A DNA stretch of 64,000 nt, from the NCBI GenBank assembly GCA_944391115.1, contig CALXSJ010000007.1:1-64000 (forward strand), given 5' to 3'. The DNA is from an uncultured Victivallales bacterium. Its GTDB lineage: Bacteria > Verrucomicrobiota > Lentisphaeria > Victivallales > UBA1829. The notes under the pieces were generated by a model that saw nothing but the letters and a program-made list of their open reading frames with translations, was not told where the DNA came from and did not search any database. A program made the translations under genes and the position numbers. Position 1 is the stretch's first letter. Each line of letters starts with the position of its first letter. Shown here in pieces: positions 1 to 64,000 of this stretch.

Positions 1-82
1 CGTGAGGGCTCCGCGCCCTCACACTCCGCGGCAGGTGTGAGACACCTGCACCCGGCAAGCAGGCTTGCCGTCTTTTTCATGA
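1..82. repeat. tandem-hairpin repeat element (copy 1, cut by the window start)
   Basis: Three perfect hairpins follow each other: arms GTGAGGGC/GCCCTCAC with a 5-nt loop (2-22), arms GCAGGTGT/ACACCTGC with a 3-nt loop (31-49), and arms CGGCAAGC/GCTTGCCG with a 2-nt loop (53-70). Read on the minus strand, the middle hairpin and its flanks (GTGCAGG...CCTGCCGCGG) match the element at 53775-53908. The element lies under the last codons of the aminotransferase gene. Its left end is outside the window. Role unknown; a REP-like or mRNA 3'-end element is one option. Confidence 0.7.
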
Positions 83-1299
83 TTTATTTTTATTTTTTTT
101 AAGTCGCGCAGGAATTCTTCCATCTTATCCATGGCCTCCTTGATGCCCTCCATCGAAGTGGCATAGGAGCACCGGATGAATCCCTCTCCACATGCGCCGA
201 ACGCCGTCCCCGGAACTACGGCAACTTTCTTCTCCATCAGAAGTTTCACGGCAAAATCGCTCGAAGACAATCCGCTCGACGTAATGTTCGGAAATACGTA
301 AAAAGCCCCCTCGGGAAGGAAACACTTCAAACCCATTTCATTCAATCGTTTCACAATCACATTGCGGCGATCACGGTATTCCGCCTTCATCGCAAGCATG
401 TCTTTTCTGCCGCTGCGCAACGCCTCAAGAGCCGCCTCCTGCGCCATGATCGGCGCACAAAGCATGGAATACTGGTGAATCTTCATCATCGCGTCAATCA
501 ATTCCGCGGGTCCGCACGCATAACCGAGGCGGAAACCGGTCATCGCAAACGCCTTTGAAAAACCATGCAGAAAAATGGTGCGTTCCTTCATGCCCGGAAA
601 CGTTGCAATGGAAGGAGTCTTTTCCCCGTAGGTCAGTTCCGTATAAATATGGTCGGCAAGGACAACAAGATTATGACGTACGGCAATCTTTGCAATTTTT
701 TCCGTCTGCTCATAACTCAGCGTCGCGCCGGTCGGATTGCAGGGAAAATTCAGAAGAATCGCCTTTGTCCGCGGTGTGACCGCCTTTTCCAGGTCGGCGG
801 GATCCAGCGCAAAATCATTTTTTTCATAGGTGTTCACGGCAACCGGAACACCGTGCGCCATCCGGATTTCCGGACTGTACGAAACATAACAGGGCTCATG
901 ATAAATCACCTCGTCCCCGGGACTGGTGATCGCACGAATCGCCAGATCAAGCGCCTCGCTCACGCCAACCGTCACGATACACTCATGCTGCGGATCATAA
1001 TCAAGATCATAATCGCTCGTCATGTATCCGCAGATCGCCTTGCGCAGCGAAAGAAGCCCGAGGTTTGATGTATAATGCGTCTTTCCGCTTTCCAGCGAAT
1101 AGATCGCACTTTCGCGGATATTCCACGGCGTAACGAAATCCGGTTCCCCGATTCCCAGCGAAATCACGTCATCCATGGAATTGACGAGTTCAAAAAAATC
1201 GCGGATGCCGCTTTTCGGCAGCACGGCGATATGAGGCGCTACAAAAGAATTTTCCGTATTTTCCTTTTTATTGTTATGGCGTGATCTTGAGCCGTTCAT
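19..1299 (-). CDS. PLP-dependent class I/II aminotransferase (AlaT/YugH-like)
   Basis: Fold-type I aminotransferase, 426 residues, expected to be cytosolic and PLP-dependent. Visible motifs: NFPCNPTG at about residues 184-191, an Asp in LVVLADHIYTEL (about 216) that would contact the PLP nitrogen, and the Schiff-base Lys at about 249 in GFSKAFAMTGFRLGY. The ATG is preceded by AGGAGGAAG and overlaps the end of the Lrp-type gene by 26 nt, so the two are translationally coupled. The same regulator-aminotransferase pairing is known for yugG-yugH (alaR-alaT) of Bacillus subtilis, which makes alanine transamination a reasonable guess; substrate is not proven. Oddity: the last roughly 18 residues are encoded by the hairpin repeat at 1-82 and look like a read-through tail rather than family sequence. 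Confidence 0.9.
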   Translation of the reverse strand: MNGSRSRHNNKKENTENSFVAPHIAVLPKSGIRDFFELVNSMDDVISLGIGEPDFVTPWNIRESAIYSLESGKTHYTSNLGLLSLRKAICGYMTSDYDLDYDPQHECIVTVGVSEALDLAIRAITSPGDEVIYHEPCYVSYSPEIRMAHGVPVAVNTYEKNDFALDPADLEKAVTPRTKAILLNFPCNPTGATLSYEQTEKIAKIAVRHNLVVLADHIYTELTYGEKTPSIATFPGMKERTIFLHGFSKAFAMTGFRLGYACGPAELIDAMMKIHQYSMLCAPIMAQEAALEALRSGRKDMLAMKAEYRDRRNVIVKRLNEMGLKCFLPEGAFYVFPNITSSGLSSSDFAVKLLMEKKVAVVPGTAFGACGEGFIRCSYATSMEGIKEAMDKMEEFLRDLKKIKINHEKDGKPACRVQVSHTCRGV

Positions 1300-1780
1300 G
1301 ATCTTCTTCCTCCTGCATCAGCTTGCCTGATTCCTTGTATTTCTTCAGTAAAAAATGAGTGGACGTGGACAATACGCCGTCAATGGTTGCCAGTCTGCTT
1401 GCAACGAACTGCGCCACGTCATTGAGACTTTCCCCCTTGATTTCCAGCTGGAGATCGAAATTTCCGCCCGACATCAGATACAGAGCGGAAACCTGGGAAA
1501 ACTTGCTGAGTCTTCGCGCGATTTTATCAAATCCGCCCTCACGCTCCGGACGGATCTTAACTTCGATAATAGCCTTTACGGCGCTTTCCGGAAGTTCCGA
1601 ATCATCAAAAACGGCACGATAGCCGATAATCACATTTTCCGCTTCCAGTTTCCGGATTTCCGCCTGCACGTCTTTCACCGGAACGTCAATTCTGTCGGAA
1701 ATATCCTTCGCCGTAAGACGTCCATCCTCGCCGAGAAGCCGGAGAATGTTTCTTCTCAATTCGTTTCTGCTCATTTGCAT
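1274..1780 (-). CDS. Lrp/AsnC family transcriptional regulator
   Basis: 168-residue DNA-binding regulator of amino-acid metabolism. The N-terminal winged HTH spans about residues 5-60 (LRRNILRLLGEDGRLTAKDI, then the recognition helix around VPVKDVQAEIRKL). The C-terminal part from about residue 65 fits the RAM/Lrp ligand-binding ferredoxin-like domain. A short acidic tail (MQEEEDHE) follows. It sits directly upstream of, and overlaps, the aminotransferase gene it probably controls. Only 37 nt separate it from cdsA, so it may be part of a longer transcript starting at the SIS gene. Its effector cannot be read from sequence. Confidence 0.9.
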   Translation of the reverse strand: MQMSRNELRRNILRLLGEDGRLTAKDISDRIDVPVKDVQAEIRKLEAENVIIGYRAVFDDSELPESAVKAIIEVKIRPEREGGFDKIARRLSKFSQVSALYLMSGGNFDLQLEIKGESLNDVAQFVASRLATIDGVLSTSTHFLLKKYKESGKLMQEEEDHERLKITP

Positions 1781-1817
1781 GCTCCGTTATAATACGTTAA
1801 AGGATTATAAATATGCC

Positions 1818-2711
1818 TTAAATTCGGAAAAATTCAAGATTGAAGTTCTGTTCCAGAATCAGTAAAATATAAAAAATCGGCGCAGTCATCATCGGACTGT
1901 CAACCAGATCGTAAATTCCGCCGATCCCGGGAATTGTATGTCCGGAATCCTTGACTTTGCAGGCTCGTTTCAGTGCGGATTCCGCAAGATCGCCCGCCAT
2001 GCCGCCGAAAAAGAACAGGATGCCGGTAACAATTGCGGAAGTCACGGAAACAACAAACCCTGTTTTCCAGTGAAAAAACAGACACAGCAGAATCGTGAAA
2101 AACAATCCGCCTGCCGCACCTTCGTAGGATTTTCCGGGACTGATGGACGGAATCATCTTGTGATTCCCGCCGGGCAGCAGCTTATTGGAGAGAGTCCCCG
2201 TCACATAAGCGCCGATATCTCCGATTTTCGTAGCCAGAATGAAAAAAAGAAACAGAACGTTGAAGGAATATTTTTCTTCTGAAACAATCAACTGTCTTCC
2301 ATAGATATAAATGTTGATAATGAAAAAAATCGGGATGATGAACAGGAAAAATGCGGCAAAAGTATGAAACAGCTTCTTCAGTTTTGTTTCCGAATTTTTT
2401 ACACCAAGCAGAAACAGCAGCGCAAGAACGGGCAGAACAGCCAGCAGGAGGCAAAAAGCCAGCAACTGATATTTACTGTTGTAAAACAGAAAAATACAGC
2501 CGGCAAGGGCAGTATTGAAAATGCAGAGCGGATACAGAAAAGTTTCCATACCGATATTTCTGAGCATGGCACAAAGTTCCTTTGTTACAAAAAACGAAAG
2601 AAACAGCGCAAGCAGAACAAATATGGAACGTCCGATCAGGTTGTTCAGAAAAATGGAAGCGCCGAACAGCGCAAGCAGGACAACCGTGCTGCAAAGTCTG
2701 GGAATGAACAT
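1818..2711 (-). CDS. cdsA: phosphatidate cytidylyltransferase
   Basis: Integral membrane enzyme that makes CDP-diacylglycerol from phosphatidate and CTP for phospholipid synthesis. 297 residues with many hydrophobic segments and the conserved C-terminal block: GDIGAYVTG, PSISPGKSYEGAAGG, then KRACKVKDSGHTIPGIGG. The PROSITE-type signature is slightly altered: the usual HGG is IGG and the DRxD is DLVD, but the key acidic residues remain. The start ATG overlaps the uppS stop (TAATG), the common uppS-cdsA order of bacterial lipid-carrier operons. Confidence 0.94.
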   Translation of the reverse strand: MFIPRLCSTVVLLALFGASIFLNNLIGRSIFVLLALFLSFFVTKELCAMLRNIGMETFLYPLCIFNTALAGCIFLFYNSKYQLLAFCLLLAVLPVLALLFLLGVKNSETKLKKLFHTFAAFFLFIIPIFFIINIYIYGRQLIVSEEKYSFNVLFLFFILATKIGDIGAYVTGTLSNKLLPGGNHKMIPSISPGKSYEGAAGGLFFTILLCLFFHWKTGFVVSVTSAIVTGILFFFGGMAGDLAESALKRACKVKDSGHTIPGIGGIYDLVDSPMMTAPIFYILLILEQNFNLEFFRI

Positions 2712-3430
2712 TACTTTCTACCTCCGAATCTTCTGTTTCTCGTTCCGTATGCGGCAATCGCCTTTTCCAGTTCCGCCTTGTCAAAATCCGGCCACAGCGT
2801 GTCCGTCACATAAATTTCCGAATAGGAAAGTTCCCAGAGCAGGAAATTGCTCAGCCGGAGTTCTCCGCTTGTCCGGATCAGAAGATCGGGATCGGGAATT
2901 TCCGGAAGATACAGATTTTTCGCAAAAAGCGTTTCGTCAATCTCATCCGGACGCAGGGTTCCGGCGGCGACTTCGGATGCGATCTTCTTCGCGGCATCGA
3001 CGATTTCGGCGCGGCCGCCGTAGTTCAAAGCAAGAATCAGTGTGCCACGCGTATTCGAAGCAGTTTTTGCAATCGCAAGTTTCAGGCGTTCCCGGGATTT
3101 TTCAGGAAGTCCGTCGATCCGTCCGGTGGCAAGAAGACGCAATCCCTTTTCAAGCATGATGTTCAGATTTGCATCAATAAATTCACAGAGAAGCTCCATC
3201 AGCGCATCAACTTCCTCTTTGGAACGCTTCCAGTTTTCGGTGCTGAACGCATAAAGCGTCACATATTCGATTCCGGTGTCGGCCAGATTTTCGACCAGCT
3301 GTTTGACCGCCAGCGCCCCTTTGCGGTGTCCCTCGACCCGTTCGACGCCATGCCGGGCGGCCCAGCGTCCATTGCCGTCCATGATAATGGCGACATGCCG
3401 CGGAATCCGCGCCTCAGTTTCCGTTCCCAT
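2711..3430 (-). CDS. uppS: isoprenyl transferase (undecaprenyl diphosphate synthase)
   Basis: cis-Prenyltransferase that makes the C55 lipid carrier for peptidoglycan and O-antigen. 239 residues, normal length. Motifs: HVAIIMDGNGRWAARHGV near the N-terminus (catalytic Asp in MDGNG), TLYAFSTENW, LNYGGRAEI, and DLLIRTSGELRLSNFLLWE near the C-terminus. The start lies 17 nt inside the end of the SIS-domain gene, and the stop overlaps cdsA, so the three genes look co-transcribed. Confidence 0.96.
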   Translation of the reverse strand: MGTETEARIPRHVAIIMDGNGRWAARHGVERVEGHRKGALAVKQLVENLADTGIEYVTLYAFSTENWKRSKEEVDALMELLCEFIDANLNIMLEKGLRLLATGRIDGLPEKSRERLKLAIAKTASNTRGTLILALNYGGRAEIVDAAKKIASEVAAGTLRPDEIDETLFAKNLYLPEIPDPDLLIRTSGELRLSNFLLWELSYSEIYVTDTLWPDFDKAELEKAIAAYGTRNRRFGGRK

Positions 3431-4067
3431 AAAATGCCTCCTCGAGCATCAGGCAGAGACAGTGATACATCGGCAGATGATATTCCTGCACCACATAAGT
3501 CTCCCTGGAGGGCGCATGAATGACACAATCCGAAAACTCCTCGCAGATTCCGTGATTCTCACCGGTGAAAAGAATCGTCTTGATTTTTTTCACACGGGCA
3601 ACCTGAAATGCGTTATAAATATTTCTCGCATTTCCGGAAGTGCTCAGACCGATCAGAGCATCACCTTCACGGCCCATCACGAAAAGCTGCTGCGCATAGG
3701 TCATCAACGGATCTACATCGTTCACATAAGCGCTGGAAAGCGCCGGATGAGAAAGAAGCGACACGGCCCGCAGCCCCATCTGCAACTTATCCGCAAGTTC
3801 CTCGCTTCCAAGACGATTTCGAAAATCCTCCCGGACAGCATCCCGGACAGGACGCTTCATTTTGAATCCTTTCATCAGTTCCCCGACGATATGTTCGGAA
3901 TCGGACGCGCTCCCTCCATTTCCGCAAACAAAAAGAATTCTGTCATTGAAAAAACAATTTTTTAGTATAGAATATGCTATGATGAGCTGTTCGGACGCTT
4001 TTTCAAGATCCGGATATCTCCTCAGGAGCTCTTTGACGTGTCGTTGTGTTATACTGTCATTAACCAT
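3414..4067 (-). CDS. SIS-domain sugar isomerase, GmhA/DiaA-like
   Basis: 217-residue phosphosugar isomerase of the SIS fold. FVCGNGGSASDSEHIVGEL (about residues 44-62) is the phosphosugar-binding motif of GmhA-type proteins, and GLSTSGNARN is the second SIS motif. The best family fit is sedoheptulose-7-phosphate isomerase (heptose for LPS), consistent with the uppS-cdsA envelope operon it starts. The DnaA-binding protein DiaA has the same fold and the gene is divergent from dnaN, so a DiaA-like role cannot be excluded. Upstream is the AT-rich gap shared with dnaN. Confidence 0.85.
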   Translation of the reverse strand: MVNDSITQRHVKELLRRYPDLEKASEQLIIAYSILKNCFFNDRILFVCGNGGSASDSEHIVGELMKGFKMKRPVRDAVREDFRNRLGSEELADKLQMGLRAVSLLSHPALSSAYVNDVDPLMTYAQQLFVMGREGDALIGLSTSGNARNIYNAFQVARVKKIKTILFTGENHGICEEFSDCVIHAPSRETYVVQEYHLPMYHCLCLMLEEAFYGNGN

Positions 4068-4294
4068 GTTGAAAACCCTGTTGAAAATTGGTTCAGCAAA
4101 TCTTGAGAACTTTCAGGATGTAAATAGAACACCATTTCTCAACAAATTCAAAACATTTTCTTAACAAGTTGGAAAATATTTCATTCGAGTCTGTTTTTCC
4201 GACTTGTAAACATTGATGACAGCTATAATAGTAATGATAGAAAGAGAAGAAAAAATAGATCAATAATCAACATACAGCAAAGTCGAGGAAAACA
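4068..4294. other. AT-rich divergent gap upstream of dnaN, candidate oriC region
   Basis: 227 bp between the SIS gene (minus) and dnaN (plus), clearly more AT-rich than its surroundings. It holds TTTTCAACA twice on the minus strand (4067-4075, 4079-4087), TTCTCAACA (4136-4144), TTCTTAACA (4158-4166) and TTGTAAACA (4204-4212) on the plus strand. These resemble DnaA boxes (TTATCCACA) with two mismatches. A TATAAT at 4224-4229 is a probable dnaN -10 box, without a good -35. Origin function is inference: dnaA is not in the window, and near-dnaN position plus repeat motifs are the only support. Confidence 0.4.
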
Positions 4295-5392
4295 ATGAAA
4301 ATCAATGTGAAAAGGGAACTCCTGCTGAAAGCGCTCCAGAAAGTCTGCAACATCATCGGAAGCAGAACCACACTTCCCGTGCTTGCAAATGTGATGATGG
4401 AAGCGGAAAACAGCAAACTTACGTTTACAACGACCGATCTTGAACTCCGGATTACCACTTCCATTGAAGCCGAAGTCGAACGGGCCGGGAAAACGACGCT
4501 TCCGGCGAAACGGCTTCTCGGGCTGGTTTCCAAATTCAAAGGCGACACCGTCAGCTTCGATACCAATGAAAACCATCATACGAAGATCAGCTGCGGAACG
4601 GCGGATTTCATGATTCTCGGTCTGACGTCCGATGATTTTCCCGTTCCTGTCGATTTCACGGCCCAGAGAACCCTGAAAATCAAACAGTGCGATCTTGCTC
4701 GCATTATCGACCGGATTTCTTATGCGGTCAGTCTTGACGATTCCAGAAAGGTTCTGCAGGGTATTCTCCTCTCCGTCCGCGAAGGAAACCTGACAGCCGT
4801 GGCAACCGATGGAAAGCGCCTTGCACTGGTTGAAAAACTGCTGGACGAAGTGCCCGTCGGCTCTGATGGCGACATCATTGTCACGCTGAAAGCCGCTAAT
4901 GAACTCAAGAGAATTCTGGAAAAGGACGGCGATGCTGTCATTGAGATCGGCGAGAAACAGGCTGTTTTCAAAATCGATTCCACCATGATCTATTCCAAAT
5001 TGATCGATGGAAACTATCCGAATTACAAACAGGTGATTCCGGCATCCTTCGCCAAGAAGGTTTCCGTGCCGTGCCTGGGATTCATTGATGCTCTTGAAAT
5101 TGTCAGTGTTCCGCTGTTTGATGCTTCCTCGTCCTATGTCAAGATTACATTCCAGGCGAATAAACTGCTGTTTGAAGCGAACAGCAACGTCGGAGAAGGC
5201 AAAGAGGAAATCGCGATCGAATATGAAGGCGAGGAAATGTCGCTTTCCTTCAATCCGCAGTTTCTGTCCGATCCCTTCAAGCATATCGGAGTGGATAACG
5301 TCAATATCAAGATCAATGATGCGTTCAGTCCGATTGCAATTGAAAGCGGAGACGGTTTCCTGTATGTAATCATGCCGATGAGAAACAAATAA
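4295..5392 (+). CDS. dnaN: DNA polymerase III beta subunit (sliding clamp)
   Basis: 365 residues, normal for the ring-shaped processivity clamp of the replicative polymerase. It begins MKINVKRELLLKALQKVCNI and contains TTLPVLANVMMEA and TTDLELRI of clamp domain 1, and ends in the typical YVIMPMR-like tail (VIMPMRNK). GAGGAA lies 5 nt before the ATG. recF follows after 70 nt, the classic dnaN-recF pairing, but a strong terminator-like hairpin separates them. A TATAAT at 4224-4229 probably drives it. Confidence 0.97.
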   Translation: MKINVKRELLLKALQKVCNIIGSRTTLPVLANVMMEAENSKLTFTTTDLELRITTSIEAEVERAGKTTLPAKRLLGLVSKFKGDTVSFDTNENHHTKISCGTADFMILGLTSDDFPVPVDFTAQRTLKIKQCDLARIIDRISYAVSLDDSRKVLQGILLSVREGNLTAVATDGKRLALVEKLLDEVPVGSDGDIIVTLKAANELKRILEKDGDAVIEIGEKQAVFKIDSTMIYSKLIDGNYPNYKQVIPASFAKKVSVPCLGFIDALEIVSVPLFDASSSYVKITFQANKLLFEANSNVGEGKEEIAIEYEGEEMSLSFNPQFLSDPFKHIGVDNVNIKINDAFSPIAIESGDGFLYVIMPMRNK

Positions 5393-5422
5393 CCGGCGGT
5401 TTTCTATCTGTATCCGTAGATA

Positions 5423-5454
5423 TCCCCCGGAGATTCCGGGGGATTGCTTTTTCC
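5423..5454 (+). terminator. intrinsic terminator-like hairpin between dnaN and recF
   Basis: A perfect 9-bp stem, TCCCCCGGA/TCCGGGGGA with a 3-nt loop (5423-5443), is followed by TTGCTTTTTCC. It begins 30 nt after the dnaN stop and ends only 8 nt before the recF start, so it should terminate or attenuate dnaN transcripts before recF. Confidence 0.75.
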
Positions 5455-5462
5455 TTCGATCC

Positions 5463-6551
5463 ATGCTGACTGAATTGAAACTTGAAAATTTCCGGAATTT
5501 TTCCGGAACCGGTCTTTCTTTTCATGCGGATTCCGTGATTTTTCAAGGAGCAAACGGACAGGGCAAGACAAGCCTTCTGGAATCCATTTTTTTTCTTGCG
5601 AATCTGCGGTCCTTCCGTACTTCCCAGACACGGGAAATCCGGAAAATCGGTTCGCAGTCGTTCCGGCTCGGTGTGAATATCCGGCGGCATGGGACATGGA
5701 ATACGCGCCTGGATCTGGAAGCAGGAGCCGTGCGCAGTCTCAGAATCGACGGTGTTTCCATTTCCCGTGCCAGTGAATTTACCGGACGGATCAAGACAAT
5801 TGCCTTTCTGCCGGATGATCCGCTGATTATCAACGGTCCTTCCGTGCTCCGCCGCCGCTTTTTTGATATGTTCATCTGTATGCTCGACCGGGAATATTTC
5901 ACTGCGCTGCAGCAGTATTCCTCCGCATTGAAATCCCGGAACTTCATATTGAAAAACCGGAACTTGAACCGTGATATCCTTTTTTCCTATGATACGTTGC
6001 TTGCGGCATCCGGCCAAAGAATTGTTGCACTGCGTTTGAAATATGCGGCGCTTCTTTCGGATGCCATGCGGTTGATTCTTGCTGAAATCAGGCCGGAACT
6101 TGCTGATTTTAAAATTCGCATGCGGCATGTTTCCGAAACAGCGGAACGTGAATCGTTTCTGAAAAAACTGGAAAGCGATTTTGCAAAAGATGCGCAGAAA
6201 GGATTCACTTCATTCGGTCCGCATCTTGATGATTTCGAGTTTATTTGCGATGGAAAACTGCTGCGTCTATATGGTTCCCGCGGACAATGCCGCATGGCGT
6301 CGCTCTGTCTGAAACTTGCGGAACTGGAGATTGTGAAAAACGCTTCTTCCTCAGGGGTGGAAGATACCGTGGTTCTGGTGGATGATGCCACAGGAGACCT
6401 GGATGAAAAGTCAAAGTTTTCCTTTCTTTCAAAAATCGCGGATGCAGGTCAGATTTTTTATGCGTTTACGGAGCTGCCGAACGAAGATTTTTTCCGGGAT
6501 TCGCAGATTTTCAAAGTTGAAAATGGTACAACAAGAGTGACAGGTTCTTGA
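5463..6551 (+). CDS. recF: DNA replication and repair protein RecF
   Basis: SMC-like ABC ATPase that helps load RecA at gaps through RecFOR. 362 residues, normal length. It starts MLTELKLENFRNF; the Walker A is GANGQGKTS (about 29-37); near the C-terminus are SRGQCRMASLCLKLAELEIV (ABC-signature region) and VVLVDDATGDLDE (Walker B/D-loop, with DDATGDLD where most RecF proteins have DD..SELD). No clear Shine-Dalgarno is seen before the ATG, and the dnaN terminator ends just upstream, which suggests low expression. Confidence 0.95.
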   Translation: MLTELKLENFRNFSGTGLSFHADSVIFQGANGQGKTSLLESIFFLANLRSFRTSQTREIRKIGSQSFRLGVNIRRHGTWNTRLDLEAGAVRSLRIDGVSISRASEFTGRIKTIAFLPDDPLIINGPSVLRRRFFDMFICMLDREYFTALQQYSSALKSRNFILKNRNLNRDILFSYDTLLAASGQRIVALRLKYAALLSDAMRLILAEIRPELADFKIRMRHVSETAERESFLKKLESDFAKDAQKGFTSFGPHLDDFEFICDGKLLRLYGSRGQCRMASLCLKLAELEIVKNASSSGVEDTVVLVDDATGDLDEKSKFSFLSKIADAGQIFYAFTELPNEDFFRDSQIFKVENGTTRVTGS

Positions 6552-6589
6552 ACTTAATAAAAATTGTTGATGTAATTTTATGCCTGGGG

Positions 6590-6610
6590 ATTTCGTGCGA
6601 AGCACGAAAT
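6590..6610. repeat. perfect 9-bp hairpin between recF and thiI
   Basis: ATTTCGTGC (6590-6598), loop GAA, GCACGAAAT (6602-6610). No T-run follows, so it is not a plain terminator. The GCACGAA/TTCGTGC core also occurs in the spacer of the tandem-hairpin elements at 18463 and 53775 (AAATTGCTTCGTGC), so it may be a solo relative. Confidence 0.5.
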
Positions 6611-6628
6611 AAAAGAAAGGATGGATTG

Positions 6629-7840
6629 ATGTATAAGAGCATTGTCTGCCGTTATCATGAGATAGCGACAAAGGGGCATAACCGTTCCATGTTTGAGAAT
6701 AAACTGATTGCAAACATGCGGACGCTCTGTGAATATGATGAAATTCAGGATCTGGCATTTCAGCGCATCCGGGGCCGGATTTTTGTAAGAAAACTGAAAA
6801 ACGGCATTTTTTCTCCAGAAGAAATGGAAAAAATGAAAGGTGTCCTTTCCCGGACATTCGGTCTGGAATCTTTTTCTCCCGTGATCGAGTGTGAGCCTGA
6901 AATCGGGAAAATTCTGAATGTCATTGGAGAAAGCGCCCGTGAAACTTTTGAAAAAAAGCTGGAAACGTGTCCAGTTGTTCAATTCCGGACTCGCGCGAGA
7001 CGGAGCGACAAATCCTTTCCTCTGCGTTCCCGGGATATTGAAATCGAGTCAGCGACCCGGCTTCAGGAGATATTCGGAGACAGGATAAAAGTAAATCTTG
7101 ATCATCCTGAGATCTCCATCGGCGTTGAAGTCCGGGAAAAAATTGCTCTTGTCTATTATGAAAGTTTCAAAGGTCCGGGAGGTCTTCCTGTCGGTACGAA
7201 TTCCCAGGTTCTTGCGCTGCTTTCCGGCGGGATCGACTCTCCCGTTGCCTGCCATATGACCATGAAGCGGGGCTGTCATGTGGATTTTCTCACTTTTCAC
7301 AGTTTTCCCTACACGCCGATGGAATCCGTGGAAAAGGTGAAACGCCTTGCTTCCGTTCTGAACCGCTATCAGAAAAAAGGCAGACTCTATTCCTGCAATA
7401 TTTCCGGACTTCAGAAACTGATCCGTGACAACTGCAACCCGCGCTACCGCACGATTCTTTACCGGCGGCAGATGATGCGGATTGCGGAAAAAATCTGCCG
7501 ATTCCAGAAACTGAACGCAATCGTAACCGGCGAATCGGTCGGACAGGTTGCCAGCCAGACAATCGTCAATCTTTCCATCATCAACGATGCCACGCGGATG
7601 CTGATCCTGCGCCCGCTTGCCGGACTCGACAAACTCGAATCGATCGAACGCGCGGAAAAAATAGGAACCTATGACATTTCCATCGAACCGTTTCCGGACA
7701 GCTGCACGGTTTTTGCTCCCCCTTCCCCGGCGGTTGCCGCAAAATTTTATCTTGTCGAAGAGGAGGAAAAGAAAATCCCGAATCTGGAAGAAGAACTGGA
7801 AAAAGCGTTTCATTCGATTGAAAAATATGAAGACCTTTAA
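6629..7840 (+). CDS. thiI: tRNA 4-thiouridine sulfurtransferase ThiI (no rhodanese domain)
   Basis: ATP-dependent enzyme that thiolates U8 of tRNA and can feed sulfur to thiamine thiazole synthesis. I take the ATG at 6629 (MYKSIVCRYHEIATKGHNR, preceded by AAAGG); an upstream in-frame ATG at 6548 overlaps recF and adds 27 residues unlike the family. 403 residues: N-terminal ferredoxin-like/THUMP region (about 1-165), then a PP-loop domain with LLSGGIDSPVACHM (about 199) and DSCTVFAPPSP near the C-terminus. It ends before any rhodanese domain, as in the Bacillus-type short form. 77 nt after recF. Confidence 0.95.
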   Translation: MYKSIVCRYHEIATKGHNRSMFENKLIANMRTLCEYDEIQDLAFQRIRGRIFVRKLKNGIFSPEEMEKMKGVLSRTFGLESFSPVIECEPEIGKILNVIGESARETFEKKLETCPVVQFRTRARRSDKSFPLRSRDIEIESATRLQEIFGDRIKVNLDHPEISIGVEVREKIALVYYESFKGPGGLPVGTNSQVLALLSGGIDSPVACHMTMKRGCHVDFLTFHSFPYTPMESVEKVKRLASVLNRYQKKGRLYSCNISGLQKLIRDNCNPRYRTILYRRQMMRIAEKICRFQKLNAIVTGESVGQVASQTIVNLSIINDATRMLILRPLAGLDKLESIERAEKIGTYDISIEPFPDSCTVFAPPSPAVAAKFYLVEEEEKKIPNLEEELEKAFHSIEKYEDL

Positions 7841-7892
7841 TATATTGTTCCGCATAAGGAATTCAATCACAGAAAAAAAAGAGGTATTTCAG

Positions 7893-9236
7893 ATGAGTAT
7901 TGAAAAAATGATCGGGGAGTTGAGCGGCAGACTGGACAGTTTTGATCCCGCCGAAAGAAGAGATGCTCTGGAGCAGGTGAAAAAAGCTTTTGCCGCAGAG
8001 CCGGAGGCCTGCGAACGGGACGACAACAACATGCACTGCCATACTTTTTTTTCATTCAACGGCAACGGCTGGTCCCCGACGCATATTGCCTGCTGGGCAA
8101 AGGCGGAACGGCTGTTCTCCGCGGGGCTGATCGATTTTGACGTTCTGGACGGAGTGGATGAATTTCTCAATGCTTCGCGTGAACTTGATCTTCGGGCTTC
8201 CTGCGGTGTGGAGTCCCGTGTTGTTGTCAGGGAGATGCTTGACAAAGTAATCAATTCACCCGGCGAACCGGGGATTGCCTATCATCTTGGTGTCGGTTTC
8301 ACTTCCTCGGAAATTCCTCCCGAAGAAAAAAAGTATCTGAGTGCGATGAAAGCGGCCGCAAATGCGAGAACGCGCGGAATTGTGGAAAAAGTGAATCCGG
8401 CGCTTTCCCCGGTGGAACTTGATTTTGAAAAAGACGTGCTTCCGCTGACGCCCGGCGGAAATGCCACGGAACGCCATGTCTGCATGGCCTATGCAGACAA
8501 GGCATCGAAACTGTTTGATTCGCCCGTCGAACTGGCCCGTTTCTGGTCGTCAAAACTGGAAATGACGGAAGAAGAGGCATCAAAATTAATTCAGAATCCC
8601 GTCAAACTGCAGGGAGTGATCCGCTCAAAAATGATGAAATCCGGCGGTCCCGGTTATGTAAAACCCGATCCGTCATCATTTCCGTCATTGGAGGAGATGA
8701 ACCGTTTTACCGTCAAATCGGGCGCAATCCCGGGCATTGCCTGGCTGAACGGCGATTCCGCCGGGGAAGCGGATCCGGATGCCTTGCTGGATCTGCATGA
8801 ATCTCATGGCGCTGCAATTTTCAATCTGATTCCGGACCGCAACTGGAATTTTTCCGATCCCGCCGTCAAAGCGGCGAAAGTGACGAATATGGACAAGATC
8901 ATCGCATGCTGCCTGAAACGCGGCATGCCCGTTTTCTGCGGTACCGAAATGAATGCCGCCGGTCAGAAACTGATCGACACCTTTTCGGAACCGGCTCTTG
9001 CAAAACATCTGAAAACCTTTGTCGACGGCGCCGCTGTTCTGAATGCCCATACGATTCTGGCGCCCTTCGGGCTGGGGTTCCTGAGCGACTGGTCGAAAGC
9101 GGTGTTCGGTGGTGACAAGGCTGCCAGAAACGAATTCTTCATCCGTTTCGGAAGAGCGGCGCATCCGTCTGTCTCCAGAAAAATGACGGGACTTGATGCA
9201 AATGCAAAAGTTTCTGACATTGAGAAGTTTATATAA
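7893..9236 (+). CDS. PHP-domain-like metal-dependent hydrolase of unknown substrate
   Basis: 447 residues from the ATG at 7893, which has GAGG 8 nt upstream; a longer frame from 7671 overlaps thiI and is unlikely. MHCHTFFSFNG (His48-x-His50) fits metal-binding motif 1 of PHP phosphoesterases, and CGVESRVVV and GVGF(T)SSE fit the following strands. The second half (from about 250) contains an unassigned helical segment followed by NLIPDRNWN and AGCGT-like PVFCGTEMN motifs. No signal peptide, so probably cytosolic. A terminator follows 5 nt after the stop. I recognise the superfamily but not the reaction. Confidence 0.75.
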   Translation: MSIEKMIGELSGRLDSFDPAERRDALEQVKKAFAAEPEACERDDNNMHCHTFFSFNGNGWSPTHIACWAKAERLFSAGLIDFDVLDGVDEFLNASRELDLRASCGVESRVVVREMLDKVINSPGEPGIAYHLGVGFTSSEIPPEEKKYLSAMKAAANARTRGIVEKVNPALSPVELDFEKDVLPLTPGGNATERHVCMAYADKASKLFDSPVELARFWSSKLEMTEEEASKLIQNPVKLQGVIRSKMMKSGGPGYVKPDPSSFPSLEEMNRFTVKSGAIPGIAWLNGDSAGEADPDALLDLHESHGAAIFNLIPDRNWNFSDPAVKAAKVTNMDKIIACCLKRGMPVFCGTEMNAAGQKLIDTFSEPALAKHLKTFVDGAAVLNAHTILAPFGLGFLSDWSKAVFGGDKAARNEFFIRFGRAAHPSVSRKMTGLDANAKVSDIEKFI

Positions 9237-9241
9237 TTTGA

Positions 9242-9276
9242 CGGAAAATTGACGAATAGAATTTTCCGCGGTTTTT
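9242..9276 (+). terminator. intrinsic terminator after the PHP-domain gene
   Basis: Perfect 9-bp stem CGGAAAATT/AATTTTCCG (9242-9250, 9260-9268), 9-nt loop, then CGGTTTTTCC. It begins 5 nt after the stop codon at 9236. Confidence 0.6.
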
Positions 9277-9452
9277 CCATTTCGGGATTGTCGCGGAATC
9301 CGGGTGCGGGGAAGCTGCCCTGCATCAGGATACGTCTGTCCATGCATCCGGCATGGGAATGTGTCATTTTGAAAATTTCGCGTTTCAATGCCGGACCGGT
9401 ATCCTGATTTAATTTTTTTCCGATCTCCCGCCCGGAAAATTTTCCCGGACTC

Positions 9453-9481
9453 TTGAAGAATTGCGGAACGGGGATTATATT
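9453..9481 (+). promoter_or_regulatory. sigma70-type promoter for the DUF1846 gene
   Basis: TTGAAG at 9453-9458 and TATATT at 9476-9481 with a 17-nt spacer, about 42 nt before the start at 9524. The rest of the 287-nt gap (9237-9523) holds the terminator and no credible gene. Confidence 0.55.
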
Positions 9482-9523
9482 TTCAAGTTTGCAAAAATCT
9501 GAAAAAAAATCCGGCGGGGAATC

Positions 9524-11041
9524 ATGGGAAAGATCGGTTTTGACAATGCGTTGTATCTTCAGCAGCAGTCTGAGGAAATTCTCAAGCGGGCAGGGCGCTT
9601 CGACAACAAGCTTTATCTGGAATTCGGCGGCAAGCTGGCCTACGATTTTCATGCCGCGCGCATTCTTCCCGGATTCGACCCGAACGTCAAGCTTCAGCTC
9701 CTGCAGCGTTTGAAAGACAAGATCGACGTGGTGATCTGCATCTATTCCGGGGATATCGAGCGGAAAAAAATCCGCGCAGACTTCGGAATTGCCTATGATG
9801 CCGATACTCTCCGGATTATCGACAACCTGCGCGAGTGGAATATTTCCGTCAAGGCCGTTGTTGTGACCCGCTACGACGATCATCCCGCGGTCAACAGTTT
9901 CATCAACAAGCTCGACCGCCGCGGAATCCGGGTTTACAAACATCGTGCAATCAAGGGATATCCTGCGGATGTCGATCTGATTGTCAGCGATGCGGGATAC
10001 GGCGCCAATGAATATATTGAAAGCGACAAGCCGATTGTGATCGTCACCGGTCCCGGTCCGAGCAGCGGAAAAATGGCGACCTGCCTTTCCCAGGTTTATC
10101 ACGAGCACAAGCGCGGCGTGGCGGCGGGCTATGCAAAATTTGAAACCTTCCCGGTCTGGAGTCTTCCGCTGAACCACCCCGTCAATATCGCCTACGAGGC
10201 GGCGACCGCCGATATCGGCGATATCAACATGGTCGATCCCTTCCATCTGGAACACTATCATACGACTACAATCAACTACAACCGCGACATTGAAATTTTT
10301 CCCGTTGTGCGGCGCATCTGCGAACGGATCATGGGACCGGAGCAAGCCTACAAGTCTCCGACGGACATGGGCGTGAACCGTGTCGGATTCGCCATTACCG
10401 ACGATGCCGTTGTCTGCGAGGCGTCAAAACAGGAGATCATCCGGCGGTATTTCCGTTATCAGTGTGAATATGCGATCGGCGCGGCGGACCGGAAAACCGT
10501 CGACCGTGTCAAAGTTCTGATGGACAATCTCGGGCTGCATGACGAGGACCGCTGTGTTGTCGCTCCCGCGCGGGAGGCCGCGCTTGCCGCGGCTTCCACG
10601 AAAGGCAAGGGCAATGACGGTTTCTACTGCGGCGCCGCGCTTCAGCTCCCTGACGGTACGGTTGTGACCGGAAAGAATTCGGCGCTGATGCATGCGTCTT
10701 CCAGCTGCATCCTGAATGCGGTCAAAAAGCTGGCGAAAATTCCGGATCCGGAGATGCTGATCGCACCGGATGTCATCAGTTCGGTCGCGATGCTGAAACG
10801 GAACATTTTAAAAAGCCGCAGAGTCAGTCTGGATCTTGATGAAACGCTGATTGCGCTGAGCGTGAGCACGACGACCAATCCGATTGCGAAACAGGCGATG
10901 AACCAGCTCCGGAAACTTGCCGGATGCGAAATGCATATCTCCCATCTTCCGACTCCCGGCGATGAGGCCGGTCTCCGGAAGCTGGGGATCAATCTGACCT
11001 GCGATCCGAAATTCGCCAGCCGCGACCTTTTCGTCGACTGA
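9524..11041 (+). CDS. DUF1846 (UPF0371) family protein
   Basis: 505 residues, matching the usual length of DUF1846 proteins. The start MGKIGFDNALYLQQQSE and the block YLEFGGKLAYDFHAARILPG are characteristic; VVTGPGPSSGKMATCLSQ looks like a P-loop-like nucleotide or phosphate site in the middle. Biochemical role is not established in the family as far as I know; it is a soluble cytosolic protein. Its own promoter at 9453-9481 and flanking terminators suggest a monocistronic unit. GGCGGGGA precedes the ATG. It is convergent with the glycan locus, 34 nt away. Confidence 0.92.
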   Translation: MGKIGFDNALYLQQQSEEILKRAGRFDNKLYLEFGGKLAYDFHAARILPGFDPNVKLQLLQRLKDKIDVVICIYSGDIERKKIRADFGIAYDADTLRIIDNLREWNISVKAVVVTRYDDHPAVNSFINKLDRRGIRVYKHRAIKGYPADVDLIVSDAGYGANEYIESDKPIVIVTGPGPSSGKMATCLSQVYHEHKRGVAAGYAKFETFPVWSLPLNHPVNIAYEAATADIGDINMVDPFHLEHYHTTTINYNRDIEIFPVVRRICERIMGPEQAYKSPTDMGVNRVGFAITDDAVVCEASKQEIIRRYFRYQCEYAIGAADRKTVDRVKVLMDNLGLHDEDRCVVAPAREAALAAASTKGKGNDGFYCGAALQLPDGTVVTGKNSALMHASSSCILNAVKKLAKIPDPEMLIAPDVISSVAMLKRNILKSRRVSLDLDETLIALSVSTTTNPIAKQAMNQLRKLAGCEMHISHLPTPGDEAGLRKLGINLTCDPKFASRDLFVD

Positions 11042-11075
11042 AAACGGTTTGCGCGGCAATCCCCGTCCCCGCCCT

Positions 11076-13619
11076 TCAGCGTGTGACGATCGAAACCGTA
11101 TAGCGCAGCGAGTGTGTCATGCCTTTCCGCCATTCCCGCGGAAGCTTGACATTGAAACTGCTCATGCCGGCGGCGACGGCGCGATAGCGCAGCGGAACTG
11201 CAACGGCAATGGAGCGTTTCCCGTCAAGTTTGATTTCCGCGCCGTTGCCGGAGGGATCCGCAAGCAGGAGTTTTCTTCCGGAGAAAACCATGCAGCCGGA
11301 GGAAAGCCCTTCTGTTTCACGTGTTACGGTTTTGATGGGTGTTGCAACGGGCGGTGGCAGTGTCTTTGCCACACCGTCGACAGCAAGCATGCGCCGGTCG
11401 GAAAAAAACGGAATCGCCTCATAGAGGGATTTCATGTGAAAATCCTCCTTTGCGGAAACGGTGATTTTCACACTCAGCGCAGTTTCGCGGACCTCAATTC
11501 TGCGTTCAAAACACAGCGGCGTGCCGGGAATCACTCCTTTGCGCAGAAATACATTCGAACGGGAATCCATGGAAGTTTCCGCATTGCACCAGGCGTCCGC
11601 TGTGATTGCAGGATTCACGTTCGGAGCGGATTTTTCCGCCTTCTCCCGTGTTTCTCCCCAGATGGTGTTCGCATACATGACATTGTGGTTGTTTGCCAGA
11701 ATCAGCGGTCCGAAGCCGGGAATCCAGAGTGCGGACAGTCCTCCCGACTTGTTCGGAAAAGCCTGCCATCCGCCGTAGCCCATGCCGGTGAATCCGGCAT
11801 ATTCCATGCTGTTTCCGTCGAAGGCGGGCGTGCTCCATGCCTGCCAGTGCGGATATGAAGGACCCGTATGGAAAAGCGCATAATAATGTCCCGTGTTCAC
11901 CGCGAAATAACGGCCTTCCAGACTGCGGCTGAACGGTGTTTTTTCCAGAAACGGCCATACTTCCCCTTTTGCGGAGGCGGACGGTGTTTTGTTCCGTCCG
12001 CTCCAGAGCGTGCCGTAAGGAATCAGGTCCAGCAGTGCGCCGGTTTTATGCGTATAGTATCGGGTGCGGGAATTGGCGTCCGTGGGACTGCATGTGTCCT
12101 TGAAGATATTCTTCGGCACACCGCCCGTCCGGGAAAGGGTCAGATGCGTTTTCAAGCGGTAATAGGCTGACTGGTAGTCTACAATCTCCTGTTGTTTCGT
12201 GATCTGATAAACCCTGCTCATGTGGGCGTCAGTCTCCAGATTGTACTCATTGTCATGCCCTAAACACTCGGCCATGATCCCGTTGTCGATCCGTCCCGCG
12301 TCCGGTTCGCGTCCCGAGAGAAAGGTGTCGGCATCCGGATTCACGCGCCCGAGGAAATTTTTCGTGCACATGCGTTTTACATTGTAGCGAAGCGCTTCCA
12401 GAATCACGGGACTGCGGCTGAATTCATACATTTTTGCCATGTTTTCCAGGATCTTGGCCCACTGGTTCGTGCAGGTTCCGAGTTCCATCATGTAACGGTT
12501 GAGCGCCCATTTTTCGTAAAGGTCCGTCAGGGCGTTTCTGATATTTTCCGGTACCGGCGTTTTCGGGATGACTCCGTTTCCGTCCCAGAAGTTCCACCAT
12601 GAGGAACGCCAGAGGGAGGGGTTGTTTTTTTCCGGGGCTGTCATGCCTTTTTCGTCATAATCCAGAAATCCGAGCGCGGCGCCGAATCGTTTTGCCTGTC
12701 TGAGCCATGGTTCATCGGAATGGTATGCCTCCAGAATTTTCACGGCCGGTTCCGCTGTGCCTCCGGCCATTTTCCGCGCCGTTTCCGCATTTCCGCAGAG
12801 CAGGAACGGAAGGCCCTTTACGTGAAGCATCGCACCCGAAGTAGTGCCGGAACTTTTCAGCTGAAGCACTTTGCCGGAAGGAAGATTCTTCAGGACCGTG
12901 TAATTGTAAAAGCGCTTCGCACGAATCTCTCCGATTTTTTCCCCGTCGATTTCGGCGGAAACATGCCAGTTGAACGGTTGGATTTCCTCGGTCAGAGCAA
13001 GGGAGATATCCCTTGTGCCGCGCGGGATGAAAAGAGAAACGTTGTTCAGCTGGCTGCCGTGAAGGTAGATTCCTCCCTGCCCGGGATGCAGAGCGGCGGT
13101 CATTTTTCTTGAAGGCGTGACCGAAAACCAGTGGTCCCAGCATCCCGCGACAGCAAGGCGGTAAACGCCTCTGCCCGCGTCGGGAATCCGCAAAGAGAAC
13201 GTGCGTGCCGGGAGTTTCCCCGGATGAGCCAGGCACGGAGCGCGCACTTTTCCCGGCGGATATCCGTCCGGCGCATTTTTCCGGTAATATGCGCGGTAAC
13301 GGAAATCCAGCCCGATGTCCGCACAGCCGTCCTTGTATTTCGGATCGTTTTTTATAACACCGTCATCAGGCAGGAGTTTCTTCACAAGGATTCTTCCGTC
13401 CGGTCCGATGACGAAAACGAATGCGTCCCGCGCGCCTTCGCAGTAGACGTTCATATCGCGCAGATCAATCCTCAGATCGAATCCTCCGCCGGCAGTGTCT
13501 TCCAGGTAAAAGACCATGTTTTCGCGCGGCCTCCAGAATTTCTCCGGCCCGAGAAATTCCGTTGCAGTAAGAATTGCGGACGAAAGAATCATAATACAGA
13601 CAGAAATTTTTTTCAGCAT
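11076..13619 (-). CDS. large secreted protein, toroid plus beta-sandwich (lyase-like), paralogue of 15669-18194
   Basis: 847 residues with an N-terminal signal peptide (MLKKISVCIMILSSAILTA). The N-terminal third is beta-rich, the middle (about 310-520) helical and rich in Trp/Tyr as in alpha/alpha-toroids, and the C-terminal third contains LWIPGFGPLILANN and a beta-sandwich-like region. The same order and motif ([14 protein letters not shown]) occur in the protein at 15669-18194, so the two are distant paralogues. The architecture recalls polysaccharide lyases with toroid and beta-sandwich domains, which is an inference; I recognise no catalytic signature. Last gene of the operon starting at 18194, 17 nt after the PHP gene, with AAGGA before the ATG. 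Confidence 0.7.
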   Translation of the reverse strand: MLKKISVCIMILSSAILTATEFLGPEKFWRPRENMVFYLEDTAGGGFDLRIDLRDMNVYCEGARDAFVFVIGPDGRILVKKLLPDDGVIKNDPKYKDGCADIGLDFRYRAYYRKNAPDGYPPGKVRAPCLAHPGKLPARTFSLRIPDAGRGVYRLAVAGCWDHWFSVTPSRKMTAALHPGQGGIYLHGSQLNNVSLFIPRGTRDISLALTEEIQPFNWHVSAEIDGEKIGEIRAKRFYNYTVLKNLPSGKVLQLKSSGTTSGAMLHVKGLPFLLCGNAETARKMAGGTAEPAVKILEAYHSDEPWLRQAKRFGAALGFLDYDEKGMTAPEKNNPSLWRSSWWNFWDGNGVIPKTPVPENIRNALTDLYEKWALNRYMMELGTCTNQWAKILENMAKMYEFSRSPVILEALRYNVKRMCTKNFLGRVNPDADTFLSGREPDAGRIDNGIMAECLGHDNEYNLETDAHMSRVYQITKQQEIVDYQSAYYRLKTHLTLSRTGGVPKNIFKDTCSPTDANSRTRYYTHKTGALLDLIPYGTLWSGRNKTPSASAKGEVWPFLEKTPFSRSLEGRYFAVNTGHYYALFHTGPSYPHWQAWSTPAFDGNSMEYAGFTGMGYGGWQAFPNKSGGLSALWIPGFGPLILANNHNVMYANTIWGETREKAEKSAPNVNPAITADAWCNAETSMDSRSNVFLRKGVIPGTPLCFERRIEVRETALSVKITVSAKEDFHMKSLYEAIPFFSDRRMLAVDGVAKTLPPPVATPIKTVTRETEGLSSGCMVFSGRKLLLADPSGNGAEIKLDGKRSIAVAVPLRYRAVAAGMSSFNVKLPREWRKGMTHSLRYTVSIVTR

Positions 13620-13636
13620 GCTGTGTTGTCCTTATT

Positions 13637-14971
13637 TCATTTCCGATACAGTTCCCCGAGAAAGAGTTTCCGCCATTTTTCCGTTTGTCCGCCCGCCTCC
13701 GACAGGTTTTCCGCCGCCCGTGGTTTCCCCTGGAGAAAAGCTTCCATCCATTCTCCCTCTCTGCGGCAGAGCGCGTCATGTTCCGGAAAGTATTCCCGCA
13801 GGAGAAAATGAATGTATTTTACGAGCCGGAGATCTCCATAAACCTTTGCCGGCGCTCCGGGAAGCGTTTCCAGGGCCGCGCAGCGGCAGGCCAGGACGGC
13901 TTTCCGGACGTCTTCGAAGGAAAGGGATTCGGCGAAAATCACGGTGGAATACCAGTCGAAATTCGATTTTTCTCCACGGCAGCGGTGGGAGTCGTTGACA
14001 CCCAGAGGGGGAATGTTCCTGCCTTCCGCGCGGCTTTCAAACCAGCGCACGATCTGCCAGTTGTTGTATTCCGCGATGTCATAATGGAAACCGCTGACCA
14101 CTTCCATGGCATCGTATCCTCCCCTGCGGATCAGCTCCTCGGTCACGGCGGGGGACACCATGAGTCCGGCAAGTTTGCTGTAGTACCAGTAGGGATGCGC
14201 AAGGATTGCAAGTCCTCCTGCTTCGCGGATTTTTGCAAAAGCCCACTGGGTTGCGGCAATGACGAACTGATCCATGGAGTCCGGCAGATGAAGATTCCGG
14301 CGGATTTCCTCTACTTCGCGGGAAAACCGGTCCCGGTCGGATTCCAGCAGTTCCGTGATGCTGTATTTCCCTCCGAAATTCACAATATGCTGACTCCACT
14401 GCATCGGATGCACCTCTTCTCCCGGAAACAGAACAAGATCCGTCACAGCATTCCGGAAGGCCGCTTCCGCCTCCTGAACGGAACGGTAGCAGGAATGGTC
14501 GCTGATGGTTGTGAAATCCAGTCCGATTCTGCGGCTTTCCGCCGCCACATGCGGCGGCGTGTCCTCCGGCGCGTGACAGCAGGGACTGTTGGTACTGTGC
14601 TGATGAAAATTGCCGCGGTAGGGTTTCATGCCGCGCAGATCGTCCGACAGGGAATAAACCCGGAAAGCCGCGAGCGTGACGAGGTGTCCGGAAGCGTCAC
14701 GGCGGATCAGGTCGATGGAATGTTCCTGTTCTCCTGCGAAAAATCCCTCGATTCGAATGCTTTCCCCGTCGATGCGCCAGTCGGGGACCGGGTGTTTTTC
14801 GATGTCCGCGGTGATTTTTCCGTCCGCCAGCAGATTTTCATGGGCGCGGTAGAAAAGGGTAAAGTCTCCAAGTTCGCAAAGCGTATGCCCCTGCCGCGGG
14901 ACAATGCGCAGAACCGAGGTCCTGTTTGCGGGAACGACACCCGGTAAAATCTGAAAAGACGCGCAGCTCAT
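13637..14971 (-). CDS. PHP-domain metal-dependent phosphoesterase
   Basis: 444 residues from the ATG at 14971, which overlaps the stop of the pseudopilin gene (ATGA). A longer frame to 15154 lies inside the pseudopilin gene and is rejected. An N-terminal beta-type segment of about 110 residues precedes the PHP domain: [14 protein letters not shown] (motif 1), TTISDHS (motif 2), AILAHPYWY (motif 3) and GVNDSHRC (motif 4). These give the His/Asp metal ligands of PHP hydrolases. No signal peptide is seen, so it may act in the cytosol on a phosphorylated product of the locus; that is inference. Confidence 0.85.
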
Positions 14972-15672
14972 TCGTGATAATCCCGCTTGGCGCCGGCGAC
15001 ATAACCTGCCGACATGTCCGCATGCCGGGATTCCGGCTGCGTCATTATGGTGACATGCCCGTCGAAATACATCACGTTGTTCTGCGCCTGAGGGCCGTAA
15101 TTCAGTGTTGCGCCCGGTGCGGGGAAATAGGTTCCCCCGTGCCGGAAATACCACCAGTTTGCACCGTCAATCCGGTAGGAGTTTCCACCCGCCCCCGCAA
15201 CATGAAGCACTTTGGAGGGTTCGCGCACGGCGGATATCCTGCGCATGTAGTTTCCGTAATAAGCGTCGGAGCGCCATGCCACGCCGGTAAACGCACAATT
15301 GATTCCATAACAGGTGTAAGGAAAACTTTCCGGCCTGGGTTCCGCAGGGCAGTTGAATATTTTTGCACTGTTTTTTCCTTTTTTCCCGCCGGCGTAATAG
15401 AGGATTCTTGAGGACCAGTACTGGCCCACGCTCCCGCCGAGGACCAGTCCACGGATGTCTCCGTTGCAGATGAATTCGGCGTTTTCCTCCTGATAATTGA
15501 CCGTGCCGAGAAGGATCTGCCTGAAATTTCCGACGCATTGAATTCTTTTTGCATACTTCCGTGCCCTGCCCAGAGCCGGCAGAAGCAGGGATGCCAGAAT
15601 GGCAATGATTGCAATTACGACCAGGAGCTCCACAAGGGTGAAAACTCCGCGTTTCATGGAATTGTTGTTCAC
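14968..15672 (-). CDS. prepilin-type (type II pseudopilin-like) protein in the glycan locus
   Basis: 234 residues. The N-terminus has a prepilin-like helix, [19 protein letters not shown] (about 11-30), followed by [14 protein letters not shown]. The residues before Phe are R-G-V, so the Glu is at +6 from Gly instead of +5; cleavage is uncertain. The C-terminal half ends in the [10 protein letters not shown] block typical of the H-X9-DG/DUF1559-like pseudopilins abundant in Lentisphaerota and Planctomycetota. Both ends overlap neighbours by ATGA (with 15669-18194 and 13637-14971), so it is translated as part of the operon. No pilus genes accompany it; its role in glycan use is unknown. Confidence 0.85.
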
Positions 15673-18194
15673 TTTTCCTTCTCCTTTGCAATGGTATAGG
15701 CCACGGCGGCGTTCGTTCCCGCTTTGAATTCACTGCCGAGATGCAGGCGCAGCGCGCCCATTTTCTGATTCTGGTAGCGGCATTCCGGACCGAAATCGCA
15801 GAGAAGCGGCCTTGAGAGACGGATGAAGAGCGTGTTGTTGATGCGGATGCCGTCGGCGATTCCGGGTTCATTCCGCCACATCCCGTTCGAGAGGAACTCG
15901 AATTTCAAGTTTTTTCCCTCCATCAGGAACGGGATCTGTTCATACAGGTCCTTCACCTTGACATCCTTCCTGAAGTTCACTGTCACTTTCTGCGACACGC
16001 CTTTTGCGGAAAAATCGACAGTGCGCTCCAGATCGACGCCGTCCAGATTGAACATGCCGCTTTCCGCTGAGAGTCTGGCGTTTTCAAATTTTCCGGAGAA
16101 GTTCCAGTAGTCCGGGTAGGCGCACTCTCCGTTTTCCAGATCGGCGCGGAGCATCTGCAAAGTGTCGCCGCTCCAGTTCATGGAAAGCAGGAAGGAGCCG
16201 AATCCAGGGAACCAGAGAAGGGAAAGACCCTGAATCTGGGTCCATTTATTGTTGAAATGGTATTTTTCCGGTTTCCTGGGACGCCGGGGCGCCGTCCACG
16301 AGGCGGCCGTTTTTCCCAGATAGGCAAATGCGTAATAAGCAGGTCTCCGTACGGCGATGAATTCATGATTGAAGTTTTTTGTGAAATTGTCGCTCCGCAT
16401 CACGGGAAGTTCCGCGTTTTTCAGCAGTCCTGACGGATATTTGAATACCGAATAATAGGGGCCGATCACACTGGTTCCGTAGAGTGCTCCGCGTGTGCAT
16501 TTTCCCGGTCGGAAGGCTTTTTCGAAGGAGATTTTCTCCGGCTCCGTGAACCAGAGCGCCGCTTCCGGCAGTTCTCCCTTCATGAACTGAAGTCCGCCAC
16601 CGTACTGGCGGCGCACCCAGGAGCCCATCGTGCGGTGCGAGAAATTGCTGGCACCGAAAATTCTGCCGTCAGGCTCGGGGGCGACCGAGTGATTGAAGAG
16701 ATCGTAGATGATTCGCAGCATTTCCCTTGCAACCGGATCTCCGGTCATCCGGTAATAGAGCGCCAGGTAACAGCAGCCGAGCCCCTGATAGGTCGCATCG
16801 GGTCCGTAAGCTTCCTGGAGATACCCGGTCTGCATGAAACGGTCCCCGCCTTCACGGCTCATGCCGCGAATGTAATCCGCAGCCATTTCCCGGTATTTCT
16901 CATTGCCTGACGCCTGATGCAGATTCGTATAAATGAACGGCCAGTGCGCGGACTGGTTTTCACAGGAAAGACGGAACATGGAGAAACGGTCGGCAATCCG
17001 CCGGATCGCGTCATACCAGAGTTCCGCAGCCTCGCGGTCCGCCAGAAGGCGGTAGGTCCATGCGAACATTTCGAACTTATTCACAACTCCGAGAGCGTCA
17101 CTGCCGCTGTAATTCGAAGAGGAAGGGGACCAGGTTTCGTTTTCCGTCATCGTCAGATAATTTTTCAGGACGGGGATCAGAAAACGTTTTTCCAGTGCCG
17201 GATTGCGGTAATACGGGTTGTAGGGTTTGTTCATGGAATAGGCCGCGGCAAGGGCCCCCGGATATTTCGTTGTGCAGAAATCCTTTTCGGCGGGATTGAT
17301 TTTCTGCGTTTCGATGATGTCGTTCAGATAGGTGAAGAGTCCCCAGGCTCCGATCAGGCCGCGCGCGGCGGGATCCTGCTCCATCTCCGGGATGAATCTG
17401 CGCAGATCGACCGTTTTGATCTTCAAATCCGCTTTGGAGGCTTTCCGGAGCCAGTTGTGGATCTTCACTTGAAACTTGTGCGGGTAGCGTGTCCCGTCCT
17501 CCGCCGTCTCCAGACTGCCTTTAATGCGTTTTGCGGTTCCCGCGTCAGGGCAGAGGATCAGGGGGGTTCCGTCAAATCCGAAAGTTCCCCCCGTGATGCT
17601 GAACTGCCAGATTTCCCCTCCGTGCTGCGTCAGATCAATATTTTTCAGATTCCGGACGAGAGCTCCGGTTTCGTCTTTCATCCGCATGACGGCTTTTGTG
17701 CCGTATGCGAATGCCGTCAGTTTTGCGGCATTTTCCGGCACGTAAAACCAGGTGCTGGAAAATTGATTTCCTGCAGTGGGCCTGATGATGCTCCGGAGCG
17801 GCATCAGGCCGAAGGATTTTTCCGGAATTGCCGAAGGCGTTACGGCAATGTTTGTTCCGCTGTAGCGGATCTGGTAGATGCCGGCGGGGGCATCCTGTCC
17901 GAAATCATGGGAGAGAACGGACTCCGAGCCGGATTTGAGTTTCCGGTAGTCCCATTCTGCGAGTTTTTCATTCACATCGAAAATACGTCCGACGAATGCG
18001 CCGTTTTTGCGCAGATAGAGCGGATTGTTCCGGCTGGTGCCTGTTGCCTTTACCTTCAGTTCCAGCTTCAGCGGTCCGCCGTCATGCACAAAATAGAATG
18101 CCATGGCTTCCGCATGAAACGGCGGCGTGAAATTCGCTGCTTCAATGCAAGTGAATCCGGACAAGAGGAACAGGAATAAAAAATTTTTTTTCAT
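15669..18194 (-). CDS. large secreted protein, toroid plus beta-sandwich, first gene of the locus
   Basis: 841 residues with a signal peptide ([19 protein letters not shown]). Middle region rich in aromatic residues and helices (about 270-530), then [14 protein letters not shown] (about 665-680) and a beta-rich C-terminus. It is a distant paralogue of 11076-13619. The arrangement resembles chondroitin/alginate-lyase-like enzymes, but no active site is recognised, so substrate and even catalysis are unproven. It is the promoter-proximal gene of the four-gene operon and overlaps the pseudopilin gene by ATGA. Confidence 0.7.
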
Positions 18195-18462
18195 AATGTT
18201 TTGCCTTGTTTTCTCCTGGCTGGGAGGTTTTTTATGATTCTGACGCGGGTCCTGCTTTGCAGTTGCTGACAGCCGTTCCGGACTGTTTGATGCGCCATGG
18301 AACAGACCGTTGTTTCCGTCCGCATTTTCGCACAGTCCAATACGGAAGGAGGCATTCCTGAAAAATTTGCCGATTGTAACAACTTGAAACTCTATTAATG
18401 TAAATAATATCTTTTCCTTTCCATTCCGTCTTCTCCTATCTTTTCATTAAGAAAAATCGGGC
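18195..18462. other. leader region of the 18194-11076 operon
   Basis: About 270 nt with no credible gene. On the minus strand TTTACA (about 18399-18404) is the best -35-like hexamer, but no well-spaced -10 follows, so the promoter is not resolved. TTGTAACAA (about 18376) is a small palindrome. The stretch 18401-18460 is pyrimidine- and AT-rich. The tandem-hairpin repeat follows. Confidence 0.4.
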
Positions 18463-18600
18463 TGGCACCGCGATACTTTGCATCGCACAAATTGCTTCGT
18501 GCTTTCCAGTGAGCCCTGCTTCAGTCCAGCTGAACAATCTGGTCGCCGCAGACGAAATCCCCGATACAAGCGTGTGCTCTGCACCGTTTTTGTTCATTTC
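18463..18600. repeat. tandem-hairpin repeat element (copy 2, decayed)
   Basis: Same order of blocks as 53775-53908: GCGAT..GCATCGCA, AAATTGCTTCGTGC, TCCAGCTG....TCTGGTCGCCG, GACGAAAT.CCCCGAT, AGCGTGTGCTCTGCACCG, then TTCATT. By eye about three quarters of positions agree. Several stems carry unpaired changes, for example the second hairpin (GCTTTCCA against AGCCCTGC), so this copy looks eroded. It abuts and slightly overlaps the 3' end of the GntR-type gene. Confidence 0.7.
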
Positions 18601-19691
18601 GCCTTTTCATTTCTTTCCCGTATTTCGACAGGGTACAATCGTTTCAAAACCGGCACGGAAGGATCCTCCATCCTTGCGGCAAGGTATTTCACAGCGTCCG
18701 CAGTCATCGCCGCAAGCGGCATCCGGATATAATGAAAGGGAATCCGGTAAACCGGATAAAGATACGCGATGTCGTCGAAACAGAGCAGCTCCAATTCTTC
18801 CGGAACACGGATTCCAAGCCGCATGCAGGCAAGAAACGCCGGTCCTGCAAGGCTTCCGTTCGGGATGAAAAAGGCGGAGAAATTTTTCCGTTTCCTTTTC
18901 AGGAAATCTTCTATTTTTTCCGTATAATAGTCATCGGATGCTCCGAAACCCACGAGACATGTCAGCTCGGGATCGAACGTCTCCTGTCCCATGGCGTCCA
19001 GGTAGCCGGATTCCCGCAATGCGGTCGAGGGGCTGGTATCGGGACGGACGGCGATCAGGCCTGTTTTTTCATGCCCCAGGTCATGCAGAAAACGAACAGC
19101 CTTTTCCGATTCATAGCGGTAATTCACGGAGACATAGGCGATTTTTTCATGGGAGAAGATGCGGTTGAACAGAATTGTTTCGAATCCTGCGCGCTGAAGC
19201 GCGAGGAGCTTCTCGCAGGAACCGTTGTAGAACAGCAGCATCAGCGCATCGGCGAATTCCCTGCTGAAACTGTCGGGGTGTTCCGCGTCAATGACACTCA
19301 GGCGCAGATTCCGCTCTCTGCAGAGCGGAAGAAGCGCAGCCATGATTTTGGAACTGTACCAGTTCTCCCGTTCCTCCGGCGGCATGATGTTGATACCGAC
19401 GGTCCGGATCGTTTTTTTCCCCGTCATGCTCTCTTCCGCGGTGTTCCGGACAAATGTCCCCTTGCCGGGACGCTTCACCACGATCCCGCGGGTTTCAAGC
19501 AGGTTCAATCCGAGCCGGACTGAGGAACGGCTGATGCCGAACTGCTCCGCGAGAAGGTTTTCCGGCGGAATCTGCTCTCCCGGCGCGAGCATGCCGCGGC
19601 GGATGGAGTCCTCCAGTTCTTTTACCAGCGGCGAATATACGACCTCGCTGTTCTTCCGGAGTGATGATTTTTTTATCATGGAATGCAGCAT
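18594..19691 (-). CDS. GntR-HTH / LacI-type ligand-binding hybrid regulator
   Basis: 365 residues. A GntR winged HTH spans about 15-85 (YSPLVKELEDSIRRGMLAPG, then EQFGISRSSVRLGLNLLETR and GKGTFVRN), followed by a periplasmic-binding-protein-like effector domain from about 95 (TVGINIMPP ... FETILFNRIF ... FIPNGSLAGPAFLACMRLGIRVPEEL). Such AraR-type hybrids sense sugars. It probably controls the operon starting 400 nt downstream at 18194. A promoter (19733-19760) and a 12-bp palindrome (19705-19716) lie just upstream and suggest autoregulation. The ATG at 19691 has no strong Shine-Dalgarno; an in-frame ATG at 19679 is the alternative. Confidence 0.9.
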   Translation of the reverse strand: MLHSMIKKSSLRKNSEVVYSPLVKELEDSIRRGMLAPGEQIPPENLLAEQFGISRSSVRLGLNLLETRGIVVKRPGKGTFVRNTAEESMTGKKTIRTVGINIMPPEERENWYSSKIMAALLPLCRERNLRLSVIDAEHPDSFSREFADALMLLFYNGSCEKLLALQRAGFETILFNRIFSHEKIAYVSVNYRYESEKAVRFLHDLGHEKTGLIAVRPDTSPSTALRESGYLDAMGQETFDPELTCLVGFGASDDYYTEKIEDFLKRKRKNFSAFFIPNGSLAGPAFLACMRLGIRVPEELELLCFDDIAYLYPVYRIPFHYIRMPLAAMTADAVKYLAARMEDPSVPVLKRLYPVEIRERNEKAK

Positions 19692-19704
19692 AACACCATA
19701 TTTT

Positions 19705-19716
19705 CATACATGTATG
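19705..19716. promoter_or_regulatory. 12-bp palindrome, candidate operator of the GntR/LacI-type regulator
   Basis: Perfect palindrome CATACATGTATG, ending 13 nt before the start codon of the regulator and lying downstream of the predicted transcription start. The second GntR/LacI-type gene has a different 12-bp palindrome (55141-55152) in the same place. Confidence 0.5.
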
Positions 19717-19732
19717 TTAATCTTGTTTATTA

Positions 19733-19760
19733 ATTATATCCGTATTTTCGGAAAAAACAA
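19733..19760 (-). promoter_or_regulatory. promoter of the 18594-19691 regulator
   Basis: On the minus strand TTGTTT (19755-19760) and TATAAT (19733-19738) with a 16-nt spacer. The predicted start near 19726 puts the palindrome at about +10 to +21. Confidence 0.55.
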
Positions 19761-19806
19761 GGCGGGGAATTAAAAAACTGAAAAAAATTTCCCGCTTCCG
19801 GAATCT

Positions 19807-19831
19807 GTCTTTCCGGGAATTTCCGGAAGAC
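19807..19831. other. hairpin in the gap between the regulator and pta
   Basis: GTCTT-CCGG pairs with CCGG-AAGAC (one bulged T, 6-nt loop). Downstream lies a 16-bp A/T palindrome TTTTTTAATTAAAAAA (19855-19870). Both are in the divergent 270-nt gap, so they are more likely regulatory or structural than terminators. Function unknown. Confidence 0.35.
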
Positions 19832-19960
19832 GGACATTCCTCTGGAATTGATCTTTTTTTAATTAAAAAAGAGGCTTTTCCGCTTTCATCCGGAGAAAAA
19901 TGTGTTAAGTTAATAGACGCAATGCTTTCACTTTCATCATTAACACAAGGGACTTGGAAA

Positions 19961-20980
19961 ATGGCAAACGTACTGGAACAAATCCGCGAAAAGGCAAAAA
20001 CGCTCGGAAAGAAAATCTGTCTCACGGAAAGTGACGATCCGAGAAACCTGAAGGCCGCCGAGAAACTCGCAAAGACGGGTTATGCCAAGCCGGTTCTCGT
20101 CGGTGATGCCGATGCAATCGTCAAACTTGCCGCGGAAAACGGAATCAGCCTGGACGGCGTGGAAATTGTCGATGTTGAAAAGACGCCGGAGCTTCAGAAA
20201 TACATCGATCTGGTCTGCGAACTCCGCAAGAAAAAAGGCATGACTCCCGAGCAGGCGCGGGCCGCTCTCAAGGACACCTGCTTCTTCTCCGCCGCGATGG
20301 TGATGGCGGGCGATGCGCACGGATATGTCTCCGGCGGCGGAAATCCCAAGGGCTACAACCACAACACCGCGTCCAAGACGCGTCCGGCCCTTCAGCTTTT
20401 CAAAACCGCGTCCGGCATTAAAACGGCATCCTCCTGCTTCATCATGCAGATGCCCGACACCAAATGGGGGTACAACGGCGTCTTCGTTTACGCGGACTGC
20501 GGCATGAACATCAATCCGAACGCCGATCAGCTGGCCGAGATTGCCGTCACAACCGCCAAAACCTTCCGCGATCTTGTCGGCGGAGAACCCAAGGTCGGCA
20601 TGATCAGCTGCTCGACAAAAGGTTCCGCGCACGATCCGATCATCGACAAGGTCGTCGAGGCGACTGCGAAGGCGAAAGAGCTCGCGCCCGATCTTGCGAT
20701 TGAGGGGGAACTCCAGTTCGACGCGGCAATCCTGCCTGAAATCGCTGCAAAAAAGGCGCCGGATTCCAAAATCGCCGGACACTGCAACGTGCTCGTCTTC
20801 CCCGATCTGAACTGCGGGAACAGCATCTACAAGGCCACGGAACGGCTTGCCGGTGCGACCGCGATCGGTCCGCTGGCGCAGGGACTCCGCCGTCCGTTCA
20901 TGGACGTTTCCCGCGGATGTTCCGCGGATGACATTGTCGACTGCGCATGCGTTGCCGCCATCACCGAGTGGGCGGACTGA
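19961..20980 (+). CDS. pta: phosphate acetyltransferase
   Basis: Interconverts acetyl-CoA and acetyl phosphate, central to acetate-forming fermentation. The ATG at 19961 (MANVLEQIREKAKTLGKKI, preceded by AAGGGA) is chosen over an in-frame ATG at 19922 that adds 13 residues unlike the family. 339 residues, the short Pta form with only the catalytic PTA/PTB domain; CFFSAAMVMAGDAHGYVSGG, KVGMISCSTKGSA and CNVLVFPDLNCGNSIYK are typical. No ackA is adjacent. The esterase gene follows after 38 nt on the same strand. Confidence 0.95.
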   Translation: MANVLEQIREKAKTLGKKICLTESDDPRNLKAAEKLAKTGYAKPVLVGDADAIVKLAAENGISLDGVEIVDVEKTPELQKYIDLVCELRKKKGMTPEQARAALKDTCFFSAAMVMAGDAHGYVSGGGNPKGYNHNTASKTRPALQLFKTASGIKTASSCFIMQMPDTKWGYNGVFVYADCGMNINPNADQLAEIAVTTAKTFRDLVGGEPKVGMISCSTKGSAHDPIIDKVVEATAKAKELAPDLAIEGELQFDAAILPEIAAKKAPDSKIAGHCNVLVFPDLNCGNSIYKATERLAGATAIGPLAQGLRRPFMDVSRGCSADDIVDCACVAAITEWAD

Positions 20981-21018
20981 AAAACGCGTTTCACCAGAAC
21001 AGACCGGGAGATTCGGAA

Positions 21019-21789
21019 ATGGCTGAAAAATTGCTGGTGCTTCTGGCCGGACAGTCGAACATGTCCGGTCGCGGCTATCTCACACCGGAAGACGTTGCCG
21101 AAATCCCCGGCCTGACCGCGATCCGGCGGGATTTCCAATGGATTCCCGCCGTCGATCCCTTCAATTATGACCGCCTGAACATGCTCGGGCTTGCCGATGC
21201 AAAGGATCCCTTTGAAGTGAAGGGACTTGTCATGAACGGTGCAAAACGTGCGGGTGTCGGCCCCGGCCGGACATTCGGCAAATACATGAGGCGGCATTTC
21301 CCCGATCATGAAGTCGGTCTGATTCCCGCTTCCATCGGGGGTACGCCGATTGCCGCATGGCTGCCGGGAGGGAAGGATCCATACAGCGATGCATACCCTT
21401 ACGATGACTGTCTGAAGCTTGCCCGCGAAGCGATGAAATCCGGCCGGATCGCAGCCGTCCTCTGGCATCAGGGGGAGACCGACGCCGCAAACCGGACGCC
21501 GGACTACAAGGAAAAGCTCAAAGCAGTGGTATCCAATTTCCGGAACGATCTCGGCCTGGCGGACGTTCCTTTCATTCTGGGTGAACTCGGCAGTTTTCTG
21601 GATCCGGCATGGCCCGTGGCGGAATACAACCGCATGATTCGGGAAGTTTCCATGGAACTGCCGCGCATGGGCTGGGTGAAAACCGCCGATCTCACGGATC
21701 GCGGAGACAAACTCCATTTCTCCGCGGAAAGCCAGCACGAACTCGGACGCCGCTACTGGGAAGAGTTTCTCAGGCTTTCGAATTCGTGA
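21019..21789 (+). CDS. SASA-domain (SGNH-type) carbohydrate acetylesterase
   Basis: 256 residues from the ATG at 21019 (GGGAG upstream). GQSNMSGRG (residues 11-19) carries the nucleophile Ser block, ASIGGTPIAAW the oxyanion Gly block, WHQGETD the third block, and DKLHFSAESQ the C-terminal Asp/His pair. This pattern fits sialate O-acetylesterase/acetyl-xylan-esterase (CE6-like) proteins. No signal peptide, so it would act on imported oligosaccharides; released acetate could be activated next to pta, which is inference. Its last 20 nt overlap rsmG tail to tail. Confidence 0.85.
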   Translation: MAEKLLVLLAGQSNMSGRGYLTPEDVAEIPGLTAIRRDFQWIPAVDPFNYDRLNMLGLADAKDPFEVKGLVMNGAKRAGVGPGRTFGKYMRRHFPDHEVGLIPASIGGTPIAAWLPGGKDPYSDAYPYDDCLKLAREAMKSGRIAAVLWHQGETDAANRTPDYKEKLKAVVSNFRNDLGLADVPFILGELGSFLDPAWPVAEYNRMIREVSMELPRMGWVKTADLTDRGDKLHFSAESQHELGRRYWEEFLRLSNS

Positions 21790-22444
21790 CGCCGATCAGG
21801 AGAAAAAGACGTGTTCCGGCATCGTCCGGAAGGGAAAAAATGTCGGTTGTCTCAAAACAGATTTTCCTGTTTTTTTCCAGAAACATTCGCTCTTCCGCAT
21901 ACTGCTGCGGCGTACGGTAAACCAGAAGGCGCCCCGTTCCGTTCAGAAAACCCGTCCCCTCGCGGATCAGAATTTCCGCAGAGGCGACCGCACGGACTGT
22001 GACGGCGTCATACGCTCGGCGGAAAGGCGTTTTCCGTCCCAGTTCGTTGCCTCTTGCATGCACGGCTTTCAGATTCCGCAGTCCGAGTTTTTCCGCCGCC
22101 ATATTCACGAAATCAACTTTTTTCCGCGTGGAATCCACCGGCGTGAAGGTGCAGTGCGGAAAGGCGGCGGCAAGCACAAGAGACGGAAACCCCGCTCCGC
22201 AGCCGAGATCGCAAATCCGTTTCGGTTTCCGGAAATAGTCCGGCATGGCGAACGCCGGGGACAGGGAATCCGAAACATGTCTGCTCCAGAATCCGTCCGG
22301 TTTGATTGCCGTCAGGTTGAAAGATTTGTTCGCTTCATACAGAAGAGCGGCAAGGAGCTCCATTTTCCCCATGAAATCCGGGCAGTCGGCGGGACTGCAG
22401 GCATGGAGAAATGCCGTCACGGCATCAGAGGGTGGCGGGATCAT
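21770..22444 (-). CDS. rsmG: 16S rRNA (guanine-527-N7)-methyltransferase RsmG
   Basis: SAM-dependent methyltransferase acting on G527 of 16S rRNA. 224 residues from the ATG at 22444, which overlaps the upstream stop (ATGA); the longer frame to 22888 runs through the upstream gene out of frame and is not real. FNLTAI, RHVSDSLSP, ICDLGCGAGFPSLVLAAAFP (SAM motif I) and DSTRKKVDFVNMAAEKLGL are all typical RsmG blocks. It closes the Tad-like gene string. Confidence 0.94.
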   Translation of the reverse strand: MIPPPSDAVTAFLHACSPADCPDFMGKMELLAALLYEANKSFNLTAIKPDGFWSRHVSDSLSPAFAMPDYFRKPKRICDLGCGAGFPSLVLAAAFPHCTFTPVDSTRKKVDFVNMAAEKLGLRNLKAVHARGNELGRKTPFRRAYDAVTVRAVASAEILIREGTGFLNGTGRLLVYRTPQQYAEERMFLEKNRKICFETTDIFSLPDDAGTRLFLLIGVTNSKA

Positions 22445-22983
22445 GCCGCACCTTTCAGCTGAACGACGAGAACCAGCGAGGCGAGAGCGAAAAGAGCGGG
22501 CAGGGCGGCGCTTGCAATCCGCCAGAACAGATTGTTTGCGATCCTGCGGATCCAGTCGCGCATCCAGTGCGGTTTGGCGGCGATGAAAATGCCGATGGTC
22601 CCGGTGACAAAGCACAGGAAGGCGAAAAAGGATGAATAACGCAGATCCGCGGCATAAGTCGCGTTGAGCAGGAAATGCGCGCCGAGAATCAGCGCTCCTG
22701 CAAATGCGCGGGAGAAAAGATAGTCCAGATAGAGATAACAGAGCACGGTCAGCGCCACGGCGGCGATGACGAGTATGGAAAGATGTTCCCTTGCGGAAAA
22801 CATCGGTTCCACATTCGGAATGAAAAACAGAAGCGCAAGAAAACCGAGCGCCGCTCCTCCTGCGCGGTTCCGCGGGAGCGCCTCCCATTTTCCGAGATTC
22901 GACGGACGGATCAGGAAAGCGGCCGCGAGCGCAAGGAAAATGGAAATCACAATGCAGACAATCAAAGCCGTTGCTAAAATCAT
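22441..22983 (-). CDS. multi-pass membrane protein of unknown function
   Basis: 180 residues with about five hydrophobic segments (about 2-24, 43-60, 69-92, 95-112, 117-138, and one near 155-175). No recognised motif. It lies between the PEGA lipoprotein gene (15 nt) and rsmG (ATGA overlap), so it is probably co-expressed with the Tad-like genes; a role in that apparatus is only a positional guess. Confidence 0.7.
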   Translation of the reverse strand: MILATALIVCIVISIFLALAAAFLIRPSNLGKWEALPRNRAGGAALGFLALLFFIPNVEPMFSAREHLSILVIAAVALTVLCYLYLDYLFSRAFAGALILGAHFLLNATYAADLRYSSFFAFLCFVTGTIGIFIAAKPHWMRDWIRRIANNLFWRIASAALPALFALASLVLVVQLKGAA

Positions 22984-22998
22984 GGAAAGCCTTCTGAG

Positions 22999-24351
22999 TT
23001 ATTCGTTGATCTTCAGAGTTTCAATATCGCTGATCGCCGCTTTCTTGTAGGACTGTTTGACACCGGGTTCCGGTTCGAACATGATTTCATCCTTCAGGGT
23101 GGAAGCGAGCCGTCCGACACGGACCAGGCCGGACTTCAGCGTCAGTTTTGTGTTTGGAATCCAGAGTGTCAAATTCGGCATGCGTTTGACTTCGCCTTTC
23201 TTGATCTCGAAGGAATAGGAACGCTTTTCCGGGCGGCCGCGTTTATGCGCGATGGTGACGACATGCTTTCCCATGCTCAGATTGCGGAGCGACAGAAGTC
23301 TGGACATGCCGGGATTGGCGGGATCCGGTTCGGTTGTGCCAACCATCTTCCCGTCCAGATAGACTGTAATGTGCGGGGGAACCGTCACGAGATCGACTCC
23401 GCCGGTATTGCTGTCCAGACTGAGCGCGACTTCCAGCTCGTTGCCCGCCGTCACGGTGACTTCTCGCGTCGCCGGATCGTATCCCTCCTTTTCCAGACGG
23501 ATGCGGTAGACGCCGGGAAGAAGCTGCCTGAGCTCCATCGGAGTGTCCGAATACTGCTTGTCGTTCACGAATACGCGCGCGCCTTCGGGCTTGGAGGTGA
23601 TTTTCAGCGTGCTTGGAATGATCTCAAGCTTCAGGTTTTTCAAGACGGTTTCCTGGCGTCTTGTCACCGTCACGACCTGCTTCAGGGTGACATAGCCTTC
23701 CCTGGCGATTTCCAGATTGTGGCGTCCCTCCTCAATGCGTTCGGAAAAAGGCGTGCGTCCCATTACCATGCCGTCCAGCGTGACGGTTGCGCCGCTCGGA
23801 CTGGAGGTGATTTTCAGCGTTCCGACGTTGGACGCAAGATCGGTCTTGATCAGAAGCGGACGGCCGTCCTCGTTCATTTTCCAGGAGACGGTCCGTTTCG
23901 TATAGCCGCTTTTGTTCAGTTCGGCGGAATACTCCCCGTAGGGAAGATCCTTGATGACCAGGGGGGTTTCCCCGATCTTCTTTCCCTGGAATACGACCGG
24001 CGCGGCGGAAGGCACGCTTGTCAGCATCACGGATGCCGTGACGGGATTCAGTTCCACATTGATCTTCTGATCCGCCCCCTGTTTGATTTCGGTCCTGACC
24101 AGTTCGGTTTTGTATCCCGGCAGTTCCAGCTGGATTACATAGGTGGAAGGCGGCAGCGAGCATTTGAAAGGAGTCCGGCCGCGTTCCTTTCCCAGCATGG
24201 ATACCGCCGCCCCGGACGGGACGGAGGTGATCTCCAGTTTCGGTTTCGGCGCGGCAGTCTGTTTTTTCCCGCATCCGGCGCACAGGAAGACGGCGGCAAG
24301 CGACAGAGAGAGAAAGGGAATGGAAAGGATTGTTCTCATGTTCATCGTCAT
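22999..24351 (-). CDS. PEGA-repeat lipoprotein
   Basis: 450 residues. A lipoprotein signal ends in the lipobox LCAGC (Cys at about 27), predicting anchoring in the outer or inner membrane. Then come about five PEGA-type beta repeats with the hallmark pattern S-x-P-x-G-A-x-V...G-x-T-P (for example TSVPSGAAVSMLGKERGRTP and SSPSGATVTLDGMVMGRTP), covering about residues 38-385, and a short C-terminal region. PEGA domains are surface-layer-like beta modules of unclear role. The ATG overlaps the FHA gene stop (ATGA) with AGAGGG upstream. Confidence 0.9.
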   Translation of the reverse strand: MTMNMRTILSIPFLSLSLAAVFLCAGCGKKQTAAPKPKLEITSVPSGAAVSMLGKERGRTPFKCSLPPSTYVIQLELPGYKTELVRTEIKQGADQKINVELNPVTASVMLTSVPSAAPVVFQGKKIGETPLVIKDLPYGEYSAELNKSGYTKRTVSWKMNEDGRPLLIKTDLASNVGTLKITSSPSGATVTLDGMVMGRTPFSERIEEGRHNLEIAREGYVTLKQVVTVTRRQETVLKNLKLEIIPSTLKITSKPEGARVFVNDKQYSDTPMELRQLLPGVYRIRLEKEGYDPATREVTVTAGNELEVALSLDSNTGGVDLVTVPPHITVYLDGKMVGTTEPDPANPGMSRLLSLRNLSMGKHVVTIAHKRGRPEKRSYSFEIKKGEVKRMPNLTLWIPNTKLTLKSGLVRVGRLASTLKDEIMFEPEPGVKQSYKKAAISDIETLKINE

Positions 24352-25856
24352 TTTTTCCCTCTTAAGATGGTTTCCAGTTTAATCTTGCTGGCGCGCGCCT
24401 TCTGATAGGGTTTGCTGTCCGGATCCAGGTAGTCCATCAGTTTCTGGCATTCCTGCGCGGCTTCCGCCAGCTGTCTTCTGCGGAGCAGGATGTTGATGTT
24501 TGTTTCCGCGTCCTTGATCATTTTCTTCAGAATGCTCTCGGCTTCCTTGAGATGCTTCGCGGCAATGTTCAGCTCCTTCGGCGGCGGATCGAACTGCTCA
24601 TAGAATTCCACGGCGATCTGATAACGGAGAATGGCGTTGCGCAGATTTTCCGGACGCGCCTGATAGTTGGCGAAGAGATCCTCGGCTTTCTGGAATGCCT
24701 TTTCAGCTTCGGCGCGCATTTCCTCGGCGGAAAGCGAGACCGTTTTCAGACCGTAATCCTCGGCGAAGCGTTCTATCGCCATTTCAATCGCCTCGAAGGA
24801 GTTGCTCGGATAGTTGTTGCGGACCGTGATGCTGTTGAGATAAGGGCCGTAAGCGATTTTCAGGGAGCGTGTTTCATCCACGCCGTCGGCGGAGGGAGAG
24901 GGTTCCTCCTGCTCCAGCTTCATGAAACCGGTATCCTTGATGGAACTGAGCAGGGTCTTTTTGTAATCCGGGTTGATTTCTCCGAACTTCCGTACGAAAT
25001 GGCGGCGGTGTTTCAGATCATCCAGCATGAAAACCGCGGAATTGTCCCTGATTTTCAATGAGAAGCGGAAGACGTTGTCCTTGGATACGATCTGTTTTTC
25101 ATAATCCAGATAGAAGGGATTGCGGTCGGAAATCGCGACCGGTGCGACAGGGGGCGTTTTCGGCGCGGGAGCGTTCCCGAACATGAGAAAAAGTGAGACG
25201 ACAATGACCGCAACGCCGATGACTCCGACGGTGAACAGGAGATTCCCCCGTCGGAAAAAGTGATGTTCGGCTGTGTTTTTCTGCTCTTTTTTTCCGGAAA
25301 AGAGATTGTTGATGTCGGGGGCGGGAGAGGCAGTTGCCGCCGGGGCGTTTTCCCCTGCCTTCGCGGAGGGAAGGGATACCTTGAAAATTTTTTTCTTCTG
25401 TTCGTTCCGGCCTGTTTCCGGAGAGGGTTCCTTCGGAGGCTGTTCCGGCATTTCCGGCGGCGCAGACGCCGGACGGGGGGATGTATGGAAAATCACCTGC
25501 GGCTTCTTCTTTTTCCGGGTCTGATCCTCAAGAATTTCAGCGGTTTTTTCCGCGGCTGCCGCATTTTCCTCCCCGAAGCGCAGCACCTGGTCTCCGATCA
25601 GAATCACATCCCCGTCTTTCAACGGGGCGGACATCGTAAGCGGATTGCCGTTGAGCGTGGTGCCGTTGGTGCTTCCGAGATCTTCAATGCACCATTTCCC
25701 CGCCGGATTCCGGCTGATTTTCGCATGGTAGCGCGACACGCCGCCGATCAGAAGCTGGATGTCGTTGTCGGTCTCCCTTCCGATTCTGGCGCCGTCCGGC
25801 GCAATTTCCTGCGATTGTCCTGTTCTGGGGCCGTTCAGAAAATAAAGTTTTATCAT
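24348..25856 (-). CDS. FHA-domain single-pass membrane protein
   Basis: 502 residues. An N-terminal FHA phosphothreonine-binding domain (about 1-95) keeps the key residues Arg27 (IGRETDND), Ser41 (GVSRYHAKI) and Asn64 (GSTNGTTLNG). A Pro/Lys-rich linker (about 110-200) leads to one transmembrane helix (about 205-227), then an extracytoplasmic or periplasmic part that ends in TPR-like helices (about 375-500). This suggests a phosphorylation-sensing membrane scaffold for the secretion apparatus; partner kinase not in the window. Between the DUF192 gene (3 nt) and the PEGA lipoprotein gene (ATGA overlap). Confidence 0.85.
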   Translation of the reverse strand: MIKLYFLNGPRTGQSQEIAPDGARIGRETDNDIQLLIGGVSRYHAKISRNPAGKWCIEDLGSTNGTTLNGNPLTMSAPLKDGDVILIGDQVLRFGEENAAAAEKTAEILEDQTRKKKKPQVIFHTSPRPASAPPEMPEQPPKEPSPETGRNEQKKKIFKVSLPSAKAGENAPAATASPAPDINNLFSGKKEQKNTAEHHFFRRGNLLFTVGVIGVAVIVVSLFLMFGNAPAPKTPPVAPVAISDRNPFYLDYEKQIVSKDNVFRFSLKIRDNSAVFMLDDLKHRRHFVRKFGEINPDYKKTLLSSIKDTGFMKLEQEEPSPSADGVDETRSLKIAYGPYLNSITVRNNYPSNSFEAIEMAIERFAEDYGLKTVSLSAEEMRAEAEKAFQKAEDLFANYQARPENLRNAILRYQIAVEFYEQFDPPPKELNIAAKHLKEAESILKKMIKDAETNINILLRRRQLAEAAQECQKLMDYLDPDSKPYQKARASKIKLETILRGKK

Positions 25857-25859
25857 CTT

Positions 25860-26288
25860 TTATTCCTTCTCCTCACAACGAACCGCGCCTTCCGCCGTTT
25901 TCCGGCGCATCAGCGCATCTGCCAGTTGTCTCTCCATTCTCGCATCCGCCACCGCCGCCAGATCGACGATATCGCCGGCGGTGCTGGAAGTCCGTTCGAT
26001 TGCTCCAACTGGTAACTCTATCACATAAAACGCCTTTTTGCAATGTACAAACGGATTCCAGGGGCGTAAATTCGGCACTGTTTTCAGGATTTTGTGATCC
26101 GGTCCGACAAAAATCACATCCAGGGGAATTGACATGAAACAGGTGTGGATCGAATTGCAGCGGTCGAACACCATGGCGTCAAATCCGTCGAATTTCCTCC
26201 GGATCATTCCCCTGGCCCGCTGAAAAGGTCCCAGCGCGCAAACCGTCCGGGTGGAGATCACCGTCTTTTTTGTCAGGTTGCAGATCAT
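25860..26288 (-). CDS. DUF192 family protein
   Basis: 142 residues. The DUF192 core is clear: RARGMIRR, the IHTCFMSIPLDVIFV strand pair, and VIELPVGAIER. DUF192 proteins are small beta-barrel-like proteins of unknown function often found next to tad/flp genes, as here. Unlike many members it has no signal peptide. It has an extra C-terminal helix of about 40 residues. It lies 15 nt after tadC. Confidence 0.88.
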   Translation of the reverse strand: MICNLTKKTVISTRTVCALGPFQRARGMIRRKFDGFDAMVFDRCNSIHTCFMSIPLDVIFVGPDHKILKTVPNLRPWNPFVHCKKAFYVIELPVGAIERTSSTAGDIVDLAAVADARMERQLADALMRRKTAEGAVRCEEKE

Positions 26289-26303
26289 TGCATCCTCACC
26301 TCG

Positions 26304-27176
26304 CTAGGAGAGGGTTTTCAGCGCTTCGTACGCAATCGGCCCGATCAGAATAAGGAAGACACACGGAAAAATGAACACCACGACCGGAAAGAGAATTTTT
26401 ACCGGCGCTTCATTGGCGAGCTTTTCCGCACGGACAAAACGCTTGTTGCGCAGCTGATCGCCCTGAATGCGCAGAAGCTGCCCGATGCTCACACCGAGTT
26501 CGTCCGCCTGCACGATCGCGTTGACGACGGAGGCGAGTTCCGGCTGCCGCACCCGGTCGCTCATTTCCTTCAGCGCCGCCGAACGGCCTTTCCCGAGCTG
26601 GATTTCATGCAGAGCACGGTTCAGTTCCTCCCCGAGAGGATCGTTTTTGCGCCGCGCCATGATGTCCCGGAGCGCCGTCAGGAAGTCTTTCCCCGCTTCC
26701 ACGGAGAGCGTCAGAAGATCCAGCACGTTCGGAAGCGATTTCAGAATGGACAGATGCCGTTTCGCCACCACCTGTTTCAGCCAGACCGAGGGATAGCAGG
26801 CAAGCGCAAACCAGAGCAGCAGGCCCGAAAGCGCATTGCTGCCCAGGGCAAAAAGAATGAAAACCAGAAAGCCGAAAATCGCCATGAACACTTTCAGCGC
26901 GAAAAAACGCTCTCCCGAAACCGCCTGGTCGAGACTCGCCATCTGGATCAGCTCTTCCGTCTGCCTGCGCGAAGGTTCAAAGAACGGCGCGTCGGACAGG
27001 AATCTCACATTGGAGACCAGCGGCAGGAAGAAACGGAAAAACAGCGGCAGACGGGTGTATTCGTGCATCTCGTCCTCCTGTTTTTCAATCTCGATCATGC
27101 GGAACAGGTCGAAAACCAGGAGAAAAAGGCATCCGGCCGCCACCGCGGCGCAGAGACTGGCGAGCACTGTAAACAT
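26304..27176 (-). CDS. tadC: TadC-like inner-membrane platform protein (T2SSF family)
   Basis: 290 residues with an N-terminal TM, a central TM pair (about 110-145), a cytoplasmic GspF-type domain (LPNVLDLLTLSVEAGKDFLTAL, then GVSIGQLLRIQGDQLRNKR) and a C-terminal TM pair. This is the second GspF-like platform protein of Tad systems, which anchors the ATPase at the inner membrane. AAGGAG precedes the ATG; tadB lies 14 nt upstream. Confidence 0.92.
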   Translation of the reverse strand: MFTVLASLCAAVAAGCLFLLVFDLFRMIEIEKQEDEMHEYTRLPLFFRFFLPLVSNVRFLSDAPFFEPSRRQTEELIQMASLDQAVSGERFFALKVFMAIFGFLVFILFALGSNALSGLLLWFALACYPSVWLKQVVAKRHLSILKSLPNVLDLLTLSVEAGKDFLTALRDIMARRKNDPLGEELNRALHEIQLGKGRSAALKEMSDRVRQPELASVVNAIVQADELGVSIGQLLRIQGDQLRNKRFVRAEKLANEAPVKILFPVVVFIFPCVFLILIGPIAYEALKTLS

Positions 27177-27190
27177 GGGATTCTCCTTTA

Positions 27191-28072
27191 TCAGATGTCA
27201 ATGGAGGTTATTTTCCGGATCAGCAGGAAGCCGGCGAGGTCAAGCACAATCACAAGGATGATGCACAGGATTCCCGGCAGGCTCGAGAAGAAATTCGTCA
27301 TCATGTCCGTGGCGATGTACATCATGGCGATGAAAAGCGCCCACGGCATGAGACCGATGATGACCGCCTGCATCCGTCCCTGCGCGGTCAGCGCCCGGAT
27401 CCGTCCGGTGATCCGGACGCGCTCCCGGATCACGGAGGCGAGCCGTTCCAGAATCGAGGTCAGTTCGCCGCCGGTCTGCCGCGCCGTGACTATCGCGATT
27501 GCGACCAGTTCGAAATCCGGGCAGTTCAGACGCGCGGCCATTTTGTCCAGTGCGTCGTCCAGCGACACGCCGAGATGGCTTTCATGCATCAGGAGGCTGA
27601 ATTCGGAGGAGAGCGGCTTGCGGTTTTCGTTCGCCACCACCTCCAGCGCCTGATTGATGCTGAAACCCGCTTTCAGCGAACCGCTGATGGAAAGCAGGGC
27701 GTCTTCCAGCTGTTCGTTGAATTTCGTCAGGCGCTGTTTCCGCAGGTGGCGCAGCAGCAGGCGCGGCCCCGGGAAGGAGGCGCCTCCCGCGAGCAGTGCG
27801 GCGACCACCCCTTTGGTCAGCGTCATGTTTTCGACGAAAAACGCAACCGCCATCACCGCGACTGCCGCGCAGAGAGCGGCAATCGCGAAGCTGATGTCCA
27901 GAATCTTCGCCGGCGGCATGTTCAGGAGCACGTCGTCCATTTCCACGGAGGCCTCCTGAATGAAGCGTTCCCGGTAGCGTGCGGAAAATGCCGAAATGAA
28001 TTCGACGAAAATGAGCGCCGTACAGGTGGCGGCGATTCCGGCGCAGAGACTGGCGAGTATGGTGAGATTCAC
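27191..28072 (-). CDS. tadB: TadB-like inner-membrane platform protein (T2SSF family), GTG start
   Basis: 293 residues from a GTG at 28072 whose GTGA overlaps the cpaF stop and which has GGGAGGTG just upstream. The upstream-extended frame to 28519 lies inside cpaF and is rejected. N-terminal TM (NLTILASLCAGIAAT), GspF-type domain with AGFSINQALEVVANE and ARQTGGELTSILERL, and C-terminal TMs around 235-285. Together with TadC it forms the membrane platform of the Tad apparatus. Confidence 0.92.
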   Translation of the reverse strand: MNLTILASLCAGIAATCTALIFVEFISAFSARYRERFIQEASVEMDDVLLNMPPAKILDISFAIAALCAAVAVMAVAFFVENMTLTKGVVAALLAGGASFPGPRLLLRHLRKQRLTKFNEQLEDALLSISGSLKAGFSINQALEVVANENRKPLSSEFSLLMHESHLGVSLDDALDKMAARLNCPDFELVAIAIVTARQTGGELTSILERLASVIRERVRITGRIRALTAQGRMQAVIIGLMPWALFIAMMYIATDMMTNFFSSLPGILCIILVIVLDLAGFLLIRKITSIDI

Positions 28073-29850
28073 CGCGCACCTCCCTTTCCGGGGGCCTTGT
28101 TGTTGAACATCGAAATGTCCAGATTCATCCCGGCGCGCTTGATGTCGTCCATGAAGGTCGGGATGCTGCCGGTCGGGACGTAGCGTCCGGTCATTTTCCC
28201 GTCCTTGTCCCAGCCGTCCTGCTTGAAGACGAAAATGTCCTGCATCGTGATGATTTCGCCTTCCATCTTGGTGATTTCGCTGACATGGGTGACCTTGCGC
28301 GAGCCGTCCTTTTCGCGGGAGATCTGCACGATGATCGAGATGGCCGAGGCGATCTGCTCGCGGATGGCGCGCAGCGGGAGATCGAATCCCGCCATGAGCA
28401 CCAGGGTTTCCAGACGGGAAAGGGCGTCGCGCGGAGAGTTCGCGTGAATCGTCGTCAGCGATCCGTCGTGACCGGTGTTCATCGCCTGGAGCATGTCGAG
28501 CGCCTCGCCGCCGCGGCACTCGCCGATGACGATGCGGTCCGGACGCATGCGCAGCGCGTTCTTCACCAGGTCGCGGATGCTGATCTCGCCCTTGCCTTCG
28601 ATGTTGGCGGGACGCGCCTCCAGACGCACGACATGATCCTGCCGCAGCTGCAGTTCGGCGGCGTCCTCAATCGTCAGGATGCGTTCGGTGTCCGGCAGAA
28701 AGCCGCTCAGGATGTTGAGCAGCGTCGTTTTTCCGGAACCGGTTCCGCCGGAGATCACGATGTTCTTGCGCAGTTTCACGCAGATGTCGAGAAAGTGCGC
28801 GATATCCGCGGAGATCGAGCCGAAACGGATCAGATCCCCGACCTGCAGAGGCACCTTCGAGAATTTCCGGATCGTGATCGATGGACCGACGAGGGAGAGC
28901 GGCGGAATGATCGCGTTCACGCGCGAACCGTCCTTGAGTCTGGCGTCCACCATCGGGGAACTTTCGTCGATGCGCCTGCCGAGCGGAGAGACGATGCGTT
29001 CGATTGCCGCGATCACCTGGTTGTTGTCCGCGAACGCCATGTCGGTCCGGTGGAGCTTGCCCTTGTATTCCACATAGATGTGGTCGGGACCGTTCACCAT
29101 GATTTCCGTGATGGAGGGCATCGCGATCAGTTCCTCGAGCGGACCGAGTCCGATCGCCTCGTGAAGCAGTTCCCGTTCGATCAGCTCCTTGGAGATGCTT
29201 TCCGGCAGCGGGATGGAGATTTCCTCGACGATTTCATGAATGGTGTTGGCGGCCTTTTTGTTCAGGTCTTTTTCCGACGCGCCGCTCATGACGAGACGTT
29301 TCAGGTTCAGACGCTTGATGAGTTCGGCATGGGCGCGTTTCTTGATTTCCTGCAGGAGCGGGCGGTCCTCGAACGGCACGCCGGACACCGCGAGGATCTC
29401 CACGCCGGAATGCCCGGGCGAGGAAATGGTTTCCAGACGGTTTTCGAGAGTTTCCGGCGCGGGCATCGCGGGAGGAGGCGTTTCCTCCTCTTCCTCCTCT
29501 TTTTCCGGAGGTTCCGGCGAAAGCGATGCAAGCGGCTGCGCATCAATGGGTTCCGGATCCTTTGCGGGAAATTCAATGAGGATGCTGCCGATGCGGATCT
29601 CGTCGCCGGGGAGCACTTCTTTCGGTGTCGCGCCGACACGTTCGCCGTCCAGAAAAGTTCCCGTATCGGATTCCAGATCCATCACGCGGACTTCATCCTC
29701 CTTTACCAGAAGCTGGCAGTGGCGCACGGAAACGCCGTCGGCGTCAAGCTGGATGTGGGAATCCGCGCCCGATCCGATCACGTAAACTCCGTTTCCGAGC
29801 TGTCCCGCGACCGGTTCGTTTTCCGGGATTTTGATTACAATGTCATGCAT
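28069..29850 (-). CDS. cpaF: FHA domain fused to a CpaF/TadA-type secretion ATPase
   Basis: 593 residues. An N-terminal FHA domain (about 1-95: VIGSGADSHIQL, GVSVRHCQLL, LESDTGTFLDG; the usual Asn of TNG is replaced by Gly-Thr) is joined by a Glu/Pro-rich linker (about 96-140) to a complete CpaF ATPase: EIMVNGPDHIYVE, Walker A GGTGSGKTT (368-376), IVIGECRGGEALDM (about 440-453) and LTTIHANS. It powers the Tad-like pilus or secretion system at the inner membrane. The FHA fusion would allow phosphothreonine control; kinase unknown. Overlaps tadB by GTGA; cpaB is 14 nt upstream. Confidence 0.93.
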   Translation of the reverse strand: MHDIVIKIPENEPVAGQLGNGVYVIGSGADSHIQLDADGVSVRHCQLLVKEDEVRVMDLESDTGTFLDGERVGATPKEVLPGDEIRIGSILIEFPAKDPEPIDAQPLASLSPEPPEKEEEEEETPPPAMPAPETLENRLETISSPGHSGVEILAVSGVPFEDRPLLQEIKKRAHAELIKRLNLKRLVMSGASEKDLNKKAANTIHEIVEEISIPLPESISKELIERELLHEAIGLGPLEELIAMPSITEIMVNGPDHIYVEYKGKLHRTDMAFADNNQVIAAIERIVSPLGRRIDESSPMVDARLKDGSRVNAIIPPLSLVGPSITIRKFSKVPLQVGDLIRFGSISADIAHFLDICVKLRKNIVISGGTGSGKTTLLNILSGFLPDTERILTIEDAAELQLRQDHVVRLEARPANIEGKGEISIRDLVKNALRMRPDRIVIGECRGGEALDMLQAMNTGHDGSLTTIHANSPRDALSRLETLVLMAGFDLPLRAIREQIASAISIIVQISREKDGSRKVTHVSEITKMEGEIITMQDIFVFKQDGWDKDGKMTGRYVPTGSIPTFMDDIKRAGMNLDISMFNNKAPGKGGAR

Positions 29851-29864
29851 GGCGGCTTTGTCCG

Positions 29865-30665
29865 TTATCTTCCGGCGCGGAGCATTTTTTCCCGCTCGGC
29901 GTTGTAGCTCATGATGTTTTTCTGAAGGAAATTCCAGTTGACGCTCTGAAGCTTCTGCGTGATCGCGGACTCCTCGTAATTGCGCAGACTCATGGTGATG
30001 CGTCCTTTCTGGGAGGCGAAGATGATCATTTCCACTTCCTTGGGTGTCAGTTCAAGCGTTACGGTGCTGTAACTTCTCGGCACATAGGCGTTCTGCCCCC
30101 CGGAAGAGAGGAATCCCAGGTCGGTTCCGGTCGCGATCACCCGGACGCGCTGGAGAATCGTCATGGTGATTGTGTCGAGCGAGGAGTCGCCGCGGGTGTC
30201 CGGAAAGCGGAACGTCCCGATCAGGTCCACATAGTTGTTGGGCTGCACGAGACCCGTCACGGAACTGGTTGCGTCCACGGAGATCGAGACGGCGCGGTAG
30301 CCGGGGCGGATGAGGGAGGTGAGACCGGTTTTTCCGGAAGAAAGGGAGACCTTGAGATCGCTCCACTGAAGCAGCGTGCCCGCCCGGATCAGCGACTGCG
30401 CCTCCCGGCCGATCACAAGGGAACGCCGGTCGTACGGAATCTCCCGCTCGTATTTCGCGTTGCGGAAGCGCTGGACGAGCTGTTTCCGGATCATATCCTC
30501 CGTGATCTTCTCCCCTTCCGGGATGTCTCTGGTGACCTGGATCAGATAGATTTTGTAGGTTTCGCCCTGAAGACGCGCCTTTTCCCTGTTGATCTGCGTA
30601 AAGGTGAACATGAAAGCCAGCACGCCGAACAGCACGGCGCCGAGAAGCAGCAGTTTCTGTTTCAT
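29865..30665 (-). CDS. cpaB: CpaB/RcpC-type Flp pilus assembly protein
   Basis: 266 residues. One N-terminal TM (LLLLGAVLFGVLAFMFTF), then a SAF-type domain (IPEGEKITEDMIRKQ) and the CpaB core GYRAVSISVDATSSVTGLV, VDLIGTF, VTLELTPKEVEMIIFASQKG. CpaB proteins sit in the periplasm and link the secretin to the rest of the Tad machine. First gene of the Tad-like string; 155 nt separate it from uvrB. No secretin or pilin gene accompanies it here. Confidence 0.92.
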   Translation of the reverse strand: MKQKLLLLGAVLFGVLAFMFTFTQINREKARLQGETYKIYLIQVTRDIPEGEKITEDMIRKQLVQRFRNAKYEREIPYDRRSLVIGREAQSLIRAGTLLQWSDLKVSLSSGKTGLTSLIRPGYRAVSISVDATSSVTGLVQPNNYVDLIGTFRFPDTRGDSSLDTITMTILQRVRVIATGTDLGFLSSGGQNAYVPRSYSTVTLELTPKEVEMIIFASQKGRITMSLRNYEESAITQKLQSVNWNFLQKNIMSYNAEREKMLRAGR

Positions 30666-30820
30666 ATGTTATCCCCGGAGTCCTTAAGTTGTGATGCGAA
30701 ACATGAATTCCATACCTTCAAACGGAATATACATTCCTCCTCCGCGGTTTTCCATGGACGGTGCGGAAAAAAGCGTATTTTTTCTCTGAACTTCCGTTCC
30801 CGGGGAATTTTCCGCGTGTT

Positions 30821-32917
30821 TCAGCGGTTTTCAAGCGCCCGGATCCGGTCGCGCAGCTGGGCGGCGCGTTCGAATTCAAGATTGTCGGCGGCTTCCAGCA
30901 TTTCCCGTTCGAGTTCCGCGAGAATTTCCTCGAAATCGAGCCCTTCGAGATTTGCGGCTCCAGCCCGTGTGACTTTTCCCTTTTTCGCGGTGCGTCCGGA
31001 AGCGGATTTTTTCCCGTAGGCGGCACGTTCCTCCCGGACGGCGAGTGCGGCGGTTTCGGCGTCGAATTCGCGCGAGGCCCGTTTCGTGCCGGGGGATGTT
31101 GTCTCTTTTCCCTTTGAGGAAAGTCCCATGACGTCGGTAATCGTTTCGCGCGCGGCCTTGATGATTGTCCGGGGCGTGATGTGATGTTCGCGGTTGTATT
31201 CGGCCTGTTTCCTCCGGCGTTCCTCGGTGGTGTCGATCAGCGACTTCATGCTGTCCGTAATGACGTCGCCGTAAAGGATCACCTTGCCTTCGGCGTTGCG
31301 CGCGGCGCGTCCCGCCACCTGAATCAGGGAGCGCGAGGAGCGCAGGAAGCCCTCCTTGTCCGCATCGAGAATCGCGACAAGCCGGATCTCCGGCAGATCG
31401 ATGCCCTCCCGCAGGAGATTGATTCCGACAATGCAGTCGAAATCGCCGCGCTTGAGTTCGGAGAGGATGCGGACACGTTCGATCACGTCGATTTCCGAAT
31501 GCAGGTATTTCACCCGCAGTCCGAGTTCGCAGAGATAGTCGGAGAGCCGTTCCGCGCTCTTTTTGGTCAGCGTCGCGATGAGAGACCTTCCGCCGTGTCC
31601 GGTGCATTTGCGGATTTCCTCGATCACGTCGTCCACCTGTCCGGCAAGCTTCCGGACCTCCACCGGCGGATCGAGCAGTCCGGTCGGTCGGACGACCTGT
31701 TCGACGACCCGTCCGCCGGAGAGCTCCAGCTCGTAGCTTCCCGGCGTGGCGGAGACGAAAATCACGTCGCCGAGCAGCGACTGGAACTCCTCGAACTTGA
31801 GCGGACGGTTGTCCAGCGCGGACGGCAGACGGAAACCGTGATCCACGAGCGTCTGCTTCCTGCTCCGGTCCGCCTTGTACATCGCCTGCAGCTGCGGAAT
31901 CGTCACATGCGATTCGTCGATAATCATGATGTAGTCCTTCGGGAAGAAGTCGAGCAGGCAGAACGGACGCGAACCGGGGGCGCGGCCGGCGAGATGGCGC
32001 GAATAGTTCTCAATGCCGGAGCAGTATCCGATCTCGCACATCATTTCCACGTCGTAGTTCACGCGCTGGTAGAGGCGCTGCGCCTCGACGAGTTTTCCCT
32101 GGGCTTCGAAGCATTTCACCTGTGCGCGCATTTCGGCGAGAATGCCGTCCATCGCGGCGTTGATCCGCTCCTGCGGCATCACGAAGTGCCGCGCGGGAAA
32201 AATCATGACGCGTTCCGGGCGGGACTTGACGCGTCCCGTGAGCAGTTCGCAGCGGGAGAGCGAATCAACCGAGTCGCCCCAGAACTCCACACGGACGAAC
32301 TCCTCCTTCTGGGCAAGATAGATGTCCACGCAGTCCCCGCGCACCCGGAACTGTCCGCGCTCGGGCGAGACGTCGTTCCGTTCGAACTGCACTTCGACCA
32401 GCTTCCGCAGGAGATCGTCGCGGTCGAGCGTCATGCCGACGTTCAGCGGGATGCACATCTCCTCGTAGTCTTCGCGCGCGGTCAAGCCGTAAATGCACGA
32501 GACGCTGGCGACCGCCATCACATCGCGCCGTTCCAGGAGCGACGCCGTCGCGGAGAGCCGCAGACGTTCGATGTTCTCGTTGATGCTGGCGTCCTTCGCA
32601 ATGTAGGTGTCGGTCTGCGGGATGTAGGATTCCGGCAGATAGTAGTCGTAATAGCTGATGAAGTATTCCACCGCGTTGTTCGGGAGGAATGACTTGAATT
32701 CGCTGTACAGCTGCGCCGCCAGCGTTTTGTTGTGGGAGAGCACCAGCGCGGGCCGGTTCACGGCGGCGAGCACATTCGCCAGCGTGAACGTCTTGCCCGA
32801 TCCGGTCACTCCGAGCAGCGTCTGAAAACGCCGTCCTTCGCGCAGTCCCTGCACGAGTTCCCGGATTGCCTGCGGCTGATCGCCTGCGGGTTTGTATTCC
32901 GAAACCAGTTCAAACAT
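30821..32917 (-). CDS. uvrB: excinuclease ABC subunit B
   Basis: DNA-damage recognition helicase-like subunit of nucleotide excision repair. 698 residues, normal length. MFELVSEYKPAGDQPQAIRELV at the start, Walker A GVTGSGKTFTLANVL, the beta-hairpin region YYDYYLPESYIPQTDTYI, IIDESHVTIPQL, VGINLLREGIDLPE, and a C-terminal UVR domain (LEREMLEAADNLEFERAAQL). CAGGAAA precedes the ATG, which overlaps the epimerase-like gene by 8 nt. Confidence 0.97.
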   Translation of the reverse strand: MFELVSEYKPAGDQPQAIRELVQGLREGRRFQTLLGVTGSGKTFTLANVLAAVNRPALVLSHNKTLAAQLYSEFKSFLPNNAVEYFISYYDYYLPESYIPQTDTYIAKDASINENIERLRLSATASLLERRDVMAVASVSCIYGLTAREDYEEMCIPLNVGMTLDRDDLLRKLVEVQFERNDVSPERGQFRVRGDCVDIYLAQKEEFVRVEFWGDSVDSLSRCELLTGRVKSRPERVMIFPARHFVMPQERINAAMDGILAEMRAQVKCFEAQGKLVEAQRLYQRVNYDVEMMCEIGYCSGIENYSRHLAGRAPGSRPFCLLDFFPKDYIMIIDESHVTIPQLQAMYKADRSRKQTLVDHGFRLPSALDNRPLKFEEFQSLLGDVIFVSATPGSYELELSGGRVVEQVVRPTGLLDPPVEVRKLAGQVDDVIEEIRKCTGHGGRSLIATLTKKSAERLSDYLCELGLRVKYLHSEIDVIERVRILSELKRGDFDCIVGINLLREGIDLPEIRLVAILDADKEGFLRSSRSLIQVAGRAARNAEGKVILYGDVITDSMKSLIDTTEERRRKQAEYNREHHITPRTIIKAARETITDVMGLSSKGKETTSPGTKRASREFDAETAALAVREERAAYGKKSASGRTAKKGKVTRAGAANLEGLDFEEILAELEREMLEAADNLEFERAAQLRDRIRALENR

Positions 32918-33683
32918 TTTCCTGCGGTCCTTTTCTGCAAAACAGGTTGGGGACGCCTTCCTTCAGCATATCTCGGATGATCTCCTCGACGCCGCGCGCC
33001 GGACGCCATGTAAAATACTCCGTCAAGCGGTCCGTGTCCAGCGAGAAAACGGGAATTTCCCGCCGGCTTTCGTCGTCGGTGATCCGCAGGACATGGCCTG
33101 TCGCGCACTCGCAGACTGCGGTCAGCTCCAGCAGCGAAACGCTCGCGCGGGGGCCGCCCGACACGTGATACAGTCCCGGGCGGAACGACCTGATCTGCTC
33201 GGCGACCAGTGCGGCGAGGTCCGCAGCGTGCAGAAGATCGGACACCTGTTTCCCGCTGCCGCCGAAAGACACGTAGCGCAGCGAGTTTGTTCCGTGAAGA
33301 TGGGCGGAGAGCCATGCGAGACTTGTTCCCGTTCCGCCGATTTCGCAGCAGCGGTCGAGAATGACGTTGTCCGGCACGTTCCGTTCCTGGAAGCGTTCCG
33401 AAATTCCTTTGGAAGAAACGCCGGGCAGCGGCTGCGCTTCCGAGAGCATGAAACGGGTTTCGTATTCGTCATAGTTTTCCCCGAGGAGGCGTTTCCGGTC
33501 GAGACTGCGCGCCGCGTCGGCGAGAAACACGATCCGGCCTGGAAAATCCGCCGCGACCGTTTCCAGTTCCGTTTCCGCGCCGCAGAAGACCAGCGTCTCC
33601 GTTTCAGCGGACACGTCCGCGAGCGCCGCACTGAGACGCCGCACAAGAAAACAGTCTGTTCCCGTTACCGTGACGTTCCGCAT
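32910..33683 (-). CDS. degenerate NAD-dependent epimerase/dehydratase-like protein
   Basis: 257 residues from the ATG at 33683; the frame extends upstream to 33803 only inside tsaE. It resembles extended SDR nucleotide-sugar epimerases (CDP-paratose/tyvelose epimerase-like): FGGSGKQVSDLLHAADLAALV, YHVSGGPRASVSLLELT. But it is about 80 residues short, the N-terminal GxxGxxG is replaced by VTGTDCFLV, and the YxxxK site reads GVSSK, so the catalytic Tyr is missing. It may be a non-catalytic binding protein or a decaying gene. It sits 11 nt after tsaE and overlaps uvrB by 8 nt, so it is still translated in an intact operon. Confidence 0.7.
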   Translation of the reverse strand: MRNVTVTGTDCFLVRRLSAALADVSAETETLVFCGAETELETVAADFPGRIVFLADAARSLDRKRLLGENYDEYETRFMLSEAQPLPGVSSKGISERFQERNVPDNVILDRCCEIGGTGTSLAWLSAHLHGTNSLRYVSFGGSGKQVSDLLHAADLAALVAEQIRSFRPGLYHVSGGPRASVSLLELTAVCECATGHVLRITDDESRREIPVFSLDTDRLTEYFTWRPARGVEEIIRDMLKEGVPNLFCRKGPQENV

Positions 33684-33694
33684 CGGCAGAGCTC

Positions 33695-34129
33695 TCAGTC
33701 CGGCTGTTCCACGGTGATGACGCGCTCTTCCTCCGTTTCGCCGCGCCGGATGTCCACGTAGACCGTGTGCGGGGGAAAAAGCCCCTGAATCCGCTCCGGC
33801 CACTCGATCAGCGCGATGCCGTCCGCCGCATAGAGGAATTCGTCGATCCCGAACGCCAGCGCGGCATCCGGACTGTCGATCCGGTAGAGATCAAGATGGA
33901 AGAAGATTCCCTTTCCGAACGGATATTCCTGCACAATCGTGAAAGTGGGGCTGGAGACCGGTTCCGTGATGCCGAGTGCGTGCGCGAACCCCGAAGCGAA
34001 CACTGTTTTTCCCGCGCCGAGATCGCCGTGCAGCGCGTACACCGAACCGGGACGCGTCTGCGCTGCAAGCTGCCCCGCGATTTCCTTCGTTTCCTCCGGC
34101 GAGGAGGTTTTATACTGTTTCTTTTTCAT
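33695..34129 (-). CDS. tsaE: tRNA threonylcarbamoyladenosine biosynthesis ATPase TsaE
   Basis: 144 residues, normal length. P-loop HGDLGAGKT (Gly35-Thr42), then FASGFAHALG, the switch-like SSPTFTIVQEY, and HLDLYRID. TsaE works with TsaB and TsaD to make t6A37 in tRNA. Overlaps thiL by 20 nt upstream and is followed by the epimerase-like gene. Confidence 0.95.
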   Translation of the reverse strand: MKKKQYKTSSPEETKEIAGQLAAQTRPGSVYALHGDLGAGKTVFASGFAHALGITEPVSSPTFTIVQEYPFGKGIFFHLDLYRIDSPDAALAFGIDEFLYAADGIALIEWPERIQGLFPPHTVYVDIRRGETEEERVITVEQPD

Positions 34130-35015
34130 GGAAATGATCGAATCCTGTCTTCAGTTTGTTCTGATTCAAATGCTCCAGACCGGAAACGGCTCCCGGCGTT
34201 CCGTCGGTAAATCGCCCGATGCAGCTGAGCGGCGTTCCGGGAAACGGCCATGCCGCCTCCAGTTCTTCGGAAAGCGGGGGCGGAACAGCGAAAATCAGTT
34301 CATAGTCCTCGCCGTCGCCGAGCGCTCCCTCGATCGTCGCTCCGCGCCGCAGGGGAATCCGGAGCGGATCCAGCACGAGCGCGCATCCCGATGCGTCTGC
34401 AAGCCTTGCGGCATCTTTGAGCAGTCCGTCGCTGACATCCATCATCGCATGCGTGAAGCATCCGGCGAGAAAACGCGCTTCCTCCAGACGCGGCTTGAAT
34501 TCAAGATGATGCCCGGAATGGAAGGAGTTTCCGAACGCCCCCGTGGCATACAGGAGATCGCCGGTTTTCGCGTTGGAGCGCAGACAGAGCTTTTCACGTT
34601 CGACGTTTCCGAGAATCGTCAGGGAGCAGACCTCCCCTTTCGTGAACAGGCGCGCGATGTCTCCGCCGATCACGGAAATGCCGTACGCCGCAGCCGTTTC
34701 CGCGAGAGATGCATGAAAATCCGTGAGCCAGACTTCATCCACGGGGTTCAATGCCAGCGTTACCAGCGCATGAGTCGGAATTCCGCCCATTGCGGCAATG
34801 TCGCTGATGTTCCGGTTCAGCAGCTTCCTTGCCGCATAGGCCGGGGGGCATCCTTCCAGATAGTGAATCGAGGAAATCACCTGATCCGCGGCGGCAAGCA
34901 GCAGACGGCCCGTTCCCGCATCAATCACTGCACAGTCGTCACCGGGTCCGGCCAGAATATCCGGTCCCTGCGCAAAGATCCCGGCGAGTTTTTTTGTGAA
35001 ATCTTCTTCGTGCAT
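34110..35015 (-). CDS. thiL: thiamine-phosphate kinase
   Basis: Phosphorylates thiamine monophosphate to thiamine pyrophosphate. 301 residues from the ATG at 35015 with GGAG 6 nt upstream; a TTG at 35036 is in frame but less likely. PurM-like fold motifs: GPGDDCAVID (about 30), KLLNRNISDIAAMGGIPTHA, SVIGGDIARL, MMDVSDGLLKDAARLADASG and GDGEDYELIF. Operon with tsaE, the epimerase-like gene and uvrB. The other thiamine-related genes here, thiI and thiC, are elsewhere. Confidence 0.95.
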   Translation of the reverse strand: MHEEDFTKKLAGIFAQGPDILAGPGDDCAVIDAGTGRLLLAAADQVISSIHYLEGCPPAYAARKLLNRNISDIAAMGGIPTHALVTLALNPVDEVWLTDFHASLAETAAAYGISVIGGDIARLFTKGEVCSLTILGNVEREKLCLRSNAKTGDLLYATGAFGNSFHSGHHLEFKPRLEEARFLAGCFTHAMMDVSDGLLKDAARLADASGCALVLDPLRIPLRRGATIEGALGDGEDYELIFAVPPPLSEELEAAWPFPGTPLSCIGRFTDGTPGAVSGLEHLNQNKLKTGFDHFHEKETV

Positions 35016-35066
35016 CGCAATCTCCGAATTCCGCAACCTTGATAATCTACCGATTTTTTTTCAGCC

Positions 35067-35107
35067 ATCAAATAAAAAATGAAAGATTTCCCGCTTTTTT
35101 ATTTGAT
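35067..35107. repeat. 13-bp A/T inverted repeat in a divergent gap
   Basis: ATCAAATAAAAAA (35067-35079) and its exact complement TTTTTTATTTGAT (35095-35107) flank 15 nt. It lies between the starts of thiL (minus) and the secreted protein at 35169 (plus), so neither strand needs a terminator here. It could be a protein-binding site or a bidirectional hairpin. Confidence 0.5.
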
Positions 35108-35168
35108 TCCTTTCCTGCGGGGAGATATCTTTGGAGCGGAATCCCGGATCCGGGTTTTGGGAGGCGTT

Positions 35169-35717
35169 ATGAAAAAGAAGCCGTTGGCAGTCTGCATTGC
35201 AGTGGCGTTTGTTTTCCCGTTTCTGCTGCCGTTTCCGGCTTCCGGAGCGCCGGTCGCGGATCCTTTCCGGCTGGAGGAGAGCCTCGAGCGGGAACTTGCC
35301 GCTGCTGCCCGGCGCGGCATATGGCATCTTGCATCGCTGCAGAAGGAAAACGGCGCATTTTCCGAAGATCCGGTTTTCGACCGCCGGATTGCCGCTTTGA
35401 TCGGCGCATTTTCCGGAGAGGAGGCGGATCTGAAGGCGGTTCTCCGGAAACACCGCCCGCCGAAAGGCCCGGTGCGTACCGGGAAAAAAACGGTTCCGGA
35501 TGCGGAGCCGGAATACTGGCGCGAACTGTTTGAACTTGTCCGGACGCTTCGGAAAACGGAAAACAGCCCTCTGTTTCCAAAGGGGTTCCGTTCCTGGCGG
35601 CGCGATGTGGCGGAACGTCTGCTGGAAACCCAGAACAGGAATGGCGCATGGGGAGATGCATGCGGCACATTTTACGCCCTTTGCGCAATCCGGCTGATTT
35701 CCGGATTTGACTCTTGA
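35169..35717 (+). CDS. small secreted protein with terpene-cyclase/prenyltransferase-like repeats
   Basis: 182 residues from the ATG at 35169 (GGGAGGC upstream); the earlier in-frame ATG at 35079 has no ribosome site. A signal peptide (KKKPLAVCIAVAFVFPFLLP, cut near SGA-PV) is followed by two segments of the Q-x-x-x-G-x-(W/F) type, LASLQKENGAF and LLETQNRNGAWGDACGTFY, as in alpha/alpha-toroid squalene-cyclase or prenyltransferase folds. A full toroid needs more repeats, so this is a fragment or a minimal relative. No catalytic motif seen. Confidence 0.6.
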   Translation: MKKKPLAVCIAVAFVFPFLLPFPASGAPVADPFRLEESLERELAAAARRGIWHLASLQKENGAFSEDPVFDRRIAALIGAFSGEEADLKAVLRKHRPPKGPVRTGKKTVPDAEPEYWRELFELVRTLRKTENSPLFPKGFRSWRRDVAERLLETQNRNGAWGDACGTFYALCAIRLISGFDS

Positions 35718-35779
35718 CGGACCGCGGGATATTGTACAGGCATTTCCACTAAAAAAAATACAGAAAAAAGGAGTGTTCC

Positions 35780-36331
35780 ATGTCGTTTCTCAAACACATT
35801 CTTCCGGCGGCTCTTTTTGCCGTGTCCCTCATTTTCGCGACTGAAACCGGCGCTCAGGAAACGCAGGAGAAAAACCCGTTTTCCCGTGAGATCTCCGCGG
35901 TAAAACGTGCGGAGAAACGTCTCCAGAAGGCGAAAAGCGCCTCGGCTAAGAAAAGAGCGGAAGCCAATTTGAAAAAAGAGCAGGAAAAACTGGCGGAAGC
36001 GTTGAAGGAGGAGACGGAAAAATATGAGAAGACTCTGAAAGAGATTGAGGAAGAGCTGAAACAGAAGACGGAAAAAGAAGGCGACAGCGAAAAGAACGCC
36101 GCCCAGATTGAAAAGCTGGAGGCGAAAAAGGCGGCCTGCGAGGAAAAGATCGAAAAGCTGAAAGCCTTTGCGGCCCTTGATTCCGCTGCTGAAAAGTCCG
36201 CCAAAAAGGATGACAAGGATACGAAGAAAGAGACGAAATCCGATAAGAAGTCTGAGAAGAAGGATACGAAGAAAGAGACAAAGTCCGAGAAGAAGGATAC
36301 GAAAAAAGAGAAGAAATCAAAAAAGAAATGA
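35780..36331 (+). CDS. secreted coiled-coil protein with a Lys-rich repeat tail
   Basis: 183 residues. Signal peptide (MSFLKHILPAALFAVSLIFA), a long charged coiled coil (about 40-135, rich in K/E/A) and a C-terminal tail (about 140-183) made of repeated KKDTKKETKS(E/D)KK units. The tail is histone-H1-like in composition but the protein carries an export signal. AAGGAG lies 7 nt before the ATG. No homologous family recognised; a periplasmic polyanion- or envelope-binding role is speculation. Located 18 nt before the cardiolipin synthase gene. Confidence 0.75.
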   Translation: MSFLKHILPAALFAVSLIFATETGAQETQEKNPFSREISAVKRAEKRLQKAKSASAKKRAEANLKKEQEKLAEALKEETEKYEKTLKEIEEELKQKTEKEGDSEKNAAQIEKLEAKKAACEEKIEKLKAFAALDSAAEKSAKKDDKDTKKETKSDKKSEKKDTKKETKSEKKDTKKEKKSKKK

Positions 36332-36349
36332 TCCGGCATTTCTCTTCCA

Positions 36350-37882
36350 ATGCCTCATTTTGAATGGATTCATCTGATCTGTGCCGGCGCAGTCGCAGCT
36401 GCGGCGTTCCTGGTCGTGCTGCATATCCTTTTCACGATGCGCGACGATTCCGAACGGGCATCCATGTGGATCATTCTCGTCCTCTGCCTTCCGGTTGCCG
36501 GCATCGTGCTTTATCTGCTTGCCGGAATCACGCGCCGGAACACCCTTGGCAAACGGATTTCGCACGCGGTGGAGGAGTTCCTCCGGAGCCGCGACGAGGC
36601 GGAGCACCGCGGGCTCAAGGAGTATCGCGGCGCCATGGAGCGTTTTGTCAGCGACGGCGGCTCCCGGGAAAGCACCATGAGCCACCGGAGGATGCTTGAC
36701 GCGCTGATCCGCGCATCACTTGATGATCCCGCGTCGGCGTCCATGATTCCCGGAACCATCCCGCTTTCCGGAAACCGTCTGGAACTGCTCTGCGACGGTT
36801 CCGCCGCGTATCCGGCAATGATCGAAAGCATTCGTGCGGCCCGGCACAACATCAACATGCAGACTTTCATTTTCGCGGACGACCGTTTCGGACGGATCAT
36901 GATGGGAGAACTCCGGAAAAAAGCGCTTGAGGGCGTGCAGGTCCGCGTGATCTGCGACCGTTTCGGCAGTTTCAAATCGCTCTTTTCCCTGTTCTTCCTT
37001 CCCTACCTGAAACGAACTCCGAATCTGCATGTGATCCCGTTTTCCAACACGTCGCTCCTGACTCCCTGGCGGATCCAGCTCCGGAATCACCGGAAACTGC
37101 TTGTCGTTGACGGAAGAACCGCATTTATCGGCGGACTGAATATCAGCGAAGACAATTTCAAATGGTTTGCGCGTCCGGACAGAGAGATCCATGATTTTCA
37201 CTGCCGCCTGACCGGTCCCGCCGTCGGAGAGCTCCAGTATGCGTTTCTCTGCGACTGGTTTTACGCGTCGCGTGACCGCAATGTCGCAACACTTTTCACG
37301 CGGGAGTTCTTCCCCGTTCCGGAGGCGTGCGGGGAGTCCGTCGTCCGCACAGTTCCCAGCGGGCACGGGTATCTGTTCGAAGGTTCGGAAAAAGTATTTT
37401 TCACTGCCGCCTCCACGGCAAGGAAATCCATCTGGATCATTTCGCCGTATTTTGCTCCGTCGAAGGATTTTTCCAAGGCGCTCCGGATGGCGTCCGCGCG
37501 CGGCGTGGATGTCCGGGTGATCGTGCCGCGGAACAACAATCACTGGTATGTCAAGATGGCGGCGCGCAGTTTTTACGAGTCGCTGATCGGAAACGGCGTG
37601 CGGGTGTTCGAGCGTCTCGGGACTTTTACCCATGCGAAAGCGATGCTGGTTGACGGGGAATGGGCGTATTTCGGCTCCAGCAACTGTGATATCCGCAGCT
37701 TCCGCCTGAACTACGAGCTTGATCTGCTGATTTCCCATGGCGATTTCCCGGAGGCCCTGCACCGCCAGTTCCTCGAGGAGCTGAAGAACTCCGCTGAGAT
37801 CACATCCTGCGACCTTGCCTCCCGCAGCGCCCCGCGGAAACTTCTGGAAAGCGTCTGCGCCCTGATGACGCCGGTGCTTTGA
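36350..37882 (+). CDS. cls: cardiolipin synthase (phospholipase D family)
   Basis: 510 residues. Two N-terminal membrane segments (about 8-28 and 38-58), then two PLD catalytic HKD sites: NHRKLLVVDG (about 245) and THAKAMLVDG (about 426), each with the downstream GG(L)N or GSSN motif. This is the ClsA-type enzyme that condenses two phosphatidylglycerols. No obvious Shine-Dalgarno before the ATG; it lies 18 nt after the coiled-coil gene, so translation may depend on coupling. Confidence 0.94.
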   Translation: MPHFEWIHLICAGAVAAAAFLVVLHILFTMRDDSERASMWIILVLCLPVAGIVLYLLAGITRRNTLGKRISHAVEEFLRSRDEAEHRGLKEYRGAMERFVSDGGSRESTMSHRRMLDALIRASLDDPASASMIPGTIPLSGNRLELLCDGSAAYPAMIESIRAARHNINMQTFIFADDRFGRIMMGELRKKALEGVQVRVICDRFGSFKSLFSLFFLPYLKRTPNLHVIPFSNTSLLTPWRIQLRNHRKLLVVDGRTAFIGGLNISEDNFKWFARPDREIHDFHCRLTGPAVGELQYAFLCDWFYASRDRNVATLFTREFFPVPEACGESVVRTVPSGHGYLFEGSEKVFFTAASTARKSIWIISPYFAPSKDFSKALRMASARGVDVRVIVPRNNNHWYVKMAARSFYESLIGNGVRVFERLGTFTHAKAMLVDGEWAYFGSSNCDIRSFRLNYELDLLISHGDFPEALHRQFLEELKNSAEITSCDLASRSAPRKLLESVCALMTPVL

Positions 37883-37918
37883 CCGCTCCCCGCGGCGGAT
37901 CCCGCTGAGGCGGTTCGT

Positions 37919-40900
37919 TCAACGGTGCAGCAGTTTCCAGACGCGGTAGTACTCCGAAATTCCCCATGCCTGCGCGCCGCAGCCGCGCTGCGTATGCGGA
38001 TAGTCGCCGTCGAGAATTTCGGCCAGCTGGGAGATGCATCCGTCGTTCATGATCAGGGAACACGAGGAGAGCAGTGCGCGGGCGGTCCGCCGTCCGGCCG
38101 GACCGTAAGTCATGAAATACGCTTCACAGTAGGCGGGGAACTGCCAGGTCCATGCGGTTCCGTTGTGATAGGCCACTTTGCGCCGGGTGTCCTCGTCGCC
38201 CTCGTAGCGTCCCTGATAAGGATGGAGCGGATCGTTGAGCAGGGTTCCCGATGCGCTGTAAACTGCAAGCGCATAAGCGGTCTTCCGGTCTGCCAGACTG
38301 CGGATCGCGCCCGGAATCAGAAGTCCGGAACAGGCGTTCAGCATCCGCACCGCCCTGTCCCGGTCGCGGAGCGCTCCCAGTGTCAGCGCATAAAGCTGGT
38401 TCGGACGCAGGTGGTCGTCCGGAACTGCTTCTGCCGCCGGGACGCCAGGATCGCAATGGAGGCAGTCGGAAAGATAATCGCGTTCCGGGGATACATAATA
38501 TTTCGCAATGGATTCGGCAACGCGGAGCGAACGGGTTTTCCACCGGGCTCCCGCTTCGTTGCCGAGCGCTTCGGAGAGGAAGCGCAATGCGGCAAACCAC
38601 AGCGCCTGGATTTCAACCGGATATCCCTGCCGCGGCGTGCCGGCCGGATAGTTTGTGTCCATCCAGGTGAAATGGGACGGGCTGAAAACGAGCATGGAAT
38701 CCGGATCGACGGTGATTCCGTTCGGCGTGCCGGCCAGCAGTCCCTCCGCCAGGGAAACGAGCGTTTCGAGAAGGGTTTTCCCACTTTTCACACGCTCGCG
38801 CAGAAAATCATATCCGCCTTCCGCAAGGCAGAGGTCGCGGCATGCGGTGAACAGCCAGAGCTGTGCATCGGAGGTGTCGCGATTGTCGGCGTTTCCGCCG
38901 AAGATCATATTCGGAATGGTGCCGTTTTGCGCGTAGGAGGCGAACTGAAGCAGAATCGCCTTGACGTGACTTCGGAATTCCGGCGCGGCGATCAGCCCGC
39001 GCGCGGCGATCAGGGTATCGCGTCCCCAGTCGAGGAACCACGGATATCCGGCAATTACCGTTTTCAGGTCTCCGCGTTTCACGATGAACTGCGAAAGCGC
39101 GGTCAGCATGGTGTTTTCCACGGAGGTGTCGCGCTTCCGGTCGAAGGCCGCCTCGCTGACCATGGCGGGGGGGATTTTCGGCGCATCGGGCGAGGTCAGC
39201 ATCTGACCGGCGATGTAGAGCGCCTCGCTTCCGGCAAGCTGCACCGAGAAGTAGCCGGGGCTGAAAAGATCGCTGTTGGGTTCCAGTCCGCGCGACGCCT
39301 CTTTCTCCTGCCAGATCATGTAGGTCCACTCGTCGTCGCGCTGGAAGCGTCCTTTCGACGCGCTTACGGAGAGAATCCGGTCCGGCGCCGGGTGGAACTC
39401 AAAGCCGTATTCGGAATTTCTGACGAGTCCCGGCCAGTAACGCTCGGGGCCCATGGAAGCCTTTGTTTCCTCGTGGAACGAACGGTCCTCGATGTCGGGG
39501 CGGATGATGATCTTCACCGGGGTGTCGTCGCAGAGGCGGCGGCTTTTCCCTTCGCAGGAGGTGCGTGACAGCGTCAGCATCACGGCGTTTTCATCATAAA
39601 GGATCTCCTGCTTGACGCGGATTTCCACGAACATGCCGTTTCCGACGGGCAGTTCATATTCCCAGACGCCTCCCCCGTTTCCGGCGATGTGAAACTCTTT
39701 CAGACAGTCGATGGAAAATTCCTGAATGCGGGCGTGATGCACCGCCCACATCCGGAAGCGCCGGAGCATGATGTGGCGGTTGACCGGATAATCGGGATTC
39801 AGATTTCCGAGCAGAACCGCGTCATAGCGGCTCCGCAGCTCGCCGGGTTCCACGGGCATCCACATCAGTCCGCCGCGTCCGTTTGCCTGAAGGAAGTTGC
39901 GTTTGTCCCGGCGCAGTTCCTCCGGGCCGTAAGAAAGTTTGAACTCTTTCACATCCTCGGCGAGAAGCACGACGGGGGAAACCCGCCTTTCGAGTTTTTC
40001 CGATCCGAACACGGAAAGAATGAGAGAGGCTCTCCGGTGTTCGCGCGGAACCGGCACCGGAGGCAGCAGGGCGAAGAATTCTCCGGAAGTTTCCCGCAGA
40101 CTGTTCGTGAGTGAAATTACTTTTCCGTCAATCAGAAGGCCCGCGCGGAACCGGCACGGAGCCTTGACCGCCAGAAAATGTTCCGGGGGAATCATGACGG
40201 CGCGCTTCGCATCCTCCGGCCAGCGCCAGGTCGTGAGCGGCGTTTCCGCGTCTTCGCCGTAGAGCCCGCGCAGGAATTTCTCCGGGGAGCCCAGAAGCTG
40301 TTTCGCGGCGGATGCCGCATCCAGCCCGCAGGCGGTGATGGAGCCGTTTTTGGCGGCGATTGCACGGAACGCCATTGCGGCTGCCTCCTGACGCTCCAGC
40401 TTTTCCGGCAGAAAACGGTCGCGCGCCTCAAGTTCGACAATGCGGTCCAGCACGCGTTTGTCCGCGCACAGGCAGACGATCTGGCCGCCGGCGAGCATCA
40501 GGGAACGGCGGCCGCCTGAGGTCCGGACAAGAGTGATCTGCTTCCCGCTGATCAGGTCGTGCACGGTTTCCGCGTCGAATGGCGCGGAATAGATGTTCCA
40601 TGTCACATTGGTGCTTTTTCCTGTTTCCAGATTGATTGCAACAAGGACGGAATGTTCCCCCTCCGCGTCGCTTCTGCCTACGATCACGCCGGAGGACGTG
40701 CCGGAGTCGATGAATTCAACCGTCGCGCCGTTGTGAAACGCCGGATGCGCGGCAAGGATCGTGTTCAGGCGGCCGATCAGCTCGATCTGATTTGGCACCG
40801 CGCCCCAGTTCAGGGCGGAGGATTCGTGCACGTCGATTTTTTCCGTGGCGAACCACTCGACGCCGTTGGCGAATCCGAACGCTCCGTTGGTGGAGGTCAG

Positions 40901-42214
40901 TGCGCAGAGCGCCGTCCGCATGCGGGCATATTCCGGCGAGACGGCGGCGAGGCGGCTGTTGTCATGAGTTTCCGCGTAATGCACCATGATCCCGTCGCCG
41001 GAACTGCGCATCCATGCGTAGTTCAGATATCCTTCGATCTGTTCGCGGGAGTAGTTCTGGAACAGCTCGGAATAGGCCCAGTTCATGTTCGCCTGATCGA
41101 GGAGATTCGCGGTGACCGCGGGATCGCCGCCCAGACCTTCGAGCAGGAAGATCGTTTCAGGGAATTCCTCGCGGACGCAGGAGGTGATGTACTCCCATGC
41201 CGCTTCGGGAATCATGTATCCGGCGTCGCAGCGGAAGCCGTCCACCCCGCGCATGCACCAGGTGCGGAAGACATCCGCAAGATATTTCCAGAGCTCCGGC
41301 TTGGAGTGGTCCAGCTCGGTCAGATCGCCCCAGACGACGCCCCAGGCGCCTGGGGAATGAATCGTGCCGTCTTCTTCACGGACCAGCCATTCCGGATGCG
41401 TTTCATGAAGTTTTGCCGCCCAGCCGGTATGGTTGATTGCGATGTCAATGAAAAGCTTCCCGTTTTTCCGGTGGACCGCGTCGACCAGCTCCCGGAACTG
41501 GTCCAGCGGGGTTGCCTTGCGGTCGAACTCGGCAAGTTCGGGATTGACCGCCGTGAAATCAAGCGCCGCATAGGGGCTGCCGTAGCGTCCCATGCGTCCG
41601 TAAACGGTCGGCGCGGGATGGATCGGAAGCAGATGCAGGATCCTGCAGTTCAAGGTGTCGAAGATGTGGTCCAGTTCCCGGATCAGATCGCGGAAGGTGC
41701 CTGACGGGGGAATTACCGCATAAGCGTTTCCGTCAAGGCGTGCAAGATCGGAGGAATCCACGTTTTCCGGCAGTCTGGACACCGGGTTGTTTTTATTCAT
41801 TCCGAACTGGCGGACGAAAGCGCAGTAGATGCTGTTGGAGCAGCAGTAGGTGGCAGGTTCCACGTTGATATGGACGTTTTCGCCTTCAATCCAGGCAGGC
41901 TCTCCGTCATTTTCCCCGGCGATATAGCATTTTGCCTCGAAGTGTCCCTCCTCGGTCAGCATGAGGGTGAGGCTGAAGGTGTAGTCGTCGATTTTGTTCA
42001 TCCGGACGTTGTGCCAGTCCTGAAACCCGGGTGTGACGCCTTTTTCCACTTTGGCGATTATTTCGGCGCGTTTCCAGGCGGCGTTTCCGAGATTTGTCAT
42101 CAGACAGGCGCTGCCGGAAATCACGCTGTCGCTTTCAAGCCGGAATTCCAGCAGATCCCCGCAGTGGAGCAGGCAGTGTTTGCCCGGAGGCGGAGTCTGA
42201 ATGTATTTTGCCAT
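37919..42214 (-). CDS. bifunctional glycogen debranching enzyme: GH13 domain plus amylo-alpha-1,6-glucosidase domain
   Basis: 1431 residues. After an N-terminal beta domain (about 1-125) comes a GH13 barrel (about 130-600) with intact catalytic residues: GVDGFRCDAGY (nucleophile Asp330), IFLLEGLGG (acid/base Glu359) and AETHDN (His417-Asp418). A long middle region follows. The C-terminal GDE domain (about 1000-1431, GH133) has YPWFLDWGRDT (about 1056), TWMDTNYPAGTPRQGYPVE and HNGTAWTWQFPAYCEAYF. The order matches the eukaryotic debranching enzyme: transferase first, 1,6-glucosidase second. No signal peptide, so intracellular glycogen or maltodextrin use. Last gene of its run, convergent with cls. 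Confidence 0.92.
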   Translation of the reverse strand: MAKYIQTPPPGKHCLLHCGDLLEFRLESDSVISGSACLMTNLGNAAWKRAEIIAKVEKGVTPGFQDWHNVRMNKIDDYTFSLTLMLTEEGHFEAKCYIAGENDGEPAWIEGENVHINVEPATYCCSNSIYCAFVRQFGMNKNNPVSRLPENVDSSDLARLDGNAYAVIPPSGTFRDLIRELDHIFDTLNCRILHLLPIHPAPTVYGRMGRYGSPYAALDFTAVNPELAEFDRKATPLDQFRELVDAVHRKNGKLFIDIAINHTGWAAKLHETHPEWLVREEDGTIHSPGAWGVVWGDLTELDHSKPELWKYLADVFRTWCMRGVDGFRCDAGYMIPEAAWEYITSCVREEFPETIFLLEGLGGDPAVTANLLDQANMNWAYSELFQNYSREQIEGYLNYAWMRSSGDGIMVHYAETHDNSRLAAVSPEYARMRTALCALTSTNGAFGFANGVEWFATEKIDVHESSALNWGAVPNQIELIGRLNTILAAHPAFHNGATVEFIDSGTSSGVIVGRSDAEGEHSVLVAINLETGKSTNVTWNIYSAPFDAETVHDLISGKQITLVRTSGGRRSLMLAGGQIVCLCADKRVLDRIVELEARDRFLPEKLERQEAAAMAFRAIAAKNGSITACGLDAASAAKQLLGSPEKFLRGLYGEDAETPLTTWRWPEDAKRAVMIPPEHFLAVKAPCRFRAGLLIDGKVISLTNSLRETSGEFFALLPPVPVPREHRRASLILSVFGSEKLERRVSPVVLLAEDVKEFKLSYGPEELRRDKRNFLQANGRGGLMWMPVEPGELRSRYDAVLLGNLNPDYPVNRHIMLRRFRMWAVHHARIQEFSIDCLKEFHIAGNGGGVWEYELPVGNGMFVEIRVKQEILYDENAVMLTLSRTSCEGKSRRLCDDTPVKIIIRPDIEDRSFHEETKASMGPERYWPGLVRNSEYGFEFHPAPDRILSVSASKGRFQRDDEWTYMIWQEKEASRGLEPNSDLFSPGYFSVQLAGSEALYIAGQMLTSPDAPKIPPAMVSEAAFDRKRDTSVENTMLTALSQFIVKRGDLKTVIAGYPWFLDWGRDTLIAARGLIAAPEFRSHVKAILLQFASYAQNGTIPNMIFGGNADNRDTSDAQLWLFTACRDLCLAEGGYDFLRERVKSGKTLLETLVSLAEGLLAGTPNGITVDPDSMLVFSPSHFTWMDTNYPAGTPRQGYPVEIQALWFAALRFLSEALGNEAGARWKTRSLRVAESIAKYYVSPERDYLSDCLHCDPGVPAAEAVPDDHLRPNQLYALTLGALRDRDRAVRMLNACSGLLIPGAIRSLADRKTAYALAVYSASGTLLNDPLHPYQGRYEGDEDTRRKVAYHNGTAWTWQFPAYCEAYFMTYGPAGRRTARALLSSCSLIMNDGCISQLAEILDGDYPHTQRGCGAQAWGISEYYRVWKLLHR

Positions 42215-42226
42215 ATCGCTGATCCT

Positions 42227-42781
42227 TTATTTTACGGTGATTTCAAACGGCCGGCTCTCCACGTCCACGGACTGAAGATTCAACCTGCCCTTGATGGTGT
42301 AGGGTTCATGCCGTCCCGTGTCACGCAGATTCTTCAGAAATGCAAGCGGCACCACGATGAGCGCCTGATTCGTTCCCGGATTCAGCACCAGCGGCGAGCG
42401 GATGTGGAGGCCTCTGGCTTTCGGGTCGCAGGTGGGACTCTGCTTCCACTGATCCGGGGGGAGGCCCGCGGTACGCTTCCGGTCGCCGGGCGCGTAATAG
42501 ATGTTGAGATTCGCATTTTCCACCATATGCCATTCGTCCAGCGTGACCGGAGTCATGCCGGTATTCTTCAGGGAAAACGTGATGGTCACATTCTCCTCGC
42601 CCGCGTAATACTCCGTGCGCGGAGAAACCACGGACAGTTCCAGCGCATAGTCCTTCAGCTTCGGGAACCGGGTTGCGGAAATCGTGCGCTTGTTCCGGTT
42701 CCGGTCCTGTTCCGAGGAACAGGAGACCGCGAGAAACGCCGCCGCAAGCATGAACAGCAATGGAAGGATCCTCTTTCTCAT
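42227..42781 (-). CDS. lipoprotein of unknown function
   Basis: 184 residues from the ATG at 42781 (AAAGGAAAAAAG upstream; ATGA overlap with tadA); an upstream frame to 42892 is only overlap with tadA. Lipobox LAVSC with Cys at about 20, then an Arg/Asn-rich stretch and a beta-sandwich-like domain (about 50-184) with NVTITFSLKNTGMTPVTLDEW, which looks like an Ig-like or CopC-like fold. No recognised family. Placed 12 nt before the debranching enzyme gene. Confidence 0.75.
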   Translation of the reverse strand: MRKRILPLLFMLAAAFLAVSCSSEQDRNRNKRTISATRFPKLKDYALELSVVSPRTEYYAGEENVTITFSLKNTGMTPVTLDEWHMVENANLNIYYAPGDRKRTAGLPPDQWKQSPTCDPKARGLHIRSPLVLNPGTNQALIVVPLAFLKNLRDTGRHEPYTIKGRLNLQSVDVESRPFEITVK

Positions 42782-43347
42782 CTTTTTTCCTTTTCTTCTC
42801 CCTCCGCAGGAGAGTTTCCCTTTCCCGGTTTTGCAGTTTTCGCTCCCCGGTCGCGCGCCTTCCGGAAGAATTCCTGCATAAGCGCCTTGCATTCAGGTTC
42901 CAGAACGCCGCCTTTGACCGCGACGTTGTGGAGCATTCCTTTGAATCCGGTTACATCCAGCGCGGAACCGCATGCGCCGCTGCGCGGATCGGCGAGTCCG
43001 TAGACCACCCGTTCCACCCGCGCGTTCACCATCGCTCCGGCGCACATCGCGCAGGGTTCCTTCGTCACGTAGACCGTCACGCCGTCCATCCTCCAGTCGC
43101 CGATCGCATTTGCGGCGGCGGTCAGGGCAAGAATTTCGGCGTGCGCCGTGGCGTCCTTGAGCATTTCCACCTGATTCCATGCCTTTGCGATTACCGCGCC
43201 GTCCTTGACCGCGACTGCGCCGACGGGCACTTCCCCGTCCGCCGCCGCGCGTTCGGCGAGGCGCAGAGCCGCGCGCATATAGGATTCATCCGAAAACAGT
43301 CCGAACGGGCCGTCAGCGGATGTCAAGCTCTTTTTTTCTGACTTCAT
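42778..43347 (-). CDS. tadA: tRNA(adenine-34) deaminase TadA
   Basis: Zn-dependent deaminase that makes inosine 34 in tRNA-Arg(ACG). 189 residues from the ATG at 43347 (GGAGAGGAAG upstream); a GTG further up is unlikely. Zn and catalytic motifs: HAEILAL (His and proton-shuttling Glu) and EPCAMCAGAMVNARVERVVYG (two Cys ligands). A Lys/Glu-rich tail of about 20 residues follows the core. Overlaps the DUF815 gene by 35 nt and the lipoprotein gene by ATGA. Not related to the TadA secretion ATPase. Confidence 0.95.
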   Translation of the reverse strand: MKSEKKSLTSADGPFGLFSDESYMRAALRLAERAAADGEVPVGAVAVKDGAVIAKAWNQVEMLKDATAHAEILALTAAANAIGDWRMDGVTVYVTKEPCAMCAGAMVNARVERVVYGLADPRSGACGSALDVTGFKGMLHNVAVKGGVLEPECKALMQEFFRKARDRGAKTAKPGKGNSPAEGEEKEKR

Positions 43348-44758
43348 CAATGGCTTCCTCTCCGTACAGTGCACGCAGCAGCTTCATGTTCATTTCGTAA
43401 AAGACCTGTGAATCCGGTTTTGTGATGACCTCTCCGCGGGAGAGTTCCAGCATGCGCCGCCGTTTGGCCGGATTGTCCAGATACAGTTCCAGGTAGCGCG
43501 CCAGCGTCCGCGGGCTGAGTTCATCGAACTCCTTCTGTCCGAACGCCTCCACATAGTCCGCCGCGATGACGGACAGGAGATCGGGCGTGACGTGCTTCAT
43601 CCCGCGCGAAAGGAAGAGATCCTCGATCATTTCCTGGCAGCGGATTTCGTCGAACAGCGGGAAGTTGAACACCCGCCCGCGGCTGGAGATGTTCGGCGGA
43701 AAACTGTAGTTCGAGGCAAGCACCACCAGAATATGGGGCGGCAGGGAGAACGATCCTCCAATGTGAGTCCGGAAATAATACCAGTTGACCGCGCGGGTGT
43801 CGATGTCGTCGAAGAACACGATGAACTTTCCGCTTCGGCGGGGAGTCAGTTTCGCAATCAGTTCCTCCAGACCCTCCTGCAGGTCTCCGGGACCGGCCAG
43901 CACCAGTGTCGTGTCCGGCGGTTTCAACGCATAGGCAATGGTCATCTGGGTCTTTCCGAGTCCCGGCAGTCCGCTGATCAGAAGCGGCAGATTGTATCTG
44001 CCCGCGGCAAATGCTCCGAAATGTTCGGACAGCACGCGCTTGGCTTCCTTGTATCCGTAAAACTCTTCCGGCGCGCGGATGGATTTCAGGGCTACCGGCT
44101 GGAAGTCTCCGCGGACATAACGGAAGGTCCTGCCCGAAGAGAATATGTCGTGTTTCACGAAACGCGCATCCAGCTCCATGGCGATTCCCTTTCGCGTGGA
44201 GCGCAGGAAAAGCGAGGAGGAAAGCGAAAATTTCTTCACTTCCGGATTCAGGCGTGAAAGCTCCGGCACCCCTTCGGCGTGGATCAGAAGCAGATAGAGC
44301 GCAAGCACCCGCTCAAGCGCCTGTGCAAAATTCACGGCATGACGAACGGATGCGCCGATCACGGTGTCGGCGTCTTCCACGGCCTTGAGCATTTCCGGAG
44401 AAAAACGGCTCGCATGGTTGATCCGCATCAGCGCCTCGAACAGCGCGTCGTCCACGCTCCTGCGGAATTCCGCCGACGGACAGAGCGAGGCGATTTCATT
44501 CCAGGCATCGACTGAGTCCGGAATTTCGGAGGAGACCGATTCCAGGCGCGGCGAGATGGTTGCCGTGCCGAGAAGCGCAAGTTCGCCGCGCAGTTTGCCG
44601 AAGAGAATGCGGAACATTGCAAGCAGTGCCCGGTGCGTTCCTTCGCAGACTGTCCGCGCGGATCCGTCGCCGTTCATTTTTTCGAACAGGACGTGAAAGG
44701 ATGTTTCCGCTTTTGTCAAGGCGTCTTCCAGCTTCCGGATCTCGGATGATTCGTTCAT
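43313..44758 (-). CDS. DUF815-type AAA+ ATPase
   Basis: 481 residues. An all-helical N-terminal half (about 1-230) precedes an AAA+ core: LLISGLPGLGKTQMT (Walker A, about 265), FIVFFDDIDTR (Walker B), VVLASNYSFP (sensor 1) and NISSRGRVFNFP (arginine-finger region). The segment FYGYKEAKRVLSEHFGAFAAGRYNLPLL is typical of DUF815. The cellular role of DUF815 ATPases is not known. GGAGG precedes the ATG. Lies between thiC (37 nt) and tadA (overlap). Confidence 0.85.
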   Translation of the reverse strand: MNESSEIRKLEDALTKAETSFHVLFEKMNGDGSARTVCEGTHRALLAMFRILFGKLRGELALLGTATISPRLESVSSEIPDSVDAWNEIASLCPSAEFRRSVDDALFEALMRINHASRFSPEMLKAVEDADTVIGASVRHAVNFAQALERVLALYLLLIHAEGVPELSRLNPEVKKFSLSSSLFLRSTRKGIAMELDARFVKHDIFSSGRTFRYVRGDFQPVALKSIRAPEEFYGYKEAKRVLSEHFGAFAAGRYNLPLLISGLPGLGKTQMTIAYALKPPDTTLVLAGPGDLQEGLEELIAKLTPRRSGKFIVFFDDIDTRAVNWYYFRTHIGGSFSLPPHILVVLASNYSFPPNISSRGRVFNFPLFDEIRCQEMIEDLFLSRGMKHVTPDLLSVIAADYVEAFGQKEFDELSPRTLARYLELYLDNPAKRRRMLELSRGEVITKPDSQVFYEMNMKLLRALYGEEAIDEVRKKELDIR

Positions 44759-44795
44759 GTCTGCCTCCGTGTTTCCGCCGTGAAGCGAAAGGGGA

Positions 44796-46112
44796 TCACT
44801 CCTGTTTCACGGCCTCTTTCAGCCGCGCGCTGATGCGCACGGAACAGAAATCGGGTCCGCACATGGTGCAGTATTTCCCGTCGTGTTTCCTTGCGATCTC
44901 CTCGGCGGAGCTTTCCCGGATGGCCTCGGCCCGGTAGGCGCGTGCGCGGTCCTCGTCCAGCGCGCAGGAGAACTGCTTGTCCCAGTCGAATTCCGCGCGG
45001 GCGTCGCTGATCGCGTCGTCGCGCCGGCGCGCGCCGGGCTTGCCGAGTCCGATGTCGGCTGCGTGCGCGGCGATTTTGAAGGCCACGACGCCCCGCCGGA
45101 CGTCCTCGTTGTTCGGCAGTCCGATGTGCTCTTTGGGCGTGACGTAGCAGAGCATCGCCGCGCCGTGATACGCGCCGAGCATGCCGCCCATCGAAGCGAC
45201 GAGATGGTCGTATCCGGGTGCGCAGTCGATGACGACGGGCCCGAGGATGTAGAACGGCGCGTCGCCGCAGACCTCCCGCTCCCGCTTCATGTTCATTTCG
45301 ATCTCATTCATCGGAATGTGGCCGGGGCCTTCAACCATCGCCTGAACGCCGGCCTTGCGGCAGCGGAAAACCAGTTCCCCGAGGGTGTCGAGTTCCGCGA
45401 ACTGCGCCTCGTCGCTGGCGTCCGCGAGACACCCCGGCCGCAGGCCGTCGCCGAGGGAGAGCGTCACGTCGTATTTCAGGCAGATCTGAAGAATGTCGTC
45501 GAAAAACTCATAGAACGGATTCTCCTTCCCGTGTTTCATCATCCATCCGGCGAGCAGCGCGCCGCCGCGGCTGACGATCCCGAGTTTCCGCTTTACTGCG
45601 AGCGGCACATATCTGCGGAGCAGTCCCGCATGAATCGTCATATAGTCGACGCCCTGACGCGCCTGCTCCTCAATGATCTGGAGCATCAGTTCGCGCCCGA
45701 TTCCGTCGGCGCCCGCCCGGGCGACCATTTCGTATACGGGAACCGTTCCGACCGGAGCGGGGCACTTTGCCAGAAGGTCCGCGCGGATCTTCACGATGTT
45801 GCCGCCGGTGCTCAGGTCCATCACCGTGTCCGCGCCGTATTTCAGCGCGGTCCGGAGTTTTTCCTGTTCCTCTTTCGGACAGCTGGAGAGGGAGGAGTTT
45901 CCGATGTTGGCGTTGATCTTGGTCAGGAGCTCGCGCCCGATTCCGACCGGTTCCAGATTGGCATGATTGACGTTTGCCGGAATGACGACCCGCCCGTCGG
46001 CGACCCGTTCGCGGATGAACTCTTCGCTGCGTCCCTCTTTTCCGGCGACGCGTTTCATCTGTTCGGTAATCTTCCCCTCCCTGGCAAGAAGGGCCTGCGT
46101 CAAGCCTGACAT
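44796..46112 (-). CDS. thiC: phosphomethylpyrimidine synthase ThiC
   Basis: Radical-SAM enzyme that converts AIR to HMP-phosphate for thiamine. 438 residues, the usual bacterial short form without the long N-terminal extension. NVNHANLEPVGIG, GADTVMDLSTGGN, VSRGG, EGPGHIPMNE and the C-terminal cluster ligands CTMCGPDFC are all present. Strong GGAGGAG before the ATG. The start overlaps waaA by 13 nt, so there is no room for a TPP riboswitch directly upstream; regulation would have to act on a longer transcript. Confidence 0.97.
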   Translation of the reverse strand: MSGLTQALLAREGKITEQMKRVAGKEGRSEEFIRERVADGRVVIPANVNHANLEPVGIGRELLTKINANIGNSSLSSCPKEEQEKLRTALKYGADTVMDLSTGGNIVKIRADLLAKCPAPVGTVPVYEMVARAGADGIGRELMLQIIEEQARQGVDYMTIHAGLLRRYVPLAVKRKLGIVSRGGALLAGWMMKHGKENPFYEFFDDILQICLKYDVTLSLGDGLRPGCLADASDEAQFAELDTLGELVFRCRKAGVQAMVEGPGHIPMNEIEMNMKREREVCGDAPFYILGPVVIDCAPGYDHLVASMGGMLGAYHGAAMLCYVTPKEHIGLPNNEDVRRGVVAFKIAAHAADIGLGKPGARRRDDAISDARAEFDWDKQFSCALDEDRARAYRAEAIRESSAEEIARKHDGKYCTMCGPDFCSVRISARLKEAVKQE

Positions 46113-47383
46113 GATAAATTCTCCTCCAAAAGTTTAATTGTCTTTTCCAGCGCCCCGGCGTGTCTGGAGACCGCCTCTTTCGCCTTTTCTCCGAGTCTGC
46201 GGCGCATTCCGGGATCGCCCGCCAGCGATTCCACGGCGTCTTTCAGCTCCGCATCGGAAGCGATGCTCAGCACGCCGCCGTTCCGGCGCAGCGCGTCGAA
46301 CGCCTGGCGGAAGTTCTTCATTTCCGGACCTGTGACGATTGTCTTTCCCAGGCAGGCGGGTTCAATGATGTTCTGTCCCTCGCTGTTGCCTGCGAAGGTC
46401 TTTCCCATCAGCACAATCTCCGAGGACTTGATGAATTTCACAAGTTCGCCCGTCGTATCCGCAAGCAGGCAGTCCACAAGAGAGGACGGCGGCGTTTTCG
46501 CGGTTCTCCGGTGGTAACGGACGCCGGAGCTCTTCAGCATATCCTCCAGTTCGTTTCCGCGCTCGGCGTGACGCGGCACAATCACGAGTTTCAGTTCCGG
46601 ACGGCGCCTGCGGACTTCCAGAAAGGCGTTCAGAATCAGTTTTTCCTCGGGCGCATGGGTGCTGCACGCCAGCAGCGCGAGAAACTCCTTCCCGAAGAAC
46701 GGCGCAAGATCGATTCCCTCCAGATCCGCGGGCGGACACTGGTCGAACTTGATGTTGCCGGTCACGGAAACACGGGCTTCCGGTGCGACGGAAAGAAAGC
46801 GGTCCCGGTCGAGTTCCGTCTGCACGCCGATCCGGTCGAAGGCCGAGAGCACGGGCGCGAAGAAGGCGCGGAAACGACGGTAGCCCCTGATGGAACGGTC
46901 GGAGAGCCGCGCATTCACGAGAAATACCTTCGCGCCGCTTTTTTTCGTCAGAAGTACGAGATTCGGCCAGATTTCCGTCTCGAAAATCACCAGCGCCGAC
47001 GGGCGGATCATCCGGAGCGCGGCGCGGACGAACATCCCCATGTCCACCGGACAGAAGAACACCTCGACTCCGGCGGGAACCTTGCTCCATGCGATTTCCT
47101 GTGCGGTCGTGGTGGTTGTGCTGAACACGAATTTCCGGTCCGGGTGTTCCGCAGTCCATTTCTTCAGCAGGGAGAGCGCCACATTGGTTTCCCCGACGCT
47201 GACGGCATGAATCCAGACTGCTCCCTCCATGTTCCGGAGCGCGGCGCGCCGTTCCGCGGAAAAGATCCCGAAACGCTCCGGATAATTGCGTTTTCTTCCC
47301 GGACGCCGGATCAGCTTGACGATCAGTCCGGGCAGAAAAAACAAAAAGACCAGCGGGAAAAAGATCCTGTATAAGACAATCAT
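46100..47383 (-). CDS. waaA: 3-deoxy-D-manno-octulosonic acid (Kdo) transferase
   Basis: GT30 glycosyltransferase that adds Kdo to lipid A at the inner membrane. 428 residues from the ATG at 47383 (AAAGGAA just before it); a longer frame to 47449 adds 22 unlikely residues. One N-terminal TM (MIVLYRIFFPLVFLFFLPG), IHAVSVGETNVA, VIFETEIWPNL (catalytic Glu region), SDRSIRGYRRFR, and GNSEGQNIIEPA in the C-terminal nucleotide-sugar half. It shows that the organism makes an LPS core. Overlaps thiC by 13 nt; divergent from lepB. Confidence 0.95.
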   Translation of the reverse strand: MIVLYRIFFPLVFLFFLPGLIVKLIRRPGRKRNYPERFGIFSAERRAALRNMEGAVWIHAVSVGETNVALSLLKKWTAEHPDRKFVFSTTTTTAQEIAWSKVPAGVEVFFCPVDMGMFVRAALRMIRPSALVIFETEIWPNLVLLTKKSGAKVFLVNARLSDRSIRGYRRFRAFFAPVLSAFDRIGVQTELDRDRFLSVAPEARVSVTGNIKFDQCPPADLEGIDLAPFFGKEFLALLACSTHAPEEKLILNAFLEVRRRRPELKLVIVPRHAERGNELEDMLKSSGVRYHRRTAKTPPSSLVDCLLADTTGELVKFIKSSEIVLMGKTFAGNSEGQNIIEPACLGKTIVTGPEMKNFRQAFDALRRNGGVLSIASDAELKDAVESLAGDPGMRRRLGEKAKEAVSRHAGALEKTIKLLEENLSCQA

Positions 47384-47456
47384 TTCCTTTGTTTCACCTT
47401 CCTGCTTTGCAAAACGCGGTAATATATCTCCTGCGTCGAATATATGCAAACTCCGC

Positions 47457-47485
47457 TTGACCTGGAAACAAAGATGTGTTATTGT
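47457..47485 (+). promoter_or_regulatory. sigma70-type promoter for lepB
   Basis: TTGACC (47457-47462) and TATTGT (47480-47485) with a 17-nt spacer, about 38 nt before the lepB ATG. Located in the 140-nt gap divergent from waaA. Confidence 0.6.
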
Positions 47486-47523
47486 TTTTATGAAATATTT
47501 TCAAAAGGAAAGAGATTGCGCTC

Positions 47524-48714
47524 ATGCTTCTGACATTTTTCAAAAACAGGAAACGCAGGAAACTGCTCAGGGAACTCAGGAACACCGTGCGCGGCACGCT
47601 GGCGGCCGACGACGACATTCTGGAGGAGAAAACGAAAGCCGGGCTCGTGCTTCTGAAAGACGAACTGGATCGGCTTCGTCCTGCCGACACGGATGAGGCC
47701 GTTCTCGCGGAATTCGACCAAAGGCTCGACCGGATTCTTCCCCGGCACGGATTCGCCCATTCGATGCGCGCGTTTCTGGATGTGCTTGTCGTCGCCTGTT
47801 CCGTTGCCGGAGGGATCCGCGCGCTTTACATCCAGCCGTTCAAAATTCCGACCAGCAGCATGCAGCCGACGCTGTTCGGCATTCACTATATCGACCGGCA
47901 GCTTGCCGATCCTCATCTTGGCCCTGTTACGCGCGCCGTGATGCCCCTTCAGGCGCGGCGGGCGGAACTTACTGTCGAGGAGGACGGCTTTCTCAGCGGC
48001 GACTACCGGATGAGGAATCCATATTTCATCTTCACGGATTCGATTTTCAACATCGGAAACCGCACCTACACCCTGCCGGGCGATCTTCTTCAGAACATCC
48101 GGCGCTACCTTGCCAAGACCGGCGATTACTACGAGCGGGGCGAGACCTTCGTGGACGGCTGGCTCTCCACAGGCGATCATGTTTTCGTCGAGCGCCTCAG
48201 CATCCATTTCCGGGACATCCGGCGCGGCGACGTAATCGTCTTCACCACGGAAGGGCTCTCCTCTCCCGTACAGCCGCTCAGCGGATTCTACTACATCAAA
48301 CGCCTTGCCGGACTGCCCGGCGACACGCTGAAGATCGAAAACAACATCCTGATGATCCGTCCGAAAGGAGAAAGCGCATTCCGGCCCGCATACGAGTTTT
48401 CGGAAAAATTCAACAAGCTTTATTCGTTCAAAGGCGGATACCAGGGGCACAGGGCGGACGGGCTGCTCGCTCCGGGGCAGGAGATCACTGTGCCGGACAA
48501 CCATTATTTCGTGCTGGGAGACAATACCAATCACAGTCTTGACGCGCGGATGATCGGGTTTATTCCCCGGAAAAACATCATCGGGCTGGCGGTCGCCATC
48601 TTCTGGCCGGTCTCGCGCCGCTGGGGAATTGTGGACCGCCTTCCGCCGCTTGACACGCCGACCGTCCTCCCGAACGATCCGCGTTTCCAGCCGACCGCGA
48701 TGAGCATGCAGTAA
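47524..48714 (+). CDS. lepB: signal peptidase I with a long insertion
   Basis: 396 residues. An N-terminal cytosolic, charged, coiled-coil-like part (about 1-75) leads to one TM (about 82-98) and the catalytic Ser block KIPTSSMQPTL (nucleophile Ser112). The general-base Lys is in FYYIKRLAGLPGDT (Lys259), and GDNTNHSLDAR is the third block. Between the Ser block and GDHVFVERL there are about 95 extra residues (about 118-213), so it is larger than the E. coli enzyme (324 residues) despite a single TM. It removes Sec signal peptides, of which this window encodes several. Confidence 0.93.
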   Translation: MLLTFFKNRKRRKLLRELRNTVRGTLAADDDILEEKTKAGLVLLKDELDRLRPADTDEAVLAEFDQRLDRILPRHGFAHSMRAFLDVLVVACSVAGGIRALYIQPFKIPTSSMQPTLFGIHYIDRQLADPHLGPVTRAVMPLQARRAELTVEEDGFLSGDYRMRNPYFIFTDSIFNIGNRTYTLPGDLLQNIRRYLAKTGDYYERGETFVDGWLSTGDHVFVERLSIHFRDIRRGDVIVFTTEGLSSPVQPLSGFYYIKRLAGLPGDTLKIENNILMIRPKGESAFRPAYEFSEKFNKLYSFKGGYQGHRADGLLAPGQEITVPDNHYFVLGDNTNHSLDARMIGFIPRKNIIGLAVAIFWPVSRRWGIVDRLPPLDTPTVLPNDPRFQPTAMSMQ

Positions 48715-48752
48715 CTGCATCGCAGATAAAAACAAACACCAAGGAGCCGATC

Positions 48753-49508
48753 ATGCCGAATCAACTGCCGGACGGAAAAAAATACAACTTCTTCATTGAC
48801 GACAACATCTTTTTCTTCAATGACATTCAGAAACACTGCCATCCTTCTGTTTTCGACAATTTTTATCTGAACGGGCTCCGAAAGGCGCACAGGAAATACG
48901 GGACGAAGTTCACGCTGAACTGTTTCTGGCGGAATTCGCACAATCCCTCCTTCGATCTGGGTCAGTTTCCGGACAAGTACCGTTCGGAGTTCGAGGAAAA
49001 TTCCTCCTGGCTGAAATTCGCCTTTCACGGTTTTGCGGAATTTCCCGAGTATCCCTATTCCCGCTCCTGTCCGGAACAGCTTCCGGCTCATTATGAGCTG
49101 CTGATGACGGAACTTGCCCGGATCGTCGGAAAGGATTCCCTGATCGCTCCGGTCATCATGCATTATTTCGAAGTCACGCCGGAGAACCGGATTTTCATGC
49201 GGAACCATGGAATGAAATTCTTTGCAGTTCCCCAGGGGGAAACCATCGTCTGGAACCGGGATTACGGCATGTACGACATGCCCGTGGATGCAATTCTGAA
49301 TCTCTTCAAGGATGATATCTCCGGAATCCGGGAACGGCTGCGGAGCCGCGCCGCCGCCGGAAAAAACCTGATCTGCATCGGCTCCCACGAACAGTATGCC
49401 TGGCGGAGTTATTCCAACTATATTCCGGCGTATTTCGAGGAGATCGACGCGGCTCTGGAGGTGATGGCGGAGAACGGTTATGAGAGCGTTTATTTCAATG
49501 AGCTGTAA
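48753..49508 (+). CDS. polysaccharide-deacetylase-like (NodB-fold) protein, divergent
   Basis: 251 residues, no signal peptide. FFIDDNIFFF near the N-terminus (Asp pair), LRKAHRKYGTKFTLNCFWR, FAFHGFAEFPEYPYSRS and FFAVPQGE fit the strand order of a CE4/NodB-like deformed barrel, but the canonical HxxxH zinc pair is not obvious (HGF and HYF only). So the fold is plausible and the activity is not assured. AAGGAGC before the ATG; 38 nt after lepB on the same strand. Confidence 0.6.
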   Translation: MPNQLPDGKKYNFFIDDNIFFFNDIQKHCHPSVFDNFYLNGLRKAHRKYGTKFTLNCFWRNSHNPSFDLGQFPDKYRSEFEENSSWLKFAFHGFAEFPEYPYSRSCPEQLPAHYELLMTELARIVGKDSLIAPVIMHYFEVTPENRIFMRNHGMKFFAVPQGETIVWNRDYGMYDMPVDAILNLFKDDISGIRERLRSRAAAGKNLICIGSHEQYAWRSYSNYIPAYFEEIDAALEVMAENGYESVYFNEL

Positions 49509-49561
49509 GGCCGTCCGGAAAAAATAATCGGCTCATTGTCTCATCCTTTTCATTTTTTTTC

Positions 49562-49590
49562 TGGACAAGCGGAAAAAACGGTGTTATAGT
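49562..49590 (+). promoter_or_regulatory. sigma70-type promoter directly abutting aroQ
   Basis: TGGACA (49562-49567) and TATAGT (49585-49590) with a 17-nt spacer. The -10 ends 7 nt before the aroQ ATG, so the predicted transcript would start at or next to the start codon. Confidence 0.6.
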
Positions 49591-49597
49591 AAGCGCC

Positions 49598-50056
49598 ATG
49601 AAGGTGTTAGTATTGAACGGACCCAACCTGCAGCTGCTCGGGCGCAGGAAAGTGGAAGTGTATGGGGTCGTGCCTCTTCCTGAGATTGAGGCCCGGCTGC
49701 GGGCTGTCGCGTCTGAACTCGGGGTGGAGATCGGCTTTCTGCAGAGCAATCACGAGGGAGTGCTCGTCGACGCCATCGCGCAGGCGCTGGCGGACGGCGT
49801 GGACGGTCTCGTCATCAATCCCGCCGCATATACGCATACGAGCGTCGCGATCCGGGACGCCATCGAGGGAGTCAAACTTCCGGCTGTGGAAATCCACCTG
49901 AGCAACATTCATGCACGGGAGGGGTTCCGCCATGACTCCCTGACCGCACCGGTCTGTATCGGGCAGATCGCGGGACTGGGAGCTGACGGCTACGAGTGGG
50001 CGCTGCGCGCCCTTGTCAGATATATCAACAACAAAACAACCAAAGCACAAGGCTGA
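49598..50056 (+). CDS. aroQ: 3-dehydroquinate dehydratase, type II
   Basis: Third step of the shikimate pathway. 152 residues, normal length. LNGPNLQLLGRRKVEVYG (catalytic Tyr22), FLQSNHEG, NPAAYTHTSVAIRDA and EIHLSNIHAREGFRH are all family blocks. No Shine-Dalgarno precedes the ATG and the promoter -10 is 7 nt away, so the mRNA may be leaderless. Only 3 nt separate it from accB, so the fatty-acid genes share its promoter. Confidence 0.96.
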   Translation: MKVLVLNGPNLQLLGRRKVEVYGVVPLPEIEARLRAVASELGVEIGFLQSNHEGVLVDAIAQALADGVDGLVINPAAYTHTSVAIRDAIEGVKLPAVEIHLSNIHAREGFRHDSLTAPVCIGQIAGLGADGYEWALRALVRYINNKTTKAQG

Positions 50057-50059
50057 GAG

Positions 50060-50563
50060 ATGAAAATTGAAGAGATAAAAACCATCGTCAAGCTCATGTC
50101 CGAAAACGATCTTACAGAGTTCAAAATTGAGGCGGAGGACATGCATCTCTGCATCCGGAGAGGCAGTCAGCAGAGCGCGATGGCTCCTCAGACCGTAATC
50201 GCCGCTCCGGCGGTCGCTCCTGTTGCGGCTCCTGTGGCCGCGGCGGCTCCGGCTCCCGCGCCTGTTCCTGCACCGTCCGCTGCTCCTGCGGCGGCTCCGG
50301 CTCCCGCGGCCTCCGCGCCCGTGGATGCGAGCAAGATCGTCGAATCCCCGATTGTCGGAACGTTCTACCGTTCCTCCGCGCCCGGCGCCGACGTGTTTGT
50401 CAAGGTCGGATCGAAAGTCGACGCGGACACGACCGTCTGCATCATCGAAGCCATGAAGGTCATGAATGAAATCAAGGCGGAGAAAGCCGGCGTGATCAAG
50501 GAGATTCTCGTCGAGAACGGCCAGCCTGTCGAATTCGGGCAGCCTCTTTTCATTCTCGAATAA
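50060..50563 (+). CDS. accB: biotin carboxyl carrier protein of acetyl-CoA carboxylase
   Basis: 167 residues. An N-terminal helix domain (1-40), a Pro/Ala-rich flexible linker (about 45-90) and a C-terminal biotinyl domain with the EAMKVMNE motif (biotinylated Lys133). Carries the carboxyl group between AccC and the carboxyltransferase in fatty-acid synthesis. 3 nt after aroQ and 32 nt before accC. Confidence 0.97.
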   Translation: MKIEEIKTIVKLMSENDLTEFKIEAEDMHLCIRRGSQQSAMAPQTVIAAPAVAPVAAPVAAAAPAPAPVPAPSAAPAAAPAPAASAPVDASKIVESPIVGTFYRSSAPGADVFVKVGSKVDADTTVCIIEAMKVMNEIKAEKAGVIKEILVENGQPVEFGQPLFILE

Positions 50564-50595
50564 GATCAACTGTTTTTACTTACCCCGGGTGAATT

Positions 50596-51978
50596 ATGTT
50601 CAATAAAATCCTAATTGCCAACCGCGGCGAAATCGCGCTCCGCATCATCCGCGCCTGCAAGGAGATGGGAATCAAGACCGTCATCGCGTATTCGCAGGCC
50701 GACGAGGATTCCCTGCCGGTTCGTCTCGCGGATCAGGCAGTCTGCATCGGAAGCGCGCCGGCCAGCGCAAGTTACCTGTTAATCGAACGGATCATCAGTG
50801 TCGGTGAAATCTGCGACGTGGATGCGATCCATCCGGGATACGGTTTTCTTTCCGAAAACGCCCATTTCGCCGAAATCTGCAAAAGCTGCAACATCACTTT
50901 CATCGGTCCCGGTCCGGAGCAGATGCGTGCGATGGGCGACAAGTCCAATGCGCGGGAGACCATGCGCAAGGCGGGTGTTCCGATCACGCCCGGCAGCCAC
51001 GGCGTAATCAATACCGAGGAGGAGGCGCTCAAGGAGGCGCACGCCCTCAAGTATCCCGTGATTGTCAAGGCTTCCGCGGGCGGCGGAGGACGCGGCATGC
51101 GCATCGCGCACAACGACCACAGCCTGATTCAGGGATTCCATGCCGCGAAGACGGAGGCGGAAAGAGCCTTCGGCGACGGGGAGGTCTACATTGAAAAATA
51201 TATCGAGAATCCGCGTCATATCGAAGTGCAGATTCTGGCGGACTCCTACGGGAATATCCTGCATCTCGGGGAACGCGACTGCAGTCTTCAGCGCAGGCAC
51301 CAGAAGCTGATCGAGGAGTCGCCCTCTCCGGCGCTCAGCGCTTCGCTTCGCAAGAAGATGGGCGAGGCCGCGGTCAAGGCCGCAAAAGCCGCGAAATACG
51401 TCAGCGCCGGAACGATCGAGTTTCTTCTCGGACCGAACGATCAGTTTTATTTCATGGAAATGAACACCCGCGTGCAGGTGGAACATCCGGTTACGGAAAT
51501 GATTACCGGCGTGGACATCATCAAGGAGCAGATCCGGATTGCGGCCGGCGAGAAACTTTCTCTCACGCAGAAGAACGTGGCGTTCCGCGGTCATGCGATC
51601 GAATGCCGCATCAATGCGGAGAATCCTTACAACAACTTTTCCCCGTGTCCCGGCCGGATCGAGTTCTATGCCGCGCCCGGCGGCCCCGGCGTCCGCGTGG
51701 ATTCGCATGCCTACAACGGCTATCGCATTCCGCCGCATTACGACAGCATGATCGGTAAGCTGATCGTTCACGGAGACACCCGCGCGGAGGCCATTGCGAA
51801 ATGCCGCCGTGCCCTGAGCGAGTACTTTATCGAGGGGGTCAAGACCACGATTCCATTCGAACAGTTCATCATCGACACCCGGGAGTTCATTGAAGGACAT
51901 TATGACACCGGGTTCATTGAGCGGCTCATCAAGGGCGGACATTTCAACAAGCAGGATAAGAAAGAAAATCCGGCATAA
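50596..51978 (+). CDS. accC: biotin carboxylase subunit of acetyl-CoA carboxylase
   Basis: 460 residues. ATP-grasp enzyme that carboxylates biotin on Acc[21 protein letters not shown] at the start, [15 protein letters not shown], the Gly-rich ATP loop [30 protein letters not shown], and [15 protein letters not shown]. Complete and of normal length. The accB-accC-asp23 order is also seen in Firmicutes. Confidence 0.97.
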
Positions 51979-51996
51979 CTCCAGGGAAGAGGAAAA

Positions 51997-52428
51997 ATGG
52001 CAAGACTGACATCCGGAACAACTTCCAGAAAACATGCTTCGGCAAGTTCCGTTGCGGAGCGCGGCACGCAGTACGGACAGATTAAAATCCATGAGGGCGC
52101 GATTGCCACAATTGTCCGGAAGGCCGCCTGCGCGGTTCCCGGCGTCACGCGCATTACGGGGAACAGTTTCGTCGACAACATCGCCGAGATCGTCGGAAGC
52201 AAGAAGATTCAGGACCGTTCGATCCAGATCGTGATGAACAACGCTTCCGTGGCGGTGGAGCTTTCCATCAACATTCAGTACGGCGTTCAGCTTCCCGCGG
52301 TTGCGGCCGCGGTTCAGGATGCCGTATCAAAGGAAATCAACGCGATTACGGGTCTGAATGTCACGAAAGTCAACGTGATCGTCCGTGAAATGGAAGACGC
52401 CGCCGACGACGGGGCGGAAGAGCTGTAA
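51997..52428 (+). CDS. Asp23/Gls24 family envelope stress protein (first copy)
   Basis: 143 residues. The Asp23 core is clear: IKIHEGAIATIVRKAACAVPG, NFVDNIAEIVG-like strand, VELSINIQYGVQLP and ITGLNVTKVNVIV. In Firmicutes such proteins are soluble, abundant and tethered by AmaP. Begins 18 nt after accC; a near-identical architecture copy follows 20 nt downstream. Confidence 0.9.
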   Translation: MARLTSGTTSRKHASASSVAERGTQYGQIKIHEGAIATIVRKAACAVPGVTRITGNSFVDNIAEIVGSKKIQDRSIQIVMNNASVAVELSINIQYGVQLPAVAAAVQDAVSKEINAITGLNVTKVNVIVREMEDAADDGAEEL

Positions 52429-52448
52429 GCAGAAGGAGACCATCAGTC

Positions 52449-52877
52449 ATGAATAAGGATGAGAAGAAAACCAGTCAGAGCATTCTTCCGGCCCAGGCCG
52501 CCATGGCGGAGGCGGCGCCCTGCTCCGGAACGGTGAAAGTTCATGAAAGCGTGATTGCCTCCATTGTCCGGAAGGCCGCCTGTGCGGTTCCCGGCGTTGT
52601 CCGCCTTGCGGGGAGCAGTCTTGTGGACAACCTTGCCGAGATTGTCGGGAGCAAGAGGATGTACGACCGCGCCATTTCCATCAGCATGGGTGAAAACTCC
52701 GTGCAGGTGGAAGTCAAGGTCATTCTGGCTTATGGAACGCACATTCCCGAGATTGCCGAAACGATCCAGCTTGTAGTGGTCGAGGAGATCACCAGGATTA
52801 CCGGCATGCGGGTGACGAAGGTCAATGTCGTCATTATCGACCTGGAAGACGGCCAGGAACAGAGTGATTCGGAATAA
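52449..52877 (+). CDS. Asp23/Gls24 family protein (second copy)
   Basis: 142 residues, a tandem paralogue of the gene just upstream: IVRKAACAVPGVVRLAGSSL, VDNLAEIVGSKRMYDRA, VEVKVILAYGTHIPEIAETI and RITGMRVTKVNVVIIDLED. Both copies keep the full core and differ mainly at the N-terminus, so a hetero-oligomer is possible. 21 nt before the AmaP-like gene. Confidence 0.9.
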   Translation: MNKDEKKTSQSILPAQAAMAEAAPCSGTVKVHESVIASIVRKAACAVPGVVRLAGSSLVDNLAEIVGSKRMYDRAISISMGENSVQVEVKVILAYGTHIPEIAETIQLVVVEEITRITGMRVTKVNVVIIDLEDGQEQSDSE

Positions 52878-52898
52878 CACACGGGACACAGCGGGCGT

Positions 52899-53384
52899 AT
52901 GACGGCGGAAATCACTGAAATGGTTCGGAATTATCTCTTTGATGTCAGCGACTCTGAAATCTTCGCATTTCAGTGCGGTTATCTGACCGGCGCGATGGTC
53001 GCTTTGATCTTCGTGCTTGTGCTGGGGCTTCTGCTTGCCGTTCTGCGCTGTCCGCGCCGGGCCCGGGGTGTGGCTCTCGTATCCGACCATGGGAGGATTC
53101 TGATTTCCGCGACGGCGATTGCGGATCTGGTCAAATCCGTCGGCGCGGAGTTTCCAGCGCTTGAAATCCTGAAAGTCGGGCTTTACCATGATCGGAAAAA
53201 AGCGTTGCGCCTTGCCGTGGCTGTTTCCTTTCCCTACAATCCGGACGGCGAGTCCATTCTGGCTGTTGCCGCCGGGTTCAAGACTCGTCTTCTCGCCGCG
53301 CTGGAACACAATCTCGGGATAGAGAATATCCGGAACATTGAAATTGATGTCCGGAAGGGGCGCCCGAAACCCGGTTTTTATTGA
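52899..53384 (+). CDS. AmaP-like membrane anchor with Asp23-type domain
   Basis: 161 residues. One TM near the N-terminus (about 29-50, GAMVALIFVLVLGLLLAVL), a basic stop (RCPRRARG), then an Asp23-like alpha/beta domain (ISATAIADLVKSVGAEFPAL ... LAVAVSFPYNPDGESI ... LGIENIRNIEIDVRKG). It has only one TM, whereas Firmicutes AmaP has two, so the topology may differ. It probably tethers the two Asp23 proteins to the membrane; inference from order and fold. Confidence 0.7.
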   Translation: MTAEITEMVRNYLFDVSDSEIFAFQCGYLTGAMVALIFVLVLGLLLAVLRCPRRARGVALVSDHGRILISATAIADLVKSVGAEFPALEILKVGLYHDRKKALRLAVAVSFPYNPDGESILAVAAGFKTRLLAALEHNLGIENIRNIEIDVRKGRPKPGFY

Positions 53385-53480
53385 GGGGTCCTCGTTGACG
53401 GCTTTTCCCGGTTTTTCCTGTCATCGTTTTCTTTTTCCGCGTGAAGGAAGAGTTTTTTATTTTTTTCCTCGGAAAGCGGC

Positions 53481-53508
53481 TTGATTTTCCCGTTTTTCAT
53501 GATAAATT
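53481..53508 (+). promoter_or_regulatory. weak promoter candidate for tRNA-Lys
   Basis: TTGATT (53481-53486) and TAAATT (53503-53508), 16-nt spacer, about 36 nt before the tRNA 5' end. The -10 is poor, so this is tentative. Confidence 0.35.
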
Positions 53509-53543
53509 ACCGTCTTTGTTCCACTTGAGGAATATTTTTCCGT

Positions 53544-53619
53544 GAGCTGGTAGCTCAGTCGGTAGAGCATCGCCCTTTTAAGGCGGTGGTCCAGGGTTCG
53601 AGCCCCTGCCGGCTCACCA
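53544..53619 (+). tRNA. tRNA-Lys (anticodon TTT), CCA encoded
   Basis: 76 nt. Acceptor arms GAGCTGG and CCGGCTC pair (one G-T), followed by A-CCA. The D stem is GCTC/GAGC, the anticodon stem TCGCC/GGCGG closes loop CTTTTAA (anticodon TTT, Lys), and the T arm is CAGGG-TTCGAGC-CCCTG. A T-rich run (TTTCTTTTTTCC) follows directly and could terminate it. Confidence 0.96.
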
Positions 53620-53774
53620 TTTCTTTTTTCCCCTCCAGGCGGACCACTGCTCGGATTGTCTGATTTTCCGGCTGCTTTTGAGCGTAAGTGCGTTGGACTG
53701 TTTGAATCATGACTCAATCGGTCTGATTTGCAATCAGAATTCCCCATGCTATTTTATTAAAAATTGGGGTGAGT

Positions 53775-53908
53775 GGTGCGATGCTCTGCATCGCAGAAAT
53801 TGCTTCGTGCAGGACTGTCAGTCCTGCCGCGGTCCAGCTGCGCAAGCTGGTCGCCGGAGGCGAAATTCCCGATCCGAGCGTTTGCTCTGCACCGGGGTGG
53901 TTCATTCC
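53775..53908. repeat. tandem-hairpin repeat element (copy 3, intact)
   Basis: Five hairpins in a row: GCGATGC/GCATCGC; GCAGGACT/AGTCCTGC with 3-nt loop; CCAGCT/AGCTGG with loop GCGCA; TCGCC/GGCGA; GAGC/GCTC. An outer pair GGTGC (53775-53779)/GCACC (53889-53893) can close the set into one branched structure. Shares flanks and loop sizes with the element at 1-82 (minus strand) and blocks with 18463-18600. The surrounding 361-nt gap (53620-53980) has no gene. Confidence 0.75.
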
Positions 53909-53980
53909 CGAACATGACAACCTTGACGCACGAGAATTGGAGTTTTTAACAGAGAAAAGCCAATCTTTTGGAAATGGCTC

Positions 53981-54553
53981 ATGAAAACTGTAATTTCATT
54001 TTTTTTATCGCTGAAGCACACTTTATCTAAATATCATTTTCTGATAAACATGATAATGTATAGTTTTGCTTCAGGGTATGTCTCCTTAATTGCTTTTGGA
54101 TGTAATGGCACAGTTCTAAGGTGCTCATCTATGATTGGACAAACAGGGGGAAAGATAGAGTCAGAAGGATATTTTGATAATAACAATCATTTTGTGAGGC
54201 ATGGTTGTTCGAAACATTGGAATGAAGAGGGAACATTGATTTTCAGAGCAAAATATACCCATGATGTCGTTGATGAATATGACAGCTTCTGGGCACATAC
54301 CAAAAAATACCAAACCCGGTATAAATATAAAAACGGAAATATTCAAGAAGCCTTTTTTTATGATCAAAACGGAAAATTAATTTTCCATGAATATTATAAA
54401 AATGGAAATGGTATTGATTACGGTCTTTTTCCTGATGGAAAAATAAATTGGAAGGTTAGAGTTGAAAATGGAGAAAAAAACGGCGAAATGATTTTTTATG
54501 ATGAAGATGGCAATATACAAATGAAATATATGTATGAAAAAGGAAAAAAATAA
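53981..54553 (+). CDS. AT-rich MORN-type (YwqK-like) repeat protein
   Basis: 190 residues. A hydrophobic N-terminal segment (about 20-42) is followed by MORN_2-type repeats: YFDNNNHF, WNEEGTLIFRAKY, YKNGNIQEAFFYDQNGKLIF, YKNGN, FPDGKINWKV, NGEKNGEMIFYDEDGNI. Such YwqK-like proteins are sometimes immunity partners of toxins; none is next to it. Base composition is strikingly AT-rich compared with every neighbour, which points to recent transfer. Possible promoter TTGACG-17-TTAACA at 53923-53951. No clear Shine-Dalgarno. Confidence 0.8.
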   Translation: MKTVISFFLSLKHTLSKYHFLINMIMYSFASGYVSLIAFGCNGTVLRCSSMIGQTGGKIESEGYFDNNNHFVRHGCSKHWNEEGTLIFRAKYTHDVVDEYDSFWAHTKKYQTRYKYKNGNIQEAFFYDQNGKLIFHEYYKNGNGIDYGLFPDGKINWKVRVENGEKNGEMIFYDEDGNIQMKYMYEKGKK

Positions 54554-54670
54554 CACCGTAAAAATTGATCAGGATTTTCTTAATATAATGAAATTTCTTG
54601 CTATTGAATAAATGATATATGAAAAACGTCTGATGTGGTATATCTTATTCCTGAAAAAACGGGGAAAAAC

Positions 54671-54811
54671 ATGCAGCAGGGAAGGTGTCATGGATGGAAA
54701 AACGGAAAACCCCTGGTCACAGAAGAAGTGAAGAACGGGCAGTTCTCCGATGATTTCCCCGGGTATTCACGCCATGTTTACAAACTGAAACTCAAACGGC
54801 GGACGCCATGA
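54671..54811 (+). pseudogene. C-terminal remnant of a larger (glycosidase-like) gene
   Basis: 46 codons with normal GC after the AT-rich gene. The end reads FSDDFPGYSRHVYKLKL, very like the extreme C-terminus of secreted glycoside hydrolases (a phrase of the type F..F.PY..HVY.L). Nothing upstream in frame continues the domain, so only the tail of a gene seems to be left. Its TGA overlaps the ATG of the next small frame. Confidence 0.5.
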
Positions 54812-54951
54812 TAAAACAAGCGGAGCAGGCGGAAGAGATGGATTCCCGGAACCGGAACGCGGAGAATTTTCTGGCGGGAATGGAGCTTTCCGGGAAAAAT
54901 CCGCTGTTTTCCGCTCCCGTGTTCCGGCATTGCACAAAGACTGACGCCTGA
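54808..54951 (+). CDS. 47-codon frame of unknown status, coupled by ATGA
   Basis: Starts at the ATGA overlap with the remnant at 54671-54811. Charged and unremarkable (residues such as NRNAENFLAGMELSG). It could be another fragment of the lost locus or chance. The rest of 54554-55093 has no supported gene: 54554-54670 is AT-rich, and 54952-55093 holds nothing clear. Confidence 0.25.
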   Translation: MIKQAEQAEEMDSRNRNAENFLAGMELSGKNPLFSAPVFRHCTKTDA

Positions 54952-55093
54952 TCCCGCGGAGTTGAGTGAATCCGGCCGGAGCTGCGGAAATTTGCGGAAT
55001 GCGCCGCTCCGGACCGTTCCTGATCCGGACCGCGGCTCTGTACCGGCGTTGAACAGGAAATTCCTTTTTTTCAACTTTTCATGGAAATTTCTC

Positions 55094-55122
55094 TTGACAA
55101 ACATACGGAATTTGCATATAAT
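55094..55122 (+). promoter_or_regulatory. consensus sigma70 promoter of the second GntR/LacI-type regulator
   Basis: Perfect TTGACA (55094-55099) and TATAAT (55117-55122) with a 17-nt spacer. The predicted start near 55129 puts the palindrome 55141-55152 at about +12 to +23. Confidence 0.8.
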
Positions 55123-55140
55123 ATATACAGGATTAATTAT

Positions 55141-55152
55141 TATACCGGTATA
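55141..55152. promoter_or_regulatory. 12-bp palindrome, candidate operator of the second regulator
   Basis: Perfect palindrome TATACCGGTATA ending 13 nt before the regulator ATG and touching its Shine-Dalgarno (AGGAAGAG). Its position matches the palindrome 19705-19716 of the first regulator, with a different sequence. Confidence 0.55.
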
Positions 55153-55165
55153 GGAAGAGCGTTTC

Positions 55166-56236
55166 ATGAAAAGCAAATATGAACAGGTTGCGGATTTCAT
55201 CGAGGAAAAGATCCGATCCGATTATCATAAAACAGGCGCTTACCTGCCGGGCGAACGCGTTCTTGCCGAAGAACTCGGAGTGAGCAGAATGACGCTCCGG
55301 GCCGGTTTGAACCTCCTGAAACAGAACGGGATCATTACACCGGAAAACGGAAAAGGCTACCGGATTGTCGGAGAACGTCCGGAACGGGTGAAAACATATC
55401 TTGTCGGATGTGTGTTTGCGGGAAGGAAAAATGAAGCGGCGACTTTTACGGCGGTTGCCGTCAATGAAATCTCGCGCACCCTTGAGAAGGACGGGTATCA
55501 CATGATCTACTCGTCGTCCGATGACAATGTCCGGCAGGAGGTCAGCAAAATCCGCCAGCTTCTCGACCGTGGAGTTGACGGTCTGATTGTCATGCCGGCA
55601 TACCGCTCCGGCGAAGGCGCGGAATGCAGGGACGAGCAAGGCAATTACGACTACCTGAAAACCTTATACGACGGCGGCCTGCCCGTTGTCATTGTGGACC
55701 GTTCCTATGCGGCAGGCGGCATTCCGTGCGTCTGCAACGACGACAGGCGCGGCGAGTACAAGGCGGCGGAATATTTCATCCGGAAGGGATATCGCGATGT
55801 TGTCGCCTTTCTGCCCGCCGGAAACCGGGTCGCGAAACTGCGCCACAAGGGGTATATGGACGCTCTGCTGGATCATGGACTGGAACCCCGGATCTTTCCG
55901 TTCAACAGTTATGCCGATGAGAAATCCCAGCGCCGGGAGGCGGAAAAGTTCCTTGCCGCACTGCCTGGAAAATGCGCTGTCGTGACCGGCGGATACATGC
56001 CGGGGATTCTTTCCGGAATCGTAAATGATTCCCATTACAAAGGACCGGAACTGGAATGGATCGGTTATGATATTTCCCCTGCGGACATTCCGGGAGTCTG
56101 TGATCCGTACCCTTACATGAAACGGCCTCTGGCGGAAATCAGCCGGAAGGCCGGAGAAAAAATTATTGCGTTGCTGAATGGAGTCCGCTGCGGAAAGCTT
56201 GAGGAATTCATTGAACCGGAGATTGTCCTGCCTTGA
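55166..56236 (+). CDS. GntR-HTH / LacI-type ligand-binding hybrid regulator (second)
   Basis: 356 residues. GntR winged HTH at about 1-70 ([20 protein letters not shown], then [19 protein letters not shown] and GKGYRIVG), followed by a sugar-binding-protein-like domain from about 78 (YLVGCVFAG ... [17 protein letters not shown] ... [20 protein letters not shown]). It has the same architecture as the regulator at 18594-19691 but clearly different sequence. It heads the 56-64 kb glycan-type locus, which it probably represses; a perfect promoter and a leader palindrome suggest autoregulation. Confidence 0.92.
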
Positions 56237-56361
56237 ATAGCTCCTGCGTTTGCGGATCGCTGGCAGGATTGGCTTATGAAACATTCGGAATATGGAAAAA
56301 ATACGGAAACAGGGAGAGTTTCAGGATGAAAACAGATCGGAAAGGATGGAGGTGTTCGCCT

Positions 56362-56991
56362 ATGAAAAAATTCACTCTTATTGAACTTCTGATTGTAATA
56401 GCGATCATAGCGATCCTTGCTTCCATGCTGCTTCCTGCCCTTCAGAAAGCGCGTGACAAGGCAAAAAGCACGCAATGCGTTTCGAACCTGAAACAGCTTG
56501 GTGTGATTGTTTCCCATTATTCCCTGGATTACAATGACTATCTGTTTGCCGCTTACGACGGCAGGAATCCCTGGTATCTCAATCTGCCGGAGTGGAAATA
56601 TATTCCGAAAACAACCGTGAAACGGAAACTTTACGCGACTTATACCAGTCTGCTCTGTCCGCTGGAACCGGAAGGCTACACCACGGACTTCGTCGCGAAT
56701 CAGTATCTCTTTACAACCACAACTGCCGGCTATCGCCGGATTTCCAAACTGAGATGGCCTTCCAGGGTTGGTTGTATGGTCGACGGCGCCATTGTCGGCA
56801 CGGTGGGTCGTTACTATTTTGCCGTTGCAGGGAGCAACGGATATGATTCGGCATTCAATTTCATCCGGCACGGGACAAATCGTTTCAACGTTCTTTACGG
56901 AGATCTCCACGTCGCCCTGATGAGCCGCATGGAACTCATCACCGGAACGAACTTCCAGTATTTCATGGCGTATGATGCACTGTATCAGTAA
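56362..56991 (+). CDS. prepilin-type (type II pseudopilin-like) protein in the second glycan locus
   Basis: 209 residues from the ATG at 56362, which has GGAGGT 8 nt upstream; earlier in-frame ATGs (56326, 56233) have weaker support and the last overlaps the regulator. It begins [19 protein letters not shown], a prepilin helix with Lys, not Gly, before Phe, then [15 protein letters not shown] and [10 protein letters not shown]. The C-terminal [12 protein letters not shown] block matches the H-X9-DG class. Cleavage by a normal prepilin peptidase is uncertain without Gly-1. No assembly genes nearby. Confidence 0.9.
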
Positions 56992-57018
56992 AGCCCAAGC
57001 AGAATTCTGCGAACGATC

Positions 57019-58398
57019 ATGAACAATGCAATGACATCCAAGGCTTCAGGAACTGCGGTTCCGCTCTGTTCCGGCAAGCCGGAAAGCGTGATGCGGCAGT
57101 TTCCGGATGCTTCTGCTTCCTTCCGCCAGAACATTTCCGAACAGCTTCGTGTGCGCGCCTTCCAGTTTGAGGAAATTGTCGAACGCCGCCTGATTGATGC
57201 AAATGGAATTCCGCGATCGGCGCTGATCAGAGGCACCATGAAGCCGTTTCCGGAAGGATATTTTGCCGGCGGATCGCACGACTATCTGAAAGTGAAAGGC
57301 TATGAACACATTGATTATGCGGGGATGTTCAACTATGAAAATTCCGGCATGGTGATGGGGGAACTTCTTTCCGCAATGTGCGCCCGCTACCGGGCTTCGG
57401 GCGATGAGGAGGCCCGGAGAAAGGCGGCGCGGATCTTTGCCGCCGTCCGGCAGATCTATGAGATGTCGCAGCGGATTGCGAAAGGTTTTTTCTGCAAACC
57501 ATGGGCTGGCAGGCTTTCCGATGAAATATCCTCCGATCAGTGCCTGTATATTCTCTTCGCATTGAACGAATACTACCCGCTCGCCTCGGAACGGGAACAG
57601 AAACAGATTTGCGAAATGACGGAGGGAATCGCCTCGTTCTGGATGACGGCGGACTACACATACAAGTATTACGGGCATACGCTCCGCTGGCAGAAGTGCC
57701 GTTTTCTGATCTTTCTGGCGCTTGCATACAAATATTCCGGCAGGAGGATTTTTCTGGAGGAATTCCGCAGCCTGGAAGCGGAGAAGGATGTCCGCGCGGA
57801 AACGCCTTTCCATGCAACCATGGACATCAGGGGGGAATGGCGTCCGGAATGGGAGAAGACAATCGGGAAGCAGCTTCTGCGGCAGTCCAGTCCGTCCGTG
57901 CTGTCCGCCGCGCTGTCGGTCATTCCCCTGCTGGAAGCCCCGTATGCGGACCGGGATTTTTATTTGGAAAAACTCCGGAAAATCATAGATTTCGGACGCT
58001 GCAGCCTGGCGCCGGACGCTTCCACATACGGGTATCTGCTTTGTGACCGGGCTACCGGCGTAATGAAGCCTCTGGACCGGATTGTCCAGTATCATCCGGA
58101 TCCTCAGTGGCATTTTCTGGGATTTGTCGCGCCCTACCGCTGCGGTGGAATGGGCGGAGCGATGTTCGCCGCGGCCGCGCAGAATGCGGCGCATCTGTTT
58201 TCCGATACGTGGATTGCCTCGGCGACCCGGGATATTCTGATGAAACTGCATGCGGAACGCCTGACCTGGTTTGACGATCCGGATGGCATTTTCCCGCCGG
58301 AGCTCCGCTGGATGACGGATGTGTTCAGCGGAGATGCCGTCGGTTCCTGGCTGTGGGCTTACTGGAAATCTGTGGAACGGGGAGGTTTCGGAAAATGA
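57019..58398 (+). CDS. cytosolic helical (toroid-like) protein of the second glycan locus
   Basis: 459 residues, no signal peptide. Repeated helical pairs with many aromatics (about 70-440: SDQCLYILFALNEYYPLA, SFWMTADYTYKYYGHTLRW, LIFLALAYKYSGR) suggest an alpha/alpha-toroid as in GH88/GH105-like or epimerase-like enzymes; no catalytic motif is recognised. No Shine-Dalgarno is obvious, and a 12-bp palindrome GCAGAATTCTGC (56999-57010) lies just before the ATG. The next gene overlaps by ATGA. Confidence 0.65.
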   Translation: MNNAMTSKASGTAVPLCSGKPESVMRQFPDASASFRQNISEQLRVRAFQFEEIVERRLIDANGIPRSALIRGTMKPFPEGYFAGGSHDYLKVKGYEHIDYAGMFNYENSGMVMGELLSAMCARYRASGDEEARRKAARIFAAVRQIYEMSQRIAKGFFCKPWAGRLSDEISSDQCLYILFALNEYYPLASEREQKQICEMTEGIASFWMTADYTYKYYGHTLRWQKCRFLIFLALAYKYSGRRIFLEEFRSLEAEKDVRAETPFHATMDIRGEWRPEWEKTIGKQLLRQSSPSVLSAALSVIPLLEAPYADRDFYLEKLRKIIDFGRCSLAPDASTYGYLLCDRATGVMKPLDRIVQYHPDPQWHFLGFVAPYRCGGMGGAMFAAAAQNAAHLFSDTWIASATRDILMKLHAERLTWFDDPDGIFPPELRWMTDVFSGDAVGSWLWAYWKSVERGGFGK

Positions 58399-60947
58399 AA
58401 AAAGGTTATGGAATCGGGTTTTCCGCCCTTGTGCTCTGTCTCACCGGCATTCCCGCGGCGGAATGTTCCGGCGGAATGGTGCTGGCTGAAAACGGGAAGG
58501 CGCGCATGTGTGTGGTCGCAGACACTGCGGAAATGAATCGGATCTATCCGGCGGTCTATCCCTGCAAACTGTTCGAGACGGCAGTCAATGATTTCAAGAA
58601 ACATCTTTCGCTGGCGACCGGCGGCGATTTTTCCGCCGGGGGCGAACATGCCGGAGGACGTATTTTACTCGGACGCGCGGCTCTTACGACGGACGGGCTC
58701 CGGAAAGAAGCGGCCGCGCTTCCCTACGGAGCTTACGTCATCCGGAGCAGGGGAAAGGATCTGCTGATCTTCGGCGGGGAGATGACCGGGACGGTGAACG
58801 GAATGTATGCCTTTCTCCGTGACGGCCTCGGAATCGAATTCATGGGAGCGGATGAACGCTTTCACATCATCCCCGAACGCGGAAATGTCATTCTTGATGA
58901 CTGGAATGAAACCAAAGTCCCCTCCTACCGCTACCGTGATTTCAGCGGATATTACACGCCGGGAAACGAAGGGTATCTCTGGGGCGTCCGGATGGGGAAT
59001 TTCGTCCTGAACAACCAGAATAATTTCAGTGCGAATCACTCCTTTTACAGACTGTTTCCCGGATCGCGCTATGCAAAAGAGCATCCGGAATATTATGCGC
59101 TGTCCGGCGGCGTGCGGAAAGTGCCCGCGGACAGCCGGGACATGAACTGGCAGGTCTGCCTTTCCAATCCGGAAGTCGCCGCCATCGCACTCAATGCGGC
59201 GAAAAACTATTTCCGGGGCGATCGTCTGCGCCGGGTTTTTGAACTGGTTCCCAATGACAACTATTCTTTCTGCCGCTGCGACGGATGCCGGGCGCTCCAG
59301 CCGGTGCGTCCGGAGTCGAACGACTGCTTTACGGACGTCTATACCGCATTTGCCAGCCGCATCGCGGCGGAAATCGCAAAAGAATTTCCCGACCGTTTCA
59401 TCGGGATCATAGCATACGCGGCGACGGAGCGTTTCCCGCTGAAGAAAATCGCGCCGAACCTTTTTGTCGTCTTCTCCCCGGATCATTCGCAATTCTATGA
59501 TCCTGTCTATCGGGAGCGCGAACTGGAAAATCTGAGAGGCTGGCGGGAAAAATCCGCAAAGGAAAATCCCTGCGGATGGCATGCCTACACCTCGCTCTGT
59601 TCCATCGCGCCGCGTTATTATCCGCACAGTTTTGCCGAAACGTTGAAAAAAATGTATTCCGAATACAACGTCATCAGCTTTCTCGGCGACGGCTGCGCAG
59701 CATTCTGGCCGTGGGCGGGGCCGCAGAATTATCTGATCGCGCGCTTGCTCTGGGACACCTCGCTGGATGTGGAAGAATTGCTGAATCATTATTTTGTGAG
59801 CTTGTACGGGCCGGCGGCAAGAGAGATCCGCGCCTTTTACGATCTTCTGGAAAAACGCTATGCCGCGCCGCGTTCCGGCGGGGTCTGGCTGAAGGATCAC
59901 AATACGCTCTCCGCGTTTGAAATCTACTCCGCGGAGGACGCGGCCGCACTGCGGGAGCATCTGCGCAAGGCCGGAAAGGCGGCCGCCGGACGGGAAAAAA
60001 TTGCCGTCAGAGTCCGTTTCCTGACGGAAAAAATGGATGTTGTACTGAAAATGATGGAGGTGTTTCAGCTTGCCGGACGGAATGCGGAAGCGCCGGATGC
60101 GGCGGAACTGGCATACTGTGTTTCCGTGATGAACCGCGTCGAGGCGGAGTGGCGGAAGAGGATTCTGGCGGAACCGTCGCTTGGCGTTTACGCGTTTCAG
60201 AACTCGCGCCCCGGATTTGACTACACGGAACTTGTGCGGAAACTGTGGCACTTGGACGTCGGGGCAAAGATCGCGGACGGCATTGCGAAACTTTCGAAAA
60301 TGCAAGGCTCGGATTCCGTTCGCGCATTGCGCAGGAGCTTTGAAACAGATGCGCTGCGCCGTGCCATGCTGGGGCTTGCTTCCGGCGGATACCGCTGCGG
60401 GGAAAATCTTCTGCGGAATCCGGGATTTGAGGACGCCGGTCCGGAGTTTCCCCGTGGCGTGGACTGGATTTCCAGCGGTGCGCGGAACTGGGCCGCATGG
60501 CACGCTTCCAGCTCCACGGCATCGGGCATTTCAGGAGAATGGAGCTGTTCCGGCGGAAAAGCCGCGTTTCTCCAGGAAAAAGGGGGATGTCTGATCTCCT
60601 CTCCGGCTGCCCTGGACTTGTCCGACGGGAGAAGAATCTTCCATGCGGAAGTTTCCGTCCGCCGTAGCTCGGAAAACGGAATTGTGAAAATCCGCATGGT
60701 CTGGTACGACCGGAACGGGAACATGCTCTTTCCGATTGAGTCGGAGTCGCGTCCGGCCCGGAAGACCGGCGAATGGGAACGGCTTGCCGTGACGGGAGAA
60801 GCGCCGGAAAAAGCGGCCTCCTGCTCCCTGTTCCTCTCCGCGGAAACGCTGCATGGCAGCCGGGTGTGGTTTGACGAGGCCTCATTCCGGAAAGTGGCTC
60901 CGGAGAAGAACGCCGGAGCGGTTCCCGTGCGCGGCACGGCAGATTGA
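58395..60947 (+). CDS. secreted DUF4838-type protein with C-terminal carbohydrate-binding-like domain
   Basis: 850 residues from the ATG at 58395 (ATGA overlap, GGGGAGG upstream). Signal peptide (FSALVLCLTGIPAA), an N-terminal alpha/beta domain like those before GH67/GH84-type barrels (about 30-185, ILLGRAAL and GTVNGMYAFLRDGLGIEFM), then a DUF4838 barrel (about 200-480) with FSGYY, FELVPNDNYSFCRCDGCRAL, GIIAYAATERFPLKKIAPN and FVVFSPDHSQF. From about 690 a beta-sandwich (LLRNPGFEDAGPEFP) resembles CBM_4_9 modules. DUF4838 proteins are widely assumed to be glycosidases; substrate unknown. Confidence 0.85.
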   Translation: MKKGYGIGFSALVLCLTGIPAAECSGGMVLAENGKARMCVVADTAEMNRIYPAVYPCKLFETAVNDFKKHLSLATGGDFSAGGEHAGGRILLGRAALTTDGLRKEAAALPYGAYVIRSRGKDLLIFGGEMTGTVNGMYAFLRDGLGIEFMGADERFHIIPERGNVILDDWNETKVPSYRYRDFSGYYTPGNEGYLWGVRMGNFVLNNQNNFSANHSFYRLFPGSRYAKEHPEYYALSGGVRKVPADSRDMNWQVCLSNPEVAAIALNAAKNYFRGDRLRRVFELVPNDNYSFCRCDGCRALQPVRPESNDCFTDVYTAFASRIAAEIAKEFPDRFIGIIAYAATERFPLKKIAPNLFVVFSPDHSQFYDPVYRERELENLRGWREKSAKENPCGWHAYTSLCSIAPRYYPHSFAETLKKMYSEYNVISFLGDGCAAFWPWAGPQNYLIARLLWDTSLDVEELLNHYFVSLYGPAAREIRAFYDLLEKRYAAPRSGGVWLKDHNTLSAFEIYSAEDAAALREHLRKAGKAAAGREKIAVRVRFLTEKMDVVLKMMEVFQLAGRNAEAPDAAELAYCVSVMNRVEAEWRKRILAEPSLGVYAFQNSRPGFDYTELVRKLWHLDVGAKIADGIAKLSKMQGSDSVRALRRSFETDALRRAMLGLASGGYRCGENLLRNPGFEDAGPEFPRGVDWISSGARNWAAWHASSSTASGISGEWSCSGGKAAFLQEKGGCLISSPAALDLSDGRRIFHAEVSVRRSSENGIVKIRMVWYDRNGNMLFPIESESRPARKTGEWERLAVTGEAPEKAASCSLFLSAETLHGSRVWFDEASFRKVAPEKNAGAVPVRGTAD

Positions 60948-60977
60948 TATCAGGAAAAAGATACAGAAGGAACAGGG

Positions 60978-62915
60978 ATGATGAATCACCCGGAAGCATT
61001 CAGGAAATGCCATTGGAACGCAGAGGAAAGGGAGTATCGGTTTTCCACGGCGGAGGATGGAGCAATCTCGGCTTCGGCCAGTCTGGAGCTGCAGTTCGAC
61101 GACCGGTCCTGCGAGGAAGAACTGATGGCGGAGGAAAGCGGAGATGTGCATATGGAAAACGCCTTCGCCGAAGCTGCCATTTGCAACGAAGTCAACCAGG
61201 AATACGACATTCTGCGCCAGACGGTCCGGATTCAAGCCCGTCGGAATGGAGTTCTGCGGGGGCGCTACACCATAACGCTCCGCGGCACTTCCGGCATGGA
61301 GGTTTATCTTCCGATGCACTGGGGATATCTCGGGAAGGCTTCGGACATGCCGGATGTGGATACCACTTATCCGCATTATACCTGGATGGAAGGCTACAAG
61401 AACCAGTTGCGGACGCCGGTGCTCTGCGCGTGGTGCGGCGGGTATTGTTTCACCGTTGCCGCGCTGGGACCGTATCCGGCGCATATCCTTGTGGAAAAAC
61501 TGTGCGGCGGCGTCCGTTTTGTCCTTGTCGCGGACCGGCCCCGAATCGGTCCGGACATCTGTGAAAGCAGTCCGGAAATGGCTCCCGGAGAGGAGCTGAG
61601 CCTGCAAGTCTATCTCGATCTCCGGAAGGGAGACTGGCGGTCCGGGGTGAAACACTGGATGCGTTATTTTCTCTCTGCCGTTGCAAAAGATGACGCGCCT
61701 CCGCCGGAATGGACGAAACATGTCCGGATGTTCTGGTGCAAGTGGGACAAAATCGGGAAGAGTGACATTGACGAGATGGCCGCTCTCGGCGTGGAGCTTC
61801 TGGAGGTGCATCCGTTTACCGAACCGGAACCCGACATCATCGCCTATGCCCATGAAAAAGGATTGCGGATTCTGCTGGAACATTATCTGCTTTCCTTTTA
61901 TGAACCGGTCCGTCAGGATCATCTGAATCTCGCCGACGGCATGGATGATCCGCAGATACTGAAAGCCTCTCTCGCCATGGCGGAGCGTCATCCGGACTGG
62001 TGTGCCCTGGACCATGACGGGAAACGCTTCGGCGGCAGCAGCGAGGGCGGTTCCTATGTGCACATGGATCCCAATGTCGAGGCATTCCGCCGTGCAAAAG
62101 TGGAGGAAGCCGTGGAAGCCGTGAAACGCGGATACGACGGCATCCGCTACGACAATGCGCTGGTTCTGGAGTGTCATTCGACCCTCCATGAACACACCAT
62201 GACCTATGCCCATGCCGTCTCCCTGATGCTGCGGGAGATCCGCGACGCGGTCCGGAAGGTGAATCCGCAGGCTGTGGTTTTCATCAACAACGCCGGACCG
62301 GATCTGTATTCCGTTGCCGATCTGCACATGTATGAAAGCGGACTCAGCAGCGAAAGTTTCTTTTATGAGCAGGCGGGACGCGGCAAATTGAAGGCCTCCA
62401 GCTACGCAGGCGCGCATAACCGCCTGCTGACGGCAAAGGTTCTCTGGGAGTTCGCCGGAAAAAGATACTGCGTTCACGATTATCCCGTCAACACCGGCAA
62501 GGGCATTGGCGCCGCCTGGAGATCGGCCATCTTCACGCTGATGCACGACGGAATCTGCAGTTTCGGCGGTGCGATTGAAAACGTGGAGGGGTCGCGCCTG
62601 CCGGAATACCGGATTGCATCGGAACTGCTGACCGGACTCGGACACCCGCTCGGGGAAATCGTTTCCTCCGGCAATCTGGCATACCGCGTTTACGACTCCG
62701 GAACCATCCTGGTTCTGGAAACGAAGGGAATAAAAGGAACCGGAACGGTCTCCTGCGGTGCTCTTCCGCTCCGTGAGACGGCAGGATACGAACTGTCCTC
62801 CCGGATCAGCCATGCACTTCTCCGGAGGCTTTCCGCATCGGAACTGCGGAACGGAATCCCACTGGAGCTCATGCCGGATGGATATGAAGTTCTTCAGATT
62901 GGAACACCAGAATGA
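60978..62915 (+). CDS. cytosolic TIM-barrel glycosidase-like protein
   Basis: 645 residues, no signal peptide. An N-terminal beta-sandwich (about 1-225) is followed by a barrel (about 230-560): VRMFWCKWDKIGKSDIDEM, LLEVHPFTEPEPDIIAYAHEKG, GYDGIRYDNALVLECHS (an Asp at the strand-4 position of GH-A-like and GH31/36-like folds), VVFINNAGPDLY, then a C-terminal beta domain. Catalytic pair not proven. GAACAGGG precedes the ATG; 30 nt after the DUF4838 gene. Probably cleaves an imported oligosaccharide. Confidence 0.65.
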   Translation: MMNHPEAFRKCHWNAEEREYRFSTAEDGAISASASLELQFDDRSCEEELMAEESGDVHMENAFAEAAICNEVNQEYDILRQTVRIQARRNGVLRGRYTITLRGTSGMEVYLPMHWGYLGKASDMPDVDTTYPHYTWMEGYKNQLRTPVLCAWCGGYCFTVAALGPYPAHILVEKLCGGVRFVLVADRPRIGPDICESSPEMAPGEELSLQVYLDLRKGDWRSGVKHWMRYFLSAVAKDDAPPPEWTKHVRMFWCKWDKIGKSDIDEMAALGVELLEVHPFTEPEPDIIAYAHEKGLRILLEHYLLSFYEPVRQDHLNLADGMDDPQILKASLAMAERHPDWCALDHDGKRFGGSSEGGSYVHMDPNVEAFRRAKVEEAVEAVKRGYDGIRYDNALVLECHSTLHEHTMTYAHAVSLMLREIRDAVRKVNPQAVVFINNAGPDLYSVADLHMYESGLSSESFFYEQAGRGKLKASSYAGAHNRLLTAKVLWEFAGKRYCVHDYPVNTGKGIGAAWRSAIFTLMHDGICSFGGAIENVEGSRLPEYRIASELLTGLGHPLGEIVSSGNLAYRVYDSGTILVLETKGIKGTGTVSCGALPLRETAGYELSSRISHALLRRLSASELRNGIPLELMPDGYEVLQIGTPE

Positions 62916-63030
62916 ATCCGGAGAAGGACGGCAGAAAATGGAAACAGGAAAATTTCGCACAGGACAACGGCAAAACAGTTTTTCCGCATCGGAAACTACT
63001 GTAAAACAAAAATCGAACCGGAGGCAGATC

Positions 63031-64000
63031 ATGCTGAAATTATTTCTCTTTACTGTAATGTTTTGTTCCGCAATCGCGCTCTCCGCGGCGGAGGGGCGGG
63101 GAACTCCTCCCGAGAGGATTTTCCCGAAAATCAGAGATTATTTCACCTTCGGCATCTATGAATTCGGGAACAATCCCGCACACCAGGCTTTTTTAAGCAG
63201 GACTCAGAACATCGCGCCCGCGCAGTTGTACGACATCTATGCGAAAGCCTATGCGGAAAGCAATCTGAACACCGTTCTGACCGCGCATGACCACTACATG
63301 ACGCCGTGCGCGAAATACGGCATGAACCTGATCATGCACAAATATTTCTTCTATAACGCGAGAAATAATCCGGAACTGGCGAAAAAGCAGTGGTGCTCCT
63401 ATGTGGAAAGATACAGGAACAATCCCAATCTTCTCTCCTGGTATCTCTACGATGAAATTGAATCGCCGAAAATCAGCGAGGAGCTCGGGAAGATCCGGAA
63501 AGCCATTTTCCAAATCGATCAGACCCGCCCCTGCAGCGTGGTTACGAGCAGCGTTCACAAAAATGTCGCGGCGATGTTCCAGTACTATATGTGGGACTGC
63601 TACATGTTTTATACGGCGACGGCCGACGGCGGTTCCCTGGGCAGGCTGAAAACATTTGCGAGGCAGGCTGCTGCATCCGCTCCCTATATCAATGTGGCCG
63701 TCATTCAGGCGAATGACTACGGCAATTATGATCCCTCTCCCGCGGAGGTCCGCGCCCAGACCTTCACCGTGCTTGCCAACGGTTCCAACGGTGTGCTTTA
63801 TTACCTGGGACTCGTCCCTCTCTGCTCCTGGAGCAAGTGGACGCAGAAGGACAACTATTTCAACATTGCGAATCTGCGCGAAAAAGCGCTGCTGGATTTT
63901 TACGGCACCCCGAACGGAAAACTGCGCGCCATTGCGGAAATGGGGGAAAAGCTCCTGCCGCGGGGATATCTGCTTGTTTCCGGGAAATCTCTTCCCGACT
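63031..64000 (+). CDS. secreted TIM-barrel glycosidase-like protein, cut by the window end
   Basis: Open from the ATG at 63031 (GGAGG upstream) to the window end, 323 codons without a stop. Signal peptide MLKLFLFTVMFCSAIALSAA. Barrel-type features: FTFGIYEFG, the segment LLSWYLYDEIE (about 135-145; the Y-x-Y-D-E pattern typical of glycoside hydrolase barrels), TRPCSVVTSSVH, and GSNGVLYYLG. It looks like a GH42/GH2-barrel-like enzyme, but the C-terminus is missing. Last visible gene of the locus run by the regulator at 55166; 115 nt after the previous stop. Confidence 0.8.
   Translation, partial: MLKLFLFTVMFCSAIALSAAEGRGTPPERIFPKIRDYFTFGIYEFGNNPAHQAFLSRTQNIAPAQLYDIYAKAYAESNLNTVLTAHDHYMTPCAKYGMNLIMHKYFFYNARNNPELAKKQWCSYVERYRNNPNLLSWYLYDEIESPKISEELGKIRKAIFQIDQTRPCSVVTSSVHKNVAAMFQYYMWDCYMFYTATADGGSLGRLKTFARQAAASAPYINVAVIQANDYGNYDPSPAEVRAQTFTVLANGSNGVLYYLGLVPLCSWSKWTQKDNYFNIANLREKALLDFYGTPNGKLRAIAEMGEKLLPRGYLLVSGKSLPD

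What the first reader, a model, noticed from the sequence alone, without database searches (positions are those of the whole stretch)
53775..53908. Tandem-hairpin element whose arms change but whose pairing, loop sizes and flanks are conserved between copies
Seen: five hairpins within 120 nt, closable by GGTGC/GCACC. Compared with the minus strand of 1-82: hairpin 2 is GCAGG-ACT-GTC-AGT-CCTGC here and GCAGG-TGT-CTC-ACA-CCTGC there, so three base pairs differ with matching changes on both arms; flanks GTGCAGG and CCTGCCGCGG are the same; hairpin 3 has fully different arms but the same 5-nt loop pattern GCG(C/G)A. Compensatory change points to selection on structure. It fits no repeat class I can name. 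Inference: a dispersed REP-like or mobile structured element.
Basis: seen in the sequence. Interest (0 to 1): 0.72.

Follow-up and report, generated by a model that had tools for sequence, protein, structure and literature searches.

The report
Stripped-down jumping gene with DNA guide
The hairpin cluster is one of many copies of a ~150-base mobile DNA element that has no gene of its own, is almost certainly moved by a single-strand-DNA transposase still found in related gut bacteria, and carries a short internal guide whose one-letter changes match the landing site of each copy.

Summary
The hairpins are real. They are the body of a 148-bp non-autonomous IS200/IS605-type element (PATE-like; 53758-53905) inserted 3' of TTTAT, between tRNA-Lys and the next gene. 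The own genome has at least 55 strict hits to its hairpin-2 frame; two sister species have 37 and 78 hits to a slightly stricter pattern. Near-identical copies sit at unrelated sites. Three sites show clean empty alleles in sister species, exactly at TTNAT|T, with no target loss or duplication; a fourth is consistent.

The same ends (guide, subterminal hairpin, TTYAT) flank Y1/HUH TnpA genes in other Victivallales. That TnpA is of the ISDra2/IS608 kind, not RAYT. The window's own genome has no intact TnpA.

The variable target base (TT[X]AT) pairs with the guide base 5' of the left hairpin in 49 of 65 independent insertions (permutation mean 21.4, maximum 38 in 100,000), giving T:A, C:G and G:C subfamilies. 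This looks like natural retargeting by guide mutation, known before from engineered IS608.

An internal two-hairpin block does covary across families; its function is unknown.

The parts
53758..53905 (+). whole non-autonomous IS200/IS605-type element (148 bp), cleavage placed after TTNAT at both ends
   Evidence: exact end by homology with ISDra2 TTGAT| and the empty sites of other copies
53753..53757 (+). left flank target TTTAT (followed by T)
   Evidence: sequence
53768..53776 (+). left guide GGTGAGTGG; base A53772 pairs with target base T53755
   Evidence: (L018 row)
53809..53827 (+). hairpin 2, GCAGGACT-GTC-AGTCCTGC; 5' arm core unpaired in about a third of the family
53828..53842 (+). 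possible pseudoknot: CGC 53828-53830 with GCG 53840-53842 in the h3 loop, exchanged for TTC/GAA in other copies
53834..53850 (+). hairpin 3, CCAGCT-GCGCA-AGCTGG (internal block)
53851..53863 (+). hairpin 4, TCGCC-GGA-GGCGA (internal block)
53868..53873 (+). right guide CCCGAT; base G53871 pairs with C53903 of the right cleavage site
53901..53905 (+). right cleavage site TTCAT
18448..18597 (+). second, diverged copy of the element in the window (target TTCAT at 18443-18447, guide GGCTGGCACC: C pairs with G)
53544..53619 (+). tRNA-Lys gene upstream of the insertion
1..82 (-). different tandem hairpin repeat that shares only the hairpin-2 frame; not part of the element

Best explanation
The feature is a non-autonomous element of the IS200/IS605 family (TnpA-only, ISDra2/IS608-like mechanism; the class called PATE in haloarchaea). 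Both ends have the family's asymmetric layout: target TTNAT | short A-rich linker - guide - hairpin at the left, and guide - hairpin - TTYAT | at the right. Shown here: dispersed copies, precise empty sites, the same ends on tnpA-bearing elements of relatives, guide/target pairing. Inferred from the known mechanism: a Y1/HUH TnpA supplied in trans binds the two hairpins on single-stranded DNA, cuts after TTNAT at both ends under direction of the guides, excises a single-strand circle and joins it 3' of a TTNAT that matches the left guide. A single base change in the guide moves the element to a new target class: TTTAT with guide A, TTCAT with guide G, TTGAT with guide C. Also inferred: TnpA has been lost from, or is unassembled in, the present genome.
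For: Copies: 55 strict hits in the own genome, reversed-pattern control 0; two sister species with 37 and 78 hits to a slightly stricter pattern, one chance-like hit in the rest of the family. About 20 near-identical ~150-bp copies at unrelated sites. Empty sites in sister genomes for L025, L055, L005, e.g. GCTTCATTCGAATTC -> GCTTCATTTCAAAA...GGTAATTTATTCGAATTC; L024 consistent, with more diverged left flanks. Partner: G013 TnpA flanked by TTTATT|CTTTTGGGTTTAATACC-hairpin and CCGATACC-hairpin-TAGTTCATT; the same right end downstream of TnpA homologues or fragments in G126, G050, G029, G024, G032, G040, G061. TnpA matches NF033573 at 120.6 bits, cut-off 55, and 2fyx, 2xm3/2xqc, 2a6m in the PDB, HUH and Tyr aligned. 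Guide/target: 49/65 Watson-Crick + 6 wobble, permutation mean 21.4, maximum 38 of 100,000; tandem-array units, whose left flank is not a target, only 4/11; contingency p 5e-12. Right end across the order: 17/18 Watson-Crick + 1 wobble after correcting two parser slips by eye (Fisher p 4e-4). Literature: insertion 3' of a retained target and guide pairing in IS608 (PMC5934647); TTGAT in ISDra2 (PMC2806898); PATEs (PMC3119063).
Against: No intact TnpA of this kind in the own genome, G016 or G018; only a broken copy in the same genus (G017). Ten of 65 insertions pair neither by Watson-Crick nor by wobble. The window copy itself has no recoverable empty site. No transposition was observed. Copies of one lineage share a guide, so the permutation treats insertions, not lineages, as independent. 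Targets were parsed by script, with a pattern that requires xxNATY before an A-run.
Confidence: 0.93

Rival explanations
1. REP/REPIN element mobilised by a RAYT (TnpA_REP).
For: Hairpins, mostly intergenic placement, high copy number; RAYT is a relative of TnpA_IS200.
Against: Partner TnpA scores 26.7 bits against the REP transposase model (cut-off 80) but 120.6 against IS200/IS605. Two different ends with asymmetric linkers, whole-element insertion, right end TTYAT, no GTAG tag next to the hairpins.
Confidence: 0.03
2. Classical MITE with terminal inverted repeats and target duplication, moved by a DDE transposase.
For: Ends look like inverted repeats (ACCGCGATGC...GCATCGCGGT), and TTTATT occurs on both sides of subfamily A1.
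Against: In subfamily A2 the left flank is TTCATT (the empty-site sequence) and the right TTTATT belongs to the element, so there is no duplication. The apparent inverted repeat is the two subterminal hairpins with different linkers.
Confidence: 0.02
3. A conserved structured RNA or regulatory element (terminator, attenuator) kept by selection, with dispersal secondary.
For: Internal h3/h4 block found across families with two-sided changes (95% of cells paired, 11 two-sided cells, 0/500 shuffles as high); pseudoknot-like pairs kept in 99% of cells.
Against: Insertion polymorphism with precise ends and guide/target pairing shows transposition; no Rfam match. It may still be true of the cargo block without replacing the transposon explanation.
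Confidence: 0.1
4. Hairpins produced by local template switching (palindrome correction) and not by selection on structure; this concerns the internal arms.
For: The core of the h2 5' arm is either AGGAC (paired) or TCTCC/TTTCC-like (unpaired), with no compensated intermediates. Tandem hairpin arrays are common in these genomes.
Against: Explains arm homogenisation at most, not dispersal, boundaries or the guide/target match.
Confidence: 0.05

Closest known systems
PATE (palindrome-associated transposable elements, Haloquadratum; PMC3119063)
   Same: No transposase gene, near-terminal palindromes related to IS605-type elements, short targeting oligonucleotide, some homogeneous high-copy families
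   Different: Bacterial order Victivallales; natural target switching linked to a guide base; conserved internal hairpin block; tnpA-only partner found in other genera
ISDra2 (Deinococcus radiodurans; PMC2806898)
   Same: Insertion 3' of a pentanucleotide (TTGAT, identical to the G018 subfamily target); related TnpA (PDB 2xm3, E 3e-19)
   Different: ISDra2 carries tnpA and tnpB; no TnpB above cut-off in the 137 order genomes
IS608 (Helicobacter pylori; PMC5934647)
   Same: Guide 5' of the hairpin foot pairs with the target; target retained in the left flank; retargeted by changing the guide
   Different: Target TTAC, retargeting made in the laboratory; here TTTAT/TTCAT/TTGAT subfamilies occur in nature
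REP/REPIN with RAYT (PMC8266576, PMC3116915)
   Same: High-copy hairpins between genes, related HUH enzyme family
   Different: No RAYT-type protein, no GTAG tag, two distinct ends

Membership tests
IS200/IS605 family, non-autonomous (PATE-like) | Subterminal hairpins at both ends with asymmetric linkers | tested here: met
   same layout around TnpA in G013
IS200/IS605 family, non-autonomous (PATE-like) | Insertion exactly 3' of a short fixed target, target kept at left, no duplication | tested here: met
   clean empty sites for three insertions, a fourth consistent
IS200/IS605 family, non-autonomous (PATE-like) | Guide 5' of each hairpin complementary to the cleavage sites | tested here: met
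   49/65 left; 17/18 right after correction
IS200/IS605 family, non-autonomous (PATE-like) | Y1/HUH TnpA using the same ends | tested here: met
   in relatives G013, G126, G050 and others; not found in the own genome
IS200/IS605 family, non-autonomous (PATE-like) | No transposase gene inside the element | tested here: met
   about 140-160 bp copies
IS200/IS605 family, non-autonomous (PATE-like) | Transposition through a single-stranded circle | not testable with these tools
   needs biochemistry
REP / REPIN with RAYT | RAYT-class transposase | tested here: not met
   NF047646 26.7 bits versus cut-off 80
REP / REPIN with RAYT | GTAG-type tetranucleotide next to the hairpin | tested here: not met
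   guide is GTTNATACC-like
TIR/TSD MITE | Target-site duplication | tested here: not met
   subfamily A2
TnpB / omega-RNA unit | TnpB in the same genomes | tested here: not met
   PF07282: 0 of 137 order genomes above cut-off, control genomes positive

The most novel reading that the evidence does not exclude
A natural retargeting series: one transposon family in one bacterial genus has split into subfamilies with three target alphabets by single-base guide changes, while keeping a conserved internal hairpin block that serves some function (for example exposure as single strands at the replication fork, or an RNA) needed for its success across the order.
Probability: 0.4. Interest if true: 0.72.

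Novelty: new variant of a known kind. Interest (0 to 1): 0.56.

Why it matters
Target choice by DNA-DNA base pairing in IS608-type elements was worked out in vitro and by engineering. Here dozens of natural insertions read it out: the target base follows the guide base. That gives a natural data set for the pairing code and ready-made guide variants to test. It also names a repeat that is otherwise unannotated in Victivallales and that often lies at contig ends in these metagenome assemblies.

Tried and rejected
Rfam: nothing but tRNA-Lys above threshold, and only chance-level hits next to the element. RAYT: rejected by NCBIfam score. The IS200-like TnpA of G017 and its remnants in G000 and G016 were considered as mobiliser and set aside, because the partner with matching ends is the other TnpA. 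Omega-RNA idea for the internal block: no TnpB above cut-off in the order. Viral contigs: no match. Empty site for the window copy: the intergenic DNA beyond tRNA-Lys is not conserved in G016, G017 or G018. L030 and L014 gave no clean empty site. One search misparsed two rows (G059, G134), corrected by eye (G059 is C:G; G134 is T:G wobble). The spacing script misread A1/A2; the guide positions +18 and +19 were counted by hand.

Full report
What is there. The sequence at 53775-53908 holds the five hairpins as described. It is part of a 148-bp unit, 53758-53905, between tRNA-Lys (53544-53619) and the next gene. The pattern GCAGGN{5,14}CCTGCCGCGG occurs 55 times in the own genome and never in the reversed control. 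A slightly stricter pattern has 37 and 78 hits in two of three sister species, none in G017 (which holds diverged copies), and one chance-like hit in the rest of the family. By matching contig positions, the two sisters are the uncultured Victivallales/Lentisphaeria MAGs CALXRI01 and CASEFP01. The own genome has about 20 nearly identical copies at unrelated sites, a set of diverged copies, tandem copies, and a second full copy in the window at about 18448-18597. Contig ends often fall inside copies.

It moves. For three insertions of the own genome (L025, L055, L005) the sister species show a clean empty site, in two or three genomes each; L024 is consistent but its left flanks are more diverged. 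Insertion is exactly 3' of TTTAT or TTCAT (followed by T) and nothing is lost. In subfamily A2 the left flank is TTCATT, as in the empty allele, while the right end is TTTATT, so the right copy belongs to the element and there is no target duplication. Two further sites tested gave no clean comparison, and the window copy could not be tested.

Who moves it. A profile of the element hit the DNA just downstream of two TnpA genes in G013, another genus of the family. There the whole autonomous unit reads TTTATT|CTTTTGGGTTTAATACC-CCGACCCTCTGGGTCGG-...tnpA...-CTCCGATACC-CCGCGTGCTCTGCACCGGGG-TAGTTCATT. TnpA homologues or fragments in G126, G050, G029, G024, G032, G040 and G061 have the same kind of right end, and a broken copy lies in G017 of the same genus. 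This TnpA passes the NCBIfam IS200/IS605 model, fails the REP model, and matches ISDra2 and ISHp608 TnpA structures with the HVH motif and the C-terminal tyrosine aligned. The window's genome, G016 and G018 have no homologue at E 0.001 and no intact Y1 transposase. They are incomplete MAGs, so loss and non-assembly cannot be told apart. No TnpB exceeds cut-off in the 137 order genomes examined.

How it chooses its target. In IS608 the target is read by base pairing with a guide 5' of the hairpin (PMC5934647). Here the main variable target base is X in TT[X]ATT, and the guide is GTT[N]ATACC just before the left hairpin. Among 65 insertions, excluding tandem-array units and counting orthologous sites once, X and N form a Watson-Crick pair in 49 and a wobble in 6; shuffling gives a mean of 21.4 and a maximum of 38 in 100,000. 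Three classes exist: T:A (own, G016), C:G (own) and G:C (G018, G017). Tandem units, whose left neighbour is another unit and not a target, pair in only 4 of 11, as expected. At the right end, the cleavage-site base and the right guide base behave the same way across the order (17 of 18 Watson-Crick, one wobble, after correcting two parsing slips). G018's target TTGAT is that of ISDra2 (PMC2806898). The guide base lies 12 to 19 nt inside the element, counted by hand. The mechanism itself (single-strand circle, cleavage by tyrosine) is inferred from the family.

What the hairpins are. Hairpin 1 and the last hairpin are the two ends that TnpA would bind; the last shows two-sided changes. Hairpins 3 and 4 form a block (GGTC-stem-TGGTCG-stem-CGAAATCCC) found in members of other families of the order, and also outside the element in arrays; across 14 diverse examples 95% of cells pair, with 11 two-sided changes and no shuffle as high. 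Hairpin 2 is not conserved by compensation: the core of its 5' arm is AGGAC or an unpaired TCTCC/TTTCC-like sequence. A CGC/GCG to TTC/GAA exchange joins the strand after h2 to the h3 loop in 99% of cells, a possible pseudoknot. The function of the block is unknown. An omega-RNA was considered and is unlikely without TnpB.

The comparison with 1-82 does not: that repeat is a different tandem array. 'Mobile structured element' is right; 'REP-like with RAYT' is not.

Novelty. Non-autonomous IS200/IS605 elements are known (PATEs, PMC3119063), so this is a new family of a known kind. The natural guide-linked target switching is the unusual part. Five searches of the held library turned up engineered retargeting only, among the entries looked at; this is not proof of absence.

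Noticed in passing
window 1-82 (minus); G000 C8:55046-55292, C37:22-151: A separate tandem hairpin array (units roughly 110 bp) that shares the hairpin-2 frame GTGCAGG...CCTGCCGCGG with the element but has other flanks.
   Followed up: partly
L001, L007, L011, L012, L027 and similar loci: Subfamily 'B' arrays: AATTTGCnnnGCAAATT hairpin, then the h2-h4 block, then CCGGCGGCGGTTCCAACCGC...; they lack the TTNAT ends. Loop triplets appear in both orientations (TCT versus AGA), which suggests palindrome flipping.
   Followed up: no
own-genome loci L052, L025, L054, L046, L014, L006, L003, L005, L019: In about nine own insertions the stop codon of a neighbouring gene on the other strand lies inside the element's terminal TTYATT, so insertion at such a site leaves the gene's reading frame closed.
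   Followed up: partly
L029, L003, L019, L034, L045: Tandem duplications of the element (period about 147-155 bp) that share the TTYATT junction; mechanism not examined.
   Followed up: no
G000 C35:25416-25862, G016 C3:76606-76746, G017 C2:52-408: A second, IS200-like TnpA lineage: open reading frame in G017, decayed in G000 and G016.
   Followed up: partly
L229 (G032 C36), L214, L216, L218: Arrays of very short palindromes (CACGCGTCAGCGTG and similar) next to the h2-h4 block in genus g10; the block occurs there without the transposon ends.
   Followed up: no
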